From Lysobacter sp. K5869 (lineage in GTDB: Bacteria; Pseudomonadota; Gammaproteobacteria; Xanthomonadales; Xanthomonadaceae): a stretch of DNA of 64,000 nt. Location: contig NZ_CP072597.1 of NCBI RefSeq assembly GCF_018847975.1, positions 2,519,001-2,583,000 of the forward strand. Direction: 5' to 3'. Numbering within the stretch: the stretch's first letter is position 1; each line of letters begins with the position of its first letter. The notes under the pieces are model-generated. The model was not told the origin of the DNA, made no database searches, and was given only the letters and a program-made list of their open reading frames with translations. The position numbers were made by a program, and so were the translations under genes. Positions 1 to 64,000 of this stretch are shown here, in pieces.

Positions 1-228
1 TCGTTGCCCTGCTCAGACTTCGCGCGCCGCGACGCCGGCGCGCGCGATGGCTTGCGCGCGCATCCGCCCGCCCGAGCCGGCCGTGCGCAACGCATGCGCG
101 GCGAAGCGCGCCGGGCCGCGCATCGGACCGCGCTCGCGGACGCCTTCCGCCGCCACCGCCGCACACATTCCTGAACGCCCGTCGGCACCCCGGCCGCCGG
201 ACGCGTTCGCGCGACCGAAATCCAAATA
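1..228. other. Gene-free left edge
   Basis: No coding region is convincing here; open frames on both strands are short or look like compositional shadows. It is the upstream flank of the first protease gene, whose control site begins at 229. Confidence 0.4.
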
Positions 229-305
229 TGCGATCCCGCTCACGGCTAGCGCCCCGCGCAAACGCCCGAACCGGCTTGTTGGCACTTCAAGCGACGCCGT
301 AGCGT
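229..305 (+). promoter_or_regulatory. CRP/Clp-like site and promoter element before S8 protease 1
   Basis: TGCGA-N6-TCACG lies at 229-244 and the hexamer TAGCGT at 300-305, 71 nt from start to start. The same pair, at the same distance within 2 nt, precedes six other protease genes in the window. The half-sites resemble the CRP consensus TGTGA-N6-TCACA; Clp is the CRP homologue of xanthomonads and a known regulator of lytic enzymes in Lysobacter. That TAGCGT acts as the -10 region is inferred. Confidence 0.55.
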
Positions 306-440
306 GATAGGGCGGACCGCGACGGTACTGAGTCCGTACACAAGCAGCGTGGACGCTGGCGTGTGCAACATGGACGTGGCCGCCCAACCACCACGCGTTG
401 ATTCGCCGCCCTGCGGCACTTCGATTTTGGGGGTTCCACC

Positions 441-2219
441 ATGTCTCACCGCTCCAACGGCGCGCTGCGCCAGCACGCGCTCGCCGCCGCCACCGTGGCC
501 GCCCTGTCGTGCGTAGCGATGTCGGCCTCCGCGGCCGACCGCGTCAATCTGGCCGCGCTGGCCAATGCCGATTCGCACGACCAGTTCATCGTCAAGTACC
601 GCGACGGCAGCGCCGCGCGCAGCAACGCCGCGAACCTGAGCCGCTCGCTCGACGCCGCCGCTGCCGGCTTCTCCGGCAAGGGCCGCGCGCTGGGCCTCAA
701 GCACCTGCGCCGCATCGGCACCGGCGCCGACGTGGTCCAGGCGGGCCGCAAGCTCGACCGCGCCGAAGCGCAGTCGCTGATGCAGCAGATCAAGCTCGAC
801 CCGAACGTGGAATACGTGGAAGAGAACGCGCCGATGACCGCGTTCTTCACCCCGGACGACACCCGCTTCGGCGAACAGTGGGGCTACGGCGCCTCGGGCA
901 TCAACACCGCGCAGGCCTGGGACGTGAGCACCGGCACCGGCGTGGTCGTGGCGGTGATCGACACCGGCATCACCAACCACAGCGACCTCAACGCCAACAT
1001 CCTGCCCGGCTACGACTTCATCAGCGATTCGACCGCCGCGCGCGACAGCAACGGCCGCGATTCGGATCCGGCCGACCAGGGCGACTGGTTCACCGCCGGC
1101 GAGTGCGGCGTGACCTACAGCAGCAACTCCAGCTGGCACGGCACCCACGTCGCCGGCACCATCGCCGCGGTGACCAACAACGCCAAGGGCGTGGCCGGCA
1201 CCGCGTACAACGCCAAGGTCGTGCCGGTGCGCGTGCTCGGCAAGTGCGGCGGCACCCTGGCCGACATCGCCGACGCGATCACCTGGGCCTCGGGCGGCAC
1301 CGTGTCGGGCATTCCGGCCAATCCGAACCCGGCCGAAGTGATCAACATGTCGCTCGGCGGCAGCGGCGCCTGCGGCTCGACCTATCAGGCGGCGATCGAC
1401 GGCGCGGTCGGCCGCGGCACCACCGTGGTGGTGGCCGCCGGCAACGGCAACATCAACGCCTCCAACGCGCGTCCGGCCAACTGCAACAACGTGATCGCGG
1501 TGGGCGCGGTCGACAGCGCCGGCAAGCGTTCGGTGTGGAGCACCTCGCAGAAGTCGAACTACGGCGCCGTGGTCGACGTGGCCGCGCCGGGCTCGAACAT
1601 CCTGTCCACGCTCAACGCCGGCACCACCACGCCGGGCGCCGAGAGCTACGCCTCCTACGGCGGCACCTCGATGGCGACGCCGCACGTGGCCGGCGTGGTC
1701 GCGCTGCTGCAGGCCAAGGCGACGACGCCGAAGACCCCGGCCGAGATCGAGACCATCCTCAAGACCACCGCGCGCGCGTTCCCGGCGACCCCGGACCAGC
1801 CGATCGGCACCGGCATCGTCGACGCCAAGGCGGCGCTGGATTCGCTCGGCGGCGGCAACCCGAACCCGGGCACGCAGACCTACAGCAACGGCACCGACGT
1901 CAACATCCCGGACAACAACGCCACCGGCGTGACCAGCTCCATCGTCGTCTCCGGCCGCACCGGCAACGCGCCGAGCAACGCGCAGGTTTCGGTCAACATC
2001 GTCCACACCTACCAGGGCGACCTGATCGTCGACCTGATCGCGCCGGACGGTTCGGTCTACAACCTGCACAACCGCAGCGGCGGCGGCACCGACAACATCG
2101 TCCAGACCTACACGGTGAACCTGTCGAGCGAAGCCTTGAACGGCACCTGGAAGCTGCGCGCTTCCGACCGCGCGTCGATCGACACCGGCTACATCAACAG
2201 CTGGAGCGTCACGTTCTGA
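441..2219 (+). CDS. Secreted S8 subtilisin-like protease with P-domain (S8 copy 1)
   Basis: 592 residues. A signal peptide covers about 1-31 (ending ASA). It is followed by an inhibitor-I9-like propeptide at about 48-128 (QFIVKYRDG...PNVEYVEE), then the S8 catalytic domain with Asp174 (VIDTG), His233 (HGTHVAG), oxyanion Asn335 (AAGNGN) and Ser410 (GGTSMATPH). A proprotein-convertase P-domain fills about 478-592. The protein should be exported and mature by removal of the propeptide. Start ATG 441 has a GGGGG tract 7 nt upstream. It is monocistronic, with its own CRP-like site and terminator. It has no PKD domain, unlike copy 2. Substrate preference cannot be read from the sequence. Confidence 0.95.
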   Translation: MSHRSNGALRQHALAAATVAALSCVAMSASAADRVNLAALANADSHDQFIVKYRDGSAARSNAANLSRSLDAAAAGFSGKGRALGLKHLRRIGTGADVVQAGRKLDRAEAQSLMQQIKLDPNVEYVEENAPMTAFFTPDDTRFGEQWGYGASGINTAQAWDVSTGTGVVVAVIDTGITNHSDLNANILPGYDFISDSTAARDSNGRDSDPADQGDWFTAGECGVTYSSNSSWHGTHVAGTIAAVTNNAKGVAGTAYNAKVVPVRVLGKCGGTLADIADAITWASGGTVSGIPANPNPAEVINMSLGGSGACGSTYQAAIDGAVGRGTTVVVAAGNGNINASNARPANCNNVIAVGAVDSAGKRSVWSTSQKSNYGAVVDVAAPGSNILSTLNAGTTTPGAESYASYGGTSMATPHVAGVVALLQAKATTPKTPAEIETILKTTARAFPATPDQPIGTGIVDAKAALDSLGGGNPNPGTQTYSNGTDVNIPDNNATGVTSSIVVSGRTGNAPSNAQVSVNIVHTYQGDLIVDLIAPDGSVYNLHNRSGGGTDNIVQTYTVNLSSEALNGTWKLRASDRASIDTGYINSWSVTF

Positions 2220-2265
2220 TCGCGGATGGACGCGGCCAGGACGGCCGCGTTCGCCGATGCACTCG

Positions 2266-2295
2266 AAAAGCCCCGGCTTCGGCCGGGGCTTTTTT
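2266..2295 (+). terminator. Intrinsic terminator after S8 protease 1
   Basis: An 8-bp GC stem (GCCCCGGC/GCCGGGGC) with a TTCG loop is followed by six T. The same hairpin recurs after most genes of the island. Confidence 0.9.
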
Positions 2296-2329
2296 CGTTT
2301 CGGCGGTGCCTAGTGATCGCGAGTTCTTT

Positions 2330-2414
2330 TGTAGGAGCGGCGTGAGCCGCGACCGCGAAACCGCGCTTACGTCGCAACCCGCTTATCGCGGTCGCAGCTT
2401 GCGCAGCTCCTACA
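2330..2414. repeat. REP-type inverted repeat
   Basis: It begins TGTAGGAGC and ends GCTCCTACA, with long complementary arms around a short centre. This is the first of three adjacent copies in the gap between S8 proteases 1 and 2. Confidence 0.8.
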
Positions 2415-2454
2415 GTCGGACTTCCAACTACGTCGCGGCTTGCGGGCTCGCCCG

Positions 2455-2538
2455 GTAGGAGCGGCGTGAGCCGCGACCGCGAAACTTCGCTTGCGTCGTA
2501 CGCCGATTTGCGCGGTCGCAGCTTACGCAGCTCCTACC
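2455..2538. repeat. REP-type inverted repeat
   Basis: Second copy of the GGTAGGAGC...GCTCCTACC hairpin, 40 nt after the first. The arms are slightly diverged from the first copy. Confidence 0.8.
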
Positions 2539-2576
2539 GTCGGACTTCCAGTTGCGTCGTAGTTTCGGACTCGCCC

Positions 2577-2650
2577 TGTAGGAGCGGCGCAAGCCGCGAC
2601 CGCGAAACCTCGCGCGCGCCGCAAACCGCCTATCGCCGCCGCGGCTGCAA
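2577..2650. repeat. Degenerate REP copy
   Basis: The left arm TGTAGGAGC with the following segment is well kept; the right arm has decayed. Third copy in a row. Confidence 0.6.
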
Positions 2651-2750
2651 ACATGTGCACCGAATGTGCGAAATTCACATGCGAAAATTCTCCGCGAAAC
2701 CACGCGCGAACCACCGCCAACCCGCATTCTTTCATTACGAATGCGCGGAC

Positions 2751-2826
2751 TGTGATTGACATCGAACCCTGGCGGGCGACTTATGCCGCAAATCCCCTGT
2801 CATCGCGCCACCGCAGCCACTAGCGT
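2751..2826 (+). promoter_or_regulatory. CRP/Clp-like site and promoter element before S8 protease 2
   Basis: TGTGA-N6-TCGAA at 2751-2766 has a perfect left half and a weaker right half. TAGCGT is at 2821-2826, exactly 70 nt from site start to hexamer start. The spacer of the site also contains TTGACA (2756-2761), which could be an alternative -35 with no good -10 partner. Confidence 0.5.
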
Positions 2827-2949
2827 GTGCCCCCGGACGCGACCCCACGCGCGTTCGCGACGACGTTCCATGCACGGCGGCCCCGCCACGCCCGCGCGCT
2901 GGAGCGTTCCCTTTCGCCGCACAGCGGCGCTTACTTCGAGGGGTACACC

Positions 2950-5004
2950 ATGTCGTTCCGTTCCGTCCGCGGCCATCGCCCGCATCTGCTCGCCGCCGCC
3001 ACCGCGCTCGCGCTCGCCGCGCTCGCCGCTCCCGCGTTCGCCGGCGAGGCCCACCTGGGCGCGCTCAAGGCCGGCGGCAGCTACAGCCGCTTCATCGTCA
3101 AGTACAAGAACGACAGCGCCGCCGCCAGCGGCGGCGCCGCGCTGAGCCGTTCGCTCGACACCGCCGCCGCGCGCGTCGCGCTGCCCGCCGCGGCCAAGGG
3201 CGCGCGCGTGGGCCTGCATCAGGTACGCCGCATGCTGGTGCCCGGCGCGAGCGTGATCGCCTCCGACCGCGCGCTCGGCCGCGACGAAGCCGAGGCGATG
3301 ATGCGCCAGATCGCCGCCGATCCGAATGTGCAATACGTGCAGATCGACGGCATCCGTCGCGCCCTGGCGACGCCGAACGATCCCACCTTCAGCAAGCAGT
3401 GGCACTACGCCGACAGCGCCGTCGGCATCCGCGCGCCCACCGCCTGGAACACCGCCACCGGCACCGGCGTGGTGGTCGCGGTGGTCGACAGCGGCATCCT
3501 GTCGCACACCGACCTCAACGCCAACATCCTGCCCGGCTACGACATGATTTCCTCGACGACGGGCTTCTCCGACGCCGAGTGCCGCGACGCCGGCGCTTCG
3601 CCGGGCTGCGGCAAGTCCGACGACGGCGACGGCCGCGACGCGAACCCGAACGATTCGTCGAACATCGTCCACGGCACCCACGTCGCCGGCACCATCGCGG
3701 CGGTGACCAACAACGGCGCCGGCGGCGCGGGCGTGGCCTACAACGCCAAGGTCGTGCCGGTGCGCGCGCTCGGCAACCAAGGCTTCGGTTCGGACTCGGA
3801 CATCGCCGACGCCGTGGTCTGGGCCTCCGGCGGCACCATCGCCGGCGTGCCGGCCAACGCCAATCCGGCCGAGGTCATCAACCTCTCGCTCGGCGGCCCG
3901 GCGCCGTGCACCGACACGCCGGCGTGGCAGTCGGCGATCGACACTGCGATCGCCAACGGCTCGACCGTCGTGGTCGCCGCGGGCAACAGCAACATCGACG
4001 TCGCCGGCTTCACGCCCGCCAGCTGCAACGGCGTGATCCGCGTCGCCGCCAGCAACAAGAGCGGCGCGCGCGCCTCGTACTCGAACTACGGCGCCACCAT
4101 CCACGTCACCGCGCCGGGCGGCGAGAACGGCATCTTCGGGCCGAGCTCGACCGAGGGCGTGATCTCGACCGTCGCCAGCAACGGCTACGGCCCGATGGCC
4201 GGCACCTCGATGGCCTCGCCGCACGTGGCCGGCATCGTCGCGCTGATCCAGTCCGCCGCGCCGAGCCCGCGCACGCCGGCGCAGGTGCTGCAGATCCTGC
4301 AGAGCACCGCGCGGCCGATCGCCGCGAGCCAGTGCTCGGGCGGCTGCGGTTCGGGTCTGGTCGACGCCGCCGCCGCGGTGGCCGCGGCCGGCGGCACGCC
4401 GGGCAATCAGGCGCCGGTAGCGAACTTCGCCTCGTCGGTGAGCGGGTTGACGGTGAGCTTCACCGACAGCTCGACCGACAGCGACGGCTCGATCGCCTCG
4501 CGCAGCTGGGATTTCGGCGACGGCACCACCTCGACCGCGACCAGCCCGAGCAAGACCTACACCGCGGCCGGCACCTACACGGTCAAGCTGACGGTCACCG
4601 ACAACGGCGGCTTGAGCAACACCAAGACCTCGACCGTCACCGTCGGCAGCAGCGGCGCGCAGACCTACACCAACGCCACCGACGTCAACATCCCGGACAA
4701 CAACGCCACCGGCGTGACCAGCTCCATCGTCGTCTCGGGCCGCAGCGGCAACGCGCCGAGCACGACCCAGGTCGCGGTCGATATCGTCCACACCTACCAG
4801 GGCGATTTGATCGTCGATCTGATCGCGCCGGACGGCAGCGTCTACAACCTGCACAACCGCACCGGCAGCAGCACCGACAACATCAAGAAGACCTACACGG
4901 TGAACTTGTCGAGCGAAGCGCTCAACGGTACCTGGAAGCTGCGCGCGGCGGATCGCGCGTCGGTGGACACCGGCTACATCAACAGCTGGAGCATCACGTT
5001 CTGA
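2950..5004 (+). CDS. Secreted S8 subtilisin-like protease with PKD and P-domain (S8 copy 2)
   Basis: 684 residues from ATG 2950, chosen because a GAGGGG tract precedes it and it begins a clean signal peptide (residues 1-31, ending AFA). The frame stays open upstream, but that extension is not signal-like. Propeptide about 47-132 (RFIVKYKND). Catalytic Asp180 (VVDSG), His241 (HGTHVAG), Asn346 and Ser420 (GTSMASPH). A PKD domain at about 486-572 and a P-domain at about 575-684 follow. Both tail domains are nearly identical in DNA to the tail of the lysyl endopeptidase at 10974, although the catalytic domains are unrelated. Expected to be an extracellular endopeptidase. Confidence 0.95.
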   Translation: MSFRSVRGHRPHLLAAATALALAALAAPAFAGEAHLGALKAGGSYSRFIVKYKNDSAAASGGAALSRSLDTAAARVALPAAAKGARVGLHQVRRMLVPGASVIASDRALGRDEAEAMMRQIAADPNVQYVQIDGIRRALATPNDPTFSKQWHYADSAVGIRAPTAWNTATGTGVVVAVVDSGILSHTDLNANILPGYDMISSTTGFSDAECRDAGASPGCGKSDDGDGRDANPNDSSNIVHGTHVAGTIAAVTNNGAGGAGVAYNAKVVPVRALGNQGFGSDSDIADAVVWASGGTIAGVPANANPAEVINLSLGGPAPCTDTPAWQSAIDTAIANGSTVVVAAGNSNIDVAGFTPASCNGVIRVAASNKSGARASYSNYGATIHVTAPGGENGIFGPSSTEGVISTVASNGYGPMAGTSMASPHVAGIVALIQSAAPSPRTPAQVLQILQSTARPIAASQCSGGCGSGLVDAAAAVAAAGGTPGNQAPVANFASSVSGLTVSFTDSSTDSDGSIASRSWDFGDGTTSTATSPSKTYTAAGTYTVKLTVTDNGGLSNTKTSTVTVGSSGAQTYTNATDVNIPDNNATGVTSSIVVSGRSGNAPSTTQVAVDIVHTYQGDLIVDLIAPDGSVYNLHNRTGSSTDNIKKTYTVNLSSEALNGTWKLRAADRASVDTGYINSWSITF

Positions 5005-5049
5005 TCGCGCTGGCGCGGCCCACGCGGCCGCGCCGTCCGATGCGCGACG

Positions 5050-5076
5050 AGCCCCGGCTTCGGCCGGGGCTCTTTT
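5050..5076 (+). terminator. Intrinsic terminator after S8 protease 2
   Basis: GCCCCGGC-TTCG-GCCGGGGC stem-loop followed by TCTTTT. Confidence 0.85.
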
Positions 5077-5278
5077 AGCGGCGCCGCATGTGCGTGTCGC
5101 GGCCGTGGGCTTGCCCGGCGCAAGCGGCGCGAGCCGCGACTGCGGCACTAGGTTTTCGACCGCAGCGCGGTGTCGCGGTCGTGGCTCGTTCCGTTTCTGC
5201 AGCGGACTTGGCTCGGGCGTCCTGCGGGAACGCGAGGAACGCCTCATCGCTTTCAGACTCGTCCGATTGTTTTCCCGA

Positions 5279-5353
5279 TGTGGCGTGGCTCACATTTCAA
5301 TCGAAGTTGCCGTCTTGCATCGGTCCGCGAGGCCCGCATCCGGCACCGATGAT
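5279..5353 (+). promoter_or_regulatory. CRP/Clp-like site before S8 protease 3
   Basis: TGTGG-N6-TCACA at 5279-5294 differs from the CRP consensus in one of ten half-site bases. The element 69 nt downstream is GATGAT (5348-5353) rather than TAGCGT, so the promoter part is less certain than for the sister genes. Distance to the start codon (201 nt) matches S8 copies 1 and 2. Confidence 0.5.
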
Positions 5354-5479
5354 CGAACGCTACGCGCAGCCGGCGTTCGCCCGTCGAACCCAGCCCGCCT
5401 CCATCCGCCGCGCGCGCACCGAACCGGCGCGGCGTTCCGCCAAAACGGGCCACGCCCGAACCCCAGGGGACGAACGACG

Positions 5480-6901
<1,422 letters not shown>

Positions 6902-7369
6902 GCCCGCCGGTCCGGCGTGCGGTCGCCGTATCGCGAACGGTGTGGGCGCCGGCTCCGCGGCGCCAGCGCGTCTTGATCCGCGTTCGCCGGCGATGTACGC
7001 AACGAACCCCGGCTTCGGCCGGGGTTCGTTTTTTTGCGGTTGCGCGTAAACGCTCTGGCTGCGGCGCGGCGCGGCCAGAGCGAGCGCGGCATTGCACGGT
7101 GCGGCGCAAACGCAAACCCCTTGATCGAGCCGACGCGTGAGGCGAGCGGACAGCGCCGCGCCCCGGCGGCGCCTACGACCGCCGCGATCCGCCCGGATCG
7201 CGCGCCGCACCTGAATCCGCTTGCCGCAAGCCGCCCGCCGCAAGCCGCGCGATCCGTATGGGAGACTGGCCGCGGCGCTTTCAGCCGCGATTGGGCCGTC
7301 GCGCCGTTACATCGACCCCACCGCGCCCCGTCGCGCGTTGCAGATCATTCCCCGCCAGGAGTCGCCCGC
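6902..7369. other. Gap before the orphan propeptide gene
   Basis: Terminator at 7001-7035 and otherwise no recognisable feature. No CRP-like site of the kind seen before the protease genes was found. Confidence 0.4.
7001..7035 (+). terminator. Intrinsic terminator after S8 protease 3
   Basis: A 13-bp stem (AACGAACCCCGGC) with a TTCG loop, then a run of T. Confidence 0.92.
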
Positions 7370-7918
7370 ATGTCGCCTTCGTCCCGCCGCCTAGTTCTTC
7401 CGGTCGCCGCCGTTTCCTTGTGTCTGGCGGTCGGCGCCTGCATGGCCGCCGGCAACGCCGCCTCCGACGGCGCCGCGCCGCCCGCCTCGAAGGCCGCCTC
7501 CCGCGCGGTCGCCGATACTTCGCCCGCACCGGAGCCCCAGCCCATGCCGTCCGACCGCGCCTCCGCCGATCCCAGCAAGCCCAAGGCCCATGTCGGCGAA
7601 CCCGTCGGCAACGGTCCGTTCGGCCAGTTCATCGTCAAGTACCGCGACGACTCGCAGCCGCTCAAGCAGCAAGGCGCGGTGCAGCCGCGCCTGGACCGCA
7701 CCGCGGCGCAGTTCGGCAAGAGCGGGGTCAAGCTGACCTGGAAGCACCGCATGGGCATCAACGCCGACGTGTTCAGCGTCAGCCCCGCGCTCAGCCGCGG
7801 CGAAGCGGTGACCTTGATGAACGCGTTCGCCGCCGATCCCGATGTGCAGTTCATCGAACCCGACAACCACATCTCGCTCGGGCCGATCATCCGTCAGCCG
7901 GAAGTGGTGGATAAGTAA
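7370..7918 (+). CDS. Orphan S8 propeptide (inhibitor I9-like) lipoprotein
   Basis: 182 residues from ATG 7370, with AGGAG 8 nt upstream. The N-terminus is a lipoprotein signal with VGAC at 21-24 (Cys24), then a Pro/Ala/Ser-rich linker to about 80. Residues 86-166 (GQFIVKYRDD ... DPDVQFIEPD) match the propeptides of the three upstream S8 proteases, including the QFIVKYR start and the PNV(E/Q)YV-like end. No catalytic domain follows; the protein stops 16 residues after the propeptide. Known S8 propeptides fold and inhibit their own protease, so this could be a membrane-held inhibitor or folding helper acting in trans on secreted subtilases. That role is inferred. It could also be a truncated protease remnant, but the intact lipobox, RBS and terminator argue for a real gene. 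Confidence 0.85.
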   Translation: MSPSSRRLVLPVAAVSLCLAVGACMAAGNAASDGAAPPASKAASRAVADTSPAPEPQPMPSDRASADPSKPKAHVGEPVGNGPFGQFIVKYRDDSQPLKQQGAVQPRLDRTAAQFGKSGVKLTWKHRMGINADVFSVSPALSRGEAVTLMNAFAADPDVQFIEPDNHISLGPIIRQPEVVDK

Positions 7919-8073
7919 GCGCGGGCTTCGCGATCCGCCGCGGGCGAAAGAGCGGATCGGAAGACGAACCGATTCGGACGCCCTCGCCGACGCGGACGGC
8001 GACATCGGCGGACGCGCGACTCGCGAACCGGCGAATCCGAAAACGCGGAACCCGACATCGACACGCACACCCG

Positions 8074-8100
8074 AAACCCCGGCCCGCGCCGGGGTTTTTT
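8074..8100 (+). terminator. Intrinsic terminator after the orphan propeptide gene
   Basis: AAACCCCGGC stem with a CCGC loop and GCCGGGGTTT, followed by T. This loop differs from the TTCG used by its neighbours. Confidence 0.85.
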
Positions 8101-8159
8101 CTTGCGTCCGTATCGCTCGCTGAGACACAAAAAACCACCGATAAACGGCAATTTTACGA

Positions 8160-8237
8160 TGCATGACAGGCATCACGAAGACCGGCGCCGCAAGCGCTTG
8201 CGAAGCATTGCCGCTGCCCCGCCGATGCCGTTAGCGT
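8160..8237 (+). promoter_or_regulatory. CRP/Clp-like site and promoter element before the M72-like metalloprotease
   Basis: TGCATGA-N6-TCACGAA spans 8160-8179. TAGCGT is at 8232-8237, 70 nt from the core CATGA. TTGCCG (8208-8213) lies 18 nt before the hexamer and could be the -35. All 14 fixed bases of the site are identical to the site before the M28 gene at 19052. Confidence 0.6.
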
Positions 8238-8385
8238 CGTAGTGCGGACGGACCGACGATCCGATCCGCGCACGACCGGACGCGCACGCGCTGCAGGCCA
8301 CGCGAGCGTGCGACGCACCGGCATCCATGCCGCTACACCTTCCTTTCGGCCGCGTCGCGGCCTTCGACCTCGGGGGTTGAACAAT

Positions 8386-10329
8386 ATGCGTACCACCTCA
8401 CGCCTGCGCGCGCGCAACGCCGCGCGTGCCGCCGTTCTGTTGTCCGGATTCGCCATCTTGCCGGCGTTCGCCGCGCAACCGCTGTTCGTCGGCGACGCGC
8501 CCGCCGCGCGCGCCAACCTCGCCGGCGCGCAGATCGCCGGCGCGCAAGCCGCCGCCGCGAGCGAAGCGCAGCGCCTGGCCTCGGCCAAAGCCACCGCCTC
8601 GCTGCAGCTCAAGCGCGCCGACGCCAAGCTCGTGTCCAAGGCCACGCGCGAGATCGAACTGCGCCTGGGCTCGCACCTCGTCAACGCCGTGCTCGACAAC
8701 GCGCGTGACACCAACGACGGCGCCACCGTGTGGCTCGGCCATCTCAAGGAAAACGCCAAGAAGGCGGGCCACGACGCGCGCGAAGTGCGCCGCGACGAGC
8801 GCAACTCGGTCGCGCTGGTGCGCCGCGGCGACGGCGTCACCGGCAACGTGCGCGTGGACGGCAAGCTCTACCGCATCCGTCCGCTCGCCGACGGCACCCA
8901 CGCCGTGGTCGAAGTCGACGAGACCCGCATGCCGCCGGATCACCCGGCCGGCTATCGCGATTCGGACCTGCCGCAGATCGACATGCGCGCCGCGACCCGC
9001 GCCGCGCTCGCCGCGGTCGGCCCGGCCGCGGTCGATCCGGGCGCGACCGCGACCATCCGCGTCCAGGTCGTCGCCACCAATCAGGCGATCACCGCGTACG
9101 GCGGCGACATGCGCGCGCTGGTCGATCTCGCCATCGCCGAAAGCAATCAGGGCTACGCCAACTCCAACGTCGGCATCCAGCTGGAACTGGCCAACTACCG
9201 CACCGTCGAATACACCTCGGCCGGCGACGGCCACTTCACCGACGAAGAGCGCTTCGCCGATCCCAACGACGGCTACATGGACGACATCCACGCCAGCCGC
9301 GACGCCAACGCCGCCGACGTGAGCGTGCTGATCATCGACGACGCCGGCAACTGCGGCCTGGCCCATTCGATCGGTTCGACCGCCGACACCGCGTTCGCGA
9401 CCGTGCATTACGACTGCGCCACCGGCTACTACAGCTTCGCCCACGAAATCGGCCACCTGCTGTCGGCGCGCCACGATCCCGCCGCCGATCCGACCAACAC
9501 GCCCTACGCCTACGGCCACGGCTACCGCTACGAGCCGGCCACCGGCAGCAAGTGGCGCACGATCATGGCCTACAACTGCAGCGCCGGTTGCCCGCGCCTG
9601 AACTACTGGTCGAACCCGGACGTGACCTACAACGGCGTGGCCATGGGCACGGCCGACCGCAACCACAACCAGCGCGTGCTGGTGCAGACCAAGGCCGCGG
9701 TGGCCGCGTTCCGCGCCGCGCCGGGCGGCAACGTCGCGCCGACGGCGAACTTCACCTCCAGCGCGAGCGGGCTGACGGTGAGCTTCACCGACAGCTCGAC
9801 CGACAGCGACGGCTCGATCGCCTCGCGCAGCTGGGATTTCGGCGACGGCACCACCTCGACCGCCGTCAATCCGAGCAAGACCTACAGCGCGGCCGGCACC
9901 TACACGGTCAAGCTGACGGTCACCGACAACGGCGGCCTGAGCAACACCAAGACCTCGACCGTCACCGTCAACGCCAGCGGCGTGCAGACCTACACCAACG
10001 CCGCCGACGTCAACATCCCGGACAACAACGCCACCGGCGTCAGCAGCTCGATCAGCGTCAGCGGCCGCAGCGGCAACGCGCCGAGCAACGCCCAGATCGC
10101 GGTCAAGATCGTCCACACCTACCAGGGCGACCTGATCGTCGATCTGATCGCGCCGGACGGCAGCGTCTACAACCTGCACAACCGCACCGGCGGCAGCGCC
10201 GACAACATCAACCAGACCTACACCAAGAACCTGTCGAGCGAAGCGCTCAACGGTACCTGGAAGCTGCGCGTCGCCGACCGCGCTGCGGCCGATACCGGCT
10301 ACATCGACAGCTGGAGCGTCACGTTCTGA
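8386..10329 (+). CDS. Secreted M72-like (peptidyl-Asp type) metalloendopeptidase with PKD and P-domain
   Basis: 647 residues from ATG 8386, following CGGGGG and opening a signal peptide (about 1-30). A prodomain runs to about 220. The metzincin zinc motif HEIGHLLSARHD has ligands His353, His357 and His363, with catalytic Glu354. The Met-turn is RTIMAYNC with Met394. The segment from HEIGH through YWSNPDVTYNG resembles peptidyl-Asp metalloendopeptidases of family M72; a general reprolysin-like metzincin is the alternative. A PKD domain (about 450-535) and a P-domain (about 538-647) follow, of the same subtype as in S8 copy 2 and the lysyl endopeptidase at 10974. Monocistronic. Confidence 0.9.
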   Translation: MRTTSRLRARNAARAAVLLSGFAILPAFAAQPLFVGDAPAARANLAGAQIAGAQAAAASEAQRLASAKATASLQLKRADAKLVSKATREIELRLGSHLVNAVLDNARDTNDGATVWLGHLKENAKKAGHDAREVRRDERNSVALVRRGDGVTGNVRVDGKLYRIRPLADGTHAVVEVDETRMPPDHPAGYRDSDLPQIDMRAATRAALAAVGPAAVDPGATATIRVQVVATNQAITAYGGDMRALVDLAIAESNQGYANSNVGIQLELANYRTVEYTSAGDGHFTDEERFADPNDGYMDDIHASRDANAADVSVLIIDDAGNCGLAHSIGSTADTAFATVHYDCATGYYSFAHEIGHLLSARHDPAADPTNTPYAYGHGYRYEPATGSKWRTIMAYNCSAGCPRLNYWSNPDVTYNGVAMGTADRNHNQRVLVQTKAAVAAFRAAPGGNVAPTANFTSSASGLTVSFTDSSTDSDGSIASRSWDFGDGTTSTAVNPSKTYSAAGTYTVKLTVTDNGGLSNTKTSTVTVNASGVQTYTNAADVNIPDNNATGVSSSISVSGRSGNAPSNAQIAVKIVHTYQGDLIVDLIAPDGSVYNLHNRTGGSADNINQTYTKNLSSEALNGTWKLRVADRAAADTGYIDSWSVTF

Positions 10330-10402
10330 AGCGGCGCGTTCCGGCGCTTCGGGTCGTGAAGCGCCGGAGCTCGAAGCGCCGCTGGGCGAAGCATCGCGTT
10401 CG

Positions 10403-10430
10403 CATGCATCCGGTTTCGATGCATGGCGTT
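10403..10430 (+). terminator. Possible terminator after the metalloprotease
   Basis: An 8-bp perfect inverted repeat (CATGCATC, 7-nt spacer, GATGCATG) at 10403-10425 is followed by GGCGTTTT. It is less GC-rich than the standard island terminator. A second 11-bp hairpin without a T run lies just upstream at 10340-10368. Confidence 0.45.
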
Positions 10431-10763
10431 TTCGGAGCCGCGGCCGAAGTCCCGCACGCGTGCCGCGCACGCGGCGCGCGGGGCAGGGCGGACGCCGGCG
10501 CTCCGCGGCCGCAAGGCCGGCACCACCGTCCGGCGGCCGACGCCGCCGGGCTTGTGCGCTGAGGGGAGCGCAACGTCACCGCGTCGCCCGGGTTCGCGCC
10601 CGGACGGCGCAACGCGTCGATGCAAGGCGGCCCGGACGCGGACCGCCGCGGGCGCGGTCGTGCCCGGTTCCGCCTCGGACCGGCGCGCCGCACCGCCGCG
10701 ACGCGGGTGACGGGCTGTGTTCCACCGCGCTGGAATCCGTCTCATCGGCTCTGTCGCTCCTGA

Positions 10764-15712
<4,949 letters not shown>

Positions 15713-15737
15713 TGCCGACGGTTTGACCCCGCACCAC

Positions 15738-15765
15738 GCCGCGGCCTTCGGGCCGCGGCTTTTTT
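15738..15765 (+). terminator. Intrinsic terminator after lysyl endopeptidase 2
   Basis: 9-bp stem GCCGCGGCC with a TTCG loop and six T. Confidence 0.92.
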
Positions 15766-15791
15766 CAGGTCTGCGATATTCCGTATCCCCC

Positions 15792-16047
15792 TGTAGGAGC
15801 GGCGTAAGCCGCGACCAACCGCAGCGATGTACGCAAGCGCCTCTTCCCGAAGACCAAAAAATCGTTGACAGCGGCGCCCAGGGGTTCCGGGCTTCGGAAA
15901 ATTTCGTGGCATTACGTCAGCGACGTACGTAAGCCTCGCTTCCCGAAAACCAGAAAATCGGCGACGGGGCGGTCAGGGGTTCCGGGCTTCGGAGAATTAC
16001 GTGGCATGACGTCGCTTCGGTTGGTCGCGGCTTACGCCGCTCCTACC
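15792..16047. repeat. Composite REP element with duplicated core
   Basis: Outer arms begin TGTAGGAGC and end in the GCTCCTACC type. Inside, a core of about 95 bp occurs twice in tandem (15823-15918 and 15919 to about 16013). Each copy carries GGGGTTCCGGGCTTCGG and CGTGGCAT. The single-core version is at 29268-29427. Confidence 0.8.
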
Positions 16048-16101
16048 GGGAGCCAACGCAACACCGTCGCGAACTGTGCGCCACTTCGCACAGCTGCGAA
16101 C

Positions 16102-16177
16102 TGCTGTCCGCTTCACGAAAGCACACGAATTAAGCGCCGCGCGGCGCTTGTCAGCGCCGGCCGCGCATCCACAGCAT
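16102..16177 (+). promoter_or_regulatory. CRP/Clp-like site and promoter element before the M14 carboxypeptidase
   Basis: TGCTG-N6-TCACG at 16102-16117 continues as TCACGAA, like two sister sites. CAGCAT at 16172-16177 is 70 nt downstream in the position of TAGCGT, and TTGTCA (16148-16153) lies 18 nt before it. A separate perfect palindrome TGTGCG-N6-CGCACA is at 16075-16092. Confidence 0.5.
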
Positions 16178-16238
16178 GACTCCCGGCACGCGCTCCGCGC
16201 GTGACTGCCCACCGCAACGGTTCTTGGAGAGTCTCCCA

Positions 16239-18521
16239 ATGCGCTTCCAAACTGCCGCGTTGCCGCTGTTGCTGGCGCTGTCCGCCAGCGCCGCGGCCGC
16301 CGACGATCAGCCCGTGTTCGTCACCGCGAAATACGAAAACCCCAAGCAGCTGCAACGCATCGCCTCGCGCTTCCAGCATTTGATCGTCGACCGTCAGGCC
16401 AAGACGGTGAAGGTCGAGGCCATGCCCGAGGATCTGGCCGCGCTGCGCGCCGCCGGCTTCCAGTACGAAGTCGATCAAGCCTCCACCGCGCAGATGCAGC
16501 GCCTGCAAAGCGCGCTGAAGTCCTCGCTCGACGGCGCCAAGAGCATTCCCGGCTACACCTGCTTCCGCACGGTCGAAGAGACCTATCAGACGATGGACCA
16601 GTTGGCCGCGAGCAAGCCGCAGCTGGCCAGCGTGCGCGTGATCGGTCCGAGCTGGCAGAAGACCCAGAACTCGGCCACCGGCTACGACATGCGGGTGTTC
16701 AAGCTGACCAACTCGGCCACCGACGCCGCGCTGCCGAACAAGCCGACCCTGGTGTTGTTCGGTTCGATCCACGCGCGCGAGTACGCGCCGGCCGAGCTGG
16801 TGACGCGCTTCGCCGAGGGGCTGGTCAACGGCTACGGCACCGACGCCGAAGCGACCTGGCTGCTCGACAACTTCGCCTTCCAACTGGTGCTCAACGCCAA
16901 TCCCGACGGGCGCAAGAAGGCCGAGGCCGGTTCGTCCTGGCGCAAGAACGTCAACAACAGCAACGGCGGCAGCTGCAGCGCCAGCAGCTACGGCACCGAC
17001 CTCAACCGCAACTTCCCGTACCACTGGAACAGCGTGTCCGGCGGTTCCAGCGGCAATCAGTGCGCCGAGACCTATCGCGGGCCGACTCCGTCGTCGGACC
17101 CGGAAACCCAGAACCTGATGCGTCTGGTCGCCGGCACCCGCGGCAGCAACGGCGTCTATACCGGCGGCGTGTTCCCCGACCGCCGTCCCGACGACGTCAA
17201 CACGCCCACGCCGGCCGATTACCAAGGCGTGTTCATCGACATCCACAGCAACGCCGCACAGGTGCTGTGGTCGTGGGGCGACACCAGCAACCCGGCGCCG
17301 AACCGCGACGCGCTGCAGACGTTGGGCCGGCGCATGGCCTACTTCAGCGGCTACCGCCCGCAGCAGTCCGACGAGCTCTACGCCACCGACGGCACCACCG
17401 ACGACACCATGTACGGTCTGCTCGGCGTGCCGAGCTACACCATCGAACTCGGCGGCAGCTTCTTCGAGAGCTGCAGCAGCTTCACCGGCACCACCTTGCC
17501 GAACAATCTGCGCACGCTGCGCTATCTGGCGCGCACGCTGTGGGCGCCGCTGCAGTTGCCGAGCGGGCCGGACACGACCTCGGTGAGCCTGTCGTCTTCG
17601 TCGGTGCCGGCCGGTACGCCGGTCACCGTCACCGCCAACGTCAACGACGGCCAGTTCAACCAGAGCAACGGCAGCGAGGCGGTGCAGAACATCGCCTCGG
17701 CGCGCGCTTACATCGACACGCCGCCGTGGGCGAGCGGGGCGGTGGCGATCGCGCTGAGCGCGAGCGACGGCGGCTTCAACAGCAGCAACGAGAACGTCAC
17801 CGGTTCGATCTCCACCAGCGGTCTGGCCGCGGGCGCGCACACCGTCTACGTGCAGGGCACCGACGCTTCGGGCAAGCCGGGCACGCCGAACGCGGCGCGC
17901 TTCACCGTGACCGGCGGCGGGCCGGGCAACACCCCGCCGGTGGCGAACTTCACCGCGACCACCAGCGGCTTGACCGCGAGCTTCACCGACACCTCCAGCG
18001 ACAGCGACGGCACCATCGCTTCGCGCAGCTGGAACTTCGGCGACGGCACCGCGTCCACCGCGACCAACCCTAGCAAGACCTACAGCGCGGCCGGCACCTA
18101 CAACGTCGCATTGACCGTGACCGACAACAGCGGCGACACCAACACCAAGACCACGGCGGTGACGGTGAGCAGCGGCGGCGCGCAGACCTACAGCAACGAC
18201 GCGGACGTGGCGATCACCGACAACGCCACCGTGGAAAGCCCGATCGTGGTGTCCGGCCGCAGCGGCAACGGTTCGGCCAGCACGCCGGTGCAGGTGACGA
18301 TCTACCACACCTACAAGAGCGATCTGAAAGTCGATCTGGTCGCGCCGGACGGCACCGTCTACAACATCCACAACCGCACCGGCGGCAGCGCCGACAACGT
18401 CATCGGCACCTTCAACAAGGATCTGTCGAGCGAGCCGCTCAACGGGACCTGGAAGCTGCGGGTGAACGACAACGCCAACGGCGATACCGGGCGGATCGAT
18501 ACGTGGAGCATCACGTTCTGA
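16239..18521 (+). CDS. Secreted M14 zinc carboxypeptidase with PKD and P-domain
   Basis: 760 residues from ATG 16239 with GGAGA 8 nt upstream. Signal peptide about 1-21. The carboxypeptidase-A fold has zinc ligands His178 and Glu181 (HARE) and His336 (DIHS). Substrate Arg257 lies in DLNRN and catalytic Glu403 in TIELGG. About 447-560 is an Ig-like beta domain (VSLSSSSVPAGTPVTVTA), then PKD about 565-645 and P-domain about 648-760. The tail subtype matches lysyl endopeptidase 2. It should remove C-terminal residues from peptides released by the neighbouring endopeptidases. Which side chains it prefers is not clear from the sequence. Confidence 0.94.
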   Translation: MRFQTAALPLLLALSASAAAADDQPVFVTAKYENPKQLQRIASRFQHLIVDRQAKTVKVEAMPEDLAALRAAGFQYEVDQASTAQMQRLQSALKSSLDGAKSIPGYTCFRTVEETYQTMDQLAASKPQLASVRVIGPSWQKTQNSATGYDMRVFKLTNSATDAALPNKPTLVLFGSIHAREYAPAELVTRFAEGLVNGYGTDAEATWLLDNFAFQLVLNANPDGRKKAEAGSSWRKNVNNSNGGSCSASSYGTDLNRNFPYHWNSVSGGSSGNQCAETYRGPTPSSDPETQNLMRLVAGTRGSNGVYTGGVFPDRRPDDVNTPTPADYQGVFIDIHSNAAQVLWSWGDTSNPAPNRDALQTLGRRMAYFSGYRPQQSDELYATDGTTDDTMYGLLGVPSYTIELGGSFFESCSSFTGTTLPNNLRTLRYLARTLWAPLQLPSGPDTTSVSLSSSSVPAGTPVTVTANVNDGQFNQSNGSEAVQNIASARAYIDTPPWASGAVAIALSASDGGFNSSNENVTGSISTSGLAAGAHTVYVQGTDASGKPGTPNAARFTVTGGGPGNTPPVANFTATTSGLTASFTDTSSDSDGTIASRSWNFGDGTASTATNPSKTYSAAGTYNVALTVTDNSGDTNTKTTAVTVSSGGAQTYSNDADVAITDNATVESPIVVSGRSGNGSASTPVQVTIYHTYKSDLKVDLVAPDGTVYNIHNRTGGSADNVIGTFNKDLSSEPLNGTWKLRVNDNANGDTGRIDTWSITF

Positions 18522-18550
18522 TCGATGCCGCGACGATGATTCGATAGACG

Positions 18551-18580
18551 AGCCCCGGCTTCGGCCGGGGCTTCTTTTTT
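18551..18580 (+). terminator. Intrinsic terminator after the M14 gene
   Basis: AGCCCCGGC-TTCG-GCCGGGGCT followed by TCTTTTTT. Confidence 0.9.
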
Positions 18581-18813
18581 CGCGGCTCGCGCCCGCCGCT
18601 TCCGGCGCGAAGTCCGTGCGATGTCGGATCGCAGCGTGTCCAAACGCGGGCGCCTTCGCTCGCGCCGCCTCGGCTCGGGTACGAGGAACACATGAAGCGC
18701 ACGCTGTTTCCATTCGCGAAACCCTGAAAATATAGGGATTTCGCAGCCGGTTCGCGGCCGATCCGCGCTCCGTTCGCCAGCGCATCGCGCAGCGTAAGCG
18801 TTTACTGCGCGTT

Positions 18814-18891
18814 TGCATGATCCAAGTCACGAACGCGAATGTGCGTTCGCTTCGCTTGTCGCTTGTCCCTCGCGTCAGGCGCGCTTAGCGT
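18814..18891 (+). promoter_or_regulatory. CRP/Clp-like site and promoter element before M28 aminopeptidase 1
   Basis: TGCATGA-N6-TCACGAA at 18814-18833. TTGTCC (18863-18868) lies 17 nt before TAGCGT (18886-18891). The distance from the core CATGA to TAGCGT is 70 nt, the same as before the metalloprotease gene. Confidence 0.6.
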
Positions 18892-19051
18892 CGAATCCCG
18901 GGCGCATCGGATCGTTCTCCCCCGTACGGCTCGACCGCGCTTTCACGCGCAGCAAGTCCCGCGGCGCGCCACGCGCGCCGCTTCCGTCCACCGCGTCCGC
19001 GCGCCGATGCCGGAGCATCCGCCGCCGACGCCCGATCCAGGAGCGCTTTCC

Positions 19052-20722
19052 GTGAATCCGCAATCCGCTTCCTCGCACGCCCGGTCCCGTTCCCGCCGCA
19101 TCGCCGCTTCCGCGCTGACGCTGGCGCTCGCCGCCGCGTTCGCGCCGGCCTACGCGCAGCATCAGGCGCACACGCACGAACTCGCCGCCGGCGAGGATCC
19201 GTTCAAGCCGGTCTACATCGTCACTTCGCGTCAGACCTTCGACGCGGGCGTGCAGACCCTGGCCAAGAATTCCACCGGCCTGAGCAACGCCGTCGGCAAG
19301 CCGCTGGTGATCGCCGAACTCAAGACCCATCAGCTCACCGACCTGATCCGCCACGTCCACGAAAAAGAGAAGCGCTGCGGCGGCTATTTCGCCTTCGACA
19401 GCCGCCAGGAAGCCGAGGCCTTCGTCAAGGCCGACCGCAGCCGCGAAGCCATCGATACCAAGTTCGCGACCTACACCATCGACAACCAAACCACGGTCAA
19501 TCCGTGGCTGAGTCAGGTCAGCGAAGCGAACATCCGCGGCACCATCAGTCATCTGTCGACGCAGTATCCGAACCGCTACTACTCCTCCACCCACGGCCGC
19601 ACCTCGGCGACCTGGATCAAGGACACGTGGCTGGCGCTCGGCAACGGCCGTAGCGACGTCAGCGCCGAGTTGTTCACCGGGTGCAGCACCTGTTCGACCC
19701 AACCGTCGGCGATCCTCACCATCCAAGGCAGCGAGCTGCCGAACGAAGTGGTGGTGCTCGGCGCGCACTTGGACTCGATCTCCAGCAGCGGCAGCGGCGA
19801 TGCGATGAACGCGCCGGGCGCCGACGACGACGCCTCGGGCATCGCCACGCTGACCGAAGTGCTGCGGGTGGCCTTGGCCAGCGGCTACAAGCCCAAGCGC
19901 ACGATTAAGTTCATGGGTTACGCCGCCGAGGAAGTGGGCCTGCGCGGCTCCAAGGCCATCGCCACCGATTTCCAGAACCGCGGCGTCAACGTGGTCGGCG
20001 TGCTGCAGCTTGACATGACCAACTACCGCAGCGGCGGCGCCAATCCGGTGCGTCTGGTCACCGACTACTCGAACTCGTCGCTGCAGCAGTTCCTGCGCGA
20101 TCTGCACGCGACCTATCTGGGCGGCACGCTGGGCAGCTACACCTGCGGCTACGGTTGCTCGGACCACGCGTCGTGGACCTCGGCCGGTTTCCCGGCGGCG
20201 ATCTACTTCGAGAGCGGCACCTCCAGCGGCGGCTACTCGCCGTACATCCACTCGCCGTCGGACACGCTGGCGAACATGGGCAACTCGGCGAGCAACAGCG
20301 TGCCGTTCGCCAAGCTCGGTTTGGCCTTCCTCGGCGAACTCGGCAAGACCGCCGGCAGCGGCCCCGGGCCGGGCCCGGGCACTCAGACCTACAGCAACGA
20401 CACCGACGTGGCGATCAGCGACAACGCCACGGTGGACAGCCCGATCACGGTGTCGGGCCGCACCGGCAACGCGCCGAGCAACGCGCAGGTGTCGGTGAGC
20501 ATCGTCCACACCTACCGCGGCGATCTGAAGGTCGATCTGGTCGCGCCGGACGGTTCGCTCTACAACATCAGCAACCGCGCCGGCGGCAGCGCCGACGACC
20601 TCAACGGCACCTTCACCTTCAACCTCTCCAGCGAAGCGCTCAACGGCACCTGGAAGCTGCGGGTCAACGACAACGGCCCGGGCGACGTCGGCCGCATCGA
20701 CAAGTGGAGCATCACCTTCTGA
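19052..20722 (+). CDS. Secreted M28 aminopeptidase with P-domain (M28 copy 1)
   Basis: 556 residues from GTG 19052, chosen because AGGAG lies 8 nt upstream and the signal peptide (about 1-35, AYA end) follows. An ATG 45 nt earlier (19007) lacks such a site. A propeptide runs to about 140. The co-catalytic zinc motifs of the Vibrio/Aeromonas leucyl aminopeptidase type are complete: His239 (GAHLDS), Asp258 (GADDDASG), Glu293/Glu294 (AAEEVG), Asp321 (LQLDM), His400 (YIHS). A Gly/Pro linker (about 436-444) leads to a P-domain at about 446-556; there is no PKD domain. It should trim N-terminal residues from extracellular peptides. Confidence 0.94.
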   Translation: MNPQSASSHARSRSRRIAASALTLALAAAFAPAYAQHQAHTHELAAGEDPFKPVYIVTSRQTFDAGVQTLAKNSTGLSNAVGKPLVIAELKTHQLTDLIRHVHEKEKRCGGYFAFDSRQEAEAFVKADRSREAIDTKFATYTIDNQTTVNPWLSQVSEANIRGTISHLSTQYPNRYYSSTHGRTSATWIKDTWLALGNGRSDVSAELFTGCSTCSTQPSAILTIQGSELPNEVVVLGAHLDSISSSGSGDAMNAPGADDDASGIATLTEVLRVALASGYKPKRTIKFMGYAAEEVGLRGSKAIATDFQNRGVNVVGVLQLDMTNYRSGGANPVRLVTDYSNSSLQQFLRDLHATYLGGTLGSYTCGYGCSDHASWTSAGFPAAIYFESGTSSGGYSPYIHSPSDTLANMGNSASNSVPFAKLGLAFLGELGKTAGSGPGPGPGTQTYSNDTDVAISDNATVDSPITVSGRTGNAPSNAQVSVSIVHTYRGDLKVDLVAPDGSLYNISNRAGGSADDLNGTFTFNLSSEALNGTWKLRVNDNGPGDVGRIDKWSITF

Positions 20723-20761
20723 TGCCCGGGTAACCCTTTCCGCCTTGGCGAAAACGTTCGC

Positions 20762-20790
20762 GCCCCGGCTTCGGCCGGGGCTTTTTTTTT
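20762..20790 (+). terminator. Intrinsic terminator after M28 aminopeptidase 1
   Basis: GCCCCGGC-TTCG-GCCGGGGC followed by nine T. Confidence 0.93.
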
Positions 20791-20827
20791 GCGCGGCGAT
20801 TTGGGACGCGTCTGATTCGCGGCGAAG

Positions 20828-20902
20828 TACGACCGGCATCACGCGGTCGCGCGCTGTGCGCGCTGCGCACCGCGGAGCCCGGCGAGCGGGGACGCGTAGC
20901 GT
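20828..20902 (+). promoter_or_regulatory. CRP/Clp-like site and promoter element before M28 aminopeptidase 2
   Basis: TACGA-N6-TCACG at 20828-20843 and TAGCGT at 20897-20902, 69 nt apart start to start. No good -35 is visible before the hexamer. Confidence 0.45.
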
Positions 20903-21006
20903 GGGTTCGAGGCCGGACGCCGCGTTGGCGCGGGCCGCAACCGTCGCGGCGCCGCGCCGCATACCGCTCGCCCCGCGCCTCGGGGCACCGTTTCGTGGAG
21001 GTCGCC

Positions 21007-22257
21007 GTGTTCCGTTTCGCCCAGGGTGTGTTGTTCTTCGTCTTCTTCGCCGCGTCCGCGTCCGCCGCCGGTCCGGCTCGCGGCGGCGAGCGCAAGCCGG
21101 TGTTCGTGGTCGCCTCGCGCGCGACCCAGCAAGCCGCGCTGGCCGACGCGGCCGGCCGCGTCAGCGCGCTCGCCGGCCTCGGCGCGGGCGGACGCGAACT
21201 GGCGATTTCCGAAGTGCCCGCCGAGCGGCTCGCCGATCTGGCTCGGCACGTGCACGAGAACGAAAAGCGCTGCGGCGGATTCTTCGCCTTCGACACCCGC
21301 GAACAGGCCGAAGCCTTCGTGCGTGACGATCTGAGCGCATTGGCGGTCGGCGCGCAGGCGGCGAGCTACACCGTGGACAATCAGGCGACGGTGACGCCGT
21401 GGTTGGGGCAAGTGCGCGAGGCCGACCTACGCGCGACCATCCGCAGCTTGTCGGGCAACTGGACCACGCGCCACGCCGCCAGCGCCGGCGGACGCGCCGC
21501 GTCGGACTGGATCCGCAGCGCGTGGGCGACGCTGGCCGGCAACCGCGCCGACATTTCCATCGAACAGACCGCCTGCGCCAACTGCGGGCAGCAGCCCTCG
21601 GTGGTGCTGACTTGGCGCGGCAACGAACTGGCGCAGGAGGTGGTGGTGCTCGGCGCGCACATGGATTCGATCGTCGCCGGCAGCGGCGGCGCCACCGCCG
21701 CCGCGCCCGGCGCGGACGACGACGCTTCCGGCGTGGCGACGCTGACCGAAGTGCTGCGGGTGGCCTTGGCCAGCGGATACAAGCCGCGGCGCACGGTCAA
21801 GTTCATCGCTTACGCGGCGGAGGAAATCGGCTTGCGAGGGTCCAACGCCATCGCCGCCGGGCACCGCGACCAGGGGGCGAACGTGGTCGGCGTGCTGCAG
21901 TTGGACATGACCAACTACCGCACGTTCGGCGGGCCGGATCTGCGCTTGATCAGCGACAACTCCAACGCCGGTTTGCAGCAGTTCGTGCGCGAGTTGTATT
22001 CGTCGTATCTGGGCGGCGGCGCGTTGGCCGAGTACACGTGCGGCTATGGCTGCTCCGATCACGCCTCGTGGACCGCGGCCGGCTATCCGGCGGCGATGGT
22101 GTTCGAAGGCGGTAGCGCCGACGGCAAGTACTCGCCGTACATCCATAGCCGCAACGACACGCTCGCCAACATGGGCAACTCCGCGGCCAACAGCGTGCCG
22201 TTCGCCAAGCTGGGTCTGGCGTTCCTGGGCGAGCTGGGCAAGACCTCGGCGCAGTGA
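21007..22257 (+). CDS. Secreted M28 aminopeptidase without P-domain (M28 copy 2)
   Basis: 416 residues from GTG 21007, with GGAGG (20997-21001) 5 nt upstream; a GTG at 20995 is in frame but overlaps that site. The signal peptide is MFRFAQGVLFFVFFAASASA. Zinc and catalytic residues: His218, Asp237, Glu272/Glu273, Asp300, His380. It aligns along its length with M28 copy 1 (HVHEKEKRCGG / HVHENEKRCGG, then GYGCSDHASWT in both) but stops right after FLGELGKT, where copy 1 continues into its P-domain. It is the last gene of the protease island. A GC hairpin without a T run follows at about 22270-22290. Confidence 0.94.
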   Translation: MFRFAQGVLFFVFFAASASAAGPARGGERKPVFVVASRATQQAALADAAGRVSALAGLGAGGRELAISEVPAERLADLARHVHENEKRCGGFFAFDTREQAEAFVRDDLSALAVGAQAASYTVDNQATVTPWLGQVREADLRATIRSLSGNWTTRHAASAGGRAASDWIRSAWATLAGNRADISIEQTACANCGQQPSVVLTWRGNELAQEVVVLGAHMDSIVAGSGGATAAAPGADDDASGVATLTEVLRVALASGYKPRRTVKFIAYAAEEIGLRGSNAIAAGHRDQGANVVGVLQLDMTNYRTFGGPDLRLISDNSNAGLQQFVRELYSSYLGGGALAEYTCGYGCSDHASWTAAGYPAAMVFEGGSADGKYSPYIHSRNDTLANMGNSAANSVPFAKLGLAFLGELGKTSAQ

Positions 22258-22534
22258 GCCGGGCGCGGCGCTCCCGCTCGGGAGCGTCGCGACTGCGGCG
22301 AAGGGCATCGGAATCGGAACGCTCCGCGCGCGGCAGGCCGCGGTCAGAGCGCTTTCGATCCCGAGGTTTTGGTTCGATGCCCGGCTCGCGATCCCGCGAG
22401 GCGGGCCGCATCGCCGGTGCTTTGCCGCCGGCGGCATCGCGCGCCGGTGGAGGAGCGGCTTCGTTGCGGGGCGTCCACCCGCGGCCGGCGCGACGCAAAC
22501 GCCGGCGCCGGCCTTTCCGGCTCGGCCGCCGCGC

Positions 22535-23206
22535 TCAGCGCGTGCAGCTTTCCTCGTGCGCCAACGCATCTTTGGTCGCGATGCGCCAGTTGGTGACGTT
22601 GCCCAACGCGTCGGTCTCGAAAGTCAGCTGGGTGTTCTTGCCGTCGGGCGCGGGCACTTCGAGGAAGGCGGCGCCCTCGAAGGTCGGGTTCGGCACTTGC
22701 TTGACCTTGCCGGCGTAGGCCTTGTTGATCTCGTCGATGCTCATGCCGACGTGGCCGCCACCCGGCGCCTGCGCCTTGGGATCGTAGACGTCGATGCCGG
22801 CGAGGCCGTTCTTGCCCATCAGGAAGCCGTATTGATGGGTGATCGCGCCGCGCACCGGGTAGAGCAGGTAGCAGTTCGCGTCGGGGCGCTGGCTGTTGTT
22901 GTCCTTCATCTCGCCGCCCCAGGCGCCGCGCACGCCGGCGGCGTCGGCGCCGAAGCGCGCGGTGACCGGGCCGCCGGGTTCGGCGCCGCCGCTGAAGCCG
23001 TCGTAGCCGATCGCGTCGCTGCGCACCGGGCGCGCCGGCGGTTCCAGCGGATTGCTCGCGGCCGCCGCGGCGCCGGCGGCGGGCGCCTTGCCGGTGTCGG
23101 CGGAGGCGGCGGCGCTCTGCGCGGCGGGGTCGGCGGGTTTCTGGCAGCCCGCCAGGACGAGCAACGCCAACGCGGAAGCCGCCAGGGCCGGAACGGATCG
23201 ACGCAT
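22535..23206 (-). CDS. Lipoprotein of unknown function
   Basis: 223 residues. The lipoprotein signal has LAGC at 18-21, so Cys21 would be lipidated. An Ala-rich linker to about 52 follows. The remainder has no motif I can name; YLLYPVRGAITHQYGF and GGGHVGMSIDEINKAY are the most distinctive stretches. Two Cys residues (in NCYLLY and near the C-terminus, ESCTR) could form a disulfide. It converges on the last protease gene and does not share the CRP-like promoter layout, so a link to the island is not supported. Confidence 0.75.
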   Translation of the reverse strand: MRRSVPALAASALALLVLAGCQKPADPAAQSAAASADTGKAPAAGAAAAASNPLEPPARPVRSDAIGYDGFSGGAEPGGPVTARFGADAAGVRGAWGGEMKDNNSQRPDANCYLLYPVRGAITHQYGFLMGKNGLAGIDVYDPKAQAPGGGHVGMSIDEINKAYAGKVKQVPNPTFEGAAFLEVPAPDGKNTQLTFETDALGNVTNWRIATKDALAHEESCTR

Positions 23207-23641
23207 CTTGGATCACCGCTGCAATGGGACGAAGCGCCGATCCTAATCGATCGCGCGGCGCCGCAAAGGCGTTTTGCGCATTGGCTGTGGATCGAAAACC
23301 GGACCGCGTTAGCGAACCCGGTCACGCGGCGAGCGGGGCGGGGCGCACGTCGCGGCGGTGGGCGAGGGCGAGCGCGGCGGCCGGCGAGCGCGGCGACGCG
23401 GACTCGCGCGGGCGCCGCACGGCCCGTGTTCGCGCCGGTGCCGCACGACGCGCGTTCGCGCCGGCCCTGGCCGCGACGAGCGCGAGGTCGGAGTGCGGGC
23501 GCCGGCTCGCGGGAACGTGGCCGCGTGCGGCGGCGGCTGCGGCGGACGACGACGCACGCACCGTCCGCGCAAACGAAAAAGCCCGATCCGCGCGGGACCG
23601 GGCCGGTTCGATGTTGCGCCGCGGCGAACCCGCCGCGTGGG
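23207..23641. other. Gene-free stretch downstream of the asparaginase-like gene
   Basis: Very GC-rich. Apart from the minus-strand terminator at 23576-23603 nothing is recognisable; the open frames are compositional. Confidence 0.4.
23576..23603 (-). terminator. Intrinsic terminator of the asparaginase-like gene
   Basis: Read on the minus strand: GCCCGGTCC, a five-base loop, GGATCGGGC, then five T. Confidence 0.85.
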
Positions 23642-24127
23642 TCAGATCGCCTCGAAGCGATTGGCCTCGACGTTCTTGCGCACCTTGGCCGGATCCCAGA
23701 TCCGCCCGTTCATGGCGATGTACACGCCCGGCGGCAGCGACTGCACCGCGCCGACCGCGGTGCCGATGTTGAACTCGGCGTCCGAGCCGCGGAACCGCGC
23801 CGGGTTCAGCGCGCCGGTGAGGACGATGGTCTTGTCGGCGATGGTCGCCAGCACCTTGGCGGTCTCGACCATGCTGTCGGTGCCGTGGGTGACCAGCACG
23901 TGGCTGGCGTCCTGCGCGGCGATCGCGGCGCGGATCAGCTCGCGGTCGGCCTGGGTGATGTGCAGCGAATCCTTGCGGATGATCGGAATGACGGTGTAGC
24001 GGAAGCCCACGCCGAGCTCTTCGAGGATGTGGCCGATCTGCGGTTCGCCGATCTGGTAGTCCGACTTGTCGTCGAAGTAGATCTTGTCGATCGTGCCGCC
24101 GGTGGTGACGATGCAGAGCTTGTCCAT
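23642..24127 (-). CDS. Asparaginase N-terminal-domain protein
   Basis: 161 residues. It carries the two catalytic-site motifs of the L-asparaginase N-terminal domain: TTGGTIDK near residue 9 with the nucleophile-type Thr, and THGTDSM near residue 80. Normal bacterial asparaginases are about 330 residues with a second domain that completes the active site; here the protein ends after the first domain. The frame closes cleanly and its terminator follows, so this is a genuine short form rather than a truncated copy. Catalytic activity is uncertain. It stands alone as a transcription unit. Confidence 0.8.
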   Translation of the reverse strand: MDKLCIVTTGGTIDKIYFDDKSDYQIGEPQIGHILEELGVGFRYTVIPIIRKDSLHITQADRELIRAAIAAQDASHVLVTHGTDSMVETAKVLATIADKTIVLTGALNPARFRGSDAEFNIGTAVGAVQSLPPGVYIAMNGRIWDPAKVRKNVEANRFEAI

Positions 24128-24260
24128 CTCGGGTGGTTCGCGTGGTCGGAGGGGAGCCGGCGATTATAGGGCCGCGGGCGGGGCTTCACGTCCGCGGGGT
24201 TCGGCGCGGCGCGCAGCGGGACGGATGAACGCGTCGCTGCGCCGGCCGCGATCCTGCCGG

Positions 24261-25497
<1,237 letters not shown>

Positions 25498-25543
25498 CCG
25501 CCCATGCATGCCCCCTAACGCCCCATCGGTTACCCTGCGCCCG

Positions 25544-26815
25544 ATGGAGCCATTGGATTCGATCTACCGCTGGAGCGACCGCGTGCGCGACCGCGCGCGC
25601 GTGGGCACGTTCTTCCGCTTCCTCGCCCGCCGCTTCTTCGACGACAACCTGTTCCAGGCCGCCGGCGCGCTGTCCTACACCACGGTGTTCGCGCTGGTGC
25701 CGCTGTCGATGGTGGTGTTCGGCGTGCTCTCGGCGTTCCCGATGTTCGGCGAATGGAGCGACCGGCTCAGCGACTACATCTTCTCCAACTTCGTGCCGTC
25801 CGCGGCGCGTTCGGTGGAGGCCTACCTCAAGCAGTTCTCGGCCAACGCCGGCCAGCTCACCGCCGCCGGCGTGATCGCGCTGGTGGTGTCGCTGCTGATC
25901 ACCCTCAACGGCGTGGAATCGGCGTTCAACCGGATCTGGCGCGTACACTCCGCGCGCCCGCGCATCGGCCGCTTCCTGATCTACTGGACCGTGCTGACCC
26001 TCGGCGCGCTGCTGGCCGCGGCCAGTCTGGCGATCTCGGCGCGGTTCTTCTCGATGGAAGTCTTCGCCACCCAGCCCGGCCGCTGGCTCGAAAGCCTGCT
26101 GCTGCGCGGCGCGCCGATGGCGCTGGAATGGCTGGCGTTCGCGGCGATTTATGTGGTGGTGCCGCACCGCACGGTCAAATGGCGCCACGCCGTGGCCGGC
26201 GCGTTCCTGGCGATGGTGCTGTTCGAGATCATCAAGGGCGGCATCGGCCTTTACCTCGGCAGCTTCGGTTCGTATTCCAAGATCTACGGCACCCTGGCGT
26301 TCGTGCCGATCTTCCTGCTGTGGATCTATCTGAGCTGGATCGCGGTGCTGCTGGGCGCCTCGCTGGCGTCCTCGATCGCCGCGTTCCGCTATCAGCCCGT
26401 GGCGATGCGCCTGCCGCTGGGCTTCGAGATGTACGGCCTGCTGCGCCTGCTGGCCCGCTTCGCCGAAGCGCGCAAGCGCGGGTCGGGGCTGCACATCGAC
26501 GACATCCAACAACTCGAGCCGATGCTGACCGATTCGCTGGTCCAGCAGATGCTCGAACAGCTCGGCGAGATCAGCGTGGTGCGCCGCGCCGAGAGCGGCG
26601 AATGGCTGCTCTCGCGCGATCTCGACGAACTCTCGCTGGGCGAACTGTACGAAGCCTGCAACCTGCGCATTCCCATCGCCGAGGCGATGCTGCCCTGCCG
26701 CGACGACTCGCTCGGCCAGTCGGCGGTGGCGGCGATGGACGAACTGCGCGTACCGCTGCGCGCGCTGATGAAGCGGCGCGTGTCCAGCATCCATGCCGAA
26801 GAGGAAGCCCCATGA
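25544..26815 (+). CDS. YihY/UPF0761 family inner-membrane protein
   Basis: 423 residues from ATG 25544 (MEPLDSIYRW). About six hydrophobic segments lie between residues 40 and 290, with the family-typical AAGALSYTTVFALVPL and YGTLAFVPIFLLWIYLSW. The C-terminal 130 residues are soluble and likely cytoplasmic. The family was once called RNase BN but that activity belongs to another protein, so function is unknown. The stop overlaps the next ATG (ATGA), which indicates coupling to the thioredoxin-like lipoprotein. Confidence 0.9.
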   Translation: MEPLDSIYRWSDRVRDRARVGTFFRFLARRFFDDNLFQAAGALSYTTVFALVPLSMVVFGVLSAFPMFGEWSDRLSDYIFSNFVPSAARSVEAYLKQFSANAGQLTAAGVIALVVSLLITLNGVESAFNRIWRVHSARPRIGRFLIYWTVLTLGALLAAASLAISARFFSMEVFATQPGRWLESLLLRGAPMALEWLAFAAIYVVVPHRTVKWRHAVAGAFLAMVLFEIIKGGIGLYLGSFGSYSKIYGTLAFVPIFLLWIYLSWIAVLLGASLASSIAAFRYQPVAMRLPLGFEMYGLLRLLARFAEARKRGSGLHIDDIQQLEPMLTDSLVQQMLEQLGEISVVRRAESGEWLLSRDLDELSLGELYEACNLRIPIAEAMLPCRDDSLGQSAVAAMDELRVPLRALMKRRVSSIHAEEEAP

Positions 26816-27483
26816 CGTTGCGTTCCGCCCCCATTCGCGCGCTGCCGTTGTCCGCGCTCGCGCTCGCCGCGGCGTTGTCGCTGGCCGCGTGCCAGAAGCA
26901 GCCCGCCGCGCCCGACAGCGCGACGGCCCCGCCGGCGGCGATGCCGCCCGCCGCGACCGCGCCGGCCGGCGACAAGACGCCCGAACCCGCCCCGCCGGCC
27001 GCCGCCAACGACGTTCCCGAACTGCGCATCGCCACCCTCGACGGCAAGACTTACGACTTGGCCGAGCACCGCGGCAAGTGGGTGGTGGTGAACTTCTGGG
27101 CCACCTGGTGCGCGCCGTGCATCAAGGAAATGCCGGAGCTGTCGGCGCTGGACGCGATGCGCGAGCACATCGAGGTGATCGGTCTGGCCTACGAGGAAAT
27201 CGACAAGGCCGACATGCAGGCCTTCCTCAAGAAGCATCCGGTGTCCTATCCCATCGCCGTGGTCGACGTGACCGATCCGCCCAAGTCCTTCGACACGCCC
27301 AAGGGCTTGCCGATGACGTATCTGATCGGGCCGGACGGCAAGGTCGCGGAGAAATTCCTCGGCCCGGTCGACGCGAAGAAGCTAGAGGACGCCATCGCCA
27401 AGGCGGGCGGGCCGAAGCCGGGCGAGAAGGCGGACAGCAAAGGCGCAGCGGGCAACGGCGGCGCCAGCGGCGGCAACACCTGA
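26812..27483 (+). CDS. TlpA-like thioredoxin-fold lipoprotein
   Basis: 223 residues. Lipoprotein signal with LAAC, Cys27. A Pro/Ala-rich linker reaches about 66. The thioredoxin fold has the redox pair Cys100 and Cys103 in FWATWCAPC, and the cis-Pro segment is GLPMTYLIG. It should act in the periplasm, tethered to a membrane, as a thiol-disulfide reductase of the TlpA/ResA type. The C-terminus is a Gly/Ala/Lys-rich tail of about 25 residues. It overlaps the YihY-family gene by 4 nt and is followed one base later by the acylphosphatase. Confidence 0.9.
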   Translation: MTLRSAPIRALPLSALALAAALSLAACQKQPAAPDSATAPPAAMPPAATAPAGDKTPEPAPPAAANDVPELRIATLDGKTYDLAEHRGKWVVVNFWATWCAPCIKEMPELSALDAMREHIEVIGLAYEEIDKADMQAFLKKHPVSYPIAVVDVTDPPKSFDTPKGLPMTYLIGPDGKVAEKFLGPVDAKKLEDAIAKAGGPKPGEKADSKGAAGNGGASGGNT

Positions 27484-27484
27484 C

Positions 27485-27754
27485 ATGAGCGCGGCGCGCT
27501 TCTACGTCTCCGGCAAGGTGCAGGGCGTGTGGTTCCGCGCGAGCACTCGCGAGCAAGCCGTGGGCCTGGAGTTGCGGGGGTACGCCAACAACCTGCGCGA
27601 CGGCCGGGTCGAAGTGCTGGCGGCCGGCGACGCGGCGGCGATCGAGCGCCTCGCGCAATGGCTGCGGCACGGCCCGCCGAACGCGCGGGTCGACCGGCTC
27701 GAACGCGAGCCGGCCGGCGAAGACGAGGCCGGGGACGGCTTCGTCTGCGGCTGA
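27485..27754 (+). CDS. acyP: Acylphosphatase
   Basis: 89 residues, normal for the family. The phosphate-binding loop and catalytic Arg are in GKVQGVWFRASTREQA, and the catalytic Asn in GYANNLRDGRVEV. It hydrolyses acyl phosphates such as carbamoyl or acetyl phosphate in the cytoplasm. One base separates it from the stop of the thioredoxin-like lipoprotein, so it is the third gene of that unit. A REP hairpin begins 20 nt after its stop. Confidence 0.92.
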   Translation: MSAARFYVSGKVQGVWFRASTREQAVGLELRGYANNLRDGRVEVLAAGDAAAIERLAQWLRHGPPNARVDRLEREPAGEDEAGDGFVCG

Positions 27755-27773
27755 GCGGGCGCGCCGGCGGTTA

Positions 27774-27870
27774 TGTAGGAGCGGCGCGAGCCGCGACCGC
27801 GACAACGCAACCATGCCGAAACTCGCGCGGCCGTTGCGTTGTCGCGGTCGCGGCTCGCGCCGTTCCTACA
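27774..27870. repeat. REP-type inverted repeat
   Basis: Two 38-nt arms, complementary with one mismatch, start TGTAGGAGC and end TTCCTACA around a 21-nt centre. It may also act as a terminator-like barrier after the acylphosphatase gene. Confidence 0.85.
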
Positions 27871-28018
27871 GAAAACGGCGGCGGTGAGATTGCGGCTTCG
27901 AGGAGGAGCGCTTTCGTGCGTCGCTTCGGTTGATCGCGGCTCGCGCCGCTCCTACAGAAAGCGGCGGCTGCGGGATTGCGGCTTCGAGGAGGAGCGCTTT
28001 CGTGCGTCGCTTCGGTTG
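27871..28018. repeat. Pair of 62-bp direct repeats with a REP arm between them
   Basis: Units at 27871-27932 and 27957-28018 share ATTGCGGCTTCGAGGAGG and GCTTTCGTGCGTCGCTTCGG, with few differences. Between them lies the right arm of a REP (ends CTCCTACA). Confidence 0.75.
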
Positions 28019-28113
28019 CCTAGGGCCGCCCCTAGCTCGGGCCAGCCCCGATTGGCGCGCGCCCGGCGCGGGAGTGCAATGCAGGGGTCCCCCGCGGAAA
28101 AGGAGTTCTCCCC

Positions 28114-29205
28114 GTGCTGCCGATCGACGCCTACCGCCCCGCCAACTATCCCCTCTGCCCGCCGACGCCGCCGCCGGCCGACCCGCGCGCGCCGGGGCTC
28201 AACCCGGTCAAGGCCGATGCCGGCCCGAACCAGTTCGAAATCGGCGTGCAAGGCCCGGATCCCGACCTCGCCGTCGGCGGCACCCACGACCAGCAGGAAC
28301 ACCAGCGCGACGCGCTGCTGGCGCTGGCCACGCGCGGCTTCGCCAGCTACCTGACCGGGCACACGCCGGGCACGCCGCGCTATCCCAGCGACGGCGACGT
28401 CAGCAACATCCTGCGCGACCTGCAGCCGAACCCGCCGATCGGCGAGGTCGGCCGCGAAGTGACCCGCGCCGTGTACCAGAGCGACATTCCCAACGCCACG
28501 CCGCAGGAAGCCTACGACCACTTCGTGCAGAACCCCGATCAGGTCTTCGGCGCCGGCGGCATGGAAATCCGCCCGCCGGCCCAGCGCCTGGAAGACGGCG
28601 GCCGCTACATGCTCGAAACCGGCGGCCCGCCGCCGACCTGGCTGCCGGTGGAGATCCGCCTCGACGACAGCGCCCACGCCATCACCATCAACACCCTCGA
28701 CGGCCACGTGCTGCGCGGCACCCAGACCTTCACCTTCACCGAGAACTGCAACGGCGGCACCACCCTGACCCAGGACGCCAGCTTCCAGGCCAGCACGCCG
28801 CTGGTCGGCGACATCCAAGAGCTGGCCTCGGTCTCCGGCGGCCAGCACAACGCGTGGCAGAACGCCCACCGCGAGATCTACGGCCAGTTCAACGGCGACC
28901 CGGACTACACCGGCATCGGCACCTCGGCGGTGAGCCCGGACCTGATCAAGGGTTGGGGCCAGATGCTGCTCACCATCGCCTCCGACCCGGGCAACTTCAC
29001 CGACGTGCTGATCGACAGCGGCGGCGAACTGGCCAACGAGACCATCGACCATTGGGGCGGCTGGGCCGGCGACGTCATGGACTGGGCCGGCATCCCCGGC
29101 GGCGGCGTGGTGCGCGACGTCACCGACACCATCGGCGACGGGATCAGCGCCGGCGCCGACAAGGCCGGCGACTTCATCGAGGGCGTCGTCGACTTCGTGT
29201 TCTGA
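28114..29205 (+). CDS. Unrecognised 363-residue protein, possibly with an SRPBCC/DUF1990-like domain
   Basis: 363 residues from GTG 28114 with AAAAGGAG about 8 nt upstream. No signal peptide or clear membrane segment. The N-terminal 130 residues are Pro-rich and polar. Residues about 135-235 (YDHFVQNPDQVFGAGG ... GHVLRGTQTFTFTENCNGGT) have the beta-rich look of a polyketide-cyclase/START-like fold with the GH..RGTQTF segment; this match is tentative. The C-terminal 80 residues are helical and Gly/Asp-rich, ending in repeated amphipathic segments (DTIGDGISAGADKAGDF). It is a lone gene flanked by repeats. I cannot assign a function. Confidence 0.7.
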   Translation: MLPIDAYRPANYPLCPPTPPPADPRAPGLNPVKADAGPNQFEIGVQGPDPDLAVGGTHDQQEHQRDALLALATRGFASYLTGHTPGTPRYPSDGDVSNILRDLQPNPPIGEVGREVTRAVYQSDIPNATPQEAYDHFVQNPDQVFGAGGMEIRPPAQRLEDGGRYMLETGGPPPTWLPVEIRLDDSAHAITINTLDGHVLRGTQTFTFTENCNGGTTLTQDASFQASTPLVGDIQELASVSGGQHNAWQNAHREIYGQFNGDPDYTGIGTSAVSPDLIKGWGQMLLTIASDPGNFTDVLIDSGGELANETIDHWGGWAGDVMDWAGIPGGGVVRDVTDTIGDGISAGADKAGDFIEGVVDFVF

Positions 29206-29267
29206 GTCCGTGCCCGCCGTTCGCGGCGATCCGACCAACAGATCGCCGCGAAAACCGGTCGCCACCT

Positions 29268-29427
29268 GTAGGAGCGGCGCGAGCCGCGACCAACCGAAGC
29301 GACGTACGCAAGCGCCGCTTGCCGAAGACCAGAAAATCGGTGACAGCGGCGGCCAGTGGTGCCGGGCTTCGGAAAGTTTCGTGGCATGACGTCGCTTCGG
29401 TTGGTCGCGGCTCGCGCCGCTCCTACA
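29268..29427. repeat. Composite REP element, single core, with perfect 39-bp inverted ends
   Basis: Left arm 29268-29306 and right arm 29389-29427 are exact reverse complements, starting TGTAGGAGCGGCGCGAGCC. The core (29298-29393) is the unit found twice at 15823-16013. Confidence 0.88.
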
Positions 29428-29447
29428 CAAAGCGAAGGCCCCACGAA

Positions 29448-30377
29448 CTACAACGCGCCGAGCGTTTCCATCGCGCGCCCGTTGCGCCACTCCCGCTGCG
29501 TCTGCACGTGCCCGCTGCGGTCGAGGTACTCGACGATCGAACGCACCGTCACCACCGGATAATCGCCGCCGAGCCGCGTACCGACCGGGTGATCGGTGAA
29601 CGCGACATTGGCGCTGAACAAACCGCCGAGCACGCGCTTGGAATAGGGGATATGCACGCGGTCGGCGCGGAAGCCGTCGCGTTGCGCGGCGGCGAACGCG
29701 GCGGCGCGGTCCGGCGCCGGCGTTTGCGCCAGCGCCGCGCCGACGGTTTCCAGCACCCACGCGGTCGAGTTCTGATACTCGGCGCTGCCCGGCCGCGCGA
29801 TCAGGTTGTAATGCGGCTGATGCAGCGCGCCTTGCGGCAGCGCGCGCAGCCGCTCGGCCAGGCGCCGCGCCAGTTCGGGTTCGAGCCAGACGATGCGCGC
29901 GTCCTGGTTGACCAGATCGTCGGCGAAGAAATTGACCAAGCCCTGGCTGTAGAGATGGGAACGGTCGCTGCCGCATTCGTTGAGCAGATGCACCGCGGTC
30001 CAGCGTCCGGCCGGATGATCGCGCACGACGAAGCCGACATGGCTGTAGACCAAACCCTGCGCCGACAGATCGGTGCCCACCCGCGCCACCAGCGCCAGCG
30101 GCGCGTCGCGCTGGTCGAGCGCGTCGGCCACGATCAGCGCGGTTTGCGCGGCGTCGGCGAGTTTGCGCGGGGCCAGCGGTTCGCTGCCGCATCCGGTGCC
30201 CGCACGTCCTTGTGCGGGCCATATCGCCAGCGTCGCCGCCAGCATCGCCGTCGCCATCAGCGTCCTGCCGTGCGCGAACGATGCGGCGGCCTTCGTTGCC
30301 CGGCCGCGTCCTTGCGCCGGTTCCCGCTCCCTGCCCAACGCTCCTTCCTGCGCCTTGCCCGTCGTGGCCACGCTCAT
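29448..30377 (-). CDS. DUF2145 family protein
   Basis: 309 residues from ATG 30377, one base after the stop of the upstream gene, which suggests coupling. A later ATG (MATAMLAATLAIW) would give a more standard signal peptide. After a hydrophobic segment at about 40-57, the conserved DUF2145 features appear: ALVARVGTDLSAQGLVYSHV, AVHLLNECG, GLVNFFADDLV, PHYNLIARP and YQNSTAWVLE. Probably exported. Function of the family is not known to me. It lies next to a small exported protein and opposite an HTH regulator. Confidence 0.85.
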   Translation of the reverse strand: MSVATTGKAQEGALGREREPAQGRGRATKAAASFAHGRTLMATAMLAATLAIWPAQGRAGTGCGSEPLAPRKLADAAQTALIVADALDQRDAPLALVARVGTDLSAQGLVYSHVGFVVRDHPAGRWTAVHLLNECGSDRSHLYSQGLVNFFADDLVNQDARIVWLEPELARRLAERLRALPQGALHQPHYNLIARPGSAEYQNSTAWVLETVGAALAQTPAPDRAAAFAAAQRDGFRADRVHIPYSKRVLGGLFSANVAFTDHPVGTRLGGDYPVVTVRSIVEYLDRSGHVQTQREWRNGRAMETLGAL

Positions 30378-30378
30378 C

Positions 30379-30828
30379 TCAGCTCAGCCGCCGGCTGTGC
30401 AGATGCTTGCGCGCGCGTTCGTCGGGCACGAAACAAAACACGTGGCCGGCGGCGTCGCTGATCAACCAACCGGCGCCGACCGCGGCGACGACCACCGAAG
30501 CGCCGACCGCCAATCCCAATTTGCTTGCCTGTTCGGCCGACAGCGTGACCACCAGCGAGGTGCCCACCGCGGCGGCGGACAGCGTCACCGCGACGGCCCG
30601 ACCGCTGGCCTCGACCGCGACGACGGAAAATTTCGCGCCTTGCGACAGCGCGTGAGCGGCGGCCGCCGGCACCTCGACCGAAGCGTCCAGGCTGGCCGCC
30701 GACTGCCGGCTGGCGGCGTCGGATTGCACCGCCGCGCTGGCCGGCCTCCCTGCCGGCAGCGCGATGACGGCGACTGAGGCCATCGCAAGGGGGAGCAGGC
30801 GTTCGGCAATCCTTGGCATTCGTGCCAC
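30379..30828 (-). CDS. Small exported protein paired with the DUF2145 gene
   Basis: 149 residues. Signal peptide about 1-33 (ASA end). The middle (SVEVPAAAAHALSQGAKFSV, then VVAVEASGRAVAVTLS) is beta-rich, followed by a hydrophobic segment (LGLAVGASVVVAAVGAGWLI) and a basic C-terminus. No known family recognised. It is upstream of, and probably co-translated with, the DUF2145 gene, and diverges from the XRE-like regulator across a 104-nt gap. Confidence 0.75.
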   Translation of the reverse strand: MARMPRIAERLLPLAMASVAVIALPAGRPASAAVQSDAASRQSAASLDASVEVPAAAAHALSQGAKFSVVAVEASGRAVAVTLSAAAVGTSLVVTLSAEQASKLGLAVGASVVVAAVGAGWLISDAAGHVFCFVPDERARKHLHSRRLS

Positions 30829-30912
30829 CTCGTTTCGACCTGCGGCCTAACTTCCGGGGCCGCGGCGGGGCTGGCAACGAGCATCGGCAAGGTCGCTCGG
30901 ATTTCCATCGCC

Positions 30913-30931
30913 GGTAGCGTATTTTGCTACC
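30913..30931. promoter_or_regulatory. Candidate operator at the start of the XRE-like regulator
   Basis: Perfect inverted repeat GGTAGC-N7-GCTACC ending 1 nt before the ATG at 30933. Its place in the divergent gap suggests self-control of the regulator and perhaps of the DUF2145 pair; this is inferred. Confidence 0.5.
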
Positions 30932-30932
30932 C

Positions 30933-31673
30933 ATGGCCCTCTCCATCGAACTCGTCGACGCCCTCAAGCGCTTTTTGCGCGCGCAGGACCTCACTTACCG
31001 CGACCTCGCCGCCCGGCTCAAGCTCAGCGAGGCGGCGGTCAAGCGCATGTTCTCGCGGCGGGCGATGAGCCTGGCGCGGCTGGAGGAGATCTGCGACGTC
31101 CTCGACATCGGCCTGGCCGAACTCAGCGCCGAAGCCGGCCGCGGCCGCGCGCCGATGGCCACGCTCAGCGAGGCGCAGGAGCAGGCGCTGGTCGACGAAC
31201 CCGAACTGCTGCTGGCGCTGTTTCTGACCTTGAACCGCTGGAAACAGGTCGACATGCAGGCCCACTTCAATTTCTCCGACGCGCGCTGGACCCAGCTGCT
31301 GGTGCGGCTGGACCGGCTCGGCATCATCGAGTTGATGCCCGGCAACCGCGGCCGCCCGCTGACCGCGCGCAACTTCCGTTGGCGCGCCGACGGGCCGATG
31401 GAGCGCTACTTCCGCTTGAACCTGTTGCACGACTACTTCGCCGACCCGTTCGACGGCGAGCAGGACGTGTTGCTCCTGCTCAGCGGCGCGCTGAGCCCCG
31501 CCGGCATCCGTCAGCTCAAGCAGCGGCTGGGCGAAGTGGCGCGCGAGTTCGACGCGCTGCTGGCGCGCGACGCGGCCTTGAGCGCGCAGGAGCGGGTCGG
31601 CGTGAGCCTGGTGCTGGCGCAGAAGCCGTGGCTGTTGCAGCTGTTCCACCCGTATCGGCGTTCGCAGGCCTGA
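30933..31673 (+). CDS. XRE-type helix-turn-helix regulator
   Basis: 246 residues from ATG 30933; a TTG 9 nt upstream would place the start inside the palindrome. The N-terminal HTH lies at about 17-65 (LTYRDLAARLKLSEAAVKRM, then FSRRAMSLARLEEICDVLDI). The remaining 170 residues are a helical, probably sensing or oligomerising domain with no named family; it includes NRWKQVDMQAHFNFSDARW. It is divergent from the small exported/DUF2145 pair and has a palindrome at its start. Confidence 0.85.
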   Translation: MALSIELVDALKRFLRAQDLTYRDLAARLKLSEAAVKRMFSRRAMSLARLEEICDVLDIGLAELSAEAGRGRAPMATLSEAQEQALVDEPELLLALFLTLNRWKQVDMQAHFNFSDARWTQLLVRLDRLGIIELMPGNRGRPLTARNFRWRADGPMERYFRLNLLHDYFADPFDGEQDVLLLLSGALSPAGIRQLKQRLGEVAREFDALLARDAALSAQERVGVSLVLAQKPWLLQLFHPYRRSQA

Positions 31674-31684
31674 GGTGTGCGGTG

Positions 31685-31722
31685 CGTAGGAGCGGCGTAA
31701 GCCGCGATCAACCGAAGCGACG
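31685..31722. repeat. REP half-element
   Basis: Only the left arm (CGTAGGAGCGGCG...) of the composite type is present, 45 nt before a complete hairpin. Confidence 0.6.
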
Positions 31723-31765
31723 CCCGAAAGCGATTCCCCCCGAAGCCCAAAGCCCACCCGCTTTT

Positions 31766-31862
31766 TGTAGGAGCGGCGCGAGCCGCGACCGCGACAACGC
31801 AACTACGCCGGAGCGTTCGTCGCAGTTGCGTTGTCGCGGTCGCGGCTCGCGCCGCTCCTACA
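31766..31862. repeat. REP-type inverted repeat
   Basis: Near-perfect hairpin starting TGTAGGAGC and ending GCTCCTACA, 97 nt, same class as 27774 and 36296. Confidence 0.85.
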
Positions 31863-31890
31863 GGTAGCACCCGATTTTCGAAGTGAACCG

Positions 31891-32184
31891 TCAGTCGAAC
31901 TCGGCGCTAGGCGGAACCGCCTTACGCGCGAACATCGCCTCGGGAACTTCAACGAACTCCATCCGATACGGCCCACCGAGCTCCTCGGGCTTGAGCTGCG
32001 GAAACTGCCGATAGAGCGGCGCGGTCACGCTCAGCAATTCGCCGGTGACCCGGCCGATGTCCTCGCACAAGGCGCGGAATTCGTCGTGCGGCAGCTGCGC
32101 CTGCAGTTGCAGCAGATGCCGGTCGAGGGTGGCGTTCATGCTTGCCAACAACAGGCTGGTGCGCTCGGCCTGTTCGCGGTCCAT
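31891..32184 (-). CDS. Conserved-looking small protein downstream of PPK2
   Basis: 97 residues, with GGAGG 6 nt before the ATG. Mostly helical in the first 70 residues (RTSLLLASMNATLDRHLLQL) and acidic; no motif recognised. It is the last gene of the moaB-HTH-ppk2 run, 19 nt after the PPK2 stop, so it is probably co-transcribed. Confidence 0.7.
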   Translation of the reverse strand: MDREQAERTSLLLASMNATLDRHLLQLQAQLPHDEFRALCEDIGRVTGELLSVTAPLYRQFPQLKPEELGGPYRMEFVEVPEAMFARKAVPPSAEFD

Positions 32185-32203
32185 ATCGCCTCCGGTGATG
32201 GTG

Positions 32204-32989
32204 TCAGCCCTTGCCGCCCGATTTTCCGCCGATGGGTTTCAACGCGCCGAATTTTTCCTTCGCCGGCTTGCTCTTGAGCGGCGGGAAGTCGAGCTTCGCC
32301 GGCGCGACATCGGTGTCGGGCAAGCGCGACAGCAAGTCGCGGATCAAGCTCAGCCGGCCCTGGCGCTGGTCGTTGAAATCCACCAGCGTCCACGGCGCGT
32401 GCTTGGTGTGGGTGGCGTCGAGCATCGCTTCGCGGGCGCGGGTGTAGTCGTCGTAGTGGGCGCGCGCCTGCAAGTCGATCGGCGAGAGCTTCCAGCGCTT
32501 GAGCGGGTCTTGCAAACGCTCGGCGAAACGCTCTTCCTGCTTGTCCTGATCGCAGCACAGCCAGTACTTGAACAGCACGATGCCGTCGTCGACCAACAGC
32601 TTCTCGAACACCGGCGCCTGCTTGAGGAAGGCCTTGACCTGCTCGGGCTTGGCGAAGCCCATGACCTGCTCGACGCCGGCGCGGTTGTACCAGCTGCGGT
32701 CGAACAGGACGATTTCGCCGGCCGCCGGCAGATGCGGCACGTAGCGCTGGAAATACCACTGTCCGGCCTCGCGTTCGCTCGGCTTGGACAGGGCGACGAT
32801 GTGGCATTGGCGCGGGTTGAGGTTCTCGGAGATCGAGCCGATCGCGCCGCCCTTGCCGGCGGTGTCGCGGCCTTCGAAGATCACCATCACCCGCTTGCCG
32901 CTGTGCTGCAGCCAGCGCGCCATCGCCGCCAGCTCCAGTTGCAGCGGTTCCAGTTGCGCTTCGTATTCCTTGCGCTTGAGCTTGCTCAT
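32204..32989 (-). CDS. ppk2: Polyphosphate kinase 2
   Basis: 261 residues. Walker A is in FEGRDTAGKGG near residue 39 and Walker B in VLFDRSWYNRAGVE near 94, with the lid-type segment KLSPIDLQARAHYDDYTRAR. Family length and motifs fit PPK2, which transfers phosphate between polyphosphate and nucleoside diphosphates in the cytoplasm. The nucleotide preference of this copy cannot be judged. A basic Gly/Lys tail ends the protein. It overlaps the HTH gene upstream by 4 nt (ATGA). Confidence 0.93.
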   Translation of the reverse strand: MSKLKRKEYEAQLEPLQLELAAMARWLQHSGKRVMVIFEGRDTAGKGGAIGSISENLNPRQCHIVALSKPSEREAGQWYFQRYVPHLPAAGEIVLFDRSWYNRAGVEQVMGFAKPEQVKAFLKQAPVFEKLLVDDGIVLFKYWLCCDQDKQEERFAERLQDPLKRWKLSPIDLQARAHYDDYTRAREAMLDATHTKHAPWTLVDFNDQRQGRLSLIRDLLSRLPDTDVAPAKLDFPPLKSKPAKEKFGALKPIGGKSGGKG

Positions 32990-33387
32990 CGGGCGGCCTT
33001 CTTGCGGGCGGAAGCCTTCTTCGCCGGCGCCTTGCGCGCGGCGCGCGCGGGCGCCGCGCGGCGGGTGCCGGCCATGCTCGCGGCGACTTCGAGCAGCGCG
33101 CCTTGCTGGCGGGTGTCGAGCGCGCGGTAGGCGGCGAGCAGGTCGTGTTCGCCCTGGGTGCGGGCCGGGTCGAGCGTGCTGGCGAGTTCGGCCAGCAGCG
33201 CGCCGGCGGGCACGCCGAAGGCGCGCGCCAGCGCGTCGAGCTGATCGCGGCCGGGCAGCTTCTCGCCGCGCAGCCAGGCGCTGACGGTGTTGGCGCCGGC
33301 GCGCGGGATCGCGGTGGCCAGGTCGGTCACGCTCAGGCCGCTGGCCTTGGCCAGCAGGCGCAACGTGGTGTCCAGCGACATGCGCAT
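32986..33387 (-). CDS. Small HTH protein with Ala/Lys-rich basic tail
   Basis: 133 residues from ATG 33387, whose A is shared with the TGA of moaB (TGATG); an ATG two codons later is possible. Residues about 5-68 form an XRE-like HTH (LLAKASGLSVTDLATAI, then NTVSAWLRGEKLPGRDQLD). The last 25 residues (RRAAPARAARKAPAKKASAR and on) resemble a histone-H1-like DNA-binding tail. It is coupled on both sides, to moaB and to ppk2, so it may regulate this unit or bind DNA non-specifically. The role is inferred. Confidence 0.8.
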   Translation of the reverse strand: MRMSLDTTLRLLAKASGLSVTDLATAIPRAGANTVSAWLRGEKLPGRDQLDALARAFGVPAGALLAELASTLDPARTQGEHDLLAAYRALDTRQQGALLEVAASMAGTRRAAPARAARKAPAKKASARKKAAR

Positions 33388-33905
33388 CACTCCTTGAGGC
33401 GGGGACGCAAAGTGGCGAGGTTGCACGGCCGGGTGCGCGCGTCGAGCTGCGCGCCGACGATCTTTTCCCAGGCGGTGCGGCAGGCCGAGGTCGAGCCCGG
33501 CAGGCAGAACAGGAAGGTGGCGTTGGCCAGTCCGGCGAAGGCGCGCGACTGCAAGGTCGAGGTGCCGATCTCGTCGTAGCTGATCGCGCGGAACAGTTCG
33601 CCGAAGCCCGGCATTTCCTTGTCCAGCAGCGGCAACAGCGCCTCGGGCGTGGAGTCGCGGCCGGTGAAGCCGGTGCCGCCGGTGACCAGGATGCCGTCGA
33701 CGCCGTCGTCGGCGATCCACTGCGACACCGCGGCGCGCAATTTGTAGCGGTCGTCGGGCAGCAGCTTGCGTTCGACCAAGCGGTGGCCGGCGTCGGTCAG
33801 CGACTGGATCAGGTAATCGCCGGAAGTATCGTTGGCGAGGGTGCGGCTGTCGGAAACGGTCAGCACGCACAGATTCAGGGGGATGAAATCGCGGTCGGCG
33901 GTCAT
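33387..33905 (-). CDS. moaB: Molybdenum cofactor biosynthesis protein MoaB
   Basis: 172 residues, normal for MoaB/Mog. Motifs [18 protein letters not shown] near the start and [18 protein letters not shown] form the molybdopterin-binding site. It adenylylates molybdopterin or supports that step in the cytoplasm. No other molybdenum cofactor gene is nearby. First gene of a tight run with the HTH protein, PPK2 and the 97-residue protein. Confidence 0.92.
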
Positions 33906-33961
33906 GCCGCCGAGACTAGCGCAAACCGCGCCGGGCGGGGGTTAGGAAAAAGCGAAGGCGC

Positions 33962-35686
33962 TCACCGCGCCGGCCCCTGCAGCGGCGCCGGCGCCTCGCC
34001 CTTGCGCTGGCGCCGCGCCATCGCCAGGGTCATCGCGGCGAAGTCGACCGCGAAGCCGTCCATGTCGAACGCGCCGCTGTCGCCGCGGCGCGCCGCCAGT
34101 TCCGCGCGCAACGCCGCCAGCGCGGCGCGGTCGTTGCCCAGCGCGACCGCGCGGGCGACGAAGGCGGCATCGTCGGCGACGTTCATATGCGCCAGGCCGA
34201 GATGATGGTTGAGGCTGCCGGCCACGCGCGCGGCGAAGGTCGCGCCGGGCGTGGTGAGCACCGGGCAGCCGGCCCACAGCGCGTCGGAGGCGGTGGTGTG
34301 GGCGTTGTAGGGATGGGTGTCGAGGAACAGATCGGCGTGGCGCAGCCGCGCCAGATAATCGGCGTGCGGCTGCTTGCGCATGAACACCAGCCGCGCCGGG
34401 TCGATGCCGCGCTGGGCGGCGGCCTCGCGCAGCCGCGCATCGGCGTTGCCCGGCCCCGACAGCAGCCACAGCACGCTGCCGGGCACTCCGCGCAATACCT
34501 CCAGCGCGCGCGTCAGGCTGCGCGGGTTGAGCTTGTAGCTGTTGTTGAAGCAGCAGAACACCACGTCCTCGGCGGGCAGGCCGCAGGCGACGCGGTCGGG
34601 CGGTTCGCCCGGCACGCGGGTGGTGTCGGAGGGTTGGAAGCAGCGCGGCAGCCAGGCCACGGTTTCGCTGAAATCCTGCGCCATCGCTTCGGGCAGGACG
34701 AAGCGGTCGGCCAGCACGTAATGGATCCACGGCGCGGCGCTGGTGCCGGGATAGGCGAGCCAGTTCACCTGCACCGGCGCGGGCCGCATCGCCAGCACTT
34801 CCGGCGCGCCGCCTCCGCCCCAGCCGCGCAGGTCGAACAACACGTCGATGCCGGCGCGGCGGATCGCGTCGGCGACCTGCGCGTGCGGCTGTTGCGCGAC
34901 ATCGTGCAACTGCGTCGCCGCTTCGCGCAGGCGCCGGCGGATGGCGCTGCCGTCGTCGCGGTTGAGCGCGAACAGATGCGTCTCCAAGCCGCCGCGGCGT
35001 TTGAGCGCTTCGAACAGCGCGACCGTGAGCAAGCCGGTGGGATGGTTGCCGAAGCCGTTGGACAAAAAGCCGGCGCGCACCGGCGCCTGCGCGTCCTTGG
35101 CCGGCGCCGGCGACAGCGTGCGCACGGCCCGGGCGATGCTCGACGCGCGCAGGCTGGCGCAGCGGCGCTGTTCGGCGGCGCTGGCGTCTTCGCTGAGGAA
35201 CGCGAACGGCTCCACCGAGGCTTGCGCGCGCGCGACCGCCTCGCGCACCTGACGGGCGAGGCCGTCGAGTTCGCGCCAGTCGCAGAGTTTGCGTTTCCAG
35301 GCCAGCAGGTACGCCGCCAGTTGCGGCTCCTGCGGCGCCAGCGAATAGGCGTGGGCATACGAGGCCAGCGCGCCCTCGGCGTCGCCGACGTCTTCCAGCG
35401 CATGGCCCAGCCACAGCGCCATGCCCGGATGCCGCGGCGCGGCGCGGGTGGCCGCGCGCAGGCTGTGCACCGCTTCGTCGCGGCGGCCGAGCATCCATTG
35501 CGCGCGGCCCAGTCGCGCCAGCGCTTCGGGATGGCCGGGGCGCAGCTCCAGCGCGCGGCGCGCGGCGATTTCGCCGGATGCGGCGTCGCCGGCGTCGAGT
35601 TCGTGTTCGGCCAGCATCACCCAACCCATCGCATCGGCGGGATGGGCGCGCAGGGATTGGCGCAGGGCGACGCGCGGATCGGTCAT
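33962..35686 (-). CDS. O-GlcNAc-transferase-like glycosyltransferase with TPR repeats (GT41 type)
   Basis: 574 residues. TPR-like helical repeats cover about 15-130. The GT41 region includes GFLSNGFGNHPTGLL with His215, DVLFDLRGWGGGG, PAPVQVNWLAYPGTS and CFNNSYKLNP with Lys385, plus HADLFLDTHPYNAHTTASDA. These match the N-Cat and C-Cat landmarks of O-GlcNAc transferase (catalytic His and UDP-binding Lys). No signal peptide, so it should modify cytoplasmic proteins, possibly surface-structure subunits before export. The usual DLxGxT motif reads DLRGWG. The acceptor is unknown. It lies 20 nt after the GNAT gene. Confidence 0.88.
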   Translation of the reverse strand: MTDPRVALRQSLRAHPADAMGWVMLAEHELDAGDAASGEIAARRALELRPGHPEALARLGRAQWMLGRRDEAVHSLRAATRAAPRHPGMALWLGHALEDVGDAEGALASYAHAYSLAPQEPQLAAYLLAWKRKLCDWRELDGLARQVREAVARAQASVEPFAFLSEDASAAEQRRCASLRASSIARAVRTLSPAPAKDAQAPVRAGFLSNGFGNHPTGLLTVALFEALKRRGGLETHLFALNRDDGSAIRRRLREAATQLHDVAQQPHAQVADAIRRAGIDVLFDLRGWGGGGAPEVLAMRPAPVQVNWLAYPGTSAAPWIHYVLADRFVLPEAMAQDFSETVAWLPRCFQPSDTTRVPGEPPDRVACGLPAEDVVFCCFNNSYKLNPRSLTRALEVLRGVPGSVLWLLSGPGNADARLREAAAQRGIDPARLVFMRKQPHADYLARLRHADLFLDTHPYNAHTTASDALWAGCPVLTTPGATFAARVAGSLNHHLGLAHMNVADDAAFVARAVALGNDRAALAALRAELAARRGDSGAFDMDGFAVDFAAMTLAMARRQRKGEAPAPLQGPAR

Positions 35687-35705
35687 GGCGCGGGGCTCGG
35701 CGCGA

Positions 35706-36164
35706 TCAGGCTTGCGCCAGCGGCAGTTGGTAACGCTGGGTGCCGTCGTAGCGTTGCCAGCCGGCGCTGTCGTAGAGCGCCTGGGCCTGGGCGTTGTCGT
35801 GATCGGTTTCCAGCTCCAGGCGCGCGGCGCCGTCGGCGCGGGCGAATTCGGCCGCGGCGTCGAGCAGCGCGCGGGCGACGCCGCGGCGGCGCGCGGTCGC
35901 CTCGACGTAGAGATCGTTGAGCACCCACACGCGCGCGGCGCGCACCGACGAGAAGGTCGGATACAGCTGGACGAAGCCGGCGCCGTCGGCGCCGTCGAGC
36001 GCGGCCAGCAGCACCGTCGAGTCGCCGCGCCGCAAGCGCTCGCCGATGAAGGCGCGCGAGGCCGCTTCGTCCTGGCGCTGGGTGTAGAAGTGTCGGTAGC
36101 GGTCGAACAGCGGCGCGACGAGGTCCAGATCGGCGGCGACGGCGCGGCGGATGGCGAGGCTCAT
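35706..36164 (-). CDS. GNAT family N-acetyltransferase
   Basis: 152 residues. The acetyl-CoA loop is RRRGVARALLDAAAEF after VWVLNDLYVEATA, and the C-terminal ALYDSAGWQRYDG is typical of the fold. Substrate unknown. It is upstream of, and probably co-transcribed with, the GT41-like gene. A REP hairpin separates it from prfA. Confidence 0.88.
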   Translation of the reverse strand: MSLAIRRAVAADLDLVAPLFDRYRHFYTQRQDEAASRAFIGERLRRGDSTVLLAALDGADGAGFVQLYPTFSSVRAARVWVLNDLYVEATARRRGVARALLDAAAEFARADGAARLELETDHDNAQAQALYDSAGWQRYDGTQRYQLPLAQA

Positions 36165-36295
36165 GCGGAAGTCGGCGAGGGCGGGGGAGGGGCCGATTAT
36201 GGCCGCAGGCCGGGGGCAGCGTCATGACTTGCGACGGCCGATCGGGGCGGGGCGTGCGCGGGCTCTCAGTTCGCGCCGGATGCGGGCGATCTACC

Positions 36296-36392
36296 TGTAG
36301 GAGCGGCGCGAGCCGCGACCGCGGCAACGCAGCTACGCCGAAAGGTTCGCAATGGTTGCGTTGTCGCGGTCGCGGCTCGCGCCGCTCCTACA
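36296..36392. repeat. REP-type inverted repeat
   Basis: Near-perfect hairpin TGTAGGAGC...GCTCCTACA, 97 nt, between prfA and the GNAT gene on their downstream and upstream sides respectively. Confidence 0.85.
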
Positions 36393-36463
36393 GGGGGCTG
36401 TTGCGACTGCGGACTCGATGGGGCGGTTGTCGCGCCAGCTCGCCGACGCCCGCGACGACGCAC

Positions 36464-37546
36464 TCAACCGGCCGACAAGCGCGCCAATTCGTCGGCCTGA
36501 TGCTCGTGCACCAAGCGCCCGATCAACCCGTCCAATTCCCCGGCGATCACGTTCGGCAGGTCGTATAAGGTCAGCCCCTCGACCCGGTGATCGGTGATCC
36601 GGCCCTGCGGAAAGTTGTAGGTGCGGATGCGCTGGCTGCGGTCGCCGCTGCCGACCTGCAGGCGCCGGTCCTGCGCCTGCGCGGCGGCGGCCTTGGCCGC
36701 GGCGGCGTCGGCCAGCATCGCTTGCAGGCGCTTGAGCGCCTTGTCGCGGTTGGCGTGCTGGCTGCGCTCGGTCTGGTTTTCGACCACCACGCCGCTGGGG
36801 AGGTGGGTGATGCGGATCGCCGATTCGGTTTTGTTGACGTGCTGGCCGCCCGCGCCGGAGGAACGGAAGGTGTCGATCTTCAAATCGGCCGGATTGATCT
36901 CGATCGGCTCGCCTTCCGGCTCCACCGCGATGATCGCCACGGTCGCCGCCGAGGTGTGGATGCGGCCTTGCGATTCGGTCTCCGGCACGCGCTGCACGCG
37001 ATGGGTGCCGGACTCGAACTTGAGCTTGGAATACGCGCCGCGGCCTTCGACCCGGGCGATGATTTCCTTGAAACCGCCGTGCTCGCCGGGATTGGACGAT
37101 TCGATTTCGACCTTCCAGCCCTGGCGCTCGGCGTAGCGCGAATACATGCGGAACAAGTCGCCGGCGAAGATCGCCGCCTCGTCGCCGCCGGTGCCGGCGC
37201 GCACTTCCAGATACAGGTCGCCGTCGTCGCGCGGGTCTTTCGGGATCAGGTGCGCCATCAGCTCGACGTCGAGCCGCTGCAGGCGGGCCGAAGCCGAGGC
37301 GATTTCCTCGTCGGCCAACTCGCGCAGTTCCGGATCGCCGCGCATCGCTTCGGCCGCGCTCAGATCGGCCTTGGCCTGGGTTTCGGCGGCCAGCGCCAGC
37401 GCCACCGGTTCGAGCTGGGCGAATTCGCGCGAGAACTTGCGGAAGCGCTCGCTGTCGCCGATCACGCCGGGATCGGCGAGCAGGCGTTCGAGTTCTTCGC
37501 GGCGTTCGGCCAGGGCTTCGAGTTTGCGGCGCAGGCTGGGAGTCAT
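36464..37546 (-). CDS. prfA: Peptide chain release factor 1
   Basis: 360 residues, the standard RF1 length. The catalytic GGQ is in [20 protein letters not shown], and the stop-codon-reading tripeptide is PET in [12 protein letters not shown]. It recognises UAA and UAG and triggers peptide release on the ribosome. It follows hemA by 66 nt, the order common in proteobacteria, but prmC does not follow here. Confidence 0.97.
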
Positions 37547-37612
37547 TGAGCGGGAAATAGCGGGTAAGAGACAGGAGATGGGAACGGCGCGAACGTCGGC
37601 GACGGGAGGTCG

Positions 37613-38935
37613 CTAACGGTCGTGCAGCGATTCGGCGTCGGCCGATTCGCTCTGTCCCGATTCCGATTCCCGATTCCCGATTCCCGCTCCGCTGGCCGCG
37701 GGAAACAGCTTGTCCGCCGCGCGCGCGAGTTCCGGATTGCCGGTCAGCGCCGCTTCGCGCAGCGCGATCGTCGGCGCGTGCAGCAGGCGGTTGGTCAAGG
37801 TGTGGGCGAGGAAGTTGAGCACCTCGCCCGGGTCCTGGCCCGCGGCGAGCTGCGCCTGGGCCTTGGCCAGCACTTCCTCGCGCGCGGCGTCGCCGTGATC
37901 GCGCAGGCGCTTGATCGGCGCGGTGCGGGTGCTCGCGGCCAGGGTTTCGACGAAGCGCGCGACCTGCAGCTCGACGATGGCCTCGGCCTCGGTCGCGGCC
38001 TCGCGGCGGCTGCGGCGGTTGTCTTCGATGGCGCGTTCCAGATCGTCCACGGTGTAGAGGAATACGTCCTTCAGATCGGCCACGTCGGCGGCGATGTCGC
38101 GCGGCACGGCCAGATCCAGCAGCAGCATCGGCCGGTGCTTGCGCGAGGCCAGCGCGGCGGCGACCTGCGGCTTGCGCAGGATCGGCTCGCGGCTGGCGGT
38201 GGCGCTGAGCACGATGTCGGCTTCGGCCAGATGGCGGTCGAGTTCGCTCAGCGGCAGCGCCACGCCACCGTGGCGGGTGGCCAGGTCCTGGGCGTGGGCG
38301 AGGGTGCGGTTGGCGATCAGCAGGCGCTTGGCTTTGGCCTGGACCAAATGGCGCGCGGCCAGCTCGATGGTTTCGCCGGCGCCGACCAGCAGCACCGCCG
38401 AGTCTTCGAGCCGGGCGAAGGATTCCTGCGCGAGCCGCACCGCGGCCGAGGCCACCGACACCGGGTTGGCGCCGATGCGGGTGTCGGTGCGCGCGCGCTT
38501 GGCGGTCGAGAAGGCTTGCTGGAACAGCCGGTCGAGCTGGCTGCCCAAGGTGCCGGCGCCGCGCGCGGCGGCCCAGGCGTCTTTCACTTGGCCGAGGATC
38601 TGCGGTTCGCCCAGCACCAGCGAATCCAGGCCGGTGGCGACCCGGAACAGATGCCGCACCGCGTCGGCGTCGCGATGGCGGTAGAGGTAACCGTGCAGGT
38701 CGCCGGCGTCGTCGGGGTGGCTGGCCAGCCAGTCGGACAAGGCGCGGCCGTCGTCGTCGGCGACCGCGTAGATCTCGGTGCGGTTGCAGGTCGACAGCAA
38801 GGCCACCTCGCGCACCGGCGCCAGCGCGCGCAGCGCGGCCAGCGCGGCGGGCACCGCGTCGCCGGCGAACGCCACCCGTTCGCGCAGGCTGACCGGCGCG
38901 GTTTGGTGGTTGAGGCCGAGGACGTACAGGCTCAT
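37613..38935 (-). CDS. hemA: Glutamyl-tRNA reductase
   Basis: 440 residues. N-terminal catalytic domain with nucleophile Cys50 in [15 protein letters not shown]-binding domain with [17 protein letters not shown]; helical dimerisation domain at the C-terminus. It reduces glutamyl-tRNA to glutamate-1-semialdehyde, the first committed step of tetrapyrrole synthesis. The last 20 or so residues ([19 protein letters not shown]) are encoded by the genome's GGGAATCGGGAATCGG repeat, so the reading frame runs into a repeat that has entered the 3' end. Divergent from the TPR lipoprotein gene. Confidence 0.97.
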
Positions 38936-39108
38936 GCGGAAGGGCTCACGCGCTCGCGCGCCGACGCTCCGGTCGCGCGCGCCGGGGCCCGCCCGCGGAG
39001 GCGGGAAAGTTCCATCGGACGGCGGCGGAGGCGGGACATCGGTTCAGGCGCTTGCGATAAGCTGCGGGCTGCTGAAGGCCGCCATTCTACCGGCCCACTG
39101 GTCCCCCC

Positions 39109-40929
39109 GTGTCTTCTAACGATTCGATTTTCTCGATCGGTCCAATAGACAGTCCCGAAGACAACGCCGACCCCGCCCGCCGCCGCCGCGCGCCCCTGGC
39201 CGCCGCGCTGCTGCTGGCGGCCTGCGGCTGGAGCGCGCTGGCCGGCGCCACCGCCCCGACGCCGGCCGCCGGCGCGGTCGCCGAACCCAGCGCCGCCGCG
39301 CTCGCCGCGGCCCGCGCCGCGATCCAGGCCGGCGCGGCCAAGGACCCCACCGGCGCCTCGCTGGAATCGCTGTTGGTCGGCGAATTCGCGCTGCAGTCGG
39401 GCAAGCTCAACGACGCCTCCGCGGCCTATCTCAAGGCCGCGCGCGCCTCCGGCGACAAGGTCCTGGCCGAACGCGCCACCAGCATCGCCCTGGTCGCGCG
39501 CGAGGACGCCGCCGCGGCCGAAGCGCTGGCGCTGTGGCGCAAGCTCGGCGGCCAGGGCAACGTGTTCGCCGCGGCCGAGGCGACCTTGTCGCTGCGCCGC
39601 GGCGACGAACGCGCCGCGCTGCGCCAGCTCGACGCGCTGATGACCGCCGCGCCCGACACCGGCTGGCGGCAGGCGCTGGGCGTGCTCACCGCCGGCTCCA
39701 AGGATCCCAAGCAAACCGCGCGGATGGTCGAGAAGCTGGTCGACGGCGGCCGTCTGCCCAAGCGCAATCTGATGGCCTGGGTCGCGTTCGGCGGCCTCGC
39801 CCAGCGCCTGGACCAGCCCAAGCTGACCGAGCGCATCATCGACGAAGTGGTGCGCCGCTTCCCCGGCGAGCCGCGGGTCGGCCTGCTCCGGGTCAGCCAG
39901 CTGCGCGACGAAGGCAAGACCGACGAAGCCACCAAGCTGCTCGCCACCCTGGTGCCGCTGGCCGACACCGACAACAACCTGCGCGCGCTGATCGCCGAGC
40001 AGTACGAAGGCCTCAACGATTTCCAGAACGTCGCCGCGGTGCTCGCGCGCGGCGCCCAGGACGACCAGACCTACGCCTTGCGCGCGTCCTACCTGGCCCG
40101 CGCCGAGGACAAGGCCACGCTGACCGTGCTGTACGACGAACTGCGCGCCAGCGCGGCCAAGCCCGATCCGGCGCGGCGCCTGCTGCTGGGCCAGCTCGCC
40201 GAATATCTGGAGCGCCTGGACGAAGCTTTGAACTGGTACCAGGGTGTGCCCGGCGGCCCGCAGCGCGAGATCGCGCGGCTGCGCGCGGCCAACGTGCTGC
40301 ACAAGCTCAAGCGCGCCGACGAAGGCTTCGCCGCATTGCGCGCGATCCAGTCCGACGCCTCGGCCGAGGACGACACCCGCCGCGACGCCTACATCCTGGA
40401 AGCGAACCTGCGCGCCGAGGACAAGAACGTCGCCGGCGAGAACGACGCCTTCGCCCGCGGTCTCGCCGCGTTCCCCGACGAGCCGGAAATCCTCTACGCG
40501 CGCGCCCTGAGCTGGGAGCGCCGCGACGACATCGCCCGCGCCGAAGCCGACTTCCGCCGCATCCTGGTGGCCGAGCCCGACAGCATCGCCGCGCTCAACG
40601 CGCTCGGCTACACCTTGGCCGACCGCACCACGCGCTATCAGGAAGCGCTGGAGCTGATCGAACGCGCGCGCACCGCCGAGCCGGACAACGCCGCCATCGT
40701 CGACAGCTACGGCTGGGTGCTTTATCGCCTGGGCCGGACCAAGGAGGCCGAAGTCGAACTGCGGCGCGCGCTGACCATGCAGAAGGACGCGGAAATCGCC
40801 GCGCATCTGGCCGAGTTGCTGTGGGAAACCGGGCGCCGCGACGAAGCGCGCAAGTATTTCGAGCAGGGCCGCAAGATCGACGCCGACAACCGTTCGTTGC
40901 AGCGCGCGCTGAAGAAGTACGGCTTATGA
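39109..40929 (+). CDS. TPR-repeat lipoprotein upstream of lolB
   Basis: 606 residues from GTG 39109. LLLAAC at 34-39 forms a lipobox (Cys39), after a long N-terminal region with RRRR; a later start would give a more usual signal. The rest is tetratricopeptide-like helical repeats, clearest at the C-terminus (ALNALGYTLADRTTRYQEAL, SYGWVLYRLGRTKEAEVELR). Probably a periplasm-facing scaffold, perhaps for outer-membrane work, given coupling to lolB by a 4-nt overlap. This gene position between hemA and lolB is common in related genomes. Confidence 0.85.
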   Translation: MSSNDSIFSIGPIDSPEDNADPARRRRAPLAAALLLAACGWSALAGATAPTPAAGAVAEPSAAALAAARAAIQAGAAKDPTGASLESLLVGEFALQSGKLNDASAAYLKAARASGDKVLAERATSIALVAREDAAAAEALALWRKLGGQGNVFAAAEATLSLRRGDERAALRQLDALMTAAPDTGWRQALGVLTAGSKDPKQTARMVEKLVDGGRLPKRNLMAWVAFGGLAQRLDQPKLTERIIDEVVRRFPGEPRVGLLRVSQLRDEGKTDEATKLLATLVPLADTDNNLRALIAEQYEGLNDFQNVAAVLARGAQDDQTYALRASYLARAEDKATLTVLYDELRASAAKPDPARRLLLGQLAEYLERLDEALNWYQGVPGGPQREIARLRAANVLHKLKRADEGFAALRAIQSDASAEDDTRRDAYILEANLRAEDKNVAGENDAFARGLAAFPDEPEILYARALSWERRDDIARAEADFRRILVAEPDSIAALNALGYTLADRTTRYQEALELIERARTAEPDNAAIVDSYGWVLYRLGRTKEAEVELRRALTMQKDAEIAAHLAELLWETGRRDEARKYFEQGRKIDADNRSLQRALKKYGL

Positions 40930-41984
40930 GCGGCGCGCTCGCGAACGGCGCCGCGCCCGGCGGATTCGCGCGCGCCCGCATCGCCGCGCTGGCGGTGCTG
41001 GCCGCGCTGCTGACGGCGTGCGCCGGCGCCGGCGTGCGTCCCGGCGCGCCGACGGATCGGGTCGTGCCGGCCGCCGACGCGGCCGAGCGCGAGGCCGCGC
41101 GCGTGGCGCGCGTGCGCGCCGCCGCGCAGTGGTCGCTGACCGGCCGCATCGCCGTGTCCAACGCGGGCAAAGGCGGCAGCGGGCGGATCGAGTGGAACCA
41201 GCGCGGCGGCGCTTACGAGGTCGCGCTGAGCGCCCCGGTGACCCGCCAGAGCTGGCGCCTGAGCGGCGGCCCCGACGGCGCCCGCCTGGAAGGCCTGGAC
41301 GGCGGCCCGCGCGCAGGTGCGGACGCCGCCGAACTCCTATTCCAGGCCACCGGCTGGGACATCCCGGTCGCCGCCCTCGGCGACTGGCTGCGCGGCCTGC
41401 CGGCCGGCGACGGCGCCGACGCGCGCATCGCCCGTGGCCCCGACGGGCGCCCGCAGTCCATCGTTCAAGGCGGCTGGACCATCGCTTACGAATGGCCGGC
41501 CAGCGGCGACTTGCCCGCGCGCCTGGACGCGCGGCGCGACTCGGCGCGGGTGCGGTTGATCGTGGATCAGTGGCAGGGCGGGGCGGTGGCGGCGGCGCCG
41601 GCCGTTCGCGGCGCCGGCTTCGACGCGCTCGATCCGCTGCGCCTGCAGATGCTCGCCCTGAACGAAGGCGATCCCGAGGCCGATATGCGCGCCCGCGTCG
41701 CGCTCGGCGACCGTCGCCCCGTCGGCCTGGGCGACGGCTGGGGCGGCACTTCGCTGCCGAACTGGGGCGCGCCGCGCTGGGACGGCTCCCACGCCGACCT
41801 GGAACTCGGCTATCCCGAGGCGGAGCCGGCGCGGGTGTTGCGCGGCAGCGATACCGATGTCGCGCTCGATCCGGCGCTGCGCGCCCGCGCCGTCGCCTAT
41901 GCCGCCACCTACAATGCGGCCCTGCGCTGGCACCTGCGGGCGGGCGAGGGCGCTTGGGCGTCCGTCGAGGCCGATTTCCGCTGA
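40926..41984 (+). CDS. lolB: Outer-membrane lipoprotein receptor LolB with a C-terminal extension
   Basis: 352 residues; LolB is usually about 200-220. Lipobox LTAC with Cys32. The LolB-like beta-barrel lies at about 65-217 (AAAQWSLTGRIAVSN, GRIEWNQRGGAYEVALSAP, then GGWTIAYEWPASG and VRLIVDQW). LolB receives lipoproteins from LolA and inserts them into the outer membrane. Residues 218-352 form an extra segment (FDALDPLRLQMLALNEGD ... YAATYNAALRWHLRAGEG) with no family known to me. It overlaps the TPR gene by ATGA and precedes ispE, the standard neighbour. Confidence 0.88.
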   Translation: MSGALANGAAPGGFARARIAALAVLAALLTACAGAGVRPGAPTDRVVPAADAAEREAARVARVRAAAQWSLTGRIAVSNAGKGGSGRIEWNQRGGAYEVALSAPVTRQSWRLSGGPDGARLEGLDGGPRAGADAAELLFQATGWDIPVAALGDWLRGLPAGDGADARIARGPDGRPQSIVQGGWTIAYEWPASGDLPARLDARRDSARVRLIVDQWQGGAVAAAPAVRGAGFDALDPLRLQMLALNEGDPEADMRARVALGDRRPVGLGDGWGGTSLPNWGAPRWDGSHADLELGYPEAEPARVLRGSDTDVALDPALRARAVAYAATYNAALRWHLRAGEGAWASVEADFR

Positions 41985-42023
41985 ACCCTTTCGCTGCCGC
42001 CTCGTTCCCGGATCCCGCCGTCC

Positions 42024-42899
42024 ATGCACGACCCCACCGAACCCACCTGGTCGGTTTGGCCCGCCCCGGCCAAGCTGAACCTGTTCCTGCGCATCGTCGG
42101 CCGCCGCGCCGACGGCTATCACCTGCTGCAGACCGTGTTCCGTCTCCTGGATTGGGGCGACAGCATCCGCCTGCGGCCGCGCGCCGACGGCCGCATCGTC
42201 CGCCACGGCGGCTCGGTGGCCGGTGTGGCCGAGGCCGACGACCTTACCGTGCGCGCCGCGCTGGCGCTGAAAAAAGAAGCGAACTGCGCCCAAGGTGTGG
42301 ATATCGTCATCGAAAAGCGCATTCCGGCCGGCGGCGGCTTCGGTGGCGGCTCGTCCGATGCCGCGACCGTCCTGGTCGCCCTCGACGCGCTCTGGGGCAC
42401 CGGTCTGGGCGTCGAAACGCTGGCCCGTCTCGGCCTCGGGCTGGGCGCCGACGTCCCCGTGTTCGTGCGCGGCGACAACGCCTGGGCCGAGGGCGTGGGC
42501 GAGGAGCTGCGCCCCGTCGAGCTGCCCCCGGCCTGGTACGTGCTTGCCGATCCCGGCGTCCACGCCCCGACCGCGGCGCTTTTTCAATCGCCTGAATTGA
42601 CGCGGGATGCTCCGCCCGCGACAATGTCGGACTTCGTTTCGGGTAGACCGCTCGGGAATGCGTTCGAGCCGGTGCTGCGTCAGCGCGAGGCCGCCGTCGA
42701 GGCCGCCTTCGCCGCCTTGGCGCGAATCGGTTCGCCACGCCTCACCGGGTCCGGCAGCGGGTGTTTCGTCGAGTTCGCCACGCGCGAATCCGCCGAAGCC
42801 GCGCTGACGCAACTGCCGCCGGGCCTGCGCGCCTGGACGGCGGGCGGAGCGCAACGTTCGCCGTTGCGCGCCGCGCTCGAAACCAACCGACGGGGTTGA
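42024..42899 (+). CDS. ispE: 4-diphosphocytidyl-2-C-methyl-D-erythritol kinase
   Basis: 291 residues. N-terminal [21 protein letters not shown] and the GHMP ATP loop [19 protein letters not shown] are diagnostic. It phosphorylates CDP-methylerythritol in the MEP isoprenoid pathway. It follows lolB by 39 nt, part of the lolB-ispE-prs order. Confidence 0.96.
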
Positions 42900-42961
42900 A
42901 CCACCGGTTCGCCGCGTCGCGCAGCAAACACCGTGTCACCTCGCGTTCTACAGGTTTCCGC

Positions 42962-43038
42962 AGGGGCGTCGCCAAGAGGCCCAAGGCACCAGGTTTTGAT
43001 CCTGGCATTCGTAGGTTCGAATCCTACCGCCCCTGCCA
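42962..43038 (+). tRNA. tRNA-Gln (TTG)
   Basis: 77 nt including encoded CCA. Acceptor AGGGGCG/CGCCCCT, anticodon stem CCAGG/CCTGG with TTG at 42996-42998, T-loop TTCGAAT. It lies between ispE and prs. Confidence 0.95.
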
Positions 43039-43056
43039 TTCGCTGTTCGCGGGAGT

Positions 43057-43118
43057 AGGGAATGGAGAATCGGGAATCGCCGCGCGGCGATTCCCGATTC
43101 TCGATTCCCCATTCCCGA
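43057..43118. repeat. Purine/pyrimidine inverted repeat
   Basis: Left arm rich in GGGAATGGAGAATCGGGAAT, right arm in the complementary ATTCCCGATTCTCGATTCCC. It lies between tRNA-Gln and prs. Confidence 0.75.
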
Positions 43119-43146
43119 ACCGCCCGGTCAGAGCGAAGCGGAGTAA

Positions 43147-44112
43147 ATGACAGTGCAAAACGATCGCAACCTGCTGGTTTTCAGCGGCAACGCCAACCGT
43201 CCGCTGGCCGAAGCCGTGTGCAAGGAGCTGGGCATCCGGCTCGGCAAGGCCCTCGTCGGCCGCTTCTCCGACGGAGAAGTGCAGGTCGAGATCGAAGAGA
43301 ACGTCCGTCGCCAGGAAGTCTTCGTCATTCAGCCGACGAACGCGCCGACGGCCGAGAATTTCATGGAACTGCTGGTGCTGATCGACGCGCTCAAGCGCGC
43401 CTCGGTCGCCAACGTGACCGCGGTGGTGCCGTACTTCGGCTACGCCCGCCAGGATCGCCGCCCGCGCTCCTCGCGCGTGCCGATCACCGCCAAGGTCGCG
43501 GCCAAGATGTTCGGCGCGGTCGGCGCCGACCGGGTGCTCACGGTCGATCTGCATGCGGATCAGATCCAGGGCTTCTTCGACATCCCGGTCGACAACGTCT
43601 ACGCCTCGCCGCTGCTGCTCGCCGACATCTGGCGCGCGCACGGCACCGACAACCTGATCGTGGTGTCCCCGGACGTCGGCGGCGTGGTGCGCGCTCGCGC
43701 GATCGCCAAGCGCCTGGACGACGCGGACCTGGCGATCATCGACAAGCGCCGCCCGCGCGCCAACGTCGCCACGGTGATGAACATCATCGGCGACGTGTCG
43801 GGCAAGACCTGCGTGCTGGTCGACGACATCGTCGACACCGCCGGCACCCTGTGCGCCGCCGCCGCGGCGCTCAAGGCGCAGGGCGCGCAGAAGGTCGTGG
43901 CCTACTGCACCCACCCGGTGCTGTCGGGCGCGGCCATCGACAACGTGACCAAGTCGCAGCTGGACGAGCTGGTGGTGACCGACACCATCCCGCTCACCGC
44001 CGCGGCCCGGGCCACCGGCCGGATCCGCCAGCTCAGCGTGGCCGAGCTGCTGGCCGAGACGATCCGCCGCATCGCGTTCGGCGAGTCGGTGAGTTCGCTG
44101 TACGTCGATTAA
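43147..44112 (+). CDS. prs: Ribose-phosphate pyrophosphokinase
   Basis: 321 residues from ATG 43147, preceded by GGAG. The PRPP loop is [17 protein letters not shown] and the pyrophosphate-binding region [20 protein letters not shown]; the flexible loop with [18 protein letters not shown] is intact. It makes PRPP from ribose 5-phosphate and ATP. It precedes rplY and pth as in many gammaproteobacteria. Confidence 0.97.
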
Positions 44113-44282
44113 GCGGGAAAAGGGAAAGAAGGGAGCGGGGAATGGTGGCTGGCGCGGAGCGCCGAGCCGTTCGGGTTCCCAGCAAGTGCGACAGATTGTT
44201 GGAGGTAGGAGGTCGGGTTAAGGCAGTGGGGGCGGCGTGAATCGCCATTCCCTGTTCCCTTTGTTCCCCGTTCCCGCTTCCG
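44113..44282. repeat. Purine/pyrimidine inverted-repeat gap between prs and rplY
   Basis: Starts with a purine-rich arm (GGGAAAAGGGAAAGAAGGG) and ends with a pyrimidine-rich arm (CATTCCCTGTTCCCTTTG). The middle has no gene. Confidence 0.65.
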
Positions 44283-44361
44283 AACGCCACTCACCTGGTC
44301 GCGGGTGAGTATCCAAACCGCCGCGAGGCGGTCCTAACGCAGTAAAAACAGGTACAAGCAA

Positions 44362-45021
44362 ATGTCCGAACACATCATCAAGGCCACTGGCCGCAAGGTC
44401 GAAGGGAAGGGTGCGAGCCGCCGCCTTCGTCATGCCGCCAACATCCCGGCCATCATCTACGGCGGCGCCGCCGCTCCGCAGCCGATCCAGCTCGACCACG
44501 AGAAGATCTGGCTGGCCAGCCAGCACGAGTGGTTCTACTCCTCGATCCTGAGCCTGGACGTCGACGGCAAGGTCGAGCAGGTCCTCCTGCGCGACATGCA
44601 GCGCCACCCGTTCAAGCAGATCATCATGCACCTGGACTTCCAGCGCGTGGACGCCAACCAGGCGCTGCGCGTGGCCGTGCCGCTGCACTTCCTCAACGAA
44701 GACAAGTCGCCGGCCGGCAAGTCCGCCGACGTCGTGGTCACCCACGAGCTCAACGAAGTCGAAGTGTCCTGCCTGCCGAAGGACCTGCCGGAGTTCATCG
44801 AGATCGACCTGTCGGGCCTGAAGGTCGGCGACATCGTCCACCTGTCGGAGCTCAAGCTGCCGAAGGGCGTCGAGATCCCCGAGCTGAAGCTGGGCAAGGA
44901 ACACGACGTCGCCGTCGTGATCGCCAAGCACGGCAAGGAAGAGGCCGAGTCGACCGAGGACGCGCCCGCCGCGGACGTGCCGGCCGCCAAGGTCTCGAAG
45001 AAGGACGAAGACAAGAAGTGA
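44362..45021 (+). CDS. rplY: 50S ribosomal protein L25/Ctc
   Basis: 219 residues, so the long form with an N-terminal L25 5S-rRNA-binding domain (about 1-95, with GKGASRRLRHAANIPAIIYG) and a C-terminal CTC beta domain (about 100-190). It ends in an Ala/Glu/Lys-rich tail. It binds 5S rRNA in the large subunit. It precedes pth by 59 nt. Confidence 0.95.
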   Translation: MSEHIIKATGRKVEGKGASRRLRHAANIPAIIYGGAAAPQPIQLDHEKIWLASQHEWFYSSILSLDVDGKVEQVLLRDMQRHPFKQIIMHLDFQRVDANQALRVAVPLHFLNEDKSPAGKSADVVVTHELNEVEVSCLPKDLPEFIEIDLSGLKVGDIVHLSELKLPKGVEIPELKLGKEHDVAVVIAKHGKEEAESTEDAPAADVPAAKVSKKDEDKK

Positions 45022-45080
45022 TCGCCGGCCGGCGCGCCGTAGCCGGCGCGCCGGTCCGCGTTTGCGGACTGTCTTAGTTC

Positions 45081-45659
45081 ATGGCGGGACTGCGCCTGAT
45101 CGTCGGCCTGGGCAACCCCGGCGCCGAATACACCCGGACCCGGCACAATGCCGGGTTCTGGTTTGTGGACGCCCTGAACGACAAGTTCGGCGGCCGTTTC
45201 GGCCTGGAATCCAAGCTGTTCGGCGAGACCTCGAAGATCGAGATCGCCGGCAAGCCGGTGTGGCTGCTCAAGCCCGCCACCTTCATGAACCTCTCCGGCA
45301 AGTCGGTCACCGCCGCGCTGCGCTACTGGAAGATCGAGCCCGAGGAGGCGCTGCTCGCGCACGACGAGCTCGACCTCGCGCCCGGCACCGCCCGGCTCAA
45401 GTTCGACGGCGGCCACGGCGGCCAGAACGGTTTGCGCGACACCATCCAACTGCTCGGCCACGGCAAGTTCCACCGCCTGCGCCTGGGCATCGGCCACCCC
45501 GGCCACAAGGACAAAGTCACCCCGTGGGTGCTCGGCCGTCCCGGCAAGGACGACGAGGCCACGATCCTGCGCGCCATCGACGACGCCATCGATGTGATGC
45601 CGTTGGCGGTGCAGGGCAATTTCATGGATGCGATGACGCGGTTGCATACCGCGAAGTGA
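45081..45659 (+). CDS. pth: Peptidyl-tRNA hydrolase
   Basis: 192 residues. Motifs [20 protein letters not shown] with catalytic His22, [12 protein letters not shown] and [11 protein letters not shown], and [11 protein letters not shown]. It releases tRNA from peptidyl-tRNA dropped off ribosomes. The order rplY-pth-ychF is conserved in the group. Confidence 0.97.
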
Positions 45660-45661
45660 AG

Positions 45662-45822
45662 CGAAAGCGGGAATGGGAAGCGGGGAGCGGGGACTGCCAG
45701 TTCGCCGCGCCACGATTTCCGGCCTCGCGCGAAAGATTCTTTGGCGGGAGCTGCGAGCTCGCAGCGATACGCGCGGTTCGGTGCGCAGCTCCCATTCCCT
45801 GTTCCCCATTCCCTATTCCCGG
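45662..45822. repeat. Purine/pyrimidine inverted-repeat gap between pth and ychF
   Basis: Left arm GCGGGAATGGGAAGCGGGG, right arm CCCATTCCCTGTTCCCCATT; the centre contains no gene. Same class as the prs-flanking elements. Confidence 0.7.
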
Positions 45823-45833
45823 ATCTCCTCCTC

Positions 45834-46925
45834 ATGGGCATCAAATGCGGCATCGTCGGCCTGCCTAACGTCGGCAAGTCGACCCTGTTCAACGCGCTGA
45901 CCAAGGCGGGCATCGCCGCGGCCAACTTCCCGTTCTGCACGATCGAGCCGAACGTCGGCGCGGTGCCGGTGCCGGATCCGCGCCTCAATGCGCTGGCCGA
46001 GATCGTCAAGCCGCAGAAGCTGATCCCGACCGCGGTCGAGTTCGTCGACATCGCCGGCCTGGTCGCCGGCGCGGCCAGCGGGCAGGGCCTGGGCAACAAG
46101 TTCCTGGCGCATATCCGCGAGGTCGACGCGATCACTCACGTGGTGCGCTGCTTCGAGCACCCGGACATCATTCACGTCAACAACAAGGTCGACCCGATCG
46201 CCGATATCGAGACCATCGATACCGAGCTGGCGCTGGCCGACCTGGAGAGCGTCGAGAAGGCTTACCAGCGCGCCGAGCGCTCGGCCAAGACCGGCGACAA
46301 GGAAGCGATCGTGCGTAAGGAGGTCCTCGACCGCGTGCGCAAGGGCCTCGACGCCGGCACCCCGGCGCGCGCGCTGAACCTGTCGGACGACGACAAGGCC
46401 GCGCTGCGCGACCTGTTCCTGCTGACGCTCAAGCCGGTCATGTATGTCGCCAACGTGCTCGAGGACGGCTTCGAGAACAATCCGCACCTCGACGCCGTGC
46501 GCGCCCGCGCCGTGGCCGAGGGCGCCCAGGTGGTGCCGGTGTCGGCGGCGATCGAAGAAGAGCTCAGCCAGCTCGACGACGCCGACCGCGACACCTTCCT
46601 GGCCGACCTGGGCCTGGACGAGCCGGGTCTGAACCGCCTGATCCGCGCCGGTTACGCGCTGCTCGGCCTGCAGACCTATTTCACCGCCGGGGTGAAGGAA
46701 GTGCGCGCCTGGACGGTCAAGGCCGGTTCGACCGCGCCGCAGGCCGCCGCGGTGATCCACACCGACTTCGAGAAGGGCTTCATCCGCGCCGAAACCATCG
46801 CTTACGACGATTTCATCAAGTACAAGGGCGAGTCCGGCGCCCGCGACGCCGGCCGTCTGCGCCTGGAAGGCAAGGAATATCGCGTCCAGGAAGGCGATGT
46901 GTTGCACTTCCGGTTCAATGTTTGA
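45834..46925 (+). CDS. ychF: Redox-regulated ATPase YchF
   Basis: 363 residues from ATG 45834 ([17 protein letters not shown]), the same length as the E. coli protein. G1 GLPNVGKST; the G4 region reads [13 protein letters not shown] instead of NKxD, the YchF/OLA1 signature for ATP preference. The C-terminal TGS-like domain carries [16 protein letters not shown]. It associates with ribosomes and stress responses. An in-frame upstream stretch is repeat DNA and not part of the gene. Confidence 0.96.
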
Positions 46926-47009
46926 GTAGACTACGCGGCCCCGCTGTCCGCGCCTGAGCGCGCCGGCGGCGGGGGCGAAAAAAATCCCGAAAGTTTTTGT
47001 GAAAGTGCG

Positions 47010-47038
47010 TTGACAAGCTGAAGATCGCACTTCAAAAT
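47010..47038 (+). promoter_or_regulatory. Promoter of the tRNA-Tyr/Gly/Thr-tuf unit
   Basis: TTGACA at 47010-47015, 17-nt spacer, CAAAAT at 47033-47038. The discriminator that follows is GC-rich (ACGGGC), the pattern of promoters under stringent control. Confidence 0.75.
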
Positions 47039-47050
47039 TACGGGCTCTTC

Positions 47051-47136
47051 GGAGGGATACCCAAGCGGCCAACGGGGGCAGACTGTAAATCTGCTGGCTT
47101 ACGCCTTCGGTGGTTCGAATCCACCTCCCTCCACCA
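47051..47136 (+). tRNA. tRNA-Tyr (GTA)
   Basis: 86 nt with a long variable arm and encoded CCA. Acceptor GGAGGGA/TCCCTCC; anticodon GTA at 47085-47087. First of three tRNAs before tuf. Confidence 0.96.
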
Positions 47137-47228
47137 GATTGGCCGGTGCGACGATCAGCTTCACCGATACGGCGCAAGGGCAGAGCGGTAAAGTTTCAAG
47201 TTCCAACGCTGTAATGGCTGCACGCGGC

Positions 47229-47302
<74 letters not shown>

Positions 47303-47337
47303 TTGAACGCAGTCTTCCAGCGCGGCAAAAAAGTTTC

Positions 47338-47413
47338 GCTCACGTAGCTCAGTCGGTAGAGCACCTCCTTGGTAAGGAGGAGGTCGAAGGTTCGATTCCT
47401 TTCGTGAGCACCA
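47338..47413 (+). tRNA. tRNA-Thr (GGT)
   Basis: 76 nt with encoded CCA. Acceptor GCTCACG/CGTGAGC; anticodon GGT at 47371-47373. It ends 71 nt before tuf. Confidence 0.96.
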
Positions 47414-47484
47414 TCTCCAAGCAGTACCGGCTGCTTTACCAACAGCCAACGCGACACACAGACCAAACACGAGAAGCGATAGCC

Positions 47485-48675
47485 ATGGCCAAGGGTAAGT
47501 TCGAGCGCACCAAGCCGCACGTGAACGTCGGCACGATCGGTCACGTCGACCACGGCAAGACCACGCTGACGGCCGCTCTGACCAAGGTCGGCGCCGAGCG
47601 TTTCGGTGGCGAGTTCAAGGCGTACGACGCGATCGACGCGGCGCCGGAAGAGAAGGCTCGCGGCATCACGATTTCGACCGCTCACGTCGAATACGAAAGC
47701 CCGAACCGTCACTACGCCCACGTGGACTGCCCGGGCCACGCCGACTACGTGAAGAACATGATCACGGGTGCGGCGCAGATGGACGGCGCGATCCTGGTGT
47801 GCTCGGCCGCTGACGGCCCGATGCCGCAGACCCGCGAACACATCCTGCTGTCGCGTCAGGTCGGCGTGCCGTACATCGTCGTGTTCCTGAACAAGGCCGA
47901 CATGGTGGACGACGCCGAGCTGCTCGAGCTGGTCGAGATGGAAGTGCGCGAGCTGCTGAGCAAGTACGAGTTCCCGGGCGACGACACCCCGATCATCCAC
48001 GGCTCGGCCCGTCTGGCGCTGGAAGGCGACCAGTCGGACATCGGCGTGCCGGCGATCATCAAGCTGGTGGAAGCGCTGGACACCTTCATTCCGGAGCCGG
48101 AGCGCGCGATCGACAAGCCGTTCCTGATGCCGGTGGAAGACGTGTTCTCGATCTCGGGCCGCGGCACCGTGGTGACCGGCCGTATCGAGCGCGGCATCAT
48201 CAAGGTGGGCGACGAAATCGAAATCGTCGGTATCCGTCCGACCCAGAAGACCACCGTGACCGGCGTGGAAATGTTCCGCAAGCTGCTGGATCAGGGCCAG
48301 GCGGGCGACAACGCGGGTCTGCTGCTGCGCGGCACCAAGCGTGACGACGTGGAGCGCGGCCAGGTGCTGGCCAAGCCGGGTTCGATCACCCCGCACACCG
48401 AGTTCGAGGGCGAGGTGTACGTGCTGTCGAAGGACGAAGGCGGCCGTCATACCCCGTTCTTCAAGGGCTACCGTCCGCAGTTCTACTTCCGCACCACCGA
48501 CATCACCGGCGCGTGCCAGCTGCCGGAAGGCGTCGAGATGGTGATGCCGGGCGACAACGTGAAGATGGCGGTGACGCTGATCAACCCGGTCGCGATGGAC
48601 GAAGGCCTGCGCTTCGCGATCCGCGAAGGCGGCCGTACCGTCGGCGCCGGCGTGGTGTCGAAGATCCTAAAGTAA
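47485..48675 (+). CDS. tuf: Elongation factor Tu
   Basis: 396 residues from ATG 47485 ([20 protein letters not shown]). GTP site GHVDHGKT at 19-26, DCPGHADYV, and NKADMVDD. It delivers aminoacyl-tRNA to the ribosome. It is transcribed after three tRNAs, as in other gammaproteobacteria. A second tuf copy would be expected downstream of fusA, beyond the window. Confidence 0.98.
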
Positions 48676-48723
48676 TCGCTGTAACCTCGCGGCGGCCGCC
48701 AAGGTCGCCGCAAGGCCGCGAAC

Positions 48724-48757
48724 GGCGGGCCGGCCACCCGGTCCGCCTTCGTTATTT
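48724..48757 (+). terminator. Probable terminator after tuf
   Basis: GGCGG-G-CCGG stem with a CCAC loop and CCGG-T-CCGCC, followed by a weak T-rich stretch (TTCGTTATTT). Confidence 0.65.
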
Positions 48758-48868
48758 AGGGCGCCCGAACACCGCAGGTGTTTCGCGGCGACCGGTTTTC
48801 GAAGACAATGGCCGGCCGGCGGTCCAGCCCCTTGAAGGGCGCCGATCCGGACCCGAGATTTCAGACGT

Positions 48869-48944
<76 letters not shown>

Positions 48945-49040
48945 CTTACACCGAGCCGGCTCGGACGACCCGGCGACTGGCAAGCCATTGAAAGGGCCGC
49001 GCAGGGATGGGCGGGCTTTCGCGAGGGAATCGCCCCGAGA

Positions 49041-49424
49041 ATGAACAGCAAGGCCGAACACCACAAATCCAGCGGCGGCAGCGCCGGCGATCTCGTCAAG
49101 TACGTCGTGGCCCTGTTGCTGGCCGCCGGCGGTGTGTTCGCCTACATCTGGTTCGAGAATTGGAGCGGCCCGCTGCGTGCGGGCGTCGTCGTTGCCGGCC
49201 TGATCGCCGGTGCCGCCGTGTTCATGCTCTCGGCCAAGGGCATCCAGACCCGCGAATTCCTGTCCGAATCGCGCTTCGAACTGCGCAAGGTGGTTTGGCC
49301 GACCCGCGAGGAAGCGCTGAAGACCACTTGGGTCGTCATGATCGCGGTGCTGATCCTGAGCCTGATCCTGTCGGGTTTCGACTGGATCATCCAGGCGGCG
49401 GTCAAGTTCCTGCTGGCGCGCTGA
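49041..49424 (+). CDS. secE: Preprotein translocase subunit SecE
   Basis: 127 residues from ATG 49041, with three membrane segments as in the E. coli type. The conserved cytoplasmic segment [18 protein letters not shown] precedes the last membrane helix. Part of the SecYEG channel in the inner membrane. nusG follows after 13 nt. Confidence 0.96.
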
Positions 49425-49437
49425 GGACGCTGAGGAG

Positions 49438-50022
49438 ATGACCGATTTGAATACGCAAGAAAACAAGCGCTGGTACGTGGTCCACGCCTACTCGGGCTTC
49501 GAGAAGTCGGTGGCCCAGGCCCTGCGCGACCGCATCGTCCGCTTCGAGATGACCGACCGCTTCGGCGAAGTCCTGGTCCCGACCGAAGAGATCGTGGAAA
49601 TGCGTTCCGGCCAGAAGCGCCGTTCCGAGCGCAAGTTCTTCCCGGGCTACGTCCTGGTCCAGATCGCCACTCACGACGAGGCGGGCATTCCCCGCATCGA
49701 CAGCGAGAGCTGGCATCTGATCAAGGAAACCCCGAAGGTGATGGGCTTCATCGGCGGCACCGCCGACCGCCCGCTGCCGATCCAGGACGCCGAGGCCGAC
49801 CGTATCCTGCAGCGCGTTCAGGAAGGCGTCGAGAAGCCGCGCCCCAAGGTGCTGTTCGAGCCGGGCGAAATGGTCCGGGTCATCGACGGCCCGTTCGTCG
49901 ACTTCAACGGCGTGGTCGAAGAGATCAACTACGAAAAGAGCCGCCTGCGCGTCGCGGTGCTCATTTTCGGCCGCTCGACCCCGGTCGAGCTGGAATTCGG
50001 TCAGGTCGAAAAGGCCACCTGA
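49438..50022 (+). CDS. nusG: Transcription termination/antitermination protein NusG
   Basis: 194 residues. NGN domain [19 protein letters not shown] and [11 protein letters not shown]-terminal KOW domain [19 protein letters not shown]. It binds RNA polymerase and couples to Rho or ribosomes. It is co-transcribed with secE. Confidence 0.97.
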
Positions 50023-50080
50023 GCCGGGCGGGGCGCCCGGTCCGGCCCCGCGGTCGGCCCGCCCACATCGCCTGAAAACC

Positions 50081-50089
50081 TGATATAGT
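50081..50089 (+). promoter_or_regulatory. Extended -10 promoter for rplKA
   Basis: TG-A-TATAGT, an extended -10 element with no convincing -35. It lies 174 nt before rplK and just ahead of a leader hairpin. Confidence 0.6.
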
Positions 50090-50127
50090 GTGCGGCTCGC
50101 TGCCCGGCAGGGTAGCAGCCACAACCG

Positions 50128-50164
50128 ACCAGCCGCCCCGGAGCACTCCCCGGGCGGCTGTTCG
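50128..50164 (+). ncRNA. Leader hairpin before rplK
   Basis: CAGCCGCCC arm pairs with GGGCGGCTG across a short loop. It is located in the leader where ribosomal protein L1 controls the L11 operon in other bacteria; the same use here is inferred. Confidence 0.5.
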
Positions 50165-50254
50165 CGCGAGAGAAAACGCGATGCCGGAACGCGCGATTTC
50201 CGGCCCGATGGGGAGCCTGCGGTCTAAAGGCGCTAGCACCCGGAGAGCACATCA

Positions 50255-50683
50255 ATGGCAAAGAAAGTAGTCGGCTACATCAAGCTGCAGGTCAAGGCCG
50301 GTCAGGCCAACCCCTCGCCGCCGGTCGGTCCTGCGCTGGGTCAGCGCGGCCTGAACATCATGGAGTTCTGCAAGGCGTTCAACGCCGCGACCTCCAAGCT
50401 CGAGCCGGGTCTGCCGACCCCGGTCATCATCACGGCCTACTCGGACCGTACCTTCACCTTCGTCACCAAGTCGACCCCGGCTTCGGTGCTGCTGAAGAAG
50501 GCTGCCGGCATCACCTCCGGCTCCAAGCGCCCGAACACCGACAAGGTGGGCAAGGTCACCCGCGCCCAGCTGGAAGCCATCGCCAAGCAGAAGGAAGCCG
50601 ACCTGACGGCGGCCGACCTGGATGCGGCGGTGAAGACGATCGCGGGCTCGGCCCGCAGCATGGGCCTGGTGGTGGAGGGTTAA
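50255..50683 (+). CDS. rplK: 50S ribosomal protein L11
   Basis: 142 residues. N-terminal [20 protein letters not shown] and the C-terminal rRNA-binding [14 protein letters not shown]. Part of the GTPase-associated centre. rplA follows after 3 nt. Confidence 0.98.
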
Positions 50684-50686
50684 GAC

Positions 50687-51385
50687 ATGGCAATGACTAA
50701 GCGCGAAAAGGCCATCAAGGCCGCCGTGGTTCCGGGTAAGGCTTACGCTTTCGACGAAGCCGTCAAGATCGTCAAGAACGCCACCAAGGCCAAGTTCGTC
50801 GAATCCGTCGACGTCTCCGTCCGTCTGGGCGTGGACGCGAAGAAGTCCGACCAGCAGGTGCGCGGCTCGACCGTGCTGCCGGCCGGTACCGGCAAGACCG
50901 TGCGCGTGGCGGTGTTCGCCCCCGCCGGCGCCAAGGCCGACGAGGCCCTGGCCGCGGGCGCCGAGGCCGTCGGTATGGACGATCTGGCCGAGAAGATGCA
51001 GGCCGGCGACCTGAACTACGACGTGGTCATCGCCACCCCGGACGCGATGCGCGTCGTCGGTAAGCTCGGTCAGGTGCTGGGCCCGCGCGGCCTGATGCCG
51101 AACCCGAAGGTCGGCACCGTCTCCCCGAACCCGGGCGAAGCGGTCAAGAACGCCAAGGGCGGTCAGGTGCGTTACCGCACCGACAAGGCCGGCATCATCC
51201 ACTGCACCATCGGCAAGGTCTCGTTCGAAGACGGCTCGCTGAAGGACAACCTGCAGGCGCTGCTGCTCGACCTGATCAAGGCCAAGCCGGCCACCGCTAA
51301 GGGCCAGTACCTGCAGAAGGTCTCGATCAGCTCGACCATGGGTCCGGGCGTGATCGTCGATCAGGCTTCGCTGACGCTCAAGTAA
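50687..51385 (+). CDS. rplA: 50S ribosomal protein L1
   Basis: 232 residues with [15 protein letters not shown] signature ([16 protein letters not shown]). It forms the L1 stalk and usually represses its own operon by binding the leader mRNA. Tightly coupled to rplK. Confidence 0.98.
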
Positions 51386-51398
51386 TCGAATCACAGGA

Positions 51399-51476
51399 GT
51401 GAGCGAAGAGAACCGAGGAGTGAGCGAACAGCCGCATTCGCTCTTACTCGTTTCTCGCTTCTCTCAACTCGCTCCT
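51399..51476. repeat. Inverted repeat of the GAGTGAGCGAA type after rplA
   Basis: Left arm has two copies of GGAGTGAGCGAA, right arm the complementary TTCGCTC and CTCGCTTCTCTC stretches. Same purine/pyrimidine style as the elements near prs. Confidence 0.65.
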
Positions 51477-51519
51477 AGCTTTTTGAGGGCATCGCCGAGG
51501 GTCGCCCCGACGCGATAGC

Positions 51520-51873
51520 CGTCAAAGACCGCAGGCGCGGTCAGCGCATACCGACGACGGGCACGGAAGCTCGACACGGCAAGGAGTCGCCGTCGGTACA
51601 GCGGGATCGCTTAATTCGGACTCTTCGGAGCCGGGCCGGCGTAGATGGTGCCCCTGACTGAATTTTTTCAGGAAAGGCCACCACCCGGGATGCCTTCGGG
51701 CGTCCCCGGCGACAAGGACCGTCGCCGCCCAGGACCGCAAGCGGCAGGAGCCGCGAGCGGAGTCAATAAGGCTGGGAACCGAGTAAGGACGAGAACGGCG
51801 CAGCACCGGCGCAAGCCGCGGCCCCGCCATTCCCCCGTCCCCAATCCCCCTTCCCGGCTTTCGGAGGAGTGCA
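51520..51873 (+). ncRNA. rplJL leader (ribosomal protein L10 leader)
   Basis: The long gap before rplJ has TCAAAGACCGCAGGCGCGG, the arms CCGACGACGG and CGCCGTCGG, and a GGGATGCC-TTCG-GGCGTCCC hairpin (51687-51706). The position and the GACCGCAGG stretch fit the known L10 leader, by which L10/L7-L12 represses translation. The exact ends are not defined. Confidence 0.65.
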
Positions 51874-52407
51874 ATGGCTCTCAATCTGTCTCAGAAGCAA
51901 GAAGTAGTCGCCGAGCTGGCAGAAGTCGCCGCGAAGGCCCACTCCTTGGTTGCAGCCGAGTACGCGGGCATCACGGTCGGTCAGCTGACCGCGATGCGCA
52001 AGAAGGCTCGCGAAACCGGTGTGTACTTGCGTGTCGTCAAGAACACCCTGGCCTCGCGCGCCGTCGCCGGTACCGAATTCGAGTGCGTCCAAGACAAGCT
52101 CGTCGGTCCGCTGCTGTACGCGTTCTCGGTGGACGAACCCGGCGCCGCCGGCCGTCTGATCAAGGAATTCGCCAAGGGCAACGACAAGCTCAAGGCTCAG
52201 GTCGTCGCCGTGGGCGGTCAGGTTTATCCGGCCAGCCACGTCGAAGTCCTCGCCTCGCTGCCGACCCTCGACCAGGCCCTGGCCATGCTGGCCCGCGTCC
52301 TGTCCGAACCCGCCGCGATGTTCGCCCGCGCCGTCAAGGCCGTGGCCGACCAGCAGGGCGGCGGCGAAGTCGCAGCCGAAGCTCCGGCCGAAGCCGAACC
52401 GGCGTAA
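51874..52407 (+). CDS. rplJ: 50S ribosomal protein L10
   Basis: 177 residues. N-terminal rRNA-binding domain ([40 protein letters not shown]) and a C-terminal helix that carries L7/L12 dimers. It starts after the leader and precedes rplL by 72 nt. Confidence 0.97.
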
Positions 52408-52479
52408 TCGCCGCGTCGTCTTCGCGACCGCTTCACTGAACCCGATTCGTAAGATCAAATTTTCCTGAGGTTAAACACA

Positions 52480-52851
52480 ATGTCCCTGTCCAACGAACAG
52501 ATCGTCGACGCCATCGCCGAAAAGAGCTTGATGGAAGTCATGGAGCTGGTGCGCGCGATCGAAGAGAAGTTCGGCGTCTCCGCCGCCGCTCCGGTTGCCG
52601 TCGGCGTCGCCGCCGAAGCCGCCGCTCCGGTCGAAGAGCAGACCGAGTTCACCGTCGTCCTGAAGGCCGCCGGCGACAAGAAGGTCGAAGTCATTAAGGC
52701 CGTCCGCGCCATCACCGGCCTGGGTCTGAAGGAAGCCAAGGACCTGGTCGAAGGCGCTCCGCAGAACGTCAAGGAAGCCGTCTCCAAGGACGACGCTGCC
52801 AAGATGAAGAAGGACCTCGAAGCCGCTGGTGCGACCGTCGAAGTCAAGTAA
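52480..52851 (+). CDS. rplL: 50S ribosomal protein L7/L12
   Basis: 123 residues. N-terminal dimerisation helices, Ala/Val-rich hinge, and the C-terminal factor-binding domain with [20 protein letters not shown]. Forms the ribosomal stalk. Confidence 0.98.
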
Positions 52852-52892
52852 GCCGTACTTGCGTCGCCGGTCTGTTTTGGCGACCAACCGAA

Positions 52893-52919
52893 GGCTGGGG
52901 GCGAGAGCCCCCGGCCTTT
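52893..52919 (+). terminator. Attenuator between rplL and rpoB
   Basis: 10-bp stem GGCTGGGGGC/GCCCCCGGCC with a GAGA loop and only three T. It fits the partial terminator known at this place in other bacteria. Confidence 0.75.
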
Positions 52920-53161
52920 GGCCGTTGTAGCGGGATCGCGCATTTCGGACCGATTCGAGGTTTTCCGGTCCGCGATCCCGTCGTGAGTTGTCAGTCGGAA
53001 GTAGCGGGAGAGGGCGTGCTGGTGCCGGCAATACCAGCGACTTCCCACTGGCAATTTTTGCTTTCAGTCATTAGTCCCCCGAACCGCGGACGCGCGGTTC
53101 GCCCGGAAGGCGGCCACGGCGGCCTTCCCGGCCCATTAGCTAATCGAGGCGGTAGCTCACC

Positions 53162-57325
<4,164 letters not shown>

Positions 57326-57327
57326 GG

Positions 57328-57417
57328 TAGGGGCAGGGAATGAAGGGAGCAGGGAATGAAGGGAATGGTTGCGCATCGCGCAGTCCCCTCAGTCCCTTGT
57401 TTCCCCTCTTTCCCGCC
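57328..57417. repeat. Purine/pyrimidine inverted repeat in the rpoB-rpoC gap
   Basis: Left arm with GGGAATGAAGGGAGCAGGGA, right arm with CCCTCAGTCCCTTGTTTCCC. It sits inside an otherwise tight operon. Confidence 0.7.
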
Positions 57418-57470
57418 CTCGTTTTTCCCCTCGCTTCTCCCCGCCGAATTCCTCCGATTGGAGTAAAGAA

Positions 57471-61700
<4,230 letters not shown>

Positions 61701-61764
61701 GCCGTTCGGGCTCCGGTCCGGCCGTCAGGTCGGGCCGGCGCCGGAAAACCGAGGTCGAAGACAG

Positions 61765-61793
61765 GGCGGGCAGCGATGCCCGCCTTGTTTTTT
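61765..61793 (+). terminator. Intrinsic terminator after rpoC
   Basis: 8-bp stem GGCGGGCA/TGCCCGCC, GCGA loop, then TTGTTTTTT. Confidence 0.93.
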
Positions 61794-61847
61794 GCCCGCG
61801 CATCGGCGTTTCGCCCGCGTGAACAGGGCGATGGCATCGGCGTGGGG

Positions 61848-61876
61848 CTGGCAAGTCTTGCAAAACATGCTAGACT
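61848..61876 (+). promoter_or_regulatory. Possible promoter for the rpsL leader RNA
   Basis: CTGGCA (61848-61853), 17-nt spacer, extended -10 TGC-TAGACT ending at 61876. Confidence 0.5.
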
Positions 61877-61888
61877 CGCGGATCGGAT

Positions 61889-61953
61889 TGGGCCCTATGG
61901 GTCGCATCCCAGATCACGAAATTAGGCACAAGGAGTGCCTAGTGTTCGGCCCA
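61889..61953 (+). ncRNA. Structured leader candidate (three-way junction) before rpsL
   Basis: Outer stem TGGGCC (61889-61894) with GGCCCA (61948-61953); second stem TGGG (61898-61901) with CCCA (61908-61911); third stem TAGGCAC (61923-61929) with GTGCCTA (61935-61941) around an AAGGA loop. The pairs nest as a three-way junction 193 nt before rpsL. Drawn by eye only. Confidence 0.45.
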
Positions 61954-62031
61954 GGGTAGGGCGGGATCATCGAATAAGGAAACGAAACTGCCGCCTCCGG
62001 GCGTCGGTTTCGCCTGTTCGCGCTGCCTGCG

Positions 62032-62061
62032 TTGACGGAAACGTTAAGCGCGGGCTATACT
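62032..62061 (+). promoter_or_regulatory. Promoter of the rpsL-rpsG-fusA unit
   Basis: TTGACG at 62032-62037, 18-nt spacer, TATACT at 62056-62061, 85 nt before rpsL. Confidence 0.75.
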
Positions 62062-62145
62062 TTTTCGTCTCGGCAGGTCGGGTGGTTTCGGCTTGCCGTT
62101 CGTTTCTCACGAAGCGGCCGCCCGGCCCTTAAACAAGAGTTCCAG

Positions 62146-62520
62146 ATGGCAACCATCAATCAGCTCGTCCGCAAGCCGCGGCAGGCGACCACGTACAAGA
62201 GCACCTCGCCGGCGCTCGCCAACTGCCCGCAGCGTCGCGGCGTCTGCACCCGCGTGTACACCACGACCCCGAAGAAGCCGAACTCGGCTCTGCGTAAGGT
62301 CGCCAAGGTGCGCCTGACCAACGGCTACGAAGTCATTTCGTACATCGGCGGCGAAGGCCACAACCTGCAGGAGCACTCGGTCGTGCTGATCCGCGGCGGT
62401 CGCGTCAAGGACCTGCCAGGCGTGCGTTACCACACCGTGCGCGGCTCGCTCGACGCCGCCGGCGTCGCCAAGCGCCGCCAGGGCCGTTCCAAGTACGGCG
62501 CCAAGCGTCCGAAGTCCTAA
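62146..62520 (+). CDS. rpsL: 30S ribosomal protein S12
   Basis: 124 residues. Lys43 ([13 protein letters not shown]) and Lys88 ([13 protein letters not shown]) are wild type, so no streptomycin-resistance change is seen. Decoding-centre protein; first gene of the str operon. Confidence 0.98.
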
Positions 62521-62600
62521 TCGCGTCGATGCCCGGCGCGCCCACGGCGCCGCCACCCGCAATCACGCACGTTCAAGAATCACGAGAATAGGTACGCACC

Positions 62601-63068
62601 ATGTCGCGTAAAGGCTCCGCCCCGCAGCGTTCGATCCTGCCCGATCCCAAGCACGGCAGCGAAACGATCGCGCGTTTCATCAATATGGTCATGCAGAGCG
62701 GCAAGAAGTCGGTCGCCGAGAAGATCGTCTACGGCGCGATGGACGTCATCGGCGAGAAGAATCCGAACGCCCTCGAGCTGGTCGAGAAGGCCCTGACCAA
62801 CGTCTCCCCGTCGGTCGAGGTGAAGTCCCGCCGCGTCGGCGGCGCCACCTACCAGGTGCCGGTCGAAGTGCGCTCCTCGCGCCGTATGGCCCTGGCGATG
62901 CGTTGGCTGATCGACTCCGCGCGCAAGCGCGGCGAGAGCTCGATGCCGCGCAAGCTGGCCGCCGAGCTGCTGGACGCTTCCGAGAACCGCGGTGCGGCGA
63001 TCAAGAAGCGCGAAGAGACTCATCGCATGGCGGAAGCGAACCGCGCGTTCGCTCACTACCGCTGGTGA
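62601..63068 (+). CDS. rpsG: 30S ribosomal protein S7
   Basis: 155 residues with N-terminal [18 protein letters not shown] and C-terminal [13 protein letters not shown]. Nucleates assembly of the 30S head. 80 nt after rpsL. Confidence 0.98.
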
Positions 63069-63146
63069 TCTAGTCGCCCTGGCGACAGGGTCTTCGCAAC
63101 ATCCGCATGGGATGTTGCCGCGGCGGCACGACAGCCGCCTTGCGAA

Positions 63147-63175
63147 CCGGAGGCCGCCTAAAAGGCGGCGTCCGG
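63147..63175 (+). promoter_or_regulatory. Hairpin between rpsG and fusA
   Basis: GCCGCCT pairs with AGGCGGC and the flanking CCGGA with TCCGG across a GG mismatch. It has no T run, so an mRNA-stability or processing element is more likely than a terminator. A second hairpin (GCAACATCC-GCAT-GGGATGTTGC) lies just upstream. Confidence 0.45.
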
Positions 63176-63209
63176 CCATCTGGAATTCGAAAACTTACGA
63201 GAGGGTCCC

Positions 63210-64000
<791 letters not shown>

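Follow-up and report, generated by a model that had tools for sequence, protein, structure and literature searches.

Does a set of unrelated secreted proteases, encoded in one genomic island, answer to a common regulator? The question is raised by a 64-kb stretch of the genome of the soil bacterium Lysobacter sp. K5869 (hereafter the window), whose protease island comprises three S8 subtilases, one M12 reprolysin-like metalloprotease, two trypsin-like enzymes, one M14 carboxypeptidase and two M28 peptidases (Table 1). According to Pfam, seven of the nine proteins carry a C-terminal P-domain and many carry PKD domains. Both trypsin-like enzymes match Trypsin_2 below Pfam's cut-off, and we take them to be lysyl endopeptidases, a name that comes from the preliminary description of this DNA and in part from general knowledge. 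That description placed a CRP/Clp-like site at a fixed distance upstream of a TAGCGT-like hexamer in front of seven protease genes, and its coordinates, letters and distances were correct as read for all seven pairs: the start-to-start distances, in gene order from S8-1 to M28-2, are 71, 70, 69, 70, 70, 70 and 69 nt. The hexamer TAGCGT occurs seven times on the plus strand of the window and once on the minus strand, and five of the seven plus-strand copies precede the named protease genes. Left half-sites frequently read CATGA instead of TGTGA, and one half-site is poor in each of S8-2, M14 and the second lysyl endopeptidase.

Table 1. Protease genes of the window and the putative promoter elements upstream of them
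Feature	Coordinates	Strand	Basis
S8-1 candidate Clp-like site TGCGATCCCGCTCACG	229-244	+	letters read directly
S8-1 putative -35 TTGTTG, spacer 18 bp	276-281	+	sequence
S8-1 putative -10 TAGCGT	300-305	+	sequence
S8-1 subtilase with P-domain	441-2219	+	Pfam PF00082, PF01483
S8-2 candidate Clp-like site TGTGATTGACATCGAA, weak right half	2751-2766	+	sequence, orthologues
S8-2 -35-like CTGTCA	2797-2802	+	sequence
S8-2 putative -10 TAGCGT	2821-2826	+	sequence
S8-2 subtilase, PKD and P-domain	2950-5004	+	Pfam domain match
S8-3 claimed site TGTGGCGTGGCTCACA, unsupported	5279-5294	+	background score, no conserved pair
S8-3 claimed hexamer GATGAT, unsupported	5348-5353	+	background score, no conserved pair
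M12-like candidate Clp-like site CATGACAGGCATCACG	8162-8177	+	kept in 20/20 genomes
M12-like putative -35 TTGCCG, spacer 18 bp	8208-8213	+	sequence, orthologues
M12-like putative -10 TAGCGT	8232-8237	+	TAG[CG][GT]T in 20/20 genomes
M12/reprolysin-like metalloprotease, PKD and P-domain	8386-10329	+	Pfam domain match
Second lysyl endopeptidase variant site CGTGACGCGATGCACG	13403-13418	+	13/13 rows
Second lysyl endopeptidase putative -35 TTGTTG, spacer 18 bp	13449-13454	+	sequence, alignment
Second lysyl endopeptidase -10-like CACAGT	13473-13478	+	CA[ACG]AGT in relatives
Second lysyl endopeptidase, trypsin-like, PKD and P-domain	13700-15712	+	Pfam domain match
M14 site TGCTGTCCGCTTCACG, right half conserved, left weak	16102-16117	+	TCACGAA in 14/14 rows
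M14 putative -35 TTGTCA, spacer 18 bp	16148-16153	+	CTTG[TC]C in 14/14 rows
M14 putative -10 CAGCAT, [CA]AGCAT in relatives	16172-16177	+	AGCATG in 14/14 rows
M14 zinc carboxypeptidase, PKD and P-domain	16239-18521	+	Pfam domain match
M28-1 candidate Clp-like site CATGATCCAAGTCACG	18816-18831	+	sequence, orthologues
M28-1 putative -35 TTGTCC, spacer 17 bp	18863-18868	+	sequence
M28-1 putative -10 TAGCGT	18886-18891	+	sequence
M28-1 peptidase with P-domain	19007-20722	+	Pfam domain match
M28-2 candidate Clp-like site TACGACCGGCATCACG	20828-20843	+	sequence, orthologues
M28-2 putative -10 TAGCGT, without clear -35	20897-20902	+	sequence
M28-2 peptidase, start codon uncertain	20995-22257	+	Pfam domain match

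We scored each pair on the seven core bases of the site (TGA, TCAC) and the six of the hexamer, at offsets of 69–71 nt (maximum 13), against a background of 1760 windows of 440 nt drawn from 400 kb of the same genome. A score of 8 is reached by 99% of these background windows and 9 by 52%, 11 by only 13 of the 1760 (0.74%) and 12 by none. The M12-like and M28-1 pairs score 13, S8-1 and M28-2 score 12 and S8-2 scores 11. These five are far above chance, and they are the only pairs scoring at least 11 on either strand of the entire window, each standing before a protease gene. Upstream of S8-3, and of M14 when taken alone, nothing exceeds the background level of 8; the pair of the second lysyl endopeptidase, whose right half lacks the T of TCAC, alone scores 9, also a background value.

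The same rarity holds for the whole genome. The strict pattern GA-N6-TCAC-N53-57-TAGCGT has five matches on both strands of the ~6-Mb sequence, four of them in the island, and its reversed control has none; no recognised protease gene lies behind the fifth. The looser TCACG-N53-55-TAGCGT has seven matches on both strands, four in the island, against four for its reversed control, and TCACG-N54-TAGCGT with a poor left half also stands upstream of an M35 endopeptidase gene of this genome. Among 20 scored upstream regions of the 22 PF00082 matches in the genome, only those of S8-1 and S8-2 reach 11, the others scoring 10 or less, and the two scored upstream regions of the three GH18 matches hold nothing of 10 or more.

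The spacing proved to be as characteristic as the letters. We scanned offsets from 20 to 150 in the window stretch and in 22 island sequences, together from 20 genomes. Around 97 gene-strand occurrences of TAGC[GT]T, the full seven-base core was found at offsets 70 (26 cases), 71 (six) and 69 (two); the remaining 128 offsets had none, nor did any of the 44 hexamers on the opposite strand yield a full core. With one mismatch tolerated, there were 53 cores at 69–71 and ~16 over the other 128 offsets together (five at 103, three at 48, two at 39). Since such a scan counts related sequences many times, the absence at other offsets is its telling part.

To this pair the relatives add a third element. 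Among 148 gene rows, 96 promoters scored at least 11 (for M14 and the second lysyl endopeptidase, a lenient rule admitted the best pair of at least 8), and in 73 of the 96 a TTG, which played no part in the selection, lies exactly 24 nt before the hexamer. Because of this TTG, the hexamer is very probably the -10 element of a sigma70-type promoter with an 18-bp spacer. The 36 non-redundant promoters contain three blocks of information at fixed spacing, [AT]T..RTGAY....TCAC.AA, TTGYC and YAGCGT; the lone columns -80, +7 and +15 (counted from the hexamer start) also exceed the 0.6-bit line. The first block has the RTGA..TCAC core of a CRP/Clp palindrome; most of its right halves read TCAC, and 33 of the 36 promoters have C at the diagnostic position. 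A 16-bp site at offset 70 has its end 55 nt ahead of the hexamer, upstream of the putative -35 and without overlapping it. With the hexamer taken as -10 (at -12 to -7), the centre of the site would fall near -74.5 (-73.5 to -75.5). A class II layout, with the site over the -35 and centred near -41.5, does not agree with full cores that occur solely at 69–71.

The blocks are conserved in orthologues whose proteins are 70–91% alike. The M12-like gene is present in all 20 genomes of the genus searched, and in each its promoter keeps [AT]TGA-N6-TCAC at 69–71 nt before TAG[CG][GT]T, amid upstream sequence that otherwise drifts. M28-1 and its copies retain TCAC and TAG[CG][GC]T in 14 of 14 rows; M28-2 has the pair in three of three rows, its own copy included, with CATGA-N6-TCACG in both orthologues. 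The four closest orthologues of S8-2 keep TGTGAT-N5-TCGA and TAGCGT, and the closest orthologues of S8-1 keep a site at offset 71. M14 is a member by conservation: TCACGAA, CTTG[TC]C and AGCATG are retained in 14 of 14 rows (13 genomes), with a weak left half. The membership of seven given in the preliminary description thus stands for M14 and the five high-scoring genes but not for S8-3, which has no conserved pair among three relatives (74–78% identical). The same description had found the pair lacking in both lysyl endopeptidases and in an orphan propeptide gene. This was borne out in the 13 rows of the first lysyl endopeptidase and the 10 of the orphan, where the best scores are 8–9 with no common pair, but the second lysyl endopeptidase has CGTGACG-N5-CAC[GA] at offset 70 from CA[ACG]AGT in 13 of 13 rows (10 of them visible whole in the alignment). 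The suggested division of the island into two regulatory groups fails because this gene keeps a variant site at offset 70. Moreover, lysyl endopeptidase genes of five other, small-genome Lysobacter carry the full module, CATGA-N6-TCACG; in the same five, a perfect TGTGA-N6-TCACA stands 70–71 nt before the TAGCGT of S8 genes.

Across the 20 Lysobacter genomes we counted 58 matches of the strict pattern (reversed control, two), and 46 of them precede secreted proteases: 13 M12, 16 S8, four S8 with a PA domain, seven M28, five lysyl endopeptidases and one protein with StcE-like domains. The remaining matches comprise seven within ribosomal protein L23 genes and four within biotin-carboxylase genes (assigned by Pfam in one and two cases, respectively, and by near-identical matched letters in the others), and one upstream of a gene whose ChaN-like match is weak and falls below Pfam's cut-off.

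Which protein would read these sites? The genome encodes five proteins with a cNMP-binding domain. One of them, of 229 aa, is a Clp orthologue: it clears the NCBIfam CRP equivalog cut-off, and its best PDB match (E 3.9e-115) is 3IWZ, which we take to be Clp of Xanthomonas campestris and with which it shares an identical helix, CSREMAGRVLKKL. By the CRP rule, the R-E-x-x-x-R helix of Clp is expected to read GTGA half-sites, and FNR-type sites do not fit it. Common control of these unrelated protease genes by a CRP/Clp-type regulator is well supported because of the genome-wide rarity of the pair, the footprints in orthologues, the -35 signal that emerged blind, the perfect sites in relatives and the Clp orthologue itself. 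The preliminary description had called common control the simplest reading, and so it remains, although the members are six of its seven plus one that it missed, with S8-3 unproven.

We consider it likely that the genes share a stereotyped, Clp-activated sigma70-type promoter that is common to Lysobacter secreted-protease genes. Its plan would be a palindrome [AT]T..RTGAY-N4-[ATG]TCAC.AA, followed by a TTGYC -35, a spacer of mostly 18 bp and a YAGCGT -10 that begins 70 ± 1 nt from the start of the site. Most likely, a Clp dimer on the palindrome, centred near -74.5, would bring RNA polymerase to an otherwise weak promoter by touching its alpha C-terminal domain in a class I-like manner; c-di-GMP or DSF signals may set the activity of Clp. 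Two subtilases, the M12-like enzyme, the M14 and M28 enzymes and one lysyl endopeptidase would then be induced jointly. As the relatives keep this plan, one regulator probably switches most of the protease set on together.

Other explanations of the same pattern were weighed. That the pairs are chance resemblances picked out by eye is scarcely credible: S8-3 would fit this account, as would M14 taken alone at its background score, but the other five are the sole high-scoring pairs of the window and full cores keep to 69–71; background windows, whole-genome patterns and the offset test reject chance for five of the seven. It is also most unlikely that the likeness is mere inheritance, a promoter copied with each duplicated gene and now without function. 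The P-domains and PKD domains common to many of the proteins indicate that pieces have moved between genes, and over the 40 nt that follow the hexamer the likeness is slightly above a shifted spacer null (mean 0.360 versus 0.287, sd 0.066). Between the blocks, however, the likeness of the seven window promoters is no greater in register (0.302) than out of it (0.287, sd 0.066), which gives no support to the copying of whole upstream regions; this undistinguished stretch, next to blocks that survive across diverged orthologues, points to selection.

The binder could be another CRP/FNR-family protein, five cNMP-binding-domain proteins being available, one of which appears FNR-like and would presumably read TTGAT-N4-ATCAA. 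Indeed, two M12 promoters have the left half CTTGA, which reads TTGAT as in FNR sites. We regard this as improbable, given that TCAC (GTGA on the opposite strand), with its diagnostic C, predominates in the right half, and that some relatives have the perfect TGTGA-N6-TCACA that the Clp helix would be expected to read; an FNR/Anr-type site was rejected on the same right half. CRP-family proteins are able to repress as well, and the phase of the site is not a classical activating one, so a repressing or dual role of Clp has to be considered. It is very unlikely: occlusion is improbable with a site so far upstream of the -35, and Clp of Stenotrophomonas promotes protease production (PMC11049440).

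The activated promoter that we favour has partial counterparts in well-studied systems. Clp control of lytic enzymes and proteases in Lysobacter and its relatives is already known: many extracellular products of Lysobacter require Clp (PMC4657364, where the title of a 2005 paper on lytic enzymes is cited), and in Stenotrophomonas it promotes the synthesis of protease (PMC11049440). The Lysobacter enzymogenes account agrees with the present case in genus, regulator and class of target, but its available text gives no binding sites or spacing for protease genes (PMC4657364). A search of titles and abstract openings of open-licence papers found no description of the spaced pair; neither this promoter nor its occurrence across unrelated protease families shows up in the literature searched.

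Escherichia coli class I CRP promoters of the lac type likewise have one CRP-type palindrome upstream of the -35, sigma70 -10 and -35 elements and an activator-type layout. Their centres, however, lie at -61.5, -71.5/-72.5 or -82.5 in the part of PMC6301791 available, here near -74.5, and here a single rigid spacing extends over many genes with half-sites that are often CATGA. The same part of that source gives E. coli CRP activation factors of ~105 at -71.5, ~83 at -72.5 and ~1.3 at -76.5. The position near a class I site that the preliminary description proposed is hence right only approximately, as -74.5, which is absent from the positions measured there, falls between the active positions and the dead one (PMC6301791). 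The engXCA promoter of Xanthomonas resembles the protease promoters in regulator family, in its secreted product and in an upstream Clp site, at -80 to -59; it differs in that its main Clp site is another one, at -53 to -32, which overlaps the HpaR1 site (PMC6430473). In vitro, the upstream site was dispensable and the -53 to -32 site activated (PMC6430473). In the protease promoters the spacing is different and the scan from 20 to 150 found no full cores at other offsets. The phase of -74.5 and the dispensable upstream site of engXCA speak against the activated promoter; either this group has a different geometry, or activation has help from a further factor.

If the promoter is as proposed, a general statement of Clp control over Lysobacter lytic enzymes would become a testable base-level promoter rule, able to tell protease genes that are direct targets from neighbours that are not. 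It would offer a set of natural promoters in which to study why a single spacing stays rigid in a phase that should be poor by the E. coli rule, and a string with which to look for exoprotease promoters in soil and biocontrol bacteria of related genera.

Outside the genus, in 189 genomes, the strict pattern has 19 matches, a total not commoner than the 17 of its reversed control; six of the 19 precede secreted M4, S8 or M28 protease genes. A GTDB-wide scan with a stricter pattern returned 52 stretches, of which five from Lysobacter and three from Luteimonas belong to S8, M12 or M28 genes (one assigned by identity of its site with that of another stretch, two from their contig and coordinates). 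The remaining 44 include 37 that fall within a mechanical reading frame of 150 aa or more; in GC-rich DNA such a frame is a weak criterion. A broader claim would be that one promoter, with one rigid Clp-to--10 spacing in a phase disfavoured by E. coli CRP, is common to at least six unrelated kinds of peptidase (S8, M12-like, M14, M28, lysyl endopeptidase and M4) in Lysobacter and several related genera. We put this forward tentatively and think it rather doubtful; if true, it would imply that Clp and polymerase have a contact geometry of their own here, or that a helper factor takes part. Some other genera have a conserved inverted repeat, GCTGC-N4-GCAGC, beside the -35 and centred near -43, which in that event could be the site of the helper.

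Among the 17 pattern matches from a search of 198 genomes, 12, all in other genera of the family, share a conserved block, TGCTGCGNNYGCARCTTGA, that lies 38–39 nt upstream of TAGCGT and adjoins the −35 element; the reversed control gave 2. The block is an inverted repeat, GCTGC-N4-GCAGC, and none was found in the nine Lysobacter genomes included in the 198-genome draw. All 12 genes downstream encode proteases, assigned to families M4 (five), S8 (five) and M28 (two) by N-terminal likeness, with Pfam run on two of the genes (as L120 and L127). A Clp-like core matching at six or seven of its seven bases is found at 68–72 nt in 11 of these 12 promoters. The repeat, near −43, could possibly be the site of a second regulator.

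Features and their locations
Feature	Locus	Position	Strand
TGCTGCGNNYGCARCTTGA block	L241–L247, L249–L251, L253, L257		
M35 lysine-specific metalloendopeptidase gene, own genome	L038	about C1:3383700	minus
Tandem array with an imperfect 15-bp repeat (CGAAATCCGCCGCAT) in about 7 copies		window 10762–10898	

In four Lysobacter genomes, a subtilase with a PA domain (L090, L091, L116 and L264) is preceded by a perfect TGTGA-N6-TCACA at an offset of 71 nt to TAGCGT. Its apparent relative in Lysobacter sp. K5869, by likeness of the N-terminus, is L222, upstream of which no site–hexamer pair scored 10 or more. The module also precedes L094 (genome G005; the contig matches L. enzymogenes ATCC 29487), whose secreted-looking product carries StcE-type beta-sandwich domains.

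Away from the island, the M35 gene is preceded by TCACG-N54-TAGCGT, and the left half-site there is poor. Within the island, the CGAAATCCGCCGCAT array lies directly upstream of the first of the two lysyl endopeptidase genes, which is the one without the module.
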